From an uncultured Lysobacterales bacterium (lineage in GTDB: Bacteria > Pseudomonadota > Gammaproteobacteria > Xanthomonadales > SZUA-36), in contig CALBDB010000014.1 in the NCBI GenBank assembly GCA_937927755.1, forward strand, positions 1 through 32,734: a stretch of 32,734 nucleotides of DNA, given 5' to 3'. Shown here piece by piece: positions 1 through 32,734 of the stretch; the stretch's first letter is position 1; each line of letters opens with the position of its first letter. A program made the position numbers and the translations under genes. Below the pieces are notes generated by a model. The model did no database searches. It was not told where the DNA came from and saw only the letters and a program-made list of their open reading frames with translations.

Positions 1-119
1 TCGCCTCCGTAGGTAAGGATGATCTTATCCAGGATGGTATTTATATCCGAAGCACGAAGCTCCCCGGAAAACGTGAATACCAGTAGTATCAATAAAGCTT
101 TGCGCGTATAGCTAGACAT
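1..119 (-). CDS. Secreted protein, N-terminal fragment (runs off window)
   Basis: The gene runs off the left edge, so only 39 codons are visible. The ATG at 117-119 (minus) sits behind a GAGGTT ribosome site and opens with a lipid-bilayer-seeking signal peptide (SSYTRKALLILLVFTFSGELRA), after which the mature chain begins SDINTILDKIILTYGG. The 'ILDK..L.YGG' opening resembles LolA-like periplasmic sorting proteins, but too little is visible to assign a family. It follows the FadL-type porin gene by 18 bp on the same strand, so the two are probably co-transcribed and this product probably acts in the periplasm or outer membrane. Confidence 0.6.
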   Translation of the reverse strand, partial: MSSYTRKALLILLVFTFSGELRASDINTILDKIILTYGG

Positions 120-137
120 AAGTAACCTCATTATTTT

Positions 138-1327
138 TTAATCCCAGCGATAGCCCAGGTTAATACCCATGCTCGATTCCTTCAGGCTGATTTCTGTGCC
201 TGGGAATCCGGAATTCGCCCGGATGATGTTTTCGGGTGCGTACATATAGTGGAAACCGAGTTCCCATTGGGTGAACTGGTAATCCATCCCGAATGTGTAG
301 TGATCTTCAACGACACCGGGCAGAATCAGGTTGCTGGCTGCGTTGTTTTCATCGATCGGTGATGCAGCGTAGTTAAAACCCGCCCTGAGTGCAAGGCGGT
401 CGGTTAGCTGGTATTCGCCACCCAGGGCATACACGATTTGATCGTCCCAGCCTGGATCCATGACGAAGTCGTAACCTTCCGGACCCTCCACCGTCAGGTT
501 TTTCATGGTTGAACTCCAGTTGATCCACTTCAGGTCGGCGGACAGCGTCAGTGCATCCGTGGCTTGCAGAGAGATACCCAGGGCAGCCTGTTGGGGAAAA
601 TCCAGGTCCAGCGTGTAGGTTCCGCCGGGGTAGGCCGGGCCGCCCATAAGGGTGGTGTCGATATCACCGGGACTCAGGTTGTACTCCAGTTCAGAGAAGA
701 ATTGCTTGCTCTTGTAGGAGGCACCGAAGGTTATCCTTTCGCCAAAGTCATACAGGAGTCCGAAGCTGACACCATAGCCGAAGGCGTTTGTGCTGCGGCC
801 CAGGTCAAAGTTAAACGCCGCACCGGTGACATCGTCGCGGATTTTCTGTTGAAACGAGACTTGCTGGTAATCGATGTTGATCGCCGCGCCGAGGCTGAGT
901 TTGTCGTTCACATTCCAGGCCAGCGTCGGCGCCATTTGCCAGAAGGCGATATTGCTGTAGCCATTCCAGATGAGATCATTACCGGTAAAGCTGGCGCCTG
1001 CAGGCATCATCAGTGTGTGTCGGCATAATCTACGCCCAGCCCCGATGTGCCGTACATGCCGCCGCCAAATGCGCCAAAATCCGCGGAGCGGTCTGGCATG
1101 AATGCTTCCATGGAGAAATCCGTACGATTGCCTATACGTGCCATTCCGGCCGGATTAGTAATGGCGGTCATGGCTGAGCCGGGTTTGGCCGTTACCGCAC
1201 CGCCGAGGCTTTTTTGGTAGCTGCCAACGCCAACAAGTTGATAGCCATTGGTTGCAAATGCAAATGTCGGTGCAGCGAGAAACGCCAGCAAGACAATCCG
1301 TGCTGGCCATGTATTTATAGCGCTCAT
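138..1327 (-). pseudogene. FadL/OmpP1-family outer-membrane porin, frameshifted
   Basis: FadL-family beta-barrels carry long-chain fatty acids or other hydrophobic compounds across the outer membrane. Two reading frames together make one protein. The first runs 1327-1010 (signal peptide, mature start ATNGYQLVG, then the family-typical NPAGMA) and stops after GVDYADTH. The second runs 1010-138 and begins MMPAGASF with many beta-strand repeats, ending INLGYRWD. Removing one GT unit from the (GT)4 tract at 1013-1020 would join them as GVDYADTLMMPAG, which is how I remember family members reading. The ATG at 1327 is preferred over the one at 1354 because AGGAG lies nine bases upstream. The joined product is about 395 residues, on the short side for the family; the segment around FGAFGG (near 1065) may also lack about 30 residues. 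It could be a true pseudogene, a phase-variable gene or a sequencing error. Confidence 0.8.
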
Positions 1328-1441
1328 CAACTTGTACTCCTGTGAGGTGAGCATCCTGATCGGGTAAGGTGATAAATTGGCCCGTGGACCGGGCCAACTT
1401 AACTAATGGGTGAATTTTACAGTTTCCCGGCTTACCAAATA

Positions 1442-1455
1442 ATGATTTGGGTCAT
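1442..1455. promoter_or_regulatory. Partial FNR/CRP-type dyad
   Basis: ATGATTTGGGTCAT has the spacing of TTGAT-N4-ATCAA and matches 7 of its 10 defined bases. It lies between divergent genes, so it could serve either. The match is weak on its own; the second copy 64 bp away makes it more credible. Confidence 0.3.
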
Positions 1456-1505
1456 GGATGTCGACTTAACTTGTCCGTTGTTGGCATCGCTTCAGGGACA
1501 GGTGA

Positions 1506-1519
1506 TTGATCTAAGTCAT
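1506..1519. promoter_or_regulatory. FNR-type dyad
   Basis: TTGATCTAAGTCAT matches the FNR/ANR consensus TTGAT-N4-ATCAA at 8 of 10 positions. It is the better of two dyads in the porin-NfeD intergenic region, 137 bp before the chosen NfeD start. Confidence 0.4.
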
Positions 1520-1642
1520 TAAAGTTCTCTATTTTGGCCGTATTCGCGCTAACTGCATAGAATTTGGGCAATTGAACTGCTTAAATTAATAGTAGTAATG
1601 GCTCTTTCGCAACGCCCCTGGCGGAAGAAGGAGTTGCCAACG

Positions 1643-3076
1643 ATGGGTATGCGGTTCCGTGACTCGATCATGGTGCGAAAAGTGTGGATTTATTTCCTGT
1701 TGGCATTGCTCGTGTCCGCATTTGGCGCCACGCTGGCGCAATCGCAAGCACTTTCCCAGGATGAGACTTCCACGCCCGGCACTGACCGGCGGGCTGTCTT
1801 GTTGGACGTGCAAGGACCGATCGGGCCCGCCACCGTGGAGTTTCTGACCGGTTCGCTTGAAAAAGCGTCGGCCAATGGTGCTGAACTGGTGATCATCCGC
1901 CTGGATACACCGGGTGGCCTGGATACATCTACCCGGGATATCGTCAAGGCTATCCTCAATTCACCGGTGCCTGTGGCAACATTTGTTGCCCCCGGCGGCG
2001 CACGCGCGGCCAGTGCCGGTACATTTATCCTGTATGCCAGTCATATTGCGGCCATGAGCCCTGCAACCAATGTTGGCGCAGCCACTCCCGTGTCTATTCT
2101 CAGCGGTAAAAGTCCGGGCCAAAAAGATGAGTCGGCTGAGGGCGAAGAGGGCTCCGAGCCAACGATTGAAACAACCGACACGATGAGCCGCAAGGCAATT
2201 AACGACGCCATAGCCTATATGCGCAGTTTGGCAGACCGGCATGGACGAAATGCGGACTGGGCGGAATTGGCGGTGCGCGAGGCGGCCAGCATAACCGCAG
2301 AAAAGGCACTGGAAATTGGTGTGATCGACCTGATTGCGAAAGATGTGGCTGACCTGCTCAAACAAATTAATGGAAGAAGCGTAGAGGTACAGGGCCGGAC
2401 CCAGGTCATGGAAACATCTTCCTTGCTGGTTGAGCAGCTTGAGCCGGACTGGAAAAGCGAGTTGCTGGGGGTGATAACCAGCCCCACCATCGCCTACCTG
2501 TTGCTGCTGATTGGCGTTTACGGGCTGATATTTGAAGGCTACAACCCCGGCGCCGTTTTCCCCGGTGTGGTCGGGGCCATATGCCTGCTGGTCGCGCTGT
2601 ATGCTTTCCAGATGTTACCCGTGAACTATGCGGGCGCAGCCCTGCTTGTGCTTGGGATCATACTGATGATCGGAGAAGCGGTGGTTCCCAGCTTTGGCGC
2701 CCTGGGAATAGGCGGTGTTATTTCCATGGTTATCGGATCAATCATCCTCATTGATACCGATGTGCCCGGTTTCGTGGTATCGCGTCCTCTGATCGGGGCA
2801 ATTGCACTGGTCAGTTCATTCGGATTGATGGCCATCATTGGTATTGCAATAACAGCCAGGCACAGGCCCGTGGTCGCGGGCCGGGAAGAACTGATTGGCG
2901 CCGAGGGTACTGCGCTGTCGGATTTCAAGATTCATGAAAATGGGTATGAGGGGGACGTATTTGTGCACAGCGAACGCTGGAACGCGGTCACCCGGTCACC
3001 ACTGCGGAAAGGGCAGGTCATTGTGGTCACGGGTATTGAAGGCCTGAAGCTGGAGGTACGAACCACAGACGATTGA
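1643..3076 (+). CDS. NfeD-family membrane serine protease (ClpP-like domain plus NfeD)
   Basis: Long-form NfeD proteins join a ClpP-class serine protease domain to membrane helices and a C-terminal OB-fold NfeD domain, and act with stomatin/slipin partners in the membrane. The chosen ATG at 1643 has AAGGAG nine bases upstream; the longer reading from 1598 has no ribosome site. A signal-like helix (VWIYFLLALLVSAFG) is followed by the protease domain with LDTPGG, the catalytic-serine region ARAASAGTFI, and the later lysine region TMSRKAINDAIAYM. About four hydrophobic helices follow (from SPTIAYLLLLIGVYG to LIGAIALVSSFG), then a soluble NfeD tail ending in LKLEVRTTDD. The product is 477 residues, normal for the long class. 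The slipin gene starts 43 bp downstream, the classic NfeD-slipin operon. Confidence 0.93.
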   Translation: MGMRFRDSIMVRKVWIYFLLALLVSAFGATLAQSQALSQDETSTPGTDRRAVLLDVQGPIGPATVEFLTGSLEKASANGAELVIIRLDTPGGLDTSTRDIVKAILNSPVPVATFVAPGGARAASAGTFILYASHIAAMSPATNVGAATPVSILSGKSPGQKDESAEGEEGSEPTIETTDTMSRKAINDAIAYMRSLADRHGRNADWAELAVREAASITAEKALEIGVIDLIAKDVADLLKQINGRSVEVQGRTQVMETSSLLVEQLEPDWKSELLGVITSPTIAYLLLLIGVYGLIFEGYNPGAVFPGVVGAICLLVALYAFQMLPVNYAGAALLVLGIILMIGEAVVPSFGALGIGGVISMVIGSIILIDTDVPGFVVSRPLIGAIALVSSFGLMAIIGIAITARHRPVVAGREELIGAEGTALSDFKIHENGYEGDVFVHSERWNAVTRSPLRKGQVIVVTGIEGLKLEVRTTDD

Positions 3077-3118
3077 GATCCGCTGTGCAGGTACTCCAAC
3101 AATTAAAGGAGTAGAGAC

Positions 3119-3868
3119 ATGTTCGAATACTTTTTTGGCATCATCATATTTGTCCTGTTGACCATTATATTTAGCGCCATCAAGATTCTGCGTGAATACG
3201 AGCGTGGCGTGATTTTCCAACTCGGCAGGTTCTGGAAGGTCAAGGGCCCGGGGTTGATTATCGTGATCCCGGTGATCCAGCAGATTGAGCGGGTCGACCT
3301 GCGTGTAATCGTGATGGATGTACCCACGCAGGACGTGATCTCGCGGGACAATGTATCCGTTCGCGTCAATGCGGTGGTCTATTTCCGTGTTATCGATCCG
3401 GAAAAGGCAATTATCCAGGTTGAGAAATACCTGGAAGCCGTCAGCCAACTGGCACAGACCACGCTGCGTTCCGTACTGGGCCAGCACGAACTGGATGAAA
3501 TGCTGGCAGAGAGGGATACGCTAAACCAGGATATCCAGAGCATCCTGGACCGCCAGACGGATGCCTGGGGCATCAAGGTATCCAACGTCGAAATCAAGCA
3601 CGTGGATCTGGACGAAAGCATGATCCGCGCCATTGCGGCGCAGGCGGAAGCAGAGCGCCAGAGACGTGCCAAGGTTATCCACGCCACGGGTGAGAAGCAG
3701 GCTGCTACTGAACTGGTAGAGGCCGCAAAAACACTCAGTGCAGACTCCAGGGCTATCCAGTTGCGATACCTGCAGACCCTGACGGAAATTGACGGTGACC
3801 AGAATTCTACCATCGTCTTCCCACTGGACCTGGTTGAGAAACTCGGGAAAATAAGCCGTGACGCTTAG
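3119..3868 (+). CDS. Slipin (SPFH/stomatin-family membrane protein)
   Basis: Slipins are prokaryotic stomatins that oligomerise on the membrane through an SPFH/band-7 domain and are substrates or partners of NfeD proteases. One N-terminal hydrophobic segment ([17 protein letters not shown]) is followed directly by the band-7 signature [21 protein letters not shown] and the [15 protein letters not shown] stretch, then a charged helical region ([20 protein letters not shown]) and a C-terminal tail. It is 249 residues, the expected size. AAAGGAG lies just upstream of the ATG. It forms an operon with the upstream NfeD gene and probably with the beta-CASP gene 38 bp downstream. Confidence 0.95.
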
Positions 3869-3906
3869 TCGGTTTTTTTCTCACCGCTTGTTATAAAAGG
3901 TATTGG

Positions 3907-5301
3907 ATGACCATTAGTGTCCAGTTTTTTGGCGCTGCCGGTGAAGTCACCGGTTCCTGCCACCTTGTAACGGTTGGTGACCAACGAATCCTGCTTGATT
4001 GCGGCCTGATCCAGGGTGGGCGCAAGGACGAAGCGCGCAACCGGGATCCATTTCCATTCAACCCCGAAACCATTGATGCCGTGGTGCTGAGCCATGCCCA
4101 TATTGACCATTCCGGCCGTCTGCCGCTCCTGGTCAAGTCCGGGTTCCGCAACACGATCTACACTCACCGTGCCAGCCGGGACCTTTGCCGGGTCATGTTG
4201 AAAGATGCGGGTTTCCTCAGTGAAAAGGATGCGGAGTGGGAAAACCGCAAACGTGAACGCAAAGGCCTGCCGCCCATAGAGCCGCTCTTCACCGTGGAAG
4301 ATGCGAAGATTGCCTTAAGCCACTTCAAGGGCCTGGTTTACGCAGACAAACAACAGATACTGCCGGGGGTGAGCCTGCGTCTGTCCGATGCTGGGCATAT
4401 CCTCGGATCATCCATCGTGGAGTTATGGCTGGACGAAGGTGCAAAAACCCGCAATCTGGTTTTTAGCGGTGATCTTGGCCGTTCCGGCATGCCGGTCCTG
4501 GAAGACCCTGCCGTAATCCGGGAGGCTGACCGGGTGATCATGGAAAGCACCTACGGTGACCGTTTGCACCGATCCTGGGAGGACACCGAAGAGGAGATCC
4601 ACCAGGTCCTCAACAATGCCATGGATGGCAAAGGCAATATCCTGGTCCCGGCTTTCGCCGTTGGGCGCACACAGGAAATCCTTTACCTGTTTGCCAAATA
4701 TTATGAAGAGTGGGGGCTGGCTCGCTGGCATATCTTCCTGGACAGCCCGATGGCTATCGAAGCCACCCGCGTTTTCACCGAGAACGCCGACCTGTTCGAT
4801 GCCGAGACCGCTGAATTGTGGAAGCAGAATGGTGAAAGCCCGCTGCTGCCGGATTTGCACATCTCCCGAACAGCCGAGGAGTCCATGGCGATCAACAAGA
4901 TACGCCGGGGCGCCATTATCATCGCCGGTAGCGGTATGTGTACCGGCGGCCGGATCAAACACCATCTCAAGCACAACATCTGGCGTAAGGAGTGCCAGCT
5001 TCTCATCACCGGTTTCCAGGCGCGGGGTACACCAGGCCGCGCCCTGGTGGACGGTGCACAGCACATCCGCCTGTGGGGCGAAGAGATCCGTGTTGCAGCA
5101 CGGGTACACACGATTGGCGGCCTTTCCGCCCATGCTGACCAGAATGGTCTGAAAAACTGGTACGCGAACTTTCAGGGACGGCCCCCGGTGACCCTGGTGC
5201 ATGGCGAGGAACGTTCCATCACGAGCCTTTCCAAACATCTGTACCAACAGCTTTCGGCACCGGTACACATTGCGCAAGCGGGTGAAAGGCTGGAATTTTA
5301 A
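3907..5301 (+). CDS. MBL-fold beta-CASP RNA-processing exonuclease family protein
   Basis: The family comprises two-zinc hydrolases related to CPSF-73 and RNase J that cleave RNA. The metallo-beta-lactamase signature HxHxDH is present as SHAHIDHSG (H63, H65, D67, H68). The SGDLGRSG motif supplies a further metal ligand. The inserted beta-CASP region includes PAFAVGRTQEILY and DSPMAIEAT, then IAGSGMCTGGRIKHHL. A C-terminal GGLSAHADQ motif completes the zinc site. It is 464 residues, full length for the KH-less 'RNA specificity domain' type. The ribosome site is modest (AAAAGG). It probably shares a transcript with NfeD-slipin. Endo- versus exonuclease activity cannot be read from sequence. Confidence 0.93.
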   Translation: MTISVQFFGAAGEVTGSCHLVTVGDQRILLDCGLIQGGRKDEARNRDPFPFNPETIDAVVLSHAHIDHSGRLPLLVKSGFRNTIYTHRASRDLCRVMLKDAGFLSEKDAEWENRKRERKGLPPIEPLFTVEDAKIALSHFKGLVYADKQQILPGVSLRLSDAGHILGSSIVELWLDEGAKTRNLVFSGDLGRSGMPVLEDPAVIREADRVIMESTYGDRLHRSWEDTEEEIHQVLNNAMDGKGNILVPAFAVGRTQEILYLFAKYYEEWGLARWHIFLDSPMAIEATRVFTENADLFDAETAELWKQNGESPLLPDLHISRTAEESMAINKIRRGAIIIAGSGMCTGGRIKHHLKHNIWRKECQLLITGFQARGTPGRALVDGAQHIRLWGEEIRVAARVHTIGGLSAHADQNGLKNWYANFQGRPPVTLVHGEERSITSLSKHLYQQLSAPVHIAQAGERLEF

Positions 5302-5391
5302 GATTTGGACAGAACTAGATTGGGAAACACAAATCAAAATACTGGGTGCTCATTAAAAATGACTGAGTATTAGCTATAGGAGTACCGATAT

Positions 5392-5838
5392 ATGAATATG
5401 ATCTGGGTATTGGTTGCGAATCAGGCTGAGGCACAGATTTACTCAACCAAACGCATTCCGGGAAATCTCTCACTGGTGGGTACAATGGCCCATGAAGAGG
5501 GCGCTGCCCATGCACGGGACCTGACCAGCGATGCACCGGGCAGGGCGTTTGACAGCAATGGCCCGGCACGGCACAGCATGGAACCTGAAACCGGTGTGAA
5601 GGAAGAGGAGCGTCGACGTTTTGTAAAGGAAATCGTCGGCCGGCTCGAGGCTGCCCATATGCGCGGACGTTTCGATAAACTGGTTTTGCTGGCAGCCCCC
5701 GCGGTTCTCGGCGTAATTCGCAAGACTATCCATGGTGATCTTGCCAAAGCGGTGATCAAGGAAATCCCCAAGGGTGTAGTCGGCCAGGGCCCGGACAAGA
5801 TACAAACACAACTCGTGCGTTCATTTGCACTTAAGTAA
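5392..5838 (+). CDS. Host-attachment family protein (baeRF-related)
   Basis: The 148-residue protein matches the small 'required for attachment to host cells' family, which belongs to the wider bacterial-archaeal eRF1-like (baeRF) fold. The start MIWVLVANQAEAQIYST and the central block LVLLAAPAVLGVIR are typical, as is the loss of any membrane segment. The family name comes from a plant-associated phenotype; its biochemical role is unknown, and a ribosome- or tRNA-related function is only suggested by the fold. AGGAG precedes the ATG. A 90-bp gap separates it from the beta-CASP gene, and the alcohol dehydrogenase starts 27 bp downstream, so it could head its own short operon. Confidence 0.85.
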   Translation: MNMIWVLVANQAEAQIYSTKRIPGNLSLVGTMAHEEGAAHARDLTSDAPGRAFDSNGPARHSMEPETGVKEEERRRFVKEIVGRLEAAHMRGRFDKLVLLAAPAVLGVIRKTIHGDLAKAVIKEIPKGVVGQGPDKIQTQLVRSFALK

Positions 5839-5865
5839 AAACCAACTCCAGGGAGCTATCGATTC

Positions 5866-6879
5866 ATGCAAGCGCAAGTGCTTTACCAATGCAAACCGGT
5901 AACCGCAAGACCGCTTGGTCTGACCAGTGTTGATAAACCGGTACCTGGCGATGGTGATGTGCTTATCAAGGTACATGCCTGCGGAATTTGCCGGACTGAT
6001 TTGCACGTGGTTGAAGGAGAGCTGGATCCGGCCGGATACAAGCTCCCGTTAATTCCGGGGCACCAGGTTGTCGGCACCGTGGAAAGTTCACCAGGCGGCT
6101 CTCAATTGCGGCCTGGACAGCGTGTCGGCGTGCCCTGGCTTAATACCACCTGTGGTGCGTGCCGGTTTTGCCAGTCCGGACGGGAGAACCTGTGTGAAAG
6201 CCCCGAGTTCACCGGCTGGACCACCAACGGTGGATTTGCGGAATATGTCACTGCACCTGCGGATTTTGTCTACGGCTTACCAGCCGCTTTGTCAGACACA
6301 GAAGCCGCACCACTGCTATGTGCCGGGATTATCGGTTACCGCTGCCTGCGGCAGTGCGAATTGGAAAACTGGGCCGGGGCGAAGCTTGGTATTTACGGCT
6401 TTGGCGCCGCCGGCCACATCGCAATCCAGATTGCCAGGCATCGCGGCGCTGATGTGTATGTCTGCACCCGTGACCATGAGCGCCACCAAAAACTGGCAGA
6501 GGAGCTTGGCGCGAAATGGGTTGGCGGGACCTTTGAAACGCCACCGGACAAACTCGATGCCGCCATTATTTTCGCCCCTGCCGGTGAAATTGTACCCGCT
6601 GCGCTGACCGCGCTGGACCGTGACGGCCGTTTGGTGCTTGGCGGTATCCACATGAGCCCCATACCGGAATTTCCATACCAGGATATTTACTGGGAGCGGG
6701 TGGTCCGATCGGTTGCCAACAACACCAGGGCAGACGGCCGCGAGTTTATTACCGAGGCGGTCATGGCCAATATCCGCACCCACACCGAGTTGTTTTCGCT
6801 GGCGGAAGCCAACGATGCCCTGCTGGCGCTCAAACAGGATGCCATCAAGGGCGCAGGTGTACTGGTCATGGAGTCCTGA
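5866..6879 (+). CDS. Zinc-dependent alcohol dehydrogenase family protein
   Basis: It is a medium-chain NAD(P)-dependent alcohol dehydrogenase that interconverts alcohols and aldehydes or ketones. Catalytic-zinc ligands are visible as C42 in CGICRTD and H66 in GHQVVG. The structural-zinc set is C96, C99, C102 and C110 ([15 protein letters not shown]). The Rossmann fold shows [16 protein letters not shown]. Length (337 residues) fits the 'family 2' branch often annotated as AdhA-like; substrate is not predictable. It follows the host-attachment gene by 27 bp, with a CAGGGAG ribosome site about nine bases before the ATG. Confidence 0.93.
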
Positions 6880-6942
6880 CAGGGTTTTCAGGTGTTCGTG
6901 CAACTGCCGTGTGACCGTGCCTGCCATGACCTTGAAAGAGTG

Positions 6943-6959
6943 CCCGGCACTCTCCAGGA
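6943..6959 (+). repeat. Short hairpin before the 73-residue gene
   Basis: AGAGTGC and GCACTCT form a 7-bp perfect stem with a CCG loop. It runs almost into the AGGAG ribosome site of the next gene and has no T-tract, so it is more likely to modulate translation or mRNA stability than to terminate. Confidence 0.35.
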
Positions 6960-6967
6960 GAATTATG

Positions 6968-7189
6968 ATGTTGTTAAATGACAAAACCACGAACCACATG
7001 GTTGAGATCCTGAGCATAAGTGATCTGATTGACCCTTATAAGGCTGAGGTGGCGGGCCGTTATCATTACGGCGAAGAAATGCAGGATCCGGAAATGCTCA
7101 GCAAATCCAACCTGGTTTTTCTGTCCCGGGAGGCGCTGCCGAAGTGCTGGATGGATCCCCATTACAGGGATGAAGAGCTAATCAGGTAA
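6968..7189 (+). CDS. Conserved-looking small protein of unknown function
   Basis: I do not recognise the family. The product is 73 residues (74 if the ATG three bases earlier is used); AGGAG at 6956-6960 is seven bases before the chosen ATG and only four before the other. The chain is soluble and acidic-to-neutral, with no signal peptide, and has a distinctive tail LPKCWMDPHYRDEELIR containing its only cysteine. Codon use resembles the neighbours. It sits 88 bp after the alcohol dehydrogenase on the same strand and ends a run of plus-strand genes that meets the minus-strand dodecin gene. Confidence 0.65.
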   Translation: MLLNDKTTNHMVEILSISDLIDPYKAEVAGRYHYGEEMQDPEMLSKSNLVFLSREALPKCWMDPHYRDEELIR

Positions 7190-7385
7190 CGGCAATACGA
7201 ATCTGAAATGCCCTCGGCGACACAATAAATATATGCGCCAGGCATTTATGCGTTAGGGAGGGTCGTGCGTACAATAACACCTTCCCAACCCGTTTTGGTG
7301 CAGGCAATTTCTACCACGGAAACTTCGGGGAACATCCATAACCAGGCCGTCCCACCGTTCAGGATCCAGGCATCCCTTCAGGGGT

Positions 7386-7586
7386 TCAGTCCATAACAAA
7401 CGTAACTTTCAGGTCAACCCTGTATGCGACGATATGGTTATCTTCAACGGTGACTTTTTGCTCCTTAACCCATGCACCCTTGATGTTGTGTATGGTTTCA
7501 GAAGCCTTGGCAATGGCTTTGTGAATCGCGGCTTCAAAGCTGACGTCTGATTCAGCGCTGATTTCAATAACTTTTGCAACGTTCAT
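7386..7586 (-). CDS. Dodecin family flavin-binding protein
   Basis: Dodecins form hollow dodecamers that store or buffer flavins. The 66-residue sequence follows the family pattern closely: VAKVIEISAESDVSFEAAI, then IHNIKGAWVKEQKV with the tryptophan that stacks on flavin, then AYRVDLKVTFVMD at the C-terminus. The ATG has GGAGAAG a few bases upstream. It lies downstream of the stress-like gene on the same strand, separated by 107 bp, and its 3' end faces the plus-strand run; the 196-bp gap between them shows no gene I can support. Confidence 0.93.
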   Translation of the reverse strand: MNVAKVIEISAESDVSFEAAIHKAIAKASETIHNIKGAWVKEQKVTVEDNHIVAYRVDLKVTFVMD

Positions 7587-7693
7587 AGTGACTTCTCCGG
7601 TAACGCGACCAGGCCGCCCACCGGACTACTGACCCGGTAAAGGCAGTCGTCGCTACTCTAATTTTAGCAGTGCCGTAAGGGCGGTGCTGGAAA

Positions 7694-8527
7694 TCACCGC
7701 AATTTCGCCTTGTTGTCAGTAGTACCATCCCATCGCCTGACAAGAAAAACCGGGCAGCGGAGTTGACCCAGCAGCAAGCTCAGGGACTCGGATTTCAGCA
7801 ATTCCTCCGAGGTTCCAAGTACCAGCATGGCCGTGTTCCCCGCACGTGCCGCCGCGATCATGTGATTGACCCCCGGAGCCGACAGGAAAACGACATTGGC
7901 TGGCGTGGTCGGGAGCAGATCATCGATCAACTTTTCCAATGCGGCCTGCCTGGCCGGATTTGCTGCACTCAGCAGAATCGAAACCCTGCTCATTTCACCT
8001 TTGGCAAGCAAGCGGGCGGCTACCAGGGCCATGGCTCCGGTGGCCAGGTCGTCAATGGCTACAACAATACGCCGCTGGAACCTGTCCCTTTTTAGGGTTG
8101 GCGAAACTGATGTCGCGACAAAAAGTTTTCGGGGTTCAAAGACAGTGATATCTGCCTGCCGCGCCGTTTCCCGCAGCAGGCTGACGGTTGAGCCGCGTAC
8201 ATTTTGGAATGAATGGGGGATACCCATGCGCCGTGCGAGTTCTTCGATTGCATTGCGGGCGGTACGCGTTCGCAGCGCGACGGCACGCGCGAACTGTGGA
8301 CTGTGGATTTCACGTACGCTCAGGGTTAACCGGCATACTTCATTTACAAATGGCAGGGCTGCCGCCTGTTGTAGTTCGTCCTCCTCGACGAATATCCCCT
8401 GCAAATCAATTTCCGTATCCTCATCCAGCAGCGGTTGTAAAAGGTTCAGCAGAGGCTGGCCGGAGCCGCTGGGTCCAAGGATTACAACAATACGCCGCGT
8501 GACTGGCTCAGGAGGCTTTCCCAACAT
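7694..8527 (-). CDS. Tandem universal-stress-like protein
   Basis: The 277-residue product looks like two universal stress (UspA-fold) modules in series. The first spans about RRIVVILGPSGSG to DITVFEPRKLFV, the second RRIVVAIDDLATGAMALVA to RCPVFLVRRW. The second module ends with the usual 'CPVFLVRR' strand. I cannot see a clean G-x2-G-x9-G-S/T ATP-binding motif, so it may belong to the non-ATP-binding class. The ATG at 8527 has AGGAGG nine bases upstream; a longer frame from 8602 lacks one. The gene starts 20 bases inside the end of the LonB-like gene, so the two are translationally coupled. Confidence 0.75.
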   Translation of the reverse strand: MLGKPPEPVTRRIVVILGPSGSGQPLLNLLQPLLDEDTEIDLQGIFVEEDELQQAAALPFVNEVCRLTLSVREIHSPQFARAVALRTRTARNAIEELARRMGIPHSFQNVRGSTVSLLRETARQADITVFEPRKLFVATSVSPTLKRDRFQRRIVVAIDDLATGAMALVAARLLAKGEMSRVSILLSAANPARQAALEKLIDDLLPTTPANVVFLSAPGVNHMIAAARAGNTAMLVLGTSEELLKSESLSLLLGQLRCPVFLVRRWDGTTDNKAKLR

Positions 8528-10958
8528 CGCTATCTTCCTCCTGCGCCATGCGCGCACCACCAAATTCGCGCAGTTTTTCGGCAAAATCCAGCAACCGTTC
8601 ACGCACCTTCTGATTCACGCTGCCGTTTGGAAATTCACCGTCTGCACAGCGCTCACCCGCTTTCAGACCGGTAAGAAGTTCAAGACAGTGGTCGATATGC
8701 TTAACGGGGTAAACGTGAAACTGCCCGGCTTCAACAGCCTCGATGACATCACGCCGTAACATCAGGTGCTTCACATTGGAAACCGGGATCAACACCCCCT
8801 GGTCGCCACTCAATCCGCGTTTGTTGCAAATATCGAAGAAGCCTTCGATTTTTTCGTTCACTCCGCCGATCGCCTGTATCATCCCGTGTTGATCTACCGA
8901 GCCGGTCACCGCCAGGGATTGTTTGATCGGAATCCTGGCCAATGCTGACGCCAGCACGCAAAGTTCAGCGGCGGACGCGCTGTCGCCTTCAACTCCGCCG
9001 TAGGATTGTTCGAAAACAAGACTCGCCGACATGGACAAGGGCTTGTCCGTAACAAAGCGTGAACCGAGATATCCGGCCAGGATAAGAACGCCCTTGGAAT
9101 GAAGCGGGCCGCCCAGCTCCACTTCACGCTCGATGTCGATGACCCTGCCGGAACCTATGGAAACAGTTGCGGTGATACGCTGCGGGCGGGCAAACATGAA
9201 TTCACCCAACTGCATGACGGCCAGCCCGTTAACCTGCCCGACGCGGGCGCCCGAGGTTTCGACCACGAATGTGTCGCGAAGCATCTCTTCCTGCATACGG
9301 TCCCGATAACGGCTTGCCCGGCGAATGCGGCAGTCAATCGCTTGTTGTATTTCCCCAGCGCCGATTGTGTTTTTGCCGTTCTGCCCGGCCCAGTAATGGG
9401 CCTCGCGCACCAGGTCGGTTGCATGACGTATATCGGTAGATAGCCGTTCGCTGTCACCCGCGTGCCGTGCGCTTTCTTCCATCAGCCGCGCAACACCGCC
9501 GCGATCCAGGTGCCTGAGGTTTTCCTGGCGTATTACCGTGGCGAGCAGACGTGCGTGCTGTTCGACATTTTGGTTGCTGCGTTCGATCCGGTCTTCAAAG
9601 TCAGCTGCAATTTTGAATAACTCGGAGAATTCGGGGTCGTAAAGCCCCAACAGGTAGTAATGTAAGCGTTCACCGATCAGGACGACCTTGAGATCCAGTG
9701 GAATCGGCTGCGGTTCCAGCGAAACCGTACTAAGGATGCCGATGTCATCACCGATTGAGCGCACCTGCAGTTCGCCCGACTTGATCGCGCGCTTGAGACC
9801 GTCCCAGGCCAATGGGTAAGAAAGCACCTTGGCAGCGTCGAGTACCAGGTAGCCTCCGTTGGCCCGGTGCAAAGCGCCTGGCCGTATCAGGCTGAAATTT
9901 GTCACCAGCGTACCGAATTCCGTTTCGTGCTCGATCTTGCCGATCAGTTCAGTAAAACTGGGCTTGTCGGCAAAAACCACCGGTGCGCCTTCACAATCAC
10001 TCCGGTCCACCAGCACGCTGATCGAGTAGCGCCGAAGGGCAGAAGATTCCTTTGAACGCAGGATCTCCTTCATCTTGGCGGGCAGGCCGGATCCGTCCGG
10101 AGAAGCCAGGAAAATGCCGACATTGTCGATGATATCGGCCAACATTCTTTCAAGGTGCTCCACCACCTCGGGAATATGCTGGTATTTATGCTTGAGTTCA
10201 TCGACCGGGCCCGTCACGGCGAGACCTGCTACGTCATGTTCGAGCTTGCGAAATTCTTGCCGCATTTTGCGTGCGTGCTTGGGAGCAGACCGCATCACGT
10301 GCTGCAATTGTGTGGTTAGTTTTTGGATATCTGCGTGAATCTTCTCTTGTTGTTCCTTGGGAAGACTGTCGAATTCTTCCGGCTTGATGACCTCACCATC
10401 GCGCATCGGTATGAAGGCGATGCCCGTTGGCGTCTGGAGAACGTTTATTCCCCGTTCTTCAGCTGCCTTCTCAATCTCTTTGAATGCATTTTCCTGCAGT
10501 TCCTTGAACTCCTGCTCGATTGATTCGTGCTGAAGTTGGAAATCTTCGCTTTCGAAAGCAGCAGGTATAGCGGTTTGGGCGTCCTGGATTGCGTTTTCCA
10601 CATCGGCAGCGAATTTCCTGCCTGTCCCGGGAGGCAGCCTGAGCGCCTTGGGCTTGCGCGGATCATCAAAGTTGTAGACGTAGCACCACTCCGAAGGAAT
10701 ATCCTTGCCGGAAGCCTTCCTGTTGAGGAAATCCCTGACAAAGGTATGCCGACCGGTACCCGGGGGGCCGAGAACAAACACGTTGTAGCCATCGACTTCG
10801 ATTTCAGTTGCAAACTGGATCGCTTCAACGGCGCGGTGCTGGCCGGGGGTTCCGCTGAATTCTTCGAGGCTTTCGGTAGTTTCAAATGTCAACAAGTCAG
10901 GATCACAGCGCTGATACAGCGCTTGGAACGGTAGTGGTTTTCCAGGAGTTGGTGCCAT
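8508..10958 (-). CDS. LonB-like ATP-dependent protease (AAA + S16 domain)
   Basis: It is a Lon-related AAA+ protease lacking the classical Lon N-domain. Walker A is GPPGTGRHT at residues 64-72. A long coiled-coil insertion follows (about 120-260). The motor resumes with HRANGGYLVLDAAKVL. The C-terminal S16 protease domain has the Ser-Lys dyad: S660 in GVEGDSAS and K703 in GGVNEKIEG. The 816-residue length is typical of the bacterial 'AAA family ATPase / Lon-related' group. The ribosome site is weak. An FNR-type box lies about 110 bp upstream. Coupling to the universal-stress-like gene suggests a stress or starvation role. Confidence 0.93.
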   Translation of the reverse strand: MAPTPGKPLPFQALYQRCDPDLLTFETTESLEEFSGTPGQHRAVEAIQFATEIEVDGYNVFVLGPPGTGRHTFVRDFLNRKASGKDIPSEWCYVYNFDDPRKPKALRLPPGTGRKFAADVENAIQDAQTAIPAAFESEDFQLQHESIEQEFKELQENAFKEIEKAAEERGINVLQTPTGIAFIPMRDGEVIKPEEFDSLPKEQQEKIHADIQKLTTQLQHVMRSAPKHARKMRQEFRKLEHDVAGLAVTGPVDELKHKYQHIPEVVEHLERMLADIIDNVGIFLASPDGSGLPAKMKEILRSKESSALRRYSISVLVDRSDCEGAPVVFADKPSFTELIGKIEHETEFGTLVTNFSLIRPGALHRANGGYLVLDAAKVLSYPLAWDGLKRAIKSGELQVRSIGDDIGILSTVSLEPQPIPLDLKVVLIGERLHYYLLGLYDPEFSELFKIAADFEDRIERSNQNVEQHARLLATVIRQENLRHLDRGGVARLMEESARHAGDSERLSTDIRHATDLVREAHYWAGQNGKNTIGAGEIQQAIDCRIRRASRYRDRMQEEMLRDTFVVETSGARVGQVNGLAVMQLGEFMFARPQRITATVSIGSGRVIDIEREVELGGPLHSKGVLILAGYLGSRFVTDKPLSMSASLVFEQSYGGVEGDSASAAELCVLASALARIPIKQSLAVTGSVDQHGMIQAIGGVNEKIEGFFDICNKRGLSGDQGVLIPVSNVKHLMLRRDVIEAVEAGQFHVYPVKHIDHCLELLTGLKAGERCADGEFPNGSVNQKVRERLLDFAEKLREFGGARMAQEEDSDVGKAS

Positions 10959-11066
10959 CTCAATCCAGCCCTCTGTACTAATTTAGTCCACAGATTGCTA
11001 CGAAAATTCAGCGGCCTATATCGTGCTGGCCCACCCTGAGTTGAACCCAAAAAAAGACCTAAGTAA

Positions 11067-11080
11067 TTGATCTGGATCAT
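11067..11080. promoter_or_regulatory. FNR-type box
   Basis: TTGATCTGGATCAT matches TTGAT-N4-ATCAA at 9 of 10 positions. Its centre (11073.5) is 41.5 bp before the start site predicted from the plus-strand hexamers, the classic class II activation position. It could instead act on the LonB-like gene, whose start lies about 110 bp away on the other side. Confidence 0.6.
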
Positions 11081-11108
11081 TTACAGTTCATTTAAAAAAA
11101 GATACAAG
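11080..11108 (+). promoter_or_regulatory. Candidate promoter for a small RNA
   Basis: TTTACA at 11080-11085 and TACAAG at 11103-11108 are spaced by 17 bp. The -10 is poor, as expected for an activator-dependent promoter, and the last base of the FNR-type box touches the -35. Predicted start is near 11115. Confidence 0.4.
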
Positions 11109-11114
11109 CGTAAA

Positions 11115-11272
11115 TGCATGGCGAGGAATGGATTGAGTTCCGCTTGGGCCATCCGGGAAGTGCAAACCCGAATGTGCTGGTGTTAAGCCCATGAAGTCGT
11201 GATCCGTTATGCAGGTCCGCGGTCGTGGACGGCTGAGGGTTAAACCTCGTATGTCGGACCGCGGACTTTTTT
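11115..11272 (+). ncRNA. Candidate small RNA (or attenuated leader)
   Basis: About 158 nt lie between the predicted start and a strong terminator. Inside are nested pairings TGGGC (11145-11149) with GCCCA (11187-11191), and CGGG (11154-11157) with CCCG (11167-11170), so the RNA can fold. No open frame with a ribosome site is present. It could be a free-standing, oxygen-responsive sRNA analogous in logic to E. coli FnrS, or the leader of the downstream 42-residue gene with the terminator acting as an attenuator. No known Rfam family was recognised. Confidence 0.4.
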
Positions 11273-11276
11273 GTTT
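11215..11276 (+). terminator. Intrinsic terminator
   Basis: A perfect 10-bp stem, GTCCGCGGTC (11215-11224) with GACCGCGGAC (11257-11266), is followed at once by TTTTTTGTTT. The 32-base loop holds a smaller GAGG/CCTC hairpin. There is no T-tract on the other strand, so it works on plus-strand transcription, although no plus-strand protein gene lies upstream of it. Confidence 0.8.
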
Positions 11277-11341
11277 CAGTATCCTGTTTTCAGACATCGC
11301 CCAGGCCTGCGCATCGACTTAATGCATAGCAGGAGCCGTAG

Positions 11342-11470
11342 ATGGAATTACTGATAAAAGAGCGTAAATACGCCAGCCGGGCATTGGCGCAGGCGTTGCT
11401 TGAACACCGGGGCCATAATGATGAAATTCGTCAGTTTCTGAAACGGACCTGGATGCCGGGCCCCGAATGA
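11342..11470 (+). CDS. 42-residue small protein coupled to the kinase gene
   Basis: A short frame with AGGAG six bases before its ATG encodes a basic, helical, soluble 42-residue peptide beginning MELLIKERKYASRALAQALL and ending RTWMPGPE. Its stop overlaps the start of the next gene as ATGA, a hallmark of translational coupling. I do not recognise the family. It could be a real small protein that acts with the kinase, or a leader peptide that sets its translation. Its composition fits the neighbouring coding sequence. Confidence 0.65.
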   Translation: MELLIKERKYASRALAQALLEHRGHNDEIRQFLKRTWMPGPE

Positions 11471-12996
11471 AACTTCAGCCGGAATGGATATGCGGGCTGT
11501 TGGAGCCGGACGCATATCCGCATGCCGTACGCGGACTTCGACGCATTGAAACCCACATATCGTGGGTATTTCTAACCGGTGAGTTTGCCTACAAAATAAA
11601 GAAACCGGTCGATCTGGGATTTGTTGATTTTACCACCCTTGAGCGCCGCAAATTTTTCTGCAAGGAAGAGTTGCGTCTGAATAAGCGCACCTCGAAGCAT
11701 CTTTACGTGGATGTCGTACCGATCGGGATTGTCAATGGCAAGCCAAGGGTCGGTCACGGGCCTGCCATAGATTATGCGGTACGAATGCGGCAGTTTCCGG
11801 TTGACGCCCGCCTGGATCGCCGGCTCGAGGCGGGTCGTGTTGACGCCGGGGACATGAAAAATACCGCGTCACTACTAGCCGAATTTCACAAGCGGTTGCC
11901 AGCCAGGATGGGAACAGACCCGGGCGCTGCAGCTGAACGGGCGAGCCGGTCAGCACTGGACATTTTCCCCCACCTCGAAGGCGACCACATCAGTGAAACA
12001 TCGCGCCGCCAAATCGACACGATCCAAGCCTGGATAATGGAACAGGCGGAAGCTTTGACACAGGTATTCGGACAGCGCGCCGATGCAGGCTTTATCCGTG
12101 AATGCCATGGAGACCTGCACCTTGCAAACCTGTTTGAACAGGACGGCCGGATTTACCCATACGACTGCCTGGAATTCAACCCCGATCTTCGCTGGATAGA
12201 CCAGGTAAGCGATATTGCTTTCCTGGTCATGGACCTGATGGCCCGGAACAGGCCGGACCTGGCTTACACTTTCCTTAACGCCTGGTTGGAAGAATCAGGT
12301 GATTATGACGGCTTGGCCGTATTGCGCTTCTACCTCGTCTATCGCTGCATGGTCCGCCTCAAGGTGGCATCCATCCAAACCGGGCAACTGCACGAAGACG
12401 CACGCGGTGAACATGCCATCAAGGCCCGGCTGTATCTCAAACTTGCCCGCGCACTGACGGACGCACCGGAGCATCCCTGGATCGTTTTGATGCATGGCTT
12501 TTCCGGATCCGGTAAGACATACACCAGCGACAAACTTCTCACTGCCATGCCGGCCATTCGCGTTCGCAGCGACCTGGAACGCAAACGCGTGCATGAAACT
12601 CCCCGGCATCAGCACCCCGGACCAGGCATTGAGTCAGGACTTTATTCCAGGGCAGTCAGCGAACGAACCTATATGACGCTCGCCCGGCACTGTGAAACCG
12701 GGCTCAGCGCCGGCTTCAACATGATCGCGGACGCGACTTTTCTGAGGCGGGAATGGCGCAGCCGTTTTCTCGATCTTGCACGCAGACTCGGGGCCCGGCC
12801 AGCCATCATGGAATGCAGGGCACCGCTTGAGACCATGAAAACGCGTATCCGGCAACGCGCGGCGAAAGGTCTGGATGAATCGGACGCTGATTTGGCAGTA
12901 CTTGAGCACCAGTTGACCCACTTTGATCCCCTCGATACTGAAGAACGCAATCTTGCCGTACAAGACTCCGGGGCCCTGCTTCCGTCGAAATCCTGA
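11467..12996 (+). CDS. Fused APH-like phosphotransferase / P-loop ATP-binding protein
   Basis: The protein has two enzyme-like halves. The N-terminal half (about 1-330) is an aminoglycoside-phosphotransferase-type kinase fold, with the catalytic loop ECHGDLHLANLF and the metal-binding YDCLEFNPDLRWID. The C-terminal half (about 340-509) is a P-loop kinase domain with Walker A GFSGSGKTYTS and a later RVRSDLERKR. Fusions of this type are annotated as bifunctional aminoglycoside phosphotransferase/ATP-binding proteins, but real drug resistance is not implied and the substrate is unknown. It is 509 residues, normal for the fusion. Start codon overlaps the stop of the 42-residue gene, which supplies its translation. 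Confidence 0.9.
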   Translation: MKLQPEWICGLLEPDAYPHAVRGLRRIETHISWVFLTGEFAYKIKKPVDLGFVDFTTLERRKFFCKEELRLNKRTSKHLYVDVVPIGIVNGKPRVGHGPAIDYAVRMRQFPVDARLDRRLEAGRVDAGDMKNTASLLAEFHKRLPARMGTDPGAAAERASRSALDIFPHLEGDHISETSRRQIDTIQAWIMEQAEALTQVFGQRADAGFIRECHGDLHLANLFEQDGRIYPYDCLEFNPDLRWIDQVSDIAFLVMDLMARNRPDLAYTFLNAWLEESGDYDGLAVLRFYLVYRCMVRLKVASIQTGQLHEDARGEHAIKARLYLKLARALTDAPEHPWIVLMHGFSGSGKTYTSDKLLTAMPAIRVRSDLERKRVHETPRHQHPGPGIESGLYSRAVSERTYMTLARHCETGLSAGFNMIADATFLRREWRSRFLDLARRLGARPAIMECRAPLETMKTRIRQRAAKGLDESDADLAVLEHQLTHFDPLDTEERNLAVQDSGALLPSKS

Positions 12997-13025
12997 CTCT
13001 GTCGATTCCTGTTGCGACGTATCGG

Positions 13026-13274
13026 TCACCCGCGAGGATACTCGTCATCACCGGGGAGCTCGTCCCGGGTTACGATTTCATAGATTTTGGCGGCCTTTCC
13101 CGTAAGAGGATGGCGTTCCTTACCCATGACGTCGTCCAGGCCCGCGACATAGGCTGCCGTAACCTCCAATTCGTCCGTTGACGGGTTCAGCTCAAAGATC
13201 TCCTCGGCCCTGTGATCCTCAATTTCACCGAACAACCGCAGGATTTCGGAATGAGTAAATGATTCACTTGCCAT
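13026..13274 (-). CDS. Small conserved-looking protein of unknown function
   Basis: The 82-residue product is acidic and soluble, with no signal peptide or cysteine. Visible blocks are FTHSEILRLFGEIEDHRAEEI, a motif-like DDVMGKERHPLTGKAAKIYEIV, and an acidic end. I have an impression of similar small proteins in other proteobacteria but cannot name a family or function. There is no clear ribosome site before the ATG. It converges with the kinase gene (29 bp between stops) and diverges from archease. Confidence 0.6.
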   Translation of the reverse strand: MASESFTHSEILRLFGEIEDHRAEEIFELNPSTDELEVTAAYVAGLDDVMGKERHPLTGKAAKIYEIVTRDELPGDDEYPRG

Positions 13275-13409
13275 AATAAATATGACCGCAATATTTTAAG
13301 TTTGTTTAATCGTTCCGGTCAGACGGGATTGCGATACTGATACAGGTCATTTACCGGATAAGGATATGGGGATACCCTGTTTTTGAACAGAGCAAATACA
13401 TTACTCCCA

Positions 13410-13874
13410 ATGCCGGAGACAGCACCCATACCCGATGGATGCCCGCAGGCGGGAACCGGGGCTTCCTGGGAACATTTTCCACATGTCGCTGATGTCGGCA
13501 TCCGCGGCTTTGGTCCTACACTGGAAGCCGCGTTCGAGCAGGCCGCAATCGCAATGACTGCAGTCGTGACCGATCCCGGTGCAATCAACCCCGAAGAAAC
13601 GATTGAAATAGCTTGCCAGGCGCCGAACGTGGAATTGCTGCTGGCCGACTGGCTCAACGCGATCGTTTACGAAATGGCCACCAGGAAAATGCTGTTCGGC
13701 AGGTTCAGCGCAAGCATTCGCGGAGACAGCCTTATCGGCAGCGTCAGCGGTGAGCCGCTCGATATTGAGCGCCATGCGCCCGCTGCCGAGGTCAAGGGTG
13801 CGACCCTAAGTGAACTGGAGGTCGCACGGGATCCGGCTGGCCGCTGGCACGCACAATGCATCGTGGATGTCTGA
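13410..13874 (+). CDS. Archease (RtcB activator)
   Basis: Archease is the small metal-binding cofactor that lets the RNA ligase RtcB turn over, speeding its guanylylation. The family opening is [27 protein letters not shown], with the conserved acidic and histidine residues at the metal site, and the end [10 protein letters not shown] is also typical. I chose the ATG at 13410 (154 residues); a TTG at 13383 with GGGGA ten bases upstream is an alternative giving nine more residues. Neither start is strongly supported. It immediately precedes rtcB, with only 25 bp between its stop and the chosen rtcB start. Confidence 0.9.
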
Positions 13875-13899
13875 CCAGTGGTTAAACAGGAGCCTCAAA

Positions 13900-15330
13900 T
13901 TGGATACATCACAATTTAGGAAAGTTTCTGAAACGGCATGGAAGATCGAGCCATCGGGCAGGATGCGGGTGCCGGCTGTCATCTATGCCGTGGAACCGCT
14001 GATCAGGGACATGGATGACAAGGTCCGCGAGCAACTGGTCAACGTGACCATGCTGCCGGGTATCGTTGGCGCCGCGTATGCCATGCCCGACGCGCACTGG
14101 GGTTACGGGTTCCCCATCGGCGGTGTTGCCGCGTTTGATCCCGATCAGGGTGGCGTTATTTCTGCCGGTGGTGTGGGTTTTGATATTTCCTGCGGGGTCC
14201 GCACCCACCTGACCGGCTTGATCCGTGCCGACATCAAGCGGGTTCAAACAAAAATCGCGGACGCCCTGTTTCATAACGTGCCCGTTGGAATCGGCTCGAC
14301 CGGAAAAATCCGGCTCAGTGACGGGCAAATGACGGCAATGCTGAGAGATGGGGCGGTCTGGGCCCTGAACAAGGGTTATGGGGAACAGCGGGACCTGGAG
14401 TTTGTAGAGGAGCACGGCAGGGTTGCGGGCGCCCAACCCGAGGTAGTGTCGGAAAAAGCGCGTGCACGGCAAACCAGGGAAATGGGAACCCTGGGCTCCG
14501 GGAACCACTACCTGGAAATCCAGGAGGTGGCAGAAATCCATGACGCTGCGGCAGCGCGGGCATTTGGCCTCGACCAGGGGCAGTGTGTATTGACCATTCA
14601 CTGCGGGTCGCGGGGGCTGGGTCACCAGATCGGCACGGAGTTTCTGCGTGAAATGGCTATAACCGCCCCCGCCCACGGCATCAGCCTGCCGGACCGTGAT
14701 CTGGCCTGCGCGCCGATCAATTCCGAGCTCGGCCGGCGTTACATCGGCGCGATGCGCTCGGGCATCAACTGTGCGCTGGCCAACCGCCAGATCATCGGCC
14801 ACCTGGCACGTAAAGTTTTCCGCCGTTTCTGGCCCGGCATCGAACTACCGTTGATGTACGATGTCTCGCACAATACCTGCAAGCTGGAAACACACGAAAT
14901 TGAAGGCCGGGCGCGTGAAGTTTACGTCCACCGCAAGGGCGCGACGCGATCACTGGGGCCCGGCGATCCGTCACTTCCGGAGGCCTATAGCGAGGTCGGC
15001 CAGCCCGTATTTATCGGTGGCAGCATGGGCACGGAATCCTGGGTGCTGACCGGCATGCCCACCAGTGAAACCGCTGCATTCTCATCGGCCTGTCACGGCG
15101 CGGGCCGCCGAATGAGCCGCACCAAGGCACGAAAGAAATGGCGGGGCCGGCAGGTTATAGATGACCTCGCCGCCAGGGGGATCACGATACGCAGCCCATC
15201 ACATCGCGGCGTAGCGGAAGAGGCGCCCGGCGCCTACAAGGATGTCTCGGAAGTTGTCGAAGCCGCAGAACAGGCCGGTCTGGCGAAGAAGGTTGCCCGG
15301 TTGATTCCGGTAGTTTGTGTCAAGGGCTGA
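13900..15330 (+). CDS. rtcB: RtcB RNA-splicing ligase
   Basis: RtcB joins RNA 2',3'-cyclic-phosphate or 3'-phosphate ends to 5'-hydroxyl ends using GTP and Mn2+, in tRNA splicing or RNA repair. Metal and active-site motifs are visible: AMPDAHWGYGFPIGG, GGVGFDISCGVR, GSGNHYLEI, TIHCGSRGLGHQIG, YDVSHN and the guanylylated-histidine loop CHGAGRRMSR. I prefer the TTG at 13900, which has AGGAG seven bases upstream and gives 476 residues, the usual size and N-terminus. The ATG at 13867 overlaps the archease end by eight bases but has no ribosome site. Archease-rtcB is a recognised functional pair. Confidence 0.95.
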   Translation: MDTSQFRKVSETAWKIEPSGRMRVPAVIYAVEPLIRDMDDKVREQLVNVTMLPGIVGAAYAMPDAHWGYGFPIGGVAAFDPDQGGVISAGGVGFDISCGVRTHLTGLIRADIKRVQTKIADALFHNVPVGIGSTGKIRLSDGQMTAMLRDGAVWALNKGYGEQRDLEFVEEHGRVAGAQPEVVSEKARARQTREMGTLGSGNHYLEIQEVAEIHDAAAARAFGLDQGQCVLTIHCGSRGLGHQIGTEFLREMAITAPAHGISLPDRDLACAPINSELGRRYIGAMRSGINCALANRQIIGHLARKVFRRFWPGIELPLMYDVSHNTCKLETHEIEGRAREVYVHRKGATRSLGPGDPSLPEAYSEVGQPVFIGGSMGTESWVLTGMPTSETAAFSSACHGAGRRMSRTKARKKWRGRQVIDDLAARGITIRSPSHRGVAEEAPGAYKDVSEVVEAAEQAGLAKKVARLIPVVCVKG

Positions 15331-15356
15331 CAGACTTGGGATTTTTATCGCTCACG

Positions 15357-16583
15357 TCACTGCCAGCGAAGTACAAGTAACCCATCCCCGGTTAACTCCA
15401 CCCGGGCGTTAAGGTGCCGGCCTTCCCTGTGCAGCGTTTTCCTCAGCCATGCCTCATCCTGTTCTGATGCCTGGTTCAACCTGAATTTCCTCACCTGGTG
15501 CGGCACTATTTCCATGCCAAGGAGGCTTCCGCTGGCCGGGTCGACATCCAGAAAATACATCAGGCTCAGATCACCTCGGTAGGATTCATGACCGGTGATC
15601 CCTTCGTAGTCGTTTATAAAGTCACCGCAGCCATAAATGATTGCTTTGTTCCTGTAAACCTCGATTCCTTTTGGGTGGTGTGATGAGTGTCCATGGATCA
15701 CGTCGATACCGGCTTTATCAATTAGTTGGTGGGCAAATTCGCGCTGTTCACCAGGAACCTCGTAACCCCAGTTTCCACCCCAGTGAATCGACATCACAGC
15801 AATATCTCCAGCTTGTTTCAGGGCTCGCACCTGGTCTGCAATTTCGTTGACCGCTTCAGACGATAATTCGGCGATGAAATTGATGCCTGGTCTGTCTTTG
15901 GCAGCAGCCCAAGCTTGTGGAACCCCGCTGGTTACTGATGCGAGGGAGAATACGATGACCCGGCCTTTTTCACCTAAATCGAAAATCGCCGGGGCCCGGG
16001 CTTGTTCGCAGTTATAACCTGCGCCTGCTGTCTGCAGGCCTGCCTTGTAGAGCGTATCCAGAGTTTCTTCCAAGCCCGGGTGCCCCCAGTCCAGCACGTG
16101 GTTGTTCGCCAGCACGCAGCAATCAATACCGGCAGTGTTTATTACTGGTGTGTTGTTGGGGTGCATCCTGTAATTGATGCCCTTGTGCGGCCAGAATTCA
16201 TCACTGGTGGTTATGCTGGTTTCCAGGTTGATGATGCGAAGGTCCGGAGCCCTGTTTCCCAGTACCCGCAGGGCGTCACCCCAGATGTAGGCAAAGTTGA
16301 CAGGCCTGGGTATGGGTCCGTTGGCTGCCTCAGCGATCTCCACGTAGCCAAGCGCGCTTTTCAGGTAAGGTTCATGGAGTTGCGGATCACCCGGGTGCGG
16401 CAATACCTGGTCGATGCCGCGCCCCGTCATCACGTCGCCACAAAGGAACAGGCTGACCGGGTTGTCACTGCCGGGGGATGGTCCAGCACCTGATGTCATG
16501 GCGGTCGCGCTATGTCTAAAACCCGGACTCGCCAATGCCAGCAACCACGCGCCCGTCGATTGCATAAAGTTACGGCGGTTCAT
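15357..16583 (-). CDS. CapA-family metallophosphatase-fold protein, Tat-exported
   Basis: CapA-family proteins have a calcineurin-like fold and are linked to poly-gamma-glutamate capsule synthesis or related wall chemistry. Visible motifs are SLFLCGDVMTGRGID near the N-terminus, RIINLETSIT, VLANNHVLDWG, and SIHWGGNWGYEV with VIHGHSSHHPKGIEV, all family hallmarks. The N-terminus MNRRNFMQSTGAWLLALAS fits a twin-arginine signal. The ATG at 16583 is chosen because the family and signal start there; a longer frame to 16742 overlaps the divergent gene. Product 408 residues. It diverges from the M20/GCS2 pair. Confidence 0.92.
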   Translation of the reverse strand: MNRRNFMQSTGAWLLALASPGFRHSATAMTSGAGPSPGSDNPVSLFLCGDVMTGRGIDQVLPHPGDPQLHEPYLKSALGYVEIAEAANGPIPRPVNFAYIWGDALRVLGNRAPDLRIINLETSITTSDEFWPHKGINYRMHPNNTPVINTAGIDCCVLANNHVLDWGHPGLEETLDTLYKAGLQTAGAGYNCEQARAPAIFDLGEKGRVIVFSLASVTSGVPQAWAAAKDRPGINFIAELSSEAVNEIADQVRALKQAGDIAVMSIHWGGNWGYEVPGEQREFAHQLIDKAGIDVIHGHSSHHPKGIEVYRNKAIIYGCGDFINDYEGITGHESYRGDLSLMYFLDVDPASGSLLGMEIVPHQVRKFRLNQASEQDEAWLRKTLHREGRHLNARVELTGDGLLVLRWQ

Positions 16584-16693
16584 ATTAAAAGTATAGGCCA
16601 GGGAGCATCCTGTGCCTGAACTTGCACCGGCCGGATACAGTCTATAATTAAAGTAACAAAGCGTTTGTTTTTGCCACACATGGAGCTGAAGAA

Positions 16694-17893
16694 ATGGTCG
16701 GTTCCCAAATTGCATGCGACCCGGGAGAAAAGCCGCTCTCACGGCTTGTCGAACTCAGGCGCTGGTTTCATCAACACCCTGAATTATCCTTTCAAGAAGT
16801 CGAAACGGCACGGAAAATAGTCACCGAACTTGAACGGCTCAAAATAGCGTATGACTACGCTGGTGTCGGACACGCCGTAATTGGCCGGATTCCAGGTTGC
16901 GACCCGGCAAAACCGGCGATTGGCCTACGGGCAGAGATGGACGCCTTGCCCGGCAACGAGTCCACCGGGGCGTCTTACGCTTCGATCTATCCGGGCAAAA
17001 TGCACGCATGCGGCCACGGCGCACACATGGCCATGCTGCTTGGTGCGGCTGAGACGCTGGTCATGAATCCGCCGCTTGGGCCGGTAAACCTGGTGTTTCA
17101 GCCTGCTGAAGAAAACGGGGGCGGAGCAAGGACCGCGATTACTGACGGCGCATTGGAAAATGTGGCTGCCATATTTGCCGGGCATGTAACGCATGAGTAT
17201 ACGACCGGGCAGATCATGGTTCGCGATGGTTCGGTCACGTCGCAATCCGACCGCTTTGCGGTTCGTATTCGCGGTAAGGGCGGGCACGGTGCACGGCCTC
17301 ACGAGGCAATCGATGCGGTCGTTATTACCGGGTTCCTGATCACCGCGTTACAGACACTGGTATCACGCGAAGTCAACCCGCTTCATTCGGCCGTCGTTAC
17401 TATTGGCAAGGTCAATGCTGGTTCGGCTCCGAACGTGATTGCAGAGGAAGCGGAGCTCAAGGGGTCCATACGTACATTCCGTCCTGAAGTCAGGTACCAC
17501 ATTCATCATGGTATTAAACGCATGATCAGTGCCGCAGCCGAGTTGCATGGCGCCGAGATAGAGCTGGATATTCACGAGGGTTATCCACCCGTGATCAACG
17601 AGCCAAAGGCAACCGCCGTTGCCCAAGCTGCAGCCAGGGAAACGGTGGGTGACGATCATGTTGTCGGAGCCGAGTTTCCAAGTATGGGGTCCGAGGATTT
17701 TTCCTACTACCTCGAAAAAGTTCCGGGGGCTTTTGTTCGTTTCGGTGCACGAGCCGCTGATTGGGAGCCGATACCATTACACAGCCCGGCGTTTGATATT
17801 GATGAAAATGTACTTGCCATTGGTGCAAGGTTCTATGATCGCGTCGCGCGGCTGGGCCACAAACAGAACACGGTGTTTACCAATGGAGTTTAA
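16694..17893 (+). CDS. M20-family amidohydrolase
   Basis: M20D enzymes hydrolyse N-acyl amino acids, hippurate or similar amides with a two-metal centre. The five expected ligands appear: C106 and H108 in HACGH, E140 in QPAEE (E139 the catalytic base), H164 in FAGHVTH, and the late histidine in IPLHSPAFD. SMGSEDFSYYLEKVPG near the end is typical. Odd feature: the family motif CGHDGH/CGHDAH reads CGHGAH here, replacing the usual aspartate after H108 with glycine. Length 399 is normal; no signal peptide. GGAG lies eight bases before the ATG. Its last eleven bases overlap the start of the ligase gene. Confidence 0.92.
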   Translation: MVGSQIACDPGEKPLSRLVELRRWFHQHPELSFQEVETARKIVTELERLKIAYDYAGVGHAVIGRIPGCDPAKPAIGLRAEMDALPGNESTGASYASIYPGKMHACGHGAHMAMLLGAAETLVMNPPLGPVNLVFQPAEENGGGARTAITDGALENVAAIFAGHVTHEYTTGQIMVRDGSVTSQSDRFAVRIRGKGGHGARPHEAIDAVVITGFLITALQTLVSREVNPLHSAVVTIGKVNAGSAPNVIAEEAELKGSIRTFRPEVRYHIHHGIKRMISAAAELHGAEIELDIHEGYPPVINEPKATAVAQAAARETVGDDHVVGAEFPSMGSEDFSYYLEKVPGAFVRFGARAADWEPIPLHSPAFDIDENVLAIGARFYDRVARLGHKQNTVFTNGV

Positions 17894-19016
17894 TAACTGC
17901 CAGGAGCCCACCGTGGGCGTCGAATGGGAACTCCAGCTTGTTGATGCACGAACCCTGGATCTGTTTGATGGAATTTTGCCGTTAATGGAGTTTTTTCCGG
18001 ATTCTGACCACGTCAAGCCGGAGTTCATCCAGTCCTGTGTTGAGTTGACCAGTTGTGTGGCCGGGACAAGTGATGCAGCTATCCGGCACGTCGGGCGATC
18101 ACTGGCGAAAATCCTGCAACGCTGCCGTGAACTCGAGATGAGTGTTTGCGGTGCCGGCCTCCATCCTTTTTGCCGGCGACTTGTGCTGATAACACCTACG
18201 CCACGTTACATGCAGCTTGAAAAGAATTACGGCTTCCTGGCGTATAGACAAATGGTGTTCGGTACGCACGTGCATGTCGGCATGCGTTCCGGCAACGAGA
18301 TGATCCGGGCCATGTCACATTTGATCACGGCATTGCCGGTGTTTATCGCTCTTTCCGCCAATTCACCGTTTTGGCGGGGTCACGAAACCGGGCATGCGGC
18401 CTACCGTCACCGTATACTGGCCGCTTCACCCAGTTTTGGTCTCCCCGTCAGGTTCCGTGATTGGACAGAATTTGTCAGTTTTTACAATGCCGCATTGAAA
18501 TCAGGAATGATCAGGCATTTCAAGGATATTCACTGGGACATTCGCCCGCACCCCGATTTCGGCACCATCGAGATTCGCGCAATGGATGCGGTATCCGATC
18601 TGCAATCGCTACATGCCCTGGTTGCATTCTCCCGGGTGATGGCGGTATGCATGGCACGAGCTTCCAAGGAGGAAGTGATGCGGGTGCTTCCGCTTGAGCT
18701 TCCCGTGTGGATCGAAAAGGAAAACTGCTACCGAGCCGCCCACCGCGGGCTAAAGGCTGAGTTTATATACAGCGAAACAGGCGAGCACAGGCCATTACGC
18801 GGACTGGTCGAAGATTTGATCGACTTCTGTGAACCGGCTGCCACGGACATCGGCGAGCGTAAAAACCTTGCGCATGTACGCCAGGTTCTGCTGGACAACC
18901 CAGGCTACTCACGCCAGTTGAATGCGTATGCCGAAAACCAATCAGCCCGGGCTGTTGCAGAGAACCTGGAGCGCCAATTAATGAAAGAAGAACAGCACTT
19001 TAGCTCTGCCGCTTAA
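17883..19016 (+). CDS. GCS2-type carboxylate-amine ligase (YbdK-like)
   Basis: The protein belongs to the glutamate-cysteine ligase type 2 family, which uses ATP to join a carboxylate (often the gamma-carboxyl of glutamate) to an amine. Visible blocks are PTVGVEWELQLVD at the nucleotide site, KPEFIQSCVELTS, FGTHVHVGM, ALSANSPFW and GTIEIRAMD. It is 377 residues, the usual size. The ATG at 17883 lies inside the 3' end of the M20 gene (11-base overlap), so the two are translationally coupled. True glutamate-cysteine ligase activity is not certain; YbdK-type members have weak activity and unknown natural substrates. Stop at 19016 meets the LuxR gene tail to tail. Confidence 0.9.
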   Translation: MEFNNCQEPTVGVEWELQLVDARTLDLFDGILPLMEFFPDSDHVKPEFIQSCVELTSCVAGTSDAAIRHVGRSLAKILQRCRELEMSVCGAGLHPFCRRLVLITPTPRYMQLEKNYGFLAYRQMVFGTHVHVGMRSGNEMIRAMSHLITALPVFIALSANSPFWRGHETGHAAYRHRILAASPSFGLPVRFRDWTEFVSFYNAALKSGMIRHFKDIHWDIRPHPDFGTIEIRAMDAVSDLQSLHALVAFSRVMAVCMARASKEEVMRVLPLELPVWIEKENCYRAAHRGLKAEFIYSETGEHRPLRGLVEDLIDFCEPAATDIGERKNLAHVRQVLLDNPGYSRQLNAYAENQSARAVAENLERQLMKEEQHFSSAA

Positions 19017-19024
19017 GTGGCGAT

Positions 19025-19618
19025 TCAAATCAGTTTAAGACGTTTACCTGCCTTTATGGCCTCATTGCGTTTGTGCACCTGAAGTTTGTACATCACGTGC
19101 TGGATATGGGTACGTACCGTGCGAATGCTGATATTGAGTGTGGTGGCAATGTCCTTTGTGCGAACCTTGTCAGCCAACAAAGCCAGGATTTCGAGTTCAC
19201 GTTCCGATAAGTCGCTGGGATGACTGCTCGCAATAACCTGGGTGTTTTTGGGCGTCATGGGCCGATTATCAGGATGGCAGATGTGTAGCAACATCTCACT
19301 GCCGGGCTCATCGTATACGGTTACACAACTGACGGAAAATTGCTCTGTAGTATCGGAACCGGTTTTAAATGTGGATTGAAAACCGTGTACCGGTTCATGC
19401 CGGAAGCCCATTTCCCTGATTGGGCAGTGTCTGCAACAATATCGGTTGCCGTAGGTGTCCTCTCCGGATAACAGGTCCCAGCACTTTTTGCCTAGTGCTT
19501 TGGCTTCTGGCACACCGAATGATTGTTCTGCAGCCTCGTTCCAAAGAACAATGGCGCCATGTTGATCGACCGCAAACGCTGGGTCGCCGGTTATGTAATG
19601 ATTGGCCTGAGTATCCAT
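19025..19618 (-). CDS. PAS-domain LuxR-family transcriptional regulator
   Basis: The 197-residue regulator has an N-terminal PAS sensor (about 10-110: AFAVDQHGAIVLWNEAAEQSFG and a later strand) and a C-terminal LuxR helix-turn-helix (about 140-190: LSERELEILALLADKV then IATTLNISIRTVRTHI). Inside the PAS is a cysteine cluster, GNRYCCRHCPIREM, which could bind iron or sense redox. There is no response-regulator receiver domain. The ATG at 19618 is chosen for its GGGAGGGG ribosome site; a frame to 19693 has none. A perfect FNR-type palindrome lies 126 bp upstream, hinting at oxygen-linked control. It converges with the ligase gene. Confidence 0.88.
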   Translation of the reverse strand: MDTQANHYITGDPAFAVDQHGAIVLWNEAAEQSFGVPEAKALGKKCWDLLSGEDTYGNRYCCRHCPIREMGFRHEPVHGFQSTFKTGSDTTEQFSVSCVTVYDEPGSEMLLHICHPDNRPMTPKNTQVIASSHPSDLSERELEILALLADKVRTKDIATTLNISIRTVRTHIQHVMYKLQVHKRNEAIKAGKRLKLI

Positions 19619-19743
19619 GACCCCCCTCCCAGCGGCATCATCAAAAATGCTCAGAACTAGGTTCTGGTGTGTACCTAGTGCATCCAGGAACAATATTTAT
19701 ACGGCTCCTTGTATCAAGCATACACAAGCGGGAAAAAGTGGAT

Positions 19744-19757
19744 TTGACCTAGGTCAA
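19744..19757. promoter_or_regulatory. Perfect palindromic FNR-type box
   Basis: TTGACCTAGGTCAA is a perfect 14-bp palindrome and matches TTGAT-N4-ATCAA at 8 of 10 positions. It lies 126 bp upstream of the PAS-LuxR start on the minus strand. Confidence 0.55.
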
Positions 19758-20178
19758 TATTTTTTCTGTATATTTGTTAATGACGTGCAAATAAAGGGAT
19801 TTACAGTCCTATATTTACGATATATAACAATAACCTACAACACTAGACTGCATGTTTATCAGATAGTTGTGTATTAGCACTTGTAAGTGGATATTGTCTG
19901 TATAGATGACGTGTTGAGAATTATTGCAACTAGTTTGCAACCAGTCTTGGAATAATCACCTCCAACATCTGCATGGCCCTGTTATTGCTTGAAGTGACTC
20001 GTTTACGGTGAGGATCCGCGTTTCAAATTGATTAGGTGTAGCTTTGAGCAGTTGAATCAACAGCCGCTTGCCGTTATTCACCGAATTGAGATTTGACCCG
20101 TTTCAGTAGCTGCTTCCTGGCTGAAAGCAGTCGTTCACTGGGCGTGAGATTCAACCAGACGAAGGACTGCATACGGCC

Positions 20179-20317
20179 TATTCTGTTGAAAAACTCGGTT
20201 CTTTCGTAAATTCGATCAATTTCGATAAGCTGAGAATATGTAACTCATTGTTTTTATTGAGACACGTTTCCGCGGGAACGTCCGAAAATCGAAAAAAAGG
20301 AGTTTTTCAACAGAATA
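20179..20317. mobile_element. MITE-like insertion with 18-bp terminal inverted repeats
   Basis: Ends TATTCTGTTGAAAAACTC (20179-20196) and its exact reverse complement (20300-20317) bound 139 bp without a coding frame. GGCC at 20175-20178 and 20318-20321 is a likely 4-bp target duplication. Partial pairing continues inward past the perfect arms. The TGTTGAAAAA-type ends resemble those of some IS families from memory, but no transposase is present, so this is a non-autonomous element or a deletion derivative. Confidence 0.75.
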
Positions 20318-20358
20318 GGCCAGAAGCGGTCACCCATCGATTATGAAATATCGGCTAT

Positions 20359-20760
20359 TTAGCGAGCACCGAAAACCGAGTCGATCAGTGCCGTATCCAT
20401 GTATTCCTTGACGGCTACAATCTGCCCGTTTCGTATCTTGATGACCTGACAGTAAGTGTTGTTATAGGGGATTCCATTAGTGGTTTCTGCCGTTCCAGAC
20501 GTCTGCGCGACAACGATGTCATCTTCTGCAGTCAATCGCTCAATTTGCGAAGAGATTCCTGCTCTCAATTGGCCGAATAGTGGACCTAGAAGGTCTTCTG
20601 CGATTGCCTGCTTGCCGGTATAAGTGCCCGAGAACTTGGTAGAGCCAATATTCGTCCATGTAACATCATCGGACAAAAGCGCGAAACAGGTATCCATATC
20701 GCCCCGCGCCCCAGCGTCGTAAAAGTTAAGGACAACCTGTTTGTTCTCAGCGATTCCCAT
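20359..20760 (-). CDS. SnoaL-like (NTF2-fold) protein
   Basis: The 133-residue protein has the SnoaL/NTF2-like fold pattern: an N-terminal helix with NKQVVLNFYDAGARGDMDTCFALLSDDVTW, then a beta-rich half with YNNTYCQVIKIRNGQIVAVKEYMDTALI. Such proteins are small hydrolases, isomerases or binding proteins; the substrate here cannot be told. GGAGGAG lies directly before the ATG. It is a solitary minus-strand gene in the accessory stretch, with its 3' side next to the MITE-like insertion, and hairpin repeats on both sides. Horizontal acquisition is plausible. Confidence 0.88.
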   Translation of the reverse strand: MGIAENKQVVLNFYDAGARGDMDTCFALLSDDVTWTNIGSTKFSGTYTGKQAIAEDLLGPLFGQLRAGISSQIERLTAEDDIVVAQTSGTAETTNGIPYNNTYCQVIKIRNGQIVAVKEYMDTALIDSVFGAR

Positions 20761-20840
20761 TACTCCTCCAAAAGGTTACAGCTTTCATCAACTGGCCGGA
20801 AAGGGTCATAAACAACTATTCAGAATTAGTATAGCCGAAT

Positions 20841-20923
20841 GTCGGTTTCTGGCCGCTAGCGGACCAGCGCGAGATTGAAATCATTGCCTGTTAAATGTCT
20901 GCTCTCCACCTGAGAGCGGACAT
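20841..20923 (+). repeat. Degenerate composite repeat, copy B, with hairpin
   Basis: The copy starts with TTTCTGGCCGCTAGCGGACC (20846-20865) and, about 30 bp on, has an inverted repeat ATGTCTGCTCTC (20895-20906) and GAGAGCGGACAT (20912-20923), 11 of 12 Watson-Crick plus one G-T pair. Related sequence appears near 20951-20977 on the minus strand and 21923-21998 on the plus strand. Confidence 0.45.
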
Positions 20924-20950
20924 CCGTCGCGTGTGTTTATCAGAGAAATT

Positions 20951-20977
20951 AGTGACTGCTAACGGTCGGAAACAGCT
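20951..20977 (-). repeat. Degenerate repeat, copy D
   Basis: Read on the minus strand the sequence contains GCTGTTTCCGACCGTTAGCA followed by GTCACT. It shares GCTGTT and CCGTTAGCAGT with the copy at 21923-21950, and together they flank the epimerase-like gene as an inverted pair. Confidence 0.45.
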
Positions 20978-21022
20978 ATATCTGATTTGTTTCTTCTGCT
21001 CCAAGGAATACACTAGGCAGCA

Positions 21023-21916
21023 ATGAAAATAGCAGTCACGGGAACCAGTGGGCGCATTGGACGGGCAATTCATTTTGCGCTCTGCCAGGAGCATGATGTT
21101 GTTGGTATCGATCGTTCGGTATCTTCGGTGACAACTCACCTTGGTGAAATCGACAATTACCAGCTTTTGACCAAAGCGTTCAAAGGCGCAGATGCAGTAA
21201 TCCACGTGGCAGCACTACACGCGCCACACGTCGGAATTTATGACGATAGCGAGTTTTACAGGGCCAATGTCGAAGGAACCAGTAAGGTCTTTCAGGCCGC
21301 TGCGGATTGCGGTGTTAAGACCTTGGTTTTCACGAGCTCCACAGCAGTGTACGGCTACGCATCCCAGCATCCGGACAGAGCGGCCTGGATAAACGAAACA
21401 ACCATTCCGCAACCGAAATCTATCTATCACCGGACGAAGCTGGAAGCTGAACAATTTCTTGAAGCTGAGGCCAGCCGGAACCTCAAAGTAACTACGCTGC
21501 GAATGTCCCGATGTTTCCCGGAGCCAGCGCCTACGATGGCTATGTACCGACTGCATCGGGGTATCGATGCTCGTGATGTTGCCGAAGCACACAAATTGGC
21601 GTTGATTGAGTCGGAAGAAGACTATCGAATGCTCATTCTGTCTGGAACGACACCTTTCTCACGGGCTGATTGCAAGGCTCTAAAGCAAACCCCAGAACAA
21701 GTTCTCCAACACAAGTGTCCATCGATCTGTAACCTTTTTGCCTCTCGCCAATGGGAACTTCCCGAATCTATTGACCGTGTATATGACTCTTCACTGGCAC
21801 AGCGGACGCTTGGTTGGACCCCATCATACGGTTTTGAAGATGTAGCCGTCTTACTCGACGCGCACATTCCAGAGGTTTTACCTGAAAATGCTGCTGAAAA
21901 CACGATCTCAGAATAG
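21023..21916 (+). CDS. NAD(P)-dependent epimerase/dehydratase family protein
   Basis: It is an extended short-chain dehydrogenase. The N-terminal NAD(P)-binding motif is VTGTSGRIGRAI (GxxGxxG). The catalytic set is visible as the serine of VFTSSTAVYG and the YxxxK of YHRTKLEAE. The C-terminal substrate region includes RMSRCFPEPAPTM and HRGIDARDVAEAH. Length is 297. Substrate, probably a nucleotide sugar or similar, cannot be inferred because no sugar-pathway gene is nearby. No strong ribosome site is visible before the ATG. The gene is AT-richer than the core genes and is flanked by inverted degenerate repeats, consistent with transfer as a single-gene unit. Confidence 0.88.
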   Translation: MKIAVTGTSGRIGRAIHFALCQEHDVVGIDRSVSSVTTHLGEIDNYQLLTKAFKGADAVIHVAALHAPHVGIYDDSEFYRANVEGTSKVFQAAADCGVKTLVFTSSTAVYGYASQHPDRAAWINETTIPQPKSIYHRTKLEAEQFLEAEASRNLKVTTLRMSRCFPEPAPTMAMYRLHRGIDARDVAEAHKLALIESEEDYRMLILSGTTPFSRADCKALKQTPEQVLQHKCPSICNLFASRQWELPESIDRVYDSSLAQRTLGWTPSYGFEDVAVLLDAHIPEVLPENAAENTISE

Positions 21917-22226
21917 GCGGAAGGGCTGTTATTGGCCGTTAGCAGTACTTGAGCAACCGATGAGATAGACTTCCGCTACTGAGCGCAAAGCGGTCTATGA
22001 TTCTTGCCAAAATTACAAGCGGCCATAAATACCAACGCTCACAACTGAAACAGGGTGTGCTCCCCTGGGTGGGTAAGGTCGAATCAAACCAGCCACTCGA
22101 CGTCGATGTTCAGCTATCGATTGTAACTGTTGTGCAACCAATCACCCACAACCCAAGCATTAACCACATACATTGGGGATTAACTAGTCCTTTCTTAGCG
22201 TCGTGATTGGCTGGCGCCCGGCGAAC
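21917..22226. other. 310-bp intergenic region with repeat copy C
   Basis: It begins with the repeat described at 21923-21998. The remainder has an open frame at 21997-22206 with no ribosome site and no recognisable protein, which I do not accept as a gene. Nothing else is visible. Confidence 0.5.
21923..21998 (+). repeat. Degenerate composite repeat, copy C, with hairpin
   Basis: GGGCTGTTATTGGCCGTTAG leads into CAGTACTT, then after about 15 bp an imperfect hairpin ATAGACTTCCGCT ... AGCGGTCTAT. The order of parts (GGCCG-TAGC block, spacer, hairpin with AGCGG-type 3' arm) matches copy B near 20841. Confidence 0.45.
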
Positions 22227-22478
22227 TCAACGATTATGAATTCGGGCAAAAGCCACTACATCCCTGCGGGCCTGGTCTTGCAGCAATGATTGTATTTCGG
22301 CTTCTGTTATGTTGGCATGGTCGATATGACATCCGTCGATTGCATCGATTTCGACATTCACCGCAATTTTATGAATTTTCGTGTCAAAATCTTCAAGCCG
22401 ATCAGGCCTGACACCGGCGCCTTTGGCAGCGGAACCCGGGAGAATGAGCACTATTAACAATAATCTAAGCTGTTTCAT
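22227..22478 (-). CDS. Small secreted protein of unknown function
   Basis: The 83-residue product opens with a clear signal peptide (KQLRLLLIVLILPGSAAKGAG), leaving about 62 mature residues that are charged and contain a single cysteine in DGCHIDHANI. I do not recognise the family. The ATG at 22478 begins directly at the signal peptide; an ATG 12 bases earlier is possible. No strong ribosome site is seen. It diverges from the ThpR gene, with 53 bp between starts. Confidence 0.6.
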   Translation of the reverse strand: MKQLRLLLIVLILPGSAAKGAGVRPDRLEDFDTKIHKIAVNVEIDAIDGCHIDHANITEAEIQSLLQDQARRDVVAFARIHNR

Positions 22479-22531
22479 ACGTGGCACCATCGATGAAATA
22501 CAACAGTTGCCCAGGGCCTGCGGGAAGTAAG

Positions 22532-23074
22532 ATGCAAAGGGTTTTTATCGGGATACCTGTAGATGACCGGTGCCAGGGACCGATAAACAGGCTGCTAAGG
22601 CCGGTTAAAAGAATTTCACAGGATATACGCTGGGTGCCTGAACATAACCGGCACCTTACCCTCGCGTTCCTGGGCAACAAAACGAAATCTGAGATTATCA
22701 GCCTGCTACAAGCGTTTGATGAAACCTTTGGACAGAAGTCACCATTTCAGTTCTGCCTGTCGGCGCTGACGCGTTTTCCGGGTCCTGGAGGAAGGATCAT
22801 CGCGCTTACCGGCCAACCAGGCGGTACGTTGGAGGATGTTCACTGGGCCACGCTGAACCTGTTGAAAAATTACAGGATTGAATTCGATCAAAAGCGCTTC
22901 AGGCCACACGTGACATTGGGCTACATCAGGAAGCCCGGGCAGGTAAAAACCGTGATTGATCAGCAAACGGAAATTCTGCTGGATGTAATGAGAGTTGTTT
23001 TGTACCAGGGCAAATCCACAGCAAGCGGCAGCATTTACACCCGCTTGAAAGAAACAAAGTTAGGTCCATATTGA
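22532..23074 (+). CDS. thpR: RNA 2',3'-cyclic phosphodiesterase (ThpR/LigT)
   Basis: ThpR is a 2H-phosphoesterase that opens RNA 2',3'-cyclic phosphates to 2'-phosphates and can catalyse 2'-5' ligation. Both HxT motifs are present: HLTLAFLG and HVTLGYI. The start MQRVFIGIPVDD is the family N-terminus; an earlier in-frame ATG at 22481 is less likely because it adds an unconserved tail and overlaps the divergent promoter. Length 180 residues is normal. Ribosome site is weak (GGGAAG). It acts on the same type of RNA end that RtcB, encoded about 7 kb away, uses as substrate. Confidence 0.92.
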   Translation: MQRVFIGIPVDDRCQGPINRLLRPVKRISQDIRWVPEHNRHLTLAFLGNKTKSEIISLLQAFDETFGQKSPFQFCLSALTRFPGPGGRIIALTGQPGGTLEDVHWATLNLLKNYRIEFDQKRFRPHVTLGYIRKPGQVKTVIDQQTEILLDVMRVVLYQGKSTASGSIYTRLKETKLGPY

Positions 23075-23120
23075 TGCCCGGAAATCTGTAAAATAGAACA
23101 ATACCAATAGGAGTAAATCC

Positions 23121-23480
23121 ATGAATTTTTTCAGGCTGTTCCCTGTTTATATCAGTTTGATATTGCTGTCCGCGCATTTTTTGTATCATACCGGTCAGCG
23201 AAGCATTGCGGTAATTCCCTTGATCTTCTTAATTCCATTGTTGTTCAGAAACGGTTGGGTTCCCCGCTTAATACAATTGGTTTTATTACTCGGAACGGTT
23301 GAATGGCTGCGTACTCTATTCGTTGAAGTACAACATCGCTCCGCCAATGGAGAATCATGGGTTCGCTATGCCATCATCCTGGGTACGGTAGCGCTCTTTA
23401 CAGCCTTATCAAGCCTGGTTTTCAGAAGCAAGGGCCTCAAAAACAGATATTCGGCCGTTGAGACCCCAGGTCAGGAGTGA
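23121..23480 (+). CDS. Small inner-membrane protein of unknown function
   Basis: The 119-residue protein has about four hydrophobic segments (PVYISLILLSAHFLY, IAVIPLIFLIPLLF, LIQLVLLLGTVEWL and YAIILGTVALFTALSSLVF) and a short charged tail. The stretch VEWLRTLFVEVQHRSANGE looks like a conserved loop. I do not recognise the family. AGGAG lies seven bases before the ATG. It lies between ThpR and the CNNM protein on the same strand, 46 and 62 bp from them. Confidence 0.75.
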   Translation: MNFFRLFPVYISLILLSAHFLYHTGQRSIAVIPLIFLIPLLFRNGWVPRLIQLVLLLGTVEWLRTLFVEVQHRSANGESWVRYAIILGTVALFTALSSLVFRSKGLKNRYSAVETPGQE

Positions 23481-23542
23481 CATGTGCCGGTGTAATTGGG
23501 TTTGTTTATACAAGTATCATCCCCTGGTGAGTCCGGAGCAAT

Positions 23543-24631
23543 ATGTATAACCTGCTGATCACATTTTTCCTGCTGGCGATCCTGGTCTCATTTCTGTGCT
23601 CACTGCTTGAAGCAGTGTTGTTGAGTATTACGCCATCGTTCGCACAGCTTAAACTGCAACAAGGCAGCCGGGTAGGGCGGCAACTCGAGTATTTCAAATC
23701 CAATATCGACCGGCCCCTGGCGGCGATCCTGACGCTCAATACGATTGCGCACACGGTGGGAGCCATCGGCGTTGGTGAGCAGTCAGCAAAGATCTGGGCC
23801 GACGCCAACCCCATGATCACGGGTGTGGTCGTGCCCACGATCATGGTGCTGGGTATTCTGATCCTGTCCGAAATCATCCCCAAAACGCTCGGCGCCAACC
23901 ATTGGCAGAAACTCGTTCCATTCACGGTCAGCACATTGAGGTTCATCATCTTTCTTCTCTACCCGTTGGTCTGGGTCAGCCAGATCATTACGCGAACCCT
24001 GAAGAGGGACAAATCTCAAAGCGTATTTTCACACTCGGAGTTTATAGCCATGGCTGAGATCGGTGTGAATGAGGGAGTGGTTGAACAGCAGGACTCTGAA
24101 ATTATCGGCAACCTGCTGAGGATGGTTAAAGTAAGGGCAAAGGACATCATGACACCCAGGATCGTGGTAAGGCGGGCTTCAGAGAAGCAAACGATCAAGG
24201 AGTTTTACAAAACTGCGGGTGAATTACCGTTCTCCCGGATTCCCCTGTTTGAAGGCGAAGTTAAAGAACACATTTCCGGCTATTTCCTGAAACCCGAATT
24301 GCTGGAAAATCTGGTGGAAGGAAAGGGTGATCTCCCCCTCATCACGATCAAGCGTCCGATAACCGTGGTGCATGAAAACTTTCCGATTTCGGACCTGTTC
24401 AACCAGTTCCTGAAAAAGCGTGAACATATAGCGCTGGTGGTCGATGAGTACGGTGGTATGGCCGGAATCGTTACCATGGAAGACGTGATGGAAACTTTGC
24501 TGGGTATGGAAATCACAGATGAGTCGGACAACACGGTCGATATGCAGGCCCTGGCACTCAAGAAATGGGAAGCCAGGGCCCGGCGTATTGGCTTGATAAA
24601 GGATAATCCGGAAAAGCCGGAAGAAGACTGA
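23543..24631 (+). CDS. CNNM-domain / CBS-pair membrane protein (HlyC/CorC family)
   Basis: Bacterial CNNM/CorB-type proteins are membrane Mg2+/divalent-cation exporters or regulators. The N-terminal CNNM domain has about four helices (LLITFFLLAILVSFLCSLLEA, AILTLNTIAHTVGAIGVGE, VVVPTIMVLGILILSEIIPKT and FIIFLLYPLVWVSQII). A CBS pair follows, with MTPRIVVRRAS and HIALVVDEYGGMAGIVTMEDVMETLLG. The usual C-terminal CorC/HlyC transport-associated domain is missing: the chain ends after about 40 residues, giving a short 362-residue form. GGAG precedes the ATG by six bases. Confidence 0.92.
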   Translation: MYNLLITFFLLAILVSFLCSLLEAVLLSITPSFAQLKLQQGSRVGRQLEYFKSNIDRPLAAILTLNTIAHTVGAIGVGEQSAKIWADANPMITGVVVPTIMVLGILILSEIIPKTLGANHWQKLVPFTVSTLRFIIFLLYPLVWVSQIITRTLKRDKSQSVFSHSEFIAMAEIGVNEGVVEQQDSEIIGNLLRMVKVRAKDIMTPRIVVRRASEKQTIKEFYKTAGELPFSRIPLFEGEVKEHISGYFLKPELLENLVEGKGDLPLITIKRPITVVHENFPISDLFNQFLKKREHIALVVDEYGGMAGIVTMEDVMETLLGMEITDESDNTVDMQALALKKWEARARRIGLIKDNPEKPEED

Positions 24632-25014
24632 TTATTCTACAAATAGCTGAATGTTCGGGTGAGCATAATGTAATGAAGAGCGGGAGTTACCTACACTTAC
24701 CCTTCTGTTGGGAAGTTTTGTGTTTTGCATTGCTTTACAAAAGCTGATGGCGGGGGAAGGTCAGCAGCATTGGTCTTATGAAGGAAAGGCAGAACCCAAC
24801 CTGCTACCACCAACACGGGATTACTTTGCCTACAGTGGGTTGCTGATAACAACCGCCCGGTACAACCATACAATGCGAGGATAATTCTCGATTAGAAATT
24901 TATTTTCAGCCAATTCCGTTCGAAATATCAGCTTGGTAGTTGGGGAAATGTAACCATTTTCCGGTAGAATCAGGTATGTAAAACCGTCGCGCAAATTGAT
25001 CAGGAGATTCAAAG
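24632..25014. other. 383-bp gap holding a carbonic anhydrase relic
   Basis: Apart from the relic at 24673-24895, the final 119 bp form the upstream region of the c553-type gene. A TAGAAT hexamer at 24965-24970 may be its -10; the best -35 candidate is at a poor 19-bp spacing. No terminator for the CNNM gene is visible. Confidence 0.5.
24673..24895 (+). pseudogene. Alpha-carbonic anhydrase remnant with internal deletions
   Basis: Pieces of a periplasmic alpha-carbonic anhydrase appear in the right order but in shifting frames. First comes a signal-like segment LTLLLLGSFVFCIALQKLMA. Then follows the mature opening QHWSYEGKA, where the family continues with GP..W. The sequence jumps straight to LLPPTRDYFAYSG, which normally lies about 130 residues later. 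It then shifts frame to NNRPVQPYNARIILD followed by TAG, the usual C-terminus. The zinc-histidine region and the TTPP(C/S)EG region are missing. The remnant is about 75 codons against roughly 230 for an intact gene, so it cannot be active. The start at 24673 is the ATG that fits an original MK; a frameshift follows it. Confidence 0.7.
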
Positions 25015-25332
25015 ATGATGACCAGAATACTTATGATTGCTTCCGCCATTTTATTGCTTTTCTTTGCAGGCAACGTCCAGGCCAAGGGCAACATCGAAAG
25101 AGGCGCTGACCTGTCTTACGATTGCGTCGACTGTCATGGCATGGAGGGTAAGGGCACCTTTGAGACACCGCCTATCGCCGGTCTTGAAGAAGCCTATATC
25201 CTCAAGCAACTCCGGGGTTTCTCCAGCGGTAAGAAAAAATCCATGGATGACATGATGCACACCTATACAGAAGACCGGACAGATCAGGAATTGCAGGACC
25301 TGGCAGCATACTGGGCAACAAAGAAAAAATAA
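25015..25332 (+). CDS. Small periplasmic cytochrome c (c553-like)
   Basis: The 105-residue protein has a signal peptide (RILMIASAILLLFFAGNVQA) and one haem-binding CVDCH, with the axial histidine in the motif and methionines in KKSMDDMMHTY as candidate sixth ligands. The fold blocks PPIAGLEEAYILKQLRGF and QELQDLAAYWA are those of c553/c4 modules. It would shuttle single electrons in the periplasm. AGGAG lies eight bases before the ATG; a second ATG follows immediately. A REP-like copy and a hairpin terminator follow, so it is probably transcribed apart from the genes further on. Confidence 0.92.
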   Translation: MMTRILMIASAILLLFFAGNVQAKGNIERGADLSYDCVDCHGMEGKGTFETPPIAGLEEAYILKQLRGFSSGKKKSMDDMMHTYTEDRTDQELQDLAAYWATKKK

Positions 25333-25351
25333 GCTGTATGAAAGAATAAGC

Positions 25352-25388
25352 TGTAGGAGCGATCGGCGCAGCCGGTCGCTCCTCCACA
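25352..25388 (+). repeat. REP-like palindrome, copy 1
   Basis: TGTAGGAGCGATCGG then CGCAGCCGGTCGCTCC form a 12-base stem (GGAGCGATCGGC with GCCGGTCGCTCC, one G-T pair). Two similar copies occur at 31777-31807 (minus) and 32698-32729 (plus). Confidence 0.75.
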
Positions 25389-25391
25389 AAA

Positions 25392-25423
25392 AAAAGCGCT
25401 GCCCAAAACGAGGCAGCGCTTTT
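25392..25423. terminator. Bidirectional intrinsic terminator
   Basis: AAAAGCGCTGCC and GGCAGCGCTTTT form a perfect 12-bp stem with an 8-base loop; A- and T-tracts are part of the arms, so it can end transcription on both strands. It probably ends the c553-like gene. Confidence 0.8.
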
Positions 25424-25567
25424 CCATCCATGGAAATCAGATCGGTATTTAATTCGACCCGTTGTCCTTGCTTTTTTTATTTGTCGATTATAATTTTTGC
25501 ACACTTGTAACAAGTGGCTCTTCCTTTCTTGTGATTGCAATCATAAGGTATGGTGTTACGGCAAAAA

Positions 25568-25581
25568 ATGACCTACATCAA
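25568..25581. promoter_or_regulatory. FNR-type dyad, distal
   Basis: ATGACCTACATCAA keeps the perfect right half ATCAA and 3 of 5 bases of the left half. It lies 103 bp centre to centre from the perfect box at 25671. Confidence 0.4.
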
Positions 25582-25670
25582 TATGCGCTGAAAGAATTCA
25601 TTAGCCTATTGATTTTCGTCCTGTTTATGCTGAGAGTCGAGATTTGGTTAAACATGAAGTCTGATTTTTC

Positions 25671-25684
25671 TTGATATAGATCAA
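25671..25684. promoter_or_regulatory. Perfect FNR/ANR-type box
   Basis: TTGATATAGATCAA fits TTGAT-N4-ATCAA exactly. It ends 37 bp before the ATG of the pentahaem cytochrome gene. A TATATT hexamer at 25698-25703 could be a -10, though then the box would be centred near -32, closer than the usual -41.5; TAGTTT at 25707 would fit -41.5 with a very short leader. Confidence 0.65.
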
Positions 25685-25721
25685 GTGTCTACAGTGGTAT
25701 ATTTGCTAGTTTCATAGACAG

Positions 25722-26498
25722 ATGTCCAAAAAATTGCCAAAACATATCACCCGACTGCTTCTCTTGTTGGGCGTTCTCCTGATTTTAGCCTATGTCGCTA
25801 AAATCTATTTAACCGACCCCTCATTCTATAAATATGGCCATTATCGGGCAGATGCCATACCTGAGCTCGCATCCGGTGAACCGGTCTACAAAGGCTCGGC
25901 ATATTGTCTGGAGTGTCACAAAGAAAGAGAGACAGACTGGTTAATCAATGCTCATGTGGCTGTCCAATGTGAAGTGTGTCATGGCACGAACCGTGAAGTG
26001 TGTCTAAGCCCGAAACACGAACGTTCCGAAAACGCTGAGACAACAATCCCGAGTGATACGATCAGGCTGTGCACAACCTGTCACCTGGCCCTGCCTGCAC
26101 GACCGGATAAACAACCGCAGATCGTGTTGGGGCAACACCCATTCCCGGATGAGGAAACACCCCAGTGCTACACATGTCATAACCCCCACTCACCGTCAAA
26201 CGAGGAGCCCACGGAAACAGAAGGAGCCTCGGTGGCCCCAATTTCAGAATCACCAGTCAAAGAACCTGCGGCAGTGTCGAAATGTGCAAGATGCCACGGC
26301 AAGCAAGGTCAGGGTCGAAATAAAATCCCGGCCCTCGCCGGGATGAAAACCGCTGTTTTTATTGATCAGATGAACAAATACAAGTCTGGCGCTCTTGAGC
26401 ATAAAGCAATGGCCAGGTATGCCAAGTCATTAAGCGATGAAGAAATCGTCGAACTGGCCCATTACTACGAGAGCTTACCGGCACCAGCCCCTGAATAG
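25722..26498 (+). CDS. Membrane-anchored pentahaem cytochrome c
   Basis: The 258-residue protein has one N-terminal anchor (about 11-30) and five CxxCH sites: C62-H66, C83-H87, C117-H121, C149-H153 and C188-H192. The first four lie in a compact tetrahaem region reminiscent of NrfB/NapC-class proteins. After a proline/glutamate-rich linker (about 160-182), the fifth sits in a c553-like module with KIPALAGMKTAVFIDQMNKY and a candidate methionine ligand in EHKAMARY. It would sit in the periplasm and pass electrons between the ferredoxin/NrfD pair and soluble cytochromes (inference). No strong ribosome site is visible. The next gene starts 39 bp downstream. Confidence 0.9.
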   Translation: MSKKLPKHITRLLLLLGVLLILAYVAKIYLTDPSFYKYGHYRADAIPELASGEPVYKGSAYCLECHKERETDWLINAHVAVQCEVCHGTNREVCLSPKHERSENAETTIPSDTIRLCTTCHLALPARPDKQPQIVLGQHPFPDEETPQCYTCHNPHSPSNEEPTETEGASVAPISESPVKEPAAVSKCARCHGKQGQGRNKIPALAGMKTAVFIDQMNKYKSGALEHKAMARYAKSLSDEEIVELAHYYESLPAPAPE

Positions 26499-26537
26499 CG
26501 CGAGTTGGACGTTGTAGCACCAAAGAGGAGAGAGACA

Positions 26538-27371
26538 GTGAAATGTGACAAGAAAAAAACGCAACGACGCGAGTTCTTGTGCACCACTGGAAAAGCTCTC
26601 GCCGGATTGGGTGTAGTAGCTGGTGGCGGAAACCTGCTCGCCCAGGGCAGCAAGGAAGACGCAGCAAAAAAGGCAGCTTCATTCCCCACAACCGACTATG
26701 ACTGGACAAAACACCGCTGGGCATACGGCATTGACGTCACCAAGTGTATCGGTTGCCTGCGTTGCGTCGAGGCCTGCAAAGAAGAGAATAGCGTCGTCGG
26801 AGATGCCAACCACTTCCGTACCTGGGTTGAGCGTTATGTCTACCTGGAGGGAGAGGACCATGCACTGGTCGACAGTCATGCTGATCCACAGAATATAGCC
26901 GCATCGGGTTCCGAATCCGAATATCGTTTTGACAACCGTTACAAGGACGAGAAAGTAACCAAGGCCTTTTTTGTTCCCAAGATATGCAACCATTGCGCTC
27001 ACCCCGCCTGCGTCCAGGTTTGTCCGGTGGGTGCAACCTTCAGGGCAGAAGACGGAACAGTCCTCATCGATCATGACTACTGTATCGGTTGCCGTTACTG
27101 TATCCAGGCCTGTCCATACGGTGCACGGTATTTTGTCGAGGAAGAGGGCGTTTCCGACAAGTGCACCTGGTGCTCTCACCGTATTACCAAGGGAATGATG
27201 CCGGCCTGTGTTGAAGTGTGTCCTACCGGGACCCGGGTATTCGGTGACCTGAATGATGAATCCAGCCCGGTCAGTGAATTTATCAAGAACAACGCAGTGC
27301 AGGTGCTCAAACCGGAGAGTGGCAACGCCCCGATGTGCTTCTACAAAGGTCTCGACAAGGATGTGTCATGA
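26538..27371 (+). CDS. Tat-exported four-cluster ferredoxin (NrfC/DmsB-like)
   Basis: It is the iron-sulfur electron-transfer subunit of a CISM-type complex. A twin-arginine signal (QRREFLCTTGKALAGLGVVA) carries it to the periplasm. Sixteen cysteines form four [4Fe-4S] sites: C70/73/76/80, C140/143/148/152, C172/175/178/182 and C199/202/214/218. The start is a GTG at 26538 with AGAGGAG seven bases upstream; an earlier TTG frame at 26505 has no such site. Product 277 residues. Its stop overlaps the NrfD start as ATGA. In complexes of this type the protein links the quinone-reactive membrane subunit to a periplasmic redox partner. Confidence 0.95.
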   Translation: MKCDKKKTQRREFLCTTGKALAGLGVVAGGGNLLAQGSKEDAAKKAASFPTTDYDWTKHRWAYGIDVTKCIGCLRCVEACKEENSVVGDANHFRTWVERYVYLEGEDHALVDSHADPQNIAASGSESEYRFDNRYKDEKVTKAFFVPKICNHCAHPACVQVCPVGATFRAEDGTVLIDHDYCIGCRYCIQACPYGARYFVEEEGVSDKCTWCSHRITKGMMPACVEVCPTGTRVFGDLNDESSPVSEFIKNNAVQVLKPESGNAPMCFYKGLDKDVS

Positions 27372-28537
27372 CTGAAATTGCCCCTTTCACAGGTTATGTT
27401 TATCCAAACGAGACCATCATCCCGTGGGGCGTGCTGATTGTCATCTACCCTTACCTGACAGGCCTGGTGGCCGGTGCTTTCACGGTTTCGAGTTTTTACC
27501 ACGTATTCGGGATGCAACAATTCAAGCCGGTTGCCCGTCTCGCCTTGCTGACGTCATTGAGCGTGATGCTTTTTGTACCTGCGCCGCTGTTACTTCACCT
27601 GGGGCATGCGGAGCGGTCCTATTACTCCATGATCACACCACACCTGACATCAGCATTTGCCATGTTCGGGTTTTTTGCGGCTTTCTACACGATATTGCTG
27701 GTTCTCGAGGTCTGGTTTGTATTTCGGGTGGACAATGTCGAACGTGCCAAAAAATCGACCGGCCTGGCACGTGTCTTTTACCGTGCTGTTACGCTCTGGT
27801 CCGATGACGTTTCACCCAGGGCCCGAGTTATTGACAAAAAATGGTTGCTGACGCTTGCCATCGTGGGTATTCCATCCGCTCACGGCTTACATGGTTATAT
27901 CGGTTTTGTGTATGGCTCATTGAAGGCCCGCCAGTGGTGGGAGTCGGACCTGATGCCCATCATCTTTCTGTTTTCCGCCATCGTCTCGGGCATAGCCCTG
28001 CTGATGGTGTTGTATGTGCTGACATCAAAATTACGCCGTGTCAGGATCGATCATCAATGCCTGAAAGGATTAACCCTGGCGCTGTGGGGATTTTTGATGT
28101 TCACGGTGATTCTTGAAGGCCTGGAGTTTGCAAACCTCGTGTACAAGGGTAAAGAAGGCGTTGACATGATCATGGCGTACGTTCAGGGCCCGCTCTTCTG
28201 GCGCTATTTCGTGTTGCAATTCGGTTTTGGAGCGCTGTTGCCGGTTGCATTGATGGGCCTGATGATAGCTTTCGGCACACGTGGCAAAGCCTTTGTGACA
28301 GGTGCCATGGTCAGTGCATTCCTGGTTCTGATGAATGTGCTGTTGATGCGCTGGAATGTGGTCATTGGTGGCCAGGAAATATCCAAAACGGGCAAAGGTT
28401 TACTGACCTATCCCATGACTTTATTCGGGCACGAAAGTTTTGTATCTGCATCTGTCCTGATGATAGCGCCGTTTATACTGCTGTGGGTGTTGGTACGACT
28501 GTTTCCACCATGGGCCGACGGTTCGGCAAATAAGTGA
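27368..28537 (+). CDS. NrfD/PsrC-family quinone-reactive membrane subunit
   Basis: NrfD-type proteins are integral membrane subunits that oxidise quinol or reduce quinone next to an FeS subunit. The 389-residue product has about nine to ten hydrophobic segments, such as WGVLIVIYPYLTGLVAGAFT, LTSLSVMLFVPAPLLLHLGH and FFAAFYTILLVLEVWFVF. The start YPNETIIPWGVLIV and the block GIPSAHGLHGYIGF are family-like. The ATG at 27368 overlaps the ferredoxin stop by four bases (ATGA), the typical NrfC-NrfD arrangement. No molybdopterin subunit or other catalytic partner is encoded next to it. Confidence 0.93.
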   Translation: MTEIAPFTGYVYPNETIIPWGVLIVIYPYLTGLVAGAFTVSSFYHVFGMQQFKPVARLALLTSLSVMLFVPAPLLLHLGHAERSYYSMITPHLTSAFAMFGFFAAFYTILLVLEVWFVFRVDNVERAKKSTGLARVFYRAVTLWSDDVSPRARVIDKKWLLTLAIVGIPSAHGLHGYIGFVYGSLKARQWWESDLMPIIFLFSAIVSGIALLMVLYVLTSKLRRVRIDHQCLKGLTLALWGFLMFTVILEGLEFANLVYKGKEGVDMIMAYVQGPLFWRYFVLQFGFGALLPVALMGLMIAFGTRGKAFVTGAMVSAFLVLMNVLLMRWNVVIGGQEISKTGKGLLTYPMTLFGHESFVSASVLMIAPFILLWVLVRLFPPWADGSANK

Positions 28538-28566
28538 TGCTGAAAAGGAGCCAAGGAGATTTCGTC

Positions 28567-29133
28567 ATGAGAAAATCCAGCATATCAGCTGTTGCAACTG
28601 GTCTTTTCCTGTTATCCCAAACAGTATTTGCCGAGGATGTGACTCTGCCTGCGCCGGTGCTTGAGTGGTCGTTTTACATATTACTGATCTTTGCAGCATG
28701 TGTTGCCGTTGGCATTTCTATTTTCATGAGAGGAAACAACGCGCCCAGCGACAGCGTGGACAGCCTGCTTGATGAGCATAATCCGGTGATTCATTCTGTC
28801 CGTCCCGATGTGTCGGTAACAGAGTGTGTCCGCCGTATGAATAAACTCAATATCGGTGCGATGCTGGTGATGGAGAATGATCAGTTGATCGGGGTATTCA
28901 CTGAACGTGACGCAATTACCCGGGTGTTGGGAGCAGGACTGGACCCGGTCGGCACACTTATCTCCACGGTGATGACGAAAAATCCAGTTTGGGTCTCCCC
29001 TGCAACCAGCATGGAAGAAGCGATGGCCATAGTTACCAGCCAGCGTATCCGGCACCTTCCGGTAGTTGAAGGCGGCAGAGTATTAGGATTAGTGTCCAGC
29101 GGTGATCTTGTGCATAAGCTGGTTAAAGAGTAG
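28567..29133 (+). CDS. Membrane-tethered CBS-pair protein
   Basis: The 188-residue protein has a cleavable-looking signal peptide (ISAVATGLFLLSQTVFA), a short mature segment, one membrane helix (SFYILLIFAACVAVGISIF), then two CBS repeats: HSVRPDVSVTECVRRM to GVFTERDAITRVL and VSPATSMEEAMAIV to LGLVSSGDLVHKL. By the predicted topology the CBS pair lies in the cytoplasm, where such domains bind adenine nucleotides. The ATG at 28567 has AAGGAG eight bases upstream. It lies 29 bp after the NrfD-like gene and is probably in the same operon, perhaps reporting energy state to the complex (inference). Confidence 0.88.
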   Translation: MRKSSISAVATGLFLLSQTVFAEDVTLPAPVLEWSFYILLIFAACVAVGISIFMRGNNAPSDSVDSLLDEHNPVIHSVRPDVSVTECVRRMNKLNIGAMLVMENDQLIGVFTERDAITRVLGAGLDPVGTLISTVMTKNPVWVSPATSMEEAMAIVTSQRIRHLPVVEGGRVLGLVSSGDLVHKLVKE

Positions 29134-29246
29134 ATTTGATCTGCGTAATATCAAGAAAATAGACCTTGGTTTAGATTGATATGATTTCCCTATATGGCAT
29201 ACTTGCCAAAGTTGCTGCGCGCAATGATGCGAGAGAAACAATAAAA

Positions 29247-30470
29247 ATGAAGAAAAACAGGTTTTTCCAACAAATTGTCTTCACTGTTCTGCTTGGATTG
29301 GCTTCCACCCTGGTACAGGGCGCGGGCCAGACCCAACCCGTTCAGGCAGAAGAACGGAGAGCCCTTTTCCCATCAACAAAAATGATCAATCAGGGCAGGG
29401 ATGTCGCCGCGGCCGCCTGTGCAAGCTGCCATGGCATCGATGGTGTCAGTGTTATAAAGGGCACACCCCATCTTGCGGGTCAGCGGGCCGTCTATCTGTA
29501 CCGTACCCAACAGGCCTACAATGAAGGCAAGCGGTTTGATGAGACCAATAAACACAAGGGTTTCCTGAAGGATGAGGCAGTGCTTTCTGTTGCTGCTTAT
29601 TATGCCAGCCTGACTCCCACTCAAATCACTGTACCAATGGTCGAACCCGATGCAGACATGTCTGAGGAGGATGCCTTTGTCGGCATTAGGGAAGCCATGA
29701 CCAGGTGCATCAAGTGTCATGGTGATACTGGCAATTCTGATAGCTCAGGGATGCCCAGCCTCACAGCCCAGCATCCTGATTATTTTGTAAGTTCAATGAT
29801 GGGCTACCTCGATGGCAGCCGTAGTCATAATTTGATGAAAAGGCTTGCCGGCAAACTGGATGAGGTAACCCTTAGGGACATGGGTGTGTTCTATGCGGTG
29901 CAGAAACCCATGCGTACTGAGACCCAAGGTCAGGGTGATGCCAATGTCGGTCATCGTCTTTCACAGCCATGCGCAAGTTGCCATGGTGTAGATGGTAATG
30001 CGCATAAAGCAGACATGCCTACCCTGGCGGGTCAGGACTCAAAATACTTCATCAAGGCAATGAAGCACTACAAGGATGGCAAGCGTCTGCATCAAAAAAT
30101 GTTTGAAGCAGTGGAAAATCTAAGTGAGCAGGACATGATTGACCTTGCAACATTTTATGCCACCCAGGAACCTGTCCAGAGGAATGTGCGACCGCCGCTG
30201 AAAAGCTCCGAGTGGATTGCACGTTGCGAACGCTGTCACGGCATCGAAGGAAACAGCAGCGACCCGCGTTTCCCGATGTTGGCAGGGCAGGACAAGGATT
30301 ACCTGGTCAAGTCTCTCAGGCTTTCCGCTTCTGGGGAGAACGGCCACACCACAATGCTTAAAATGGCTGATCGCCTGAGTGCACTGGATATCGAACGTAT
30401 TGCAACTTACTTTGCTTCGCAGCCACCGAGGGCCGTGGTCTACATATCGTTGCCATGCGAGGATGAGTAA
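29247..30470 (+). CDS. Tetrahaem cytochrome c of fused c4-type modules
   Basis: The 407-residue periplasmic protein has a signal peptide (KKNRFFQQIVFTVLLGLAST) and four c4/c553-like modules with CxxCH at C58, C144, C222 and C317, looking like two dihaem c4 proteins in tandem. Modules 2 to 4 have a methionine at the equivalent ligand position (M177, M265, M360). Module 1 has NKHKG near residue 101 and no methionine there, so its haem may be high-spin or use Lys/His. The ATG at 29247 is chosen because it begins the signal peptide; the ORF extends to 29181. Ribosome site is weak. Confidence 0.92.
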   Translation: MKKNRFFQQIVFTVLLGLASTLVQGAGQTQPVQAEERRALFPSTKMINQGRDVAAAACASCHGIDGVSVIKGTPHLAGQRAVYLYRTQQAYNEGKRFDETNKHKGFLKDEAVLSVAAYYASLTPTQITVPMVEPDADMSEEDAFVGIREAMTRCIKCHGDTGNSDSSGMPSLTAQHPDYFVSSMMGYLDGSRSHNLMKRLAGKLDEVTLRDMGVFYAVQKPMRTETQGQGDANVGHRLSQPCASCHGVDGNAHKADMPTLAGQDSKYFIKAMKHYKDGKRLHQKMFEAVENLSEQDMIDLATFYATQEPVQRNVRPPLKSSEWIARCERCHGIEGNSSDPRFPMLAGQDKDYLVKSLRLSASGENGHTTMLKMADRLSALDIERIATYFASQPPRAVVYISLPCEDE

Positions 30471-30556
30471 AAGGATTAACACCCGGTAATTCAGATTAGG
30501 TATATTTTTTTGACGGACTTGGTTTCGGGTCCACATTTCCAGAGGAGAAGTAAAAG

Positions 30557-30868
30557 ATGTTAACTAGAAAATTGATAGGCGCAATGATGTTTGTTTTGAT
30601 GCTTTCAGCTGGTGGTGTACAGGCTGGCGGCGATGCTGCCAAGGGTGCAGAACTGGCTGCAGATTGCGCAGACTGCCATGGTGACGATGGTAAAGGTGAT
30701 GATGAAGTACCAGGCATTGCCGGTATGGATGCAGCAGCGCATGCCAAGAAGTTGGCAGACTTCCAGTCTGGTGCCATAGATAGCGAAATGGCAGATTACG
30801 TGGAAGGCCTCAGTGAGCAGGATTTTGCTGATCTCGCGGCTTACTTTGCCACGTTACCTGCCGAGTGA
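30557..30868 (+). CDS. Small periplasmic cytochrome c (c553-like)
   Basis: The 103-residue protein has a signal peptide (KLIGAMMFVLMLSAGGVQA) and one CADCH haem site, with a methionine in IDSEMADYV as probable sixth ligand. GIAGMDAAAHAKKLADFQ and FADLAAYFATLP match the c553-like modules of the pentahaem and tetrahaem genes, so it is likely a duplicate of that module. It is acidic. AGAGGAG precedes the ATG. It sits 86 bp after the tetrahaem gene and before two hairpins. Confidence 0.92.
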   Translation: MLTRKLIGAMMFVLMLSAGGVQAGGDAAKGAELAADCADCHGDDGKGDDEVPGIAGMDAAAHAKKLADFQSGAIDSEMADYVEGLSEQDFADLAAYFATLPAE

Positions 30869-30900
30869 AAGCAGTCGGTAAGAATATTAAAATAAAATGA

Positions 30901-30952
30901 TTGACCAGTTTTGGCTGGTCAAAAATGCGGCCGGGCGCCATGGCTCGGCCGC
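30901..30952 (+). repeat. Two consecutive intercistronic hairpins
   Basis: TTGACCAG/CTGGTCAA (30901-30908 with 30915-30922) forms an 8-bp stem; GCGGCCG/CGGCCGC (30927-30933 with 30946-30952) a 7-bp stem extended inward. Neither is followed by a T-tract on the plus strand. The second ends just before the GAGGA ribosome site of the next gene, so they may protect the upstream mRNA or damp downstream translation. Confidence 0.5.
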
Positions 30953-30966
30953 GAGGATGAAGCCAC

Positions 30967-31749
30967 ATGATTGACCGTCGTATTCACCGCCTTTACCGGC
31001 ATTTCCAGGAGTTGCCCCTTAGCATGCGCACCCTGTTTACAGGGACCCTGCTGGTGGTCGGCATGGGCTACATGTTTGGTCTGATTTATGTCTACGCCCA
31101 GGATGCAGGCCGGGATGGCAAACCCGGCTTATCGGTGGACGATATCATTATTTCTTACAGTGGCTCATCCGAGGGTACGAAACTTGAAGCCGCGTTGCAG
31201 GGGCCAATGTCATCAATGTTACCTGCCGGTGACAGCGCAGAAATTATTAGATGGATAAAAGATGGGGCAGACAAGACAGTATACGAGACAACGGTCCAAC
31301 CCATCGTCGAACAAAATTGTCTCGACTGCCATGATGGTGGCAATCCACATTTGTCCAATCTCGATGGCTTTGAAAATATATCAACCCTGGTAGCACAAGA
31401 TACGGGAGCGAGTTTACATACCCTGGTGCGTGTGTCTCATATTCACCTGTTCGGAATGACTTTTATCTTCTTCATACTGGGCTTTATTTTTAGCCACGCC
31501 TTCATACGACCCATATGGCTCAAGAGCCTGGTGGTGCTTACCCCGTTCGTGTGCATCATCGCCGATGTAAGTTCCTGGTATTTCACCAAGATTTACACTC
31601 CCTTTGCGTGGGTCGTGCTGGTCGCCGGTGGTCTCATGGGAGCAAGTTTCGCCTTCATGTGGATCACCTCCATGTACCAAATGTGGTTTTACAAGCCACC
31701 TGAGTGGGTTGATAAAACTGACGGGCACGGGCCAGAAGCAGACGACTAG
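30967..31749 (+). CDS. Multi-helix membrane protein with one c-type haem
   Basis: The 260-residue protein has an N-terminal helix (about 22-44, TLFTGTLLVVGMGYMFGLIYV), a periplasmic domain with one CLDCH (C118-H122) preceded by TVQPIVEQN, and then about four helices from residue 148 on (MTFIFFILGFIFSHAFI, SLVVLTPFVCIIADVSSW, FAWVVLVAGGLMGASFAFMW). The first C-terminal helix begins SHIHLFGM, two histidines (H148, H150) close to the membrane that could bind a b haem or quinone. I do not recognise a named family. It ends the cytochrome run and may tie the soluble cytochromes to the membrane (inference). Confidence 0.85.
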   Translation: MIDRRIHRLYRHFQELPLSMRTLFTGTLLVVGMGYMFGLIYVYAQDAGRDGKPGLSVDDIIISYSGSSEGTKLEAALQGPMSSMLPAGDSAEIIRWIKDGADKTVYETTVQPIVEQNCLDCHDGGNPHLSNLDGFENISTLVAQDTGASLHTLVRVSHIHLFGMTFIFFILGFIFSHAFIRPIWLKSLVVLTPFVCIIADVSSWYFTKIYTPFAWVVLVAGGLMGASFAFMWITSMYQMWFYKPPEWVDKTDGHGPEADD

Positions 31750-31776
31750 ATCATGTGACAGGCGCCTCGCCGCGAT

Positions 31777-31807
31777 ATCGCGACCAGCTGCGCCAATCGC
31801 TCTTACA
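31777..31807 (-). repeat. REP-like palindrome, copy 2
   Basis: Read on the minus strand: TGTAAGAGCGATTGG then CGCAGCTGGTCGCGAT, followed by ATCGCGGCGAGGCGCC. It lies between the convergent ends of the membrane cytochrome and CcsB genes, in opposite orientation to copy 3. Confidence 0.7.
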
Positions 31808-31876
31808 TAAGTCTGGAATCTCCAGGGGGCGCGCCTCCCACAGGTACATTTGGGTTTTTCGACCCAAGTAATTGAA

Positions 31877-32686
31877 TCAGGATTGTGTGCCGTGGATCTG
31901 GGGTAGCAGGAAATCTACGCCTACATAGGTGAATATAACGGCTAAAAAGCCAATGATGGCCAGGATGGCGGCACGCCGGCCCTTCCAGTCCAGCGTGTAG
32001 CGTGCGTGCAGGTAGGCCATGAAAATCAGCCAGGTGATGAACGACCAGGTCTCCTTGGGATCCCACAGCCAGAGAAAGCCAAATACACGGTCACCCCACA
32101 ACGCACCCGTGATGATGCCGAGGGTCAGGAAGCAGAACGCAAAAAAAGCCGCACGATAAGCCATCCGGTCAAATAACCCCGGCGAGGCTTCCTTTTTGTG
32201 TTCCAGGTACAGAAAGCTGACCGATGCAGCAAAGGTGATCGACCAGGCCGCGTAGCCGAGCAGGGTTGTCAAGACGTGGAATTTCAGCAACAGGCTATTA
32301 AAAATTACGAACACCGGCTGAATACCACGGGGCAAAAGCGCCGCATAAAACATCAGGAACAGCCCCACAGGCAATAAAAAGACCCCCAGCATGCGGTTTT
32401 TTTCATTGATCGAAAACAACAGGAAGACACCGATAACAAGCATCGCGAAGAAGCTCACGAACTCAAACGCCGTGATCAGGGGGATATGACCCGCCTGCCA
32501 CCAGCGCAAGCCCATTAGCAGCAAGTGCAGCGCCCAGCCGGCCCACAGTATCCGGATGGCAACACCGGTTTGTCTATCTGAGCCCAGTTGCCAGCCACGT
32601 AAATGCCATACCCAGGCAACAACATAGAGCAGCGTTGTTAATGAGAACAGCAGAAGTTCGAGGTTTTCGTACATTTTCAAATGCAT
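31877..32686 (-). CDS. ccsB: System II cytochrome c maturation protein (CcsA/CcsB-type, WWD family)
   Basis: The protein handles haem for attachment to apocytochromes in System II maturation; naming varies (CcsA in some schemes, CcsB in TIGR03144). The 269-residue product has about eight membrane helices. The WWD haem-handling loop is visible: W197 GDR and LWLWDPKETWSF (W206-W214), with the candidate haem-ligand histidines H137 (KFHVL) and H227 (YLHARY). The start at 32686 has no clear ribosome site; an ATG four codons later is equally possible. The usual ResB partner is not adjacent: a REP-like copy lies directly upstream. Its position next to five cytochrome genes is functionally consistent. 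Confidence 0.92.
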   Translation of the reverse strand: MHLKMYENLELLLFSLTTLLYVVAWVWHLRGWQLGSDRQTGVAIRILWAGWALHLLLMGLRWWQAGHIPLITAFEFVSFFAMLVIGVFLLFSINEKNRMLGVFLLPVGLFLMFYAALLPRGIQPVFVIFNSLLLKFHVLTTLLGYAAWSITFAASVSFLYLEHKKEASPGLFDRMAYRAAFFAFCFLTLGIITGALWGDRVFGFLWLWDPKETWSFITWLIFMAYLHARYTLDWKGRRAAILAIIGFLAVIFTYVGVDFLLPQIHGTQS

Positions 32687-32697
32687 CCACGGAACAT

Positions 32698-32729
32698 TGT
32701 AGGAGCGATCGGCGTAGCTGGTCGCGATT
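32698..32729 (+). repeat. REP-like palindrome, copy 3
   Basis: TGTAGGAGCGATCGG then CGTAGCTGGTCGCGATT, near-identical to copy 1 in its first 15 bases. It lies just upstream of the CcsB-type gene, in inverted orientation to copy 2 on the other side. Confidence 0.7.
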
Positions 32730-32734
32730 TATTG

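Follow-up and report, generated by a model that had tools for sequence, protein, structure and literature searches.

A multihaem cytochrome, Fe-S and NrfD triad as a candidate quinol:periplasmic-cytochrome oxidoreductase in an uncultured Lysobacterales bacterium

The window analyzed here, 32,734 nucleotides from an uncultured Lysobacterales bacterium, is the whole of contig CALBDB010000014.1, and contains a run of eight same-strand open reading frames (ORFs) at positions 25015–31749. The contig ends approximately 1 kb after TM260, the last of these genes. The features of the run are:

25015..25332, + strand: cycA, monohaem class I cytochrome c (PF00034, E 2.9e-08)
25671..25684, + strand: FNR-type palindrome TTGATATAGATCAA, its first base 51 bases before the start codon of the 5-haem gene
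25722..26498, + strand: 5-haem subunit with an N-terminal hydrophobic anchor, a c7-like tetrahaem domain and a fused class I cytochrome c domain (Pfam Cytochrome_C7 and Cytochrome_CBB3)
26505..27371, + strand: Fe-S subunit of the NrfC/CbcT/DsrO type, with a Tat signal and four cubane motifs (Fer4_11, E 1.8e-28)
27368..28537, + strand: NrfD-type quinone subunit (PF03916, E 7.6e-36)
28534..29133, + strand: protein with a CBS pair and a hydrophobic N-terminal segment, whose gene shares 4 bases with that of NrfD (PF00571, E 1.4e-24)
29181..30470, + strand: tetraC, built of class I cytochrome c domains that carry 4 CxxCH sites (PF00034, E 1.3e-22)
30557..30868, + strand: cycB, monohaem class I cytochrome c (PF00034, E 1.5e-08)
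30967..31749, + strand: TM260, one CxxCH site and hydrophobic segments, without a Pfam or NCBIfam match

The CxxCH sites number one in cycA (25015), five in the 25722 ORF, four in the 29181 ORF, and one each in the 30557 and 30967 ORFs, 12 in total, and the 21 other listed gene-size ORFs of the window have none. Shuffling the residues of the five cytochromes 2000 times produced a mean of 0.04 sites, with a maximum of two. The initial annotation had read here a strand-consistent run of five c-type cytochromes (1+5+4+1+1 sites), a Tat ferredoxin with 16 cluster cysteines, an NrfD-like subunit and a CBS protein, and this inventory is borne out by the counts and the shuffle control, the cubane and twin-arginine motifs, the Pfam matches to PF03916 and PF00571, and the common strand of all eight ORFs.

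The hydrophobic stretches lie at residues 5–33 of the 5-haem subunit (alignment A2, 14 rows) and at residues 36–68 of the CBS-pair protein. Of the 19 cysteines in the Fe-S protein, the cubane motifs account for 16, and the best match of this protein in the PDB is 2vpw_B, from polysulfide reductase (E 1e-43). Its Tyr198, between Cys196 and Cys199, is kept in all 19 core rows, and is replaced by Met in the Fe-S protein of the sister genome G017. This tyrosine aligns with an Ala of PsrB and matches Y113 of QrcC, which is essential according to the available text of PMC13059093. The NrfD start is most likely the ATG at 27368, which overlaps the Fe-S stop as ATGA, and for which an alternative start at 27335 was set aside. 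Residues Y26, H76, S94 and R327 of NrfD are invariant in alignment A1, and the predicted fold is nearest to chain C of alternative complex III (ActC; TMq 0.74). The Pfam match, the invariant residues and the predicted fold all place the protein among the quinone subunits of the NrfD superfamily, with the quinone-site residues equated by spacing and the PsrB alignment rather than by structure. A search of the PDB sequences with NrfD returned no match at E up to 1. In TM260, His158, His160 and His177 are invariant over nine rows, the structure model is poor (pLDDT 56.5), and the PDB sequences include no match at E up to 10.

The NCBIfam scores and the trees, which the initial annotation had proposed for the NrfD and Fe-S subunits, place this NrfD outside the NrfABCD, DsrP and HybB/Hmc groups. 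It scores 37.0 bits on the DsrP model against a cut-off of 350, while the Fe-S protein is barely below that of DsrO (189.6 against 200), and the NrfC and NrfD equivalog scores are 138.1 of 377.6 and 38.0 of 347.6, respectively. The NrfABCD complex was rejected given these scores and the lack of an NrfA match in the run, as was DsrMKJOP, given that DsrM and DsrK are also unmatched in the run and the NrfD is far below the DsrP cut-off, though the Fe-S protein comes close to that of DsrO. The NrfD tree covers the 17 loci except L027, L041 and L040/L024, where the NrfD gene is broken into two frames, and the Fe-S tree covers 10 of the 17, including the window; long branches meet in both, so that nothing beyond the distinctness of the core clade is drawn from them. 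The Hmc-like NrfD proteins of the same genome branch apart from the NrfD of the window.

On the upstream side, cycA is probably transcribed on its own, outside the operon, since it is followed by a 389-base gap in which an inverted repeat is accompanied by a short run of T (at approximately 25395–25424, found by eye and absent from the list of the repeat scan), and is detached from the module in two relatives, L039 and L029. The palindrome TTGATATAGATCAA is the only perfect match in the window to TTGATN4ATCAA, which we take to be the FNR-type consensus (0.06 expected), and six further 9-of-10 matches occur elsewhere in the window. At least nine of the 10 fixed bases are present in six of seven same-family loci, with varying spacers; L024 and nine of the 11 loci outside the family have a weak box. 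The module is thus probably induced at low oxygen via this putative FNR-type site, as judged from the sequence. An FNR regulon spanning the other genes of the island was also considered and rejected, as the boxes there (at least nine of 10 fixed bases) are mixed, being found upstream of nine of 39 starts scanned (seven sites, two pairs sharing one), in comparison with two of 18 other genes of the window.

The succession of multihaem cytochrome, Fe-S protein and NrfD is found in all 16 related loci that include the upstream DNA, and the core loci, with NrfD identities of 57–92%, come from gamma-, beta- and alphaproteobacterial MAGs. The CBS gene directly follows NrfD in seven of the 17 loci, and also in L090. 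The gene set, whose conservation across genomes had been put forward as a check, is therefore kept only in part: the triad alone is constant, while CBS, tetraC, cycB and TM260 are lineage-specific neighbors. TM260 is present in all nine module-positive relatives and in 10 of 52 module-negative ones, and the triad is absent beside tetraC in five of these 10 (G015, G022, G026, G028 and G030), four others of which end at contig edges (G003, G009, G010 and G036). As a marker of extracellular electron transfer TM260 was discarded, given that it is common (61 of 370 class genomes) and that MtrAB was unmatched in 18 class stretches outside the family. In the Thiobacillus/Hydrogenophilaceae loci L033–L035, no other CxxCH protein was found beside the triad in the stretch covered, which fits the earlier suggestion of a stand-alone module linking quinone and cytochrome c through a built-in haem wire, as does the retention of the triad as a unit, although modules of this kind have already been described.

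Since the window is the whole contig, a flanking catalytic gene was looked for in the relatives. Molybdopterin, NrfA-type and sulfite-reductase families are absent from 35 Pfam-scanned neighbor proteins of the core loci, a subset of the neighbors. The strongest candidate among multihaem proteins is an octahaem protein of 514 aa, for which the genome of the window, G004 and G008 gave no match at E <= 1e-30. An NrfA, molybdopterin or octahaem partner was thus rejected as an obligate subunit. The claim that the run encodes no catalytic partner holds, and no catalytic gene consistently joins it at the core loci scanned; one locus, L032, has a cytochrome d1 protein approximately 6 kb from the module. 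It is very improbable that the module belongs to a molybdopterin enzyme or a nitrite/sulfite reductase with its catalytic gene elsewhere, against which both of these searches speak, even though some distant NrfD relatives, 25–35% identical, adjoin molybdopterin genes, in L071 (35%) and in Halorubrum and Paracoccus plasmids (31% and 25%, respectively; L142 and L143).

The genome of the window also encodes MtrCAB-, MtrAB- and CbcL-like proteins, candidates for extracellular electron transfer, all on other contigs. These include an MtrB/PioB barrel (E 2.5e-135) following a decahaem protein, another MtrA-MtrB-like pair, accompanied by a decahaem protein bearing MtrC/MtrF domains (E 4.2e-49), and, on a 4.7-kb contig, a protein with nine CxxCH sites and then hydrophobic segments, termed CbcL-like by architecture (nine-haem c plus b-type), its b-type Pfam match being below the cut-off. 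In the relatives, these genes tend to accompany the module. Among 41 relatives searched, a CbcL-like protein (counting only E below 1e-150, which leaves out weak matches in G009 and G012) is present in nine of nine module-positive and six of 32 module-negative genomes. MtrB is found in seven of nine versus 17 of 52 (p 0.022; the count for G001 is a 54-residue fragment), an association that is not significant within the family alone (p 0.12). In five same-family genomes (G002, G007, G014, G020 and G023), the gap from NrfD to the CbcL-like gene is 4.2–8.0 kb, and in G007 and G020 the MtrB (MtrAB) lies on the same contig as both. Neither a conduit nor a CbcL-like gene was found within 8.9 kb downstream of the module in G001; G004 has the module and the CbcL-like gene on separate contigs, with MtrB unmatched, and the module contig of G008 is 6 kb long.

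This proximity may be incidental, with the module acting as a general bc1 bypass, similar to alternative complex III, which supplies class I cytochromes together with either an oxidase or a soluble periplasmic reductase. Such a role is possible but on balance doubtful: the dominance of class I domains in the operon, the ActC-like fold, the triads of L033–L035, the cytochrome d1 protein of L032, and the lack of linked conduit genes on the contig of the window (none in the 25 kb upstream of the module) are consistent with it, but a CbcL-like gene is repeatedly close, in the five family genomes and L032, an FNR-type box lies upstream, and the genome already has a bc1-type cytochrome b.

The core at 25722–28537 is instead, with somewhat better than even probability, a Cbc4-like quinol:periplasmic-cytochrome oxidoreductase, induced at low oxygen, and one of several quinone ports for extracellular electron transfer. 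Its anatomy is read from the genes, and the electron path is modeled on solved and mutated relatives. Quinone would be bound by NrfD near the periplasmic face, and electrons would pass from NrfD to the clusters of the Tat-exported Fe-S subunit, then to the anchored tetrahaem domain and its fused class I domain, and finally to tetraC, cycB and cycA. The module would operate alongside the CbcL-like cytochrome and the MtrAB or MtrCAB conduits, with induction at low oxygen via the FNR-type site, and its acceptor side would be anaerobic and possibly extracellular. Speculatively, the CBS protein might tune the module to the adenylate state.

The opposite direction, in which an extracellular or periplasmic donor feeds the class I cytochromes and then quinone reduction, as in QrcABCD of sulfate reducers, for NADH production and carbon fixation, differs from the oxidoreductase reading only in direction, so that the probabilities assigned to the two are not exclusive. 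Inward operation is rather unlikely, despite the haem-copper oxidase and bc1 genes of the same genome and a RuBisCO-family gene, the search for which also matches the control Bacillus subtilis. In the portions of the literature available, Qrc reduces menaquinone (PMC13059093), CbcL/MtoC homologues are known in Fe(II) oxidizers (PMC6295460), and MtrC-encoding MAGs are found in iron-oxidizing genera (PMC10734462). The FNR-type control suggests, however, use at low oxygen. Class I cytochrome domains usually have a high potential, which would make them poor donors to quinone. The flow from quinol to the cytochromes and an anaerobic, possibly extracellular acceptor thus appears moderately likelier than uptake.

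The sister genome G017 provides a parallel, with a DsrP-type tetrahaem-FeS-NrfD triad (392.9 on the DsrP model, cut-off 350) beside the tetraC-cycB-TM260, CbcL-like and MtrAB genes. The occurrence of two such triads in the same neighborhood, near MtrAB/CbcL-like genes, is a comparative argument that both are quinone ports for outward wiring and, if this is true, electroactivity would be expected of a whole family of uncultured gammaproteobacteria. The genome of the window also has a DsrO gene on contig C174 (318.1, cut-off 200), whose neighbor is called DsrP from its place beside DsrO, scoring 61.0 of 350 on the DsrP model.

The three-part layout itself is already described, which limits the initial proposal of a variant without a name of its own, while the NrfD outside DsrP and the fused class I domain stand in its favor; the module of the window appears to form a family of its own, with an additional cytochrome fused on. 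Among the matches listed in a mostly open-access literature search, no title named this family, and nothing was found combining such modules with a CBS domain or with Thiobacillus. The closest layout, by gene order rather than sequence, is that of CbcSTU (Cbc4) of Geobacter, with a multihaem c (4 haems in Gmet_0325), a periplasmic 4Fe-4S protein and a b-type/NrfD-like membrane protein, without a catalytic gene, tied to extracellular electron transfer in the available text of PMC10989804 and PMC11434368. The window differs in its fused class I domain, followed by CBS, tetraC, cycB and TM260. The QrcABCD, Nhc and Hmc complexes likewise exchange electrons between cytochrome c and quinone via an Fe-S/NrfD pair (in part, PMC13059093; Nhc and similar complexes are reviewed in PMC8076601), and no further Qrc- or Nhc-type subunit was recognized in the run. 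Alternative complex III shares the quinol:cytochrome c logic and, in ActC, the nearest NrfD fold, but its ActB-size Fe-S subunit and second NrfD are absent from the run, which has one NrfD. A similar island, with CbcL/MtrH/MtoC beside mtrAB, has been described in a report centered on the CbcL-like protein, and the word NrfD is absent from its available text (PMC6295460). What is new here is the proximity of the module to CbcL-like/MtrAB genes, the DsrP-type triad of G017 in the same neighborhood, and the upstream FNR-type box.

The tetrahaem-DsrOhPh locus (pACIII) of cable bacteria and their relatives, proposed in the accessible parts of PMC13047784 and PMC11976967 as a route for quinone-pool electrons to the periplasm, and whose role its authors there call elusive, shares the tetrahaem, DsrO-like and NrfD layout, to which the window adds a fifth, class I haem. 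Its NrfD is near the reductive DsrP, as is that of G017 and unlike that of the window. It can tentatively be suggested that the two NrfD types are separate branches recruited as an exchangeable quinone port, charging a pool of periplasmic cytochromes from which electrons are exported over long range or out of the cell, and that this family, in which both stand beside the tetraC-cycB-TM260 genes of an MtrAB/CbcL-like island, and with DsrO in the genome of the window, might, under FNR-type control, oxidize sulfur with extracellular acceptors.

The cytochrome cluster described in the initial annotation, with 12 haem sites and an Fe-S, an NrfD, and a CBS protein on one strand, is confirmed by the ORF coordinates and the 12 CxxCH sites of the run, with none in the 21 other gene-size ORFs of the window, which is the complete contig C14 of a 3.4 Mb genome in 191 contigs.

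Genes of the run, all on the same strand
25015-25332, cycA, cytochrome
25722-26498, 5-haem cytochrome
26505-27371, Tat Fe-S protein
27368-28537, NrfD
28534-29133, CBS-pair protein
29181-30470, tetraC, class I cytochrome with four haems
30557-30868, cycB, small cytochrome
30967-31749, TM260, 260 aa, with one CxxCH and hydrophobic segments

The spacing to the preceding gene is 6, -4, and -4 bases for Fe-S, NrfD, and CBS, and 47, 86, and 98 bases for tetraC, cycB, and TM260. Given the 389 bases and the inverted repeat, accompanied by a short run of T, that set it apart from the 5-haem gene, cycA is probably a separate unit. The TM260 family, which has no Pfam or NCBIfam model, was found in 61 of 370 class genomes, and adjoins a small monohaem cytochrome in several loci. 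Close to the window triad, and to that of L036, there are genes for cytochrome c maturation (CcsB-like, 31877-32686, in the window; CcmH-type TPR, L036:16452-17867).

One scan of genome contigs with the NrfD recovered 17 loci, which carry the titles of gamma-, beta-, and alphaproteobacterial MAGs. The order multihaem cytochrome, Fe-S, NrfD is kept in all 16 loci with upstream DNA, 13 by gene calls and three by tblastn (L030, L035, and L038), while L027 starts within the Fe-S gene and so falls outside this count. CBS is directly 3' of NrfD in seven of the 17 loci, and also in L090. In the 14-row alignment, the multihaem subunits share a tetrahaem core, after which the Thiobacillus and Tepidiphilus versions end, and beyond which class I domains are found, one in the window and three in L031. 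In L033, L034, and L035, there is no further CxxCH protein within the available stretch, and no redox-enzyme family among the neighbours scanned, which, together with the conserved order, supports the earlier proposal of a stand-alone module. The module is rare among the genomes searched, occurring in 9/61 relatives (E <= 1e-20; the G020 copy is in two pieces and that of G023 is truncated at the end of its contig), 7/370 class genomes, and 2/397 phylum genomes (both E <= 1e-50), with the window's own genome counted in each.

Altered haem motifs occur in the 5-haem gene, with CQNYH at the fourth site in L026, YWLECH at the first site in L029, and CX3CH (CLEECH) in L024. The NrfD of L024/L040 (G020:C122, 1828-2758) is split across two frames, either by a genuine frameshift or through misassembly. 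In one relative, a cytochrome d1-domain protein (L032:2112-3770; PF02239, E 2.7e-119) lies ~6 kb from the module, and the dihaem (L029:6766-8094) and octahaem (L029:15097-16641) proteins of L029 have a common C-terminal stretch around GEGFNVEV.

Against NCBIfam, the window NrfD scores 38.0 on the NrfD model (cut-off 347.6) and 37.0 on the DsrP model (350), and the Fe-S protein 138.1 on the NrfC model (377.6) and 189.6 on the DsrO model (200), on which four other core or near loci score 191.1-198.0 with their Fe-S proteins. By these profile scores, the Fe-S subunit, near the cut-off, is close to the DsrO family, and NrfD, far below it, is not close to DsrP. In a tree of 29 NrfD proteins, without Geobacter CbcU and with long outgroup branches and an unsure outgroup order, the core forms one clade with L066 and L067 (support 98/99), apart from E. 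coli NrfD, from the HybB/Hmc-like rows, and from the NrfD that the window's own genome encodes next to DsrO. Molybdopterin genes adjoin loci outside the core, namely L071 (NrfD 35% identical) and the plasmid loci of Halorubrum (31%) and Paracoccus (25%).

The best matches of the predicted NrfD structure (AlphaFold, mean pLDDT 73.8) are chain C (ActC) of four alternative complex III structures (TMq 0.70-0.74), and that of the Fe-S subunit is polysulfide reductase chain B. In QrcABCD, essential residues are described both in QrcC, where a tyrosine lies between two of the cluster cysteines, and in QrcD, where the residue is a serine; T. thermophilus PsrB is described as having an alanine in place of the QrcC tyrosine (PMC13059093). 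Tyr198 of the window Fe-S protein aligns with that alanine, and is present in 19/19 core rows; a tyrosine is also found here in the genome's own DsrO and E. coli NrfC, and a methionine in the DsrO-like protein of the relative G017. The NrfD residues Y26, H76, S94, and R327 are invariant across 15 rows and, judging from their spacing, may correspond to published sites.

On other contigs, the genome encodes a decahaem protein with an MtrB/PioB barrel (E 2.5e-135) after it, and a second such pair, accompanied by a decahaem protein with MtrC/MtrF domains (E 4.2e-49). A further protein there has nine CxxCH followed by hydrophobic segments, as reported for CbcL (PMC6295460); with a b-type Pfam match just under the cut-off, it is CbcL-like in its architecture. 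Two Hmc-like NrfD proteins under the cut-offs, a DsrO gene over its cut-off, and haem-copper oxidase, RuBisCO-family, and bc1-type cytochrome b genes are also present.

In the relatives, the module, the CbcL-like gene, and MtrB lie on one contig in G007 (23.6, 32.7, and 52.5 kb) and G020 (1.8, 6.9, and 18.6 kb), and the module is 5.2-7.5 kb from the CbcL-like gene in G002, G014, and G023. The two are on different contigs in G004, and no linkage was seen on the contigs of G000, G001, and G008, which are short or break off. CbcL-like genes occur in 9/9 module-positive vs 6/32 module-negative relatives (41 searched), TM260 in 9/9 vs 10/52, and MtrB in 7/9 vs 17/52 (p 0.022; G001 by a 54-residue piece), or 7/9 vs 12/28 within the family alone (p 0.12), these p-values being descriptive only, as the genomes are related. 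Contig G007:C44 (~16-66 kb, L039/L056/L074) carries many further multihaem genes: octahaem 523-aa and nine-haem genes, an Hmc-like triad, and MtrAB, with genes resembling succinate dehydrogenase/fumarate reductase, one for an octahaem PF11783 protein, and one for a six-haem b-type fusion.

In this family, the module is likely a quinone port of an extracellular-electron system, to which it is unlinked in the window's own assembly. Upstream, TTGATATAGATCAA at 25671-25684, which we take to be an FNR-type site, is the sole perfect TTGATN4ATCAA match in the window (0.06 expected), with six more nine-of-ten matches elsewhere. At least 9/10 fixed bases are found near the same place in six of seven same-family loci, with varying spacers (10/10 at -51 in the window, L025, L028, and L039; 7/10 in L024), a level reached by 0.6-3.2% of shuffled upstream regions of these loci, and by two of 11 loci outside the family (L031 and L032). 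The box points to putative use of the module at low oxygen, which makes anaerobic oxidation of quinol likelier than aerobic uptake and is no proof of it.

The genes of G017 run MtrB, MtrA, CbcL-like, tetraC2, TM260, a cycB homologue (47%), and tetraC, followed by a different triad, formed by a 238-aa tetrahaem protein (24% identical to the window's over 114 residues, a weak likeness), a DsrO-like, and a DsrP-like protein, with the NrfD scoring 392.9 on the DsrP model (cut-off 350). The DsrM, DsrK, and DsrJ models had no matches among ten further ORFs of this 13-kb stretch, three of which are cytochrome c maturation proteins. These genes are NrfE/CcmF-, NrfF-, and NrfG-like (L138:9000-12935). 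The other TM260-positive relatives without the window's module, ten with G017, comprise four cut by contig ends and five without a triad beside tetraC (G015, G022, G026, G028, and G030), which argues against the triad being strictly required. In layout, the G017 triad resembles that described for cable bacteria (PMC13047784, PMC11976967).

The novelty of this kind of module, as initially suggested, is not supported, given that the kind is already known from CbcSTU, a four-haem cytochrome with a ferredoxin and a b-type membrane protein (PMC10989804, PMC11434368), from the Fe-S/membrane-anchor modules with multihaem cytochromes described as quinol-oxidising complexes in MBNT15 and Melioribacter (PMC9386147), and from the CbcL/MtrH/MtoC genes beside mtrAB (PMC6295460). 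With CbcSTU compared by description, the novelty lies in the family, in the domain fusion, in the partnership that the relatives show, and in a DsrP-type triad alternating with the module.
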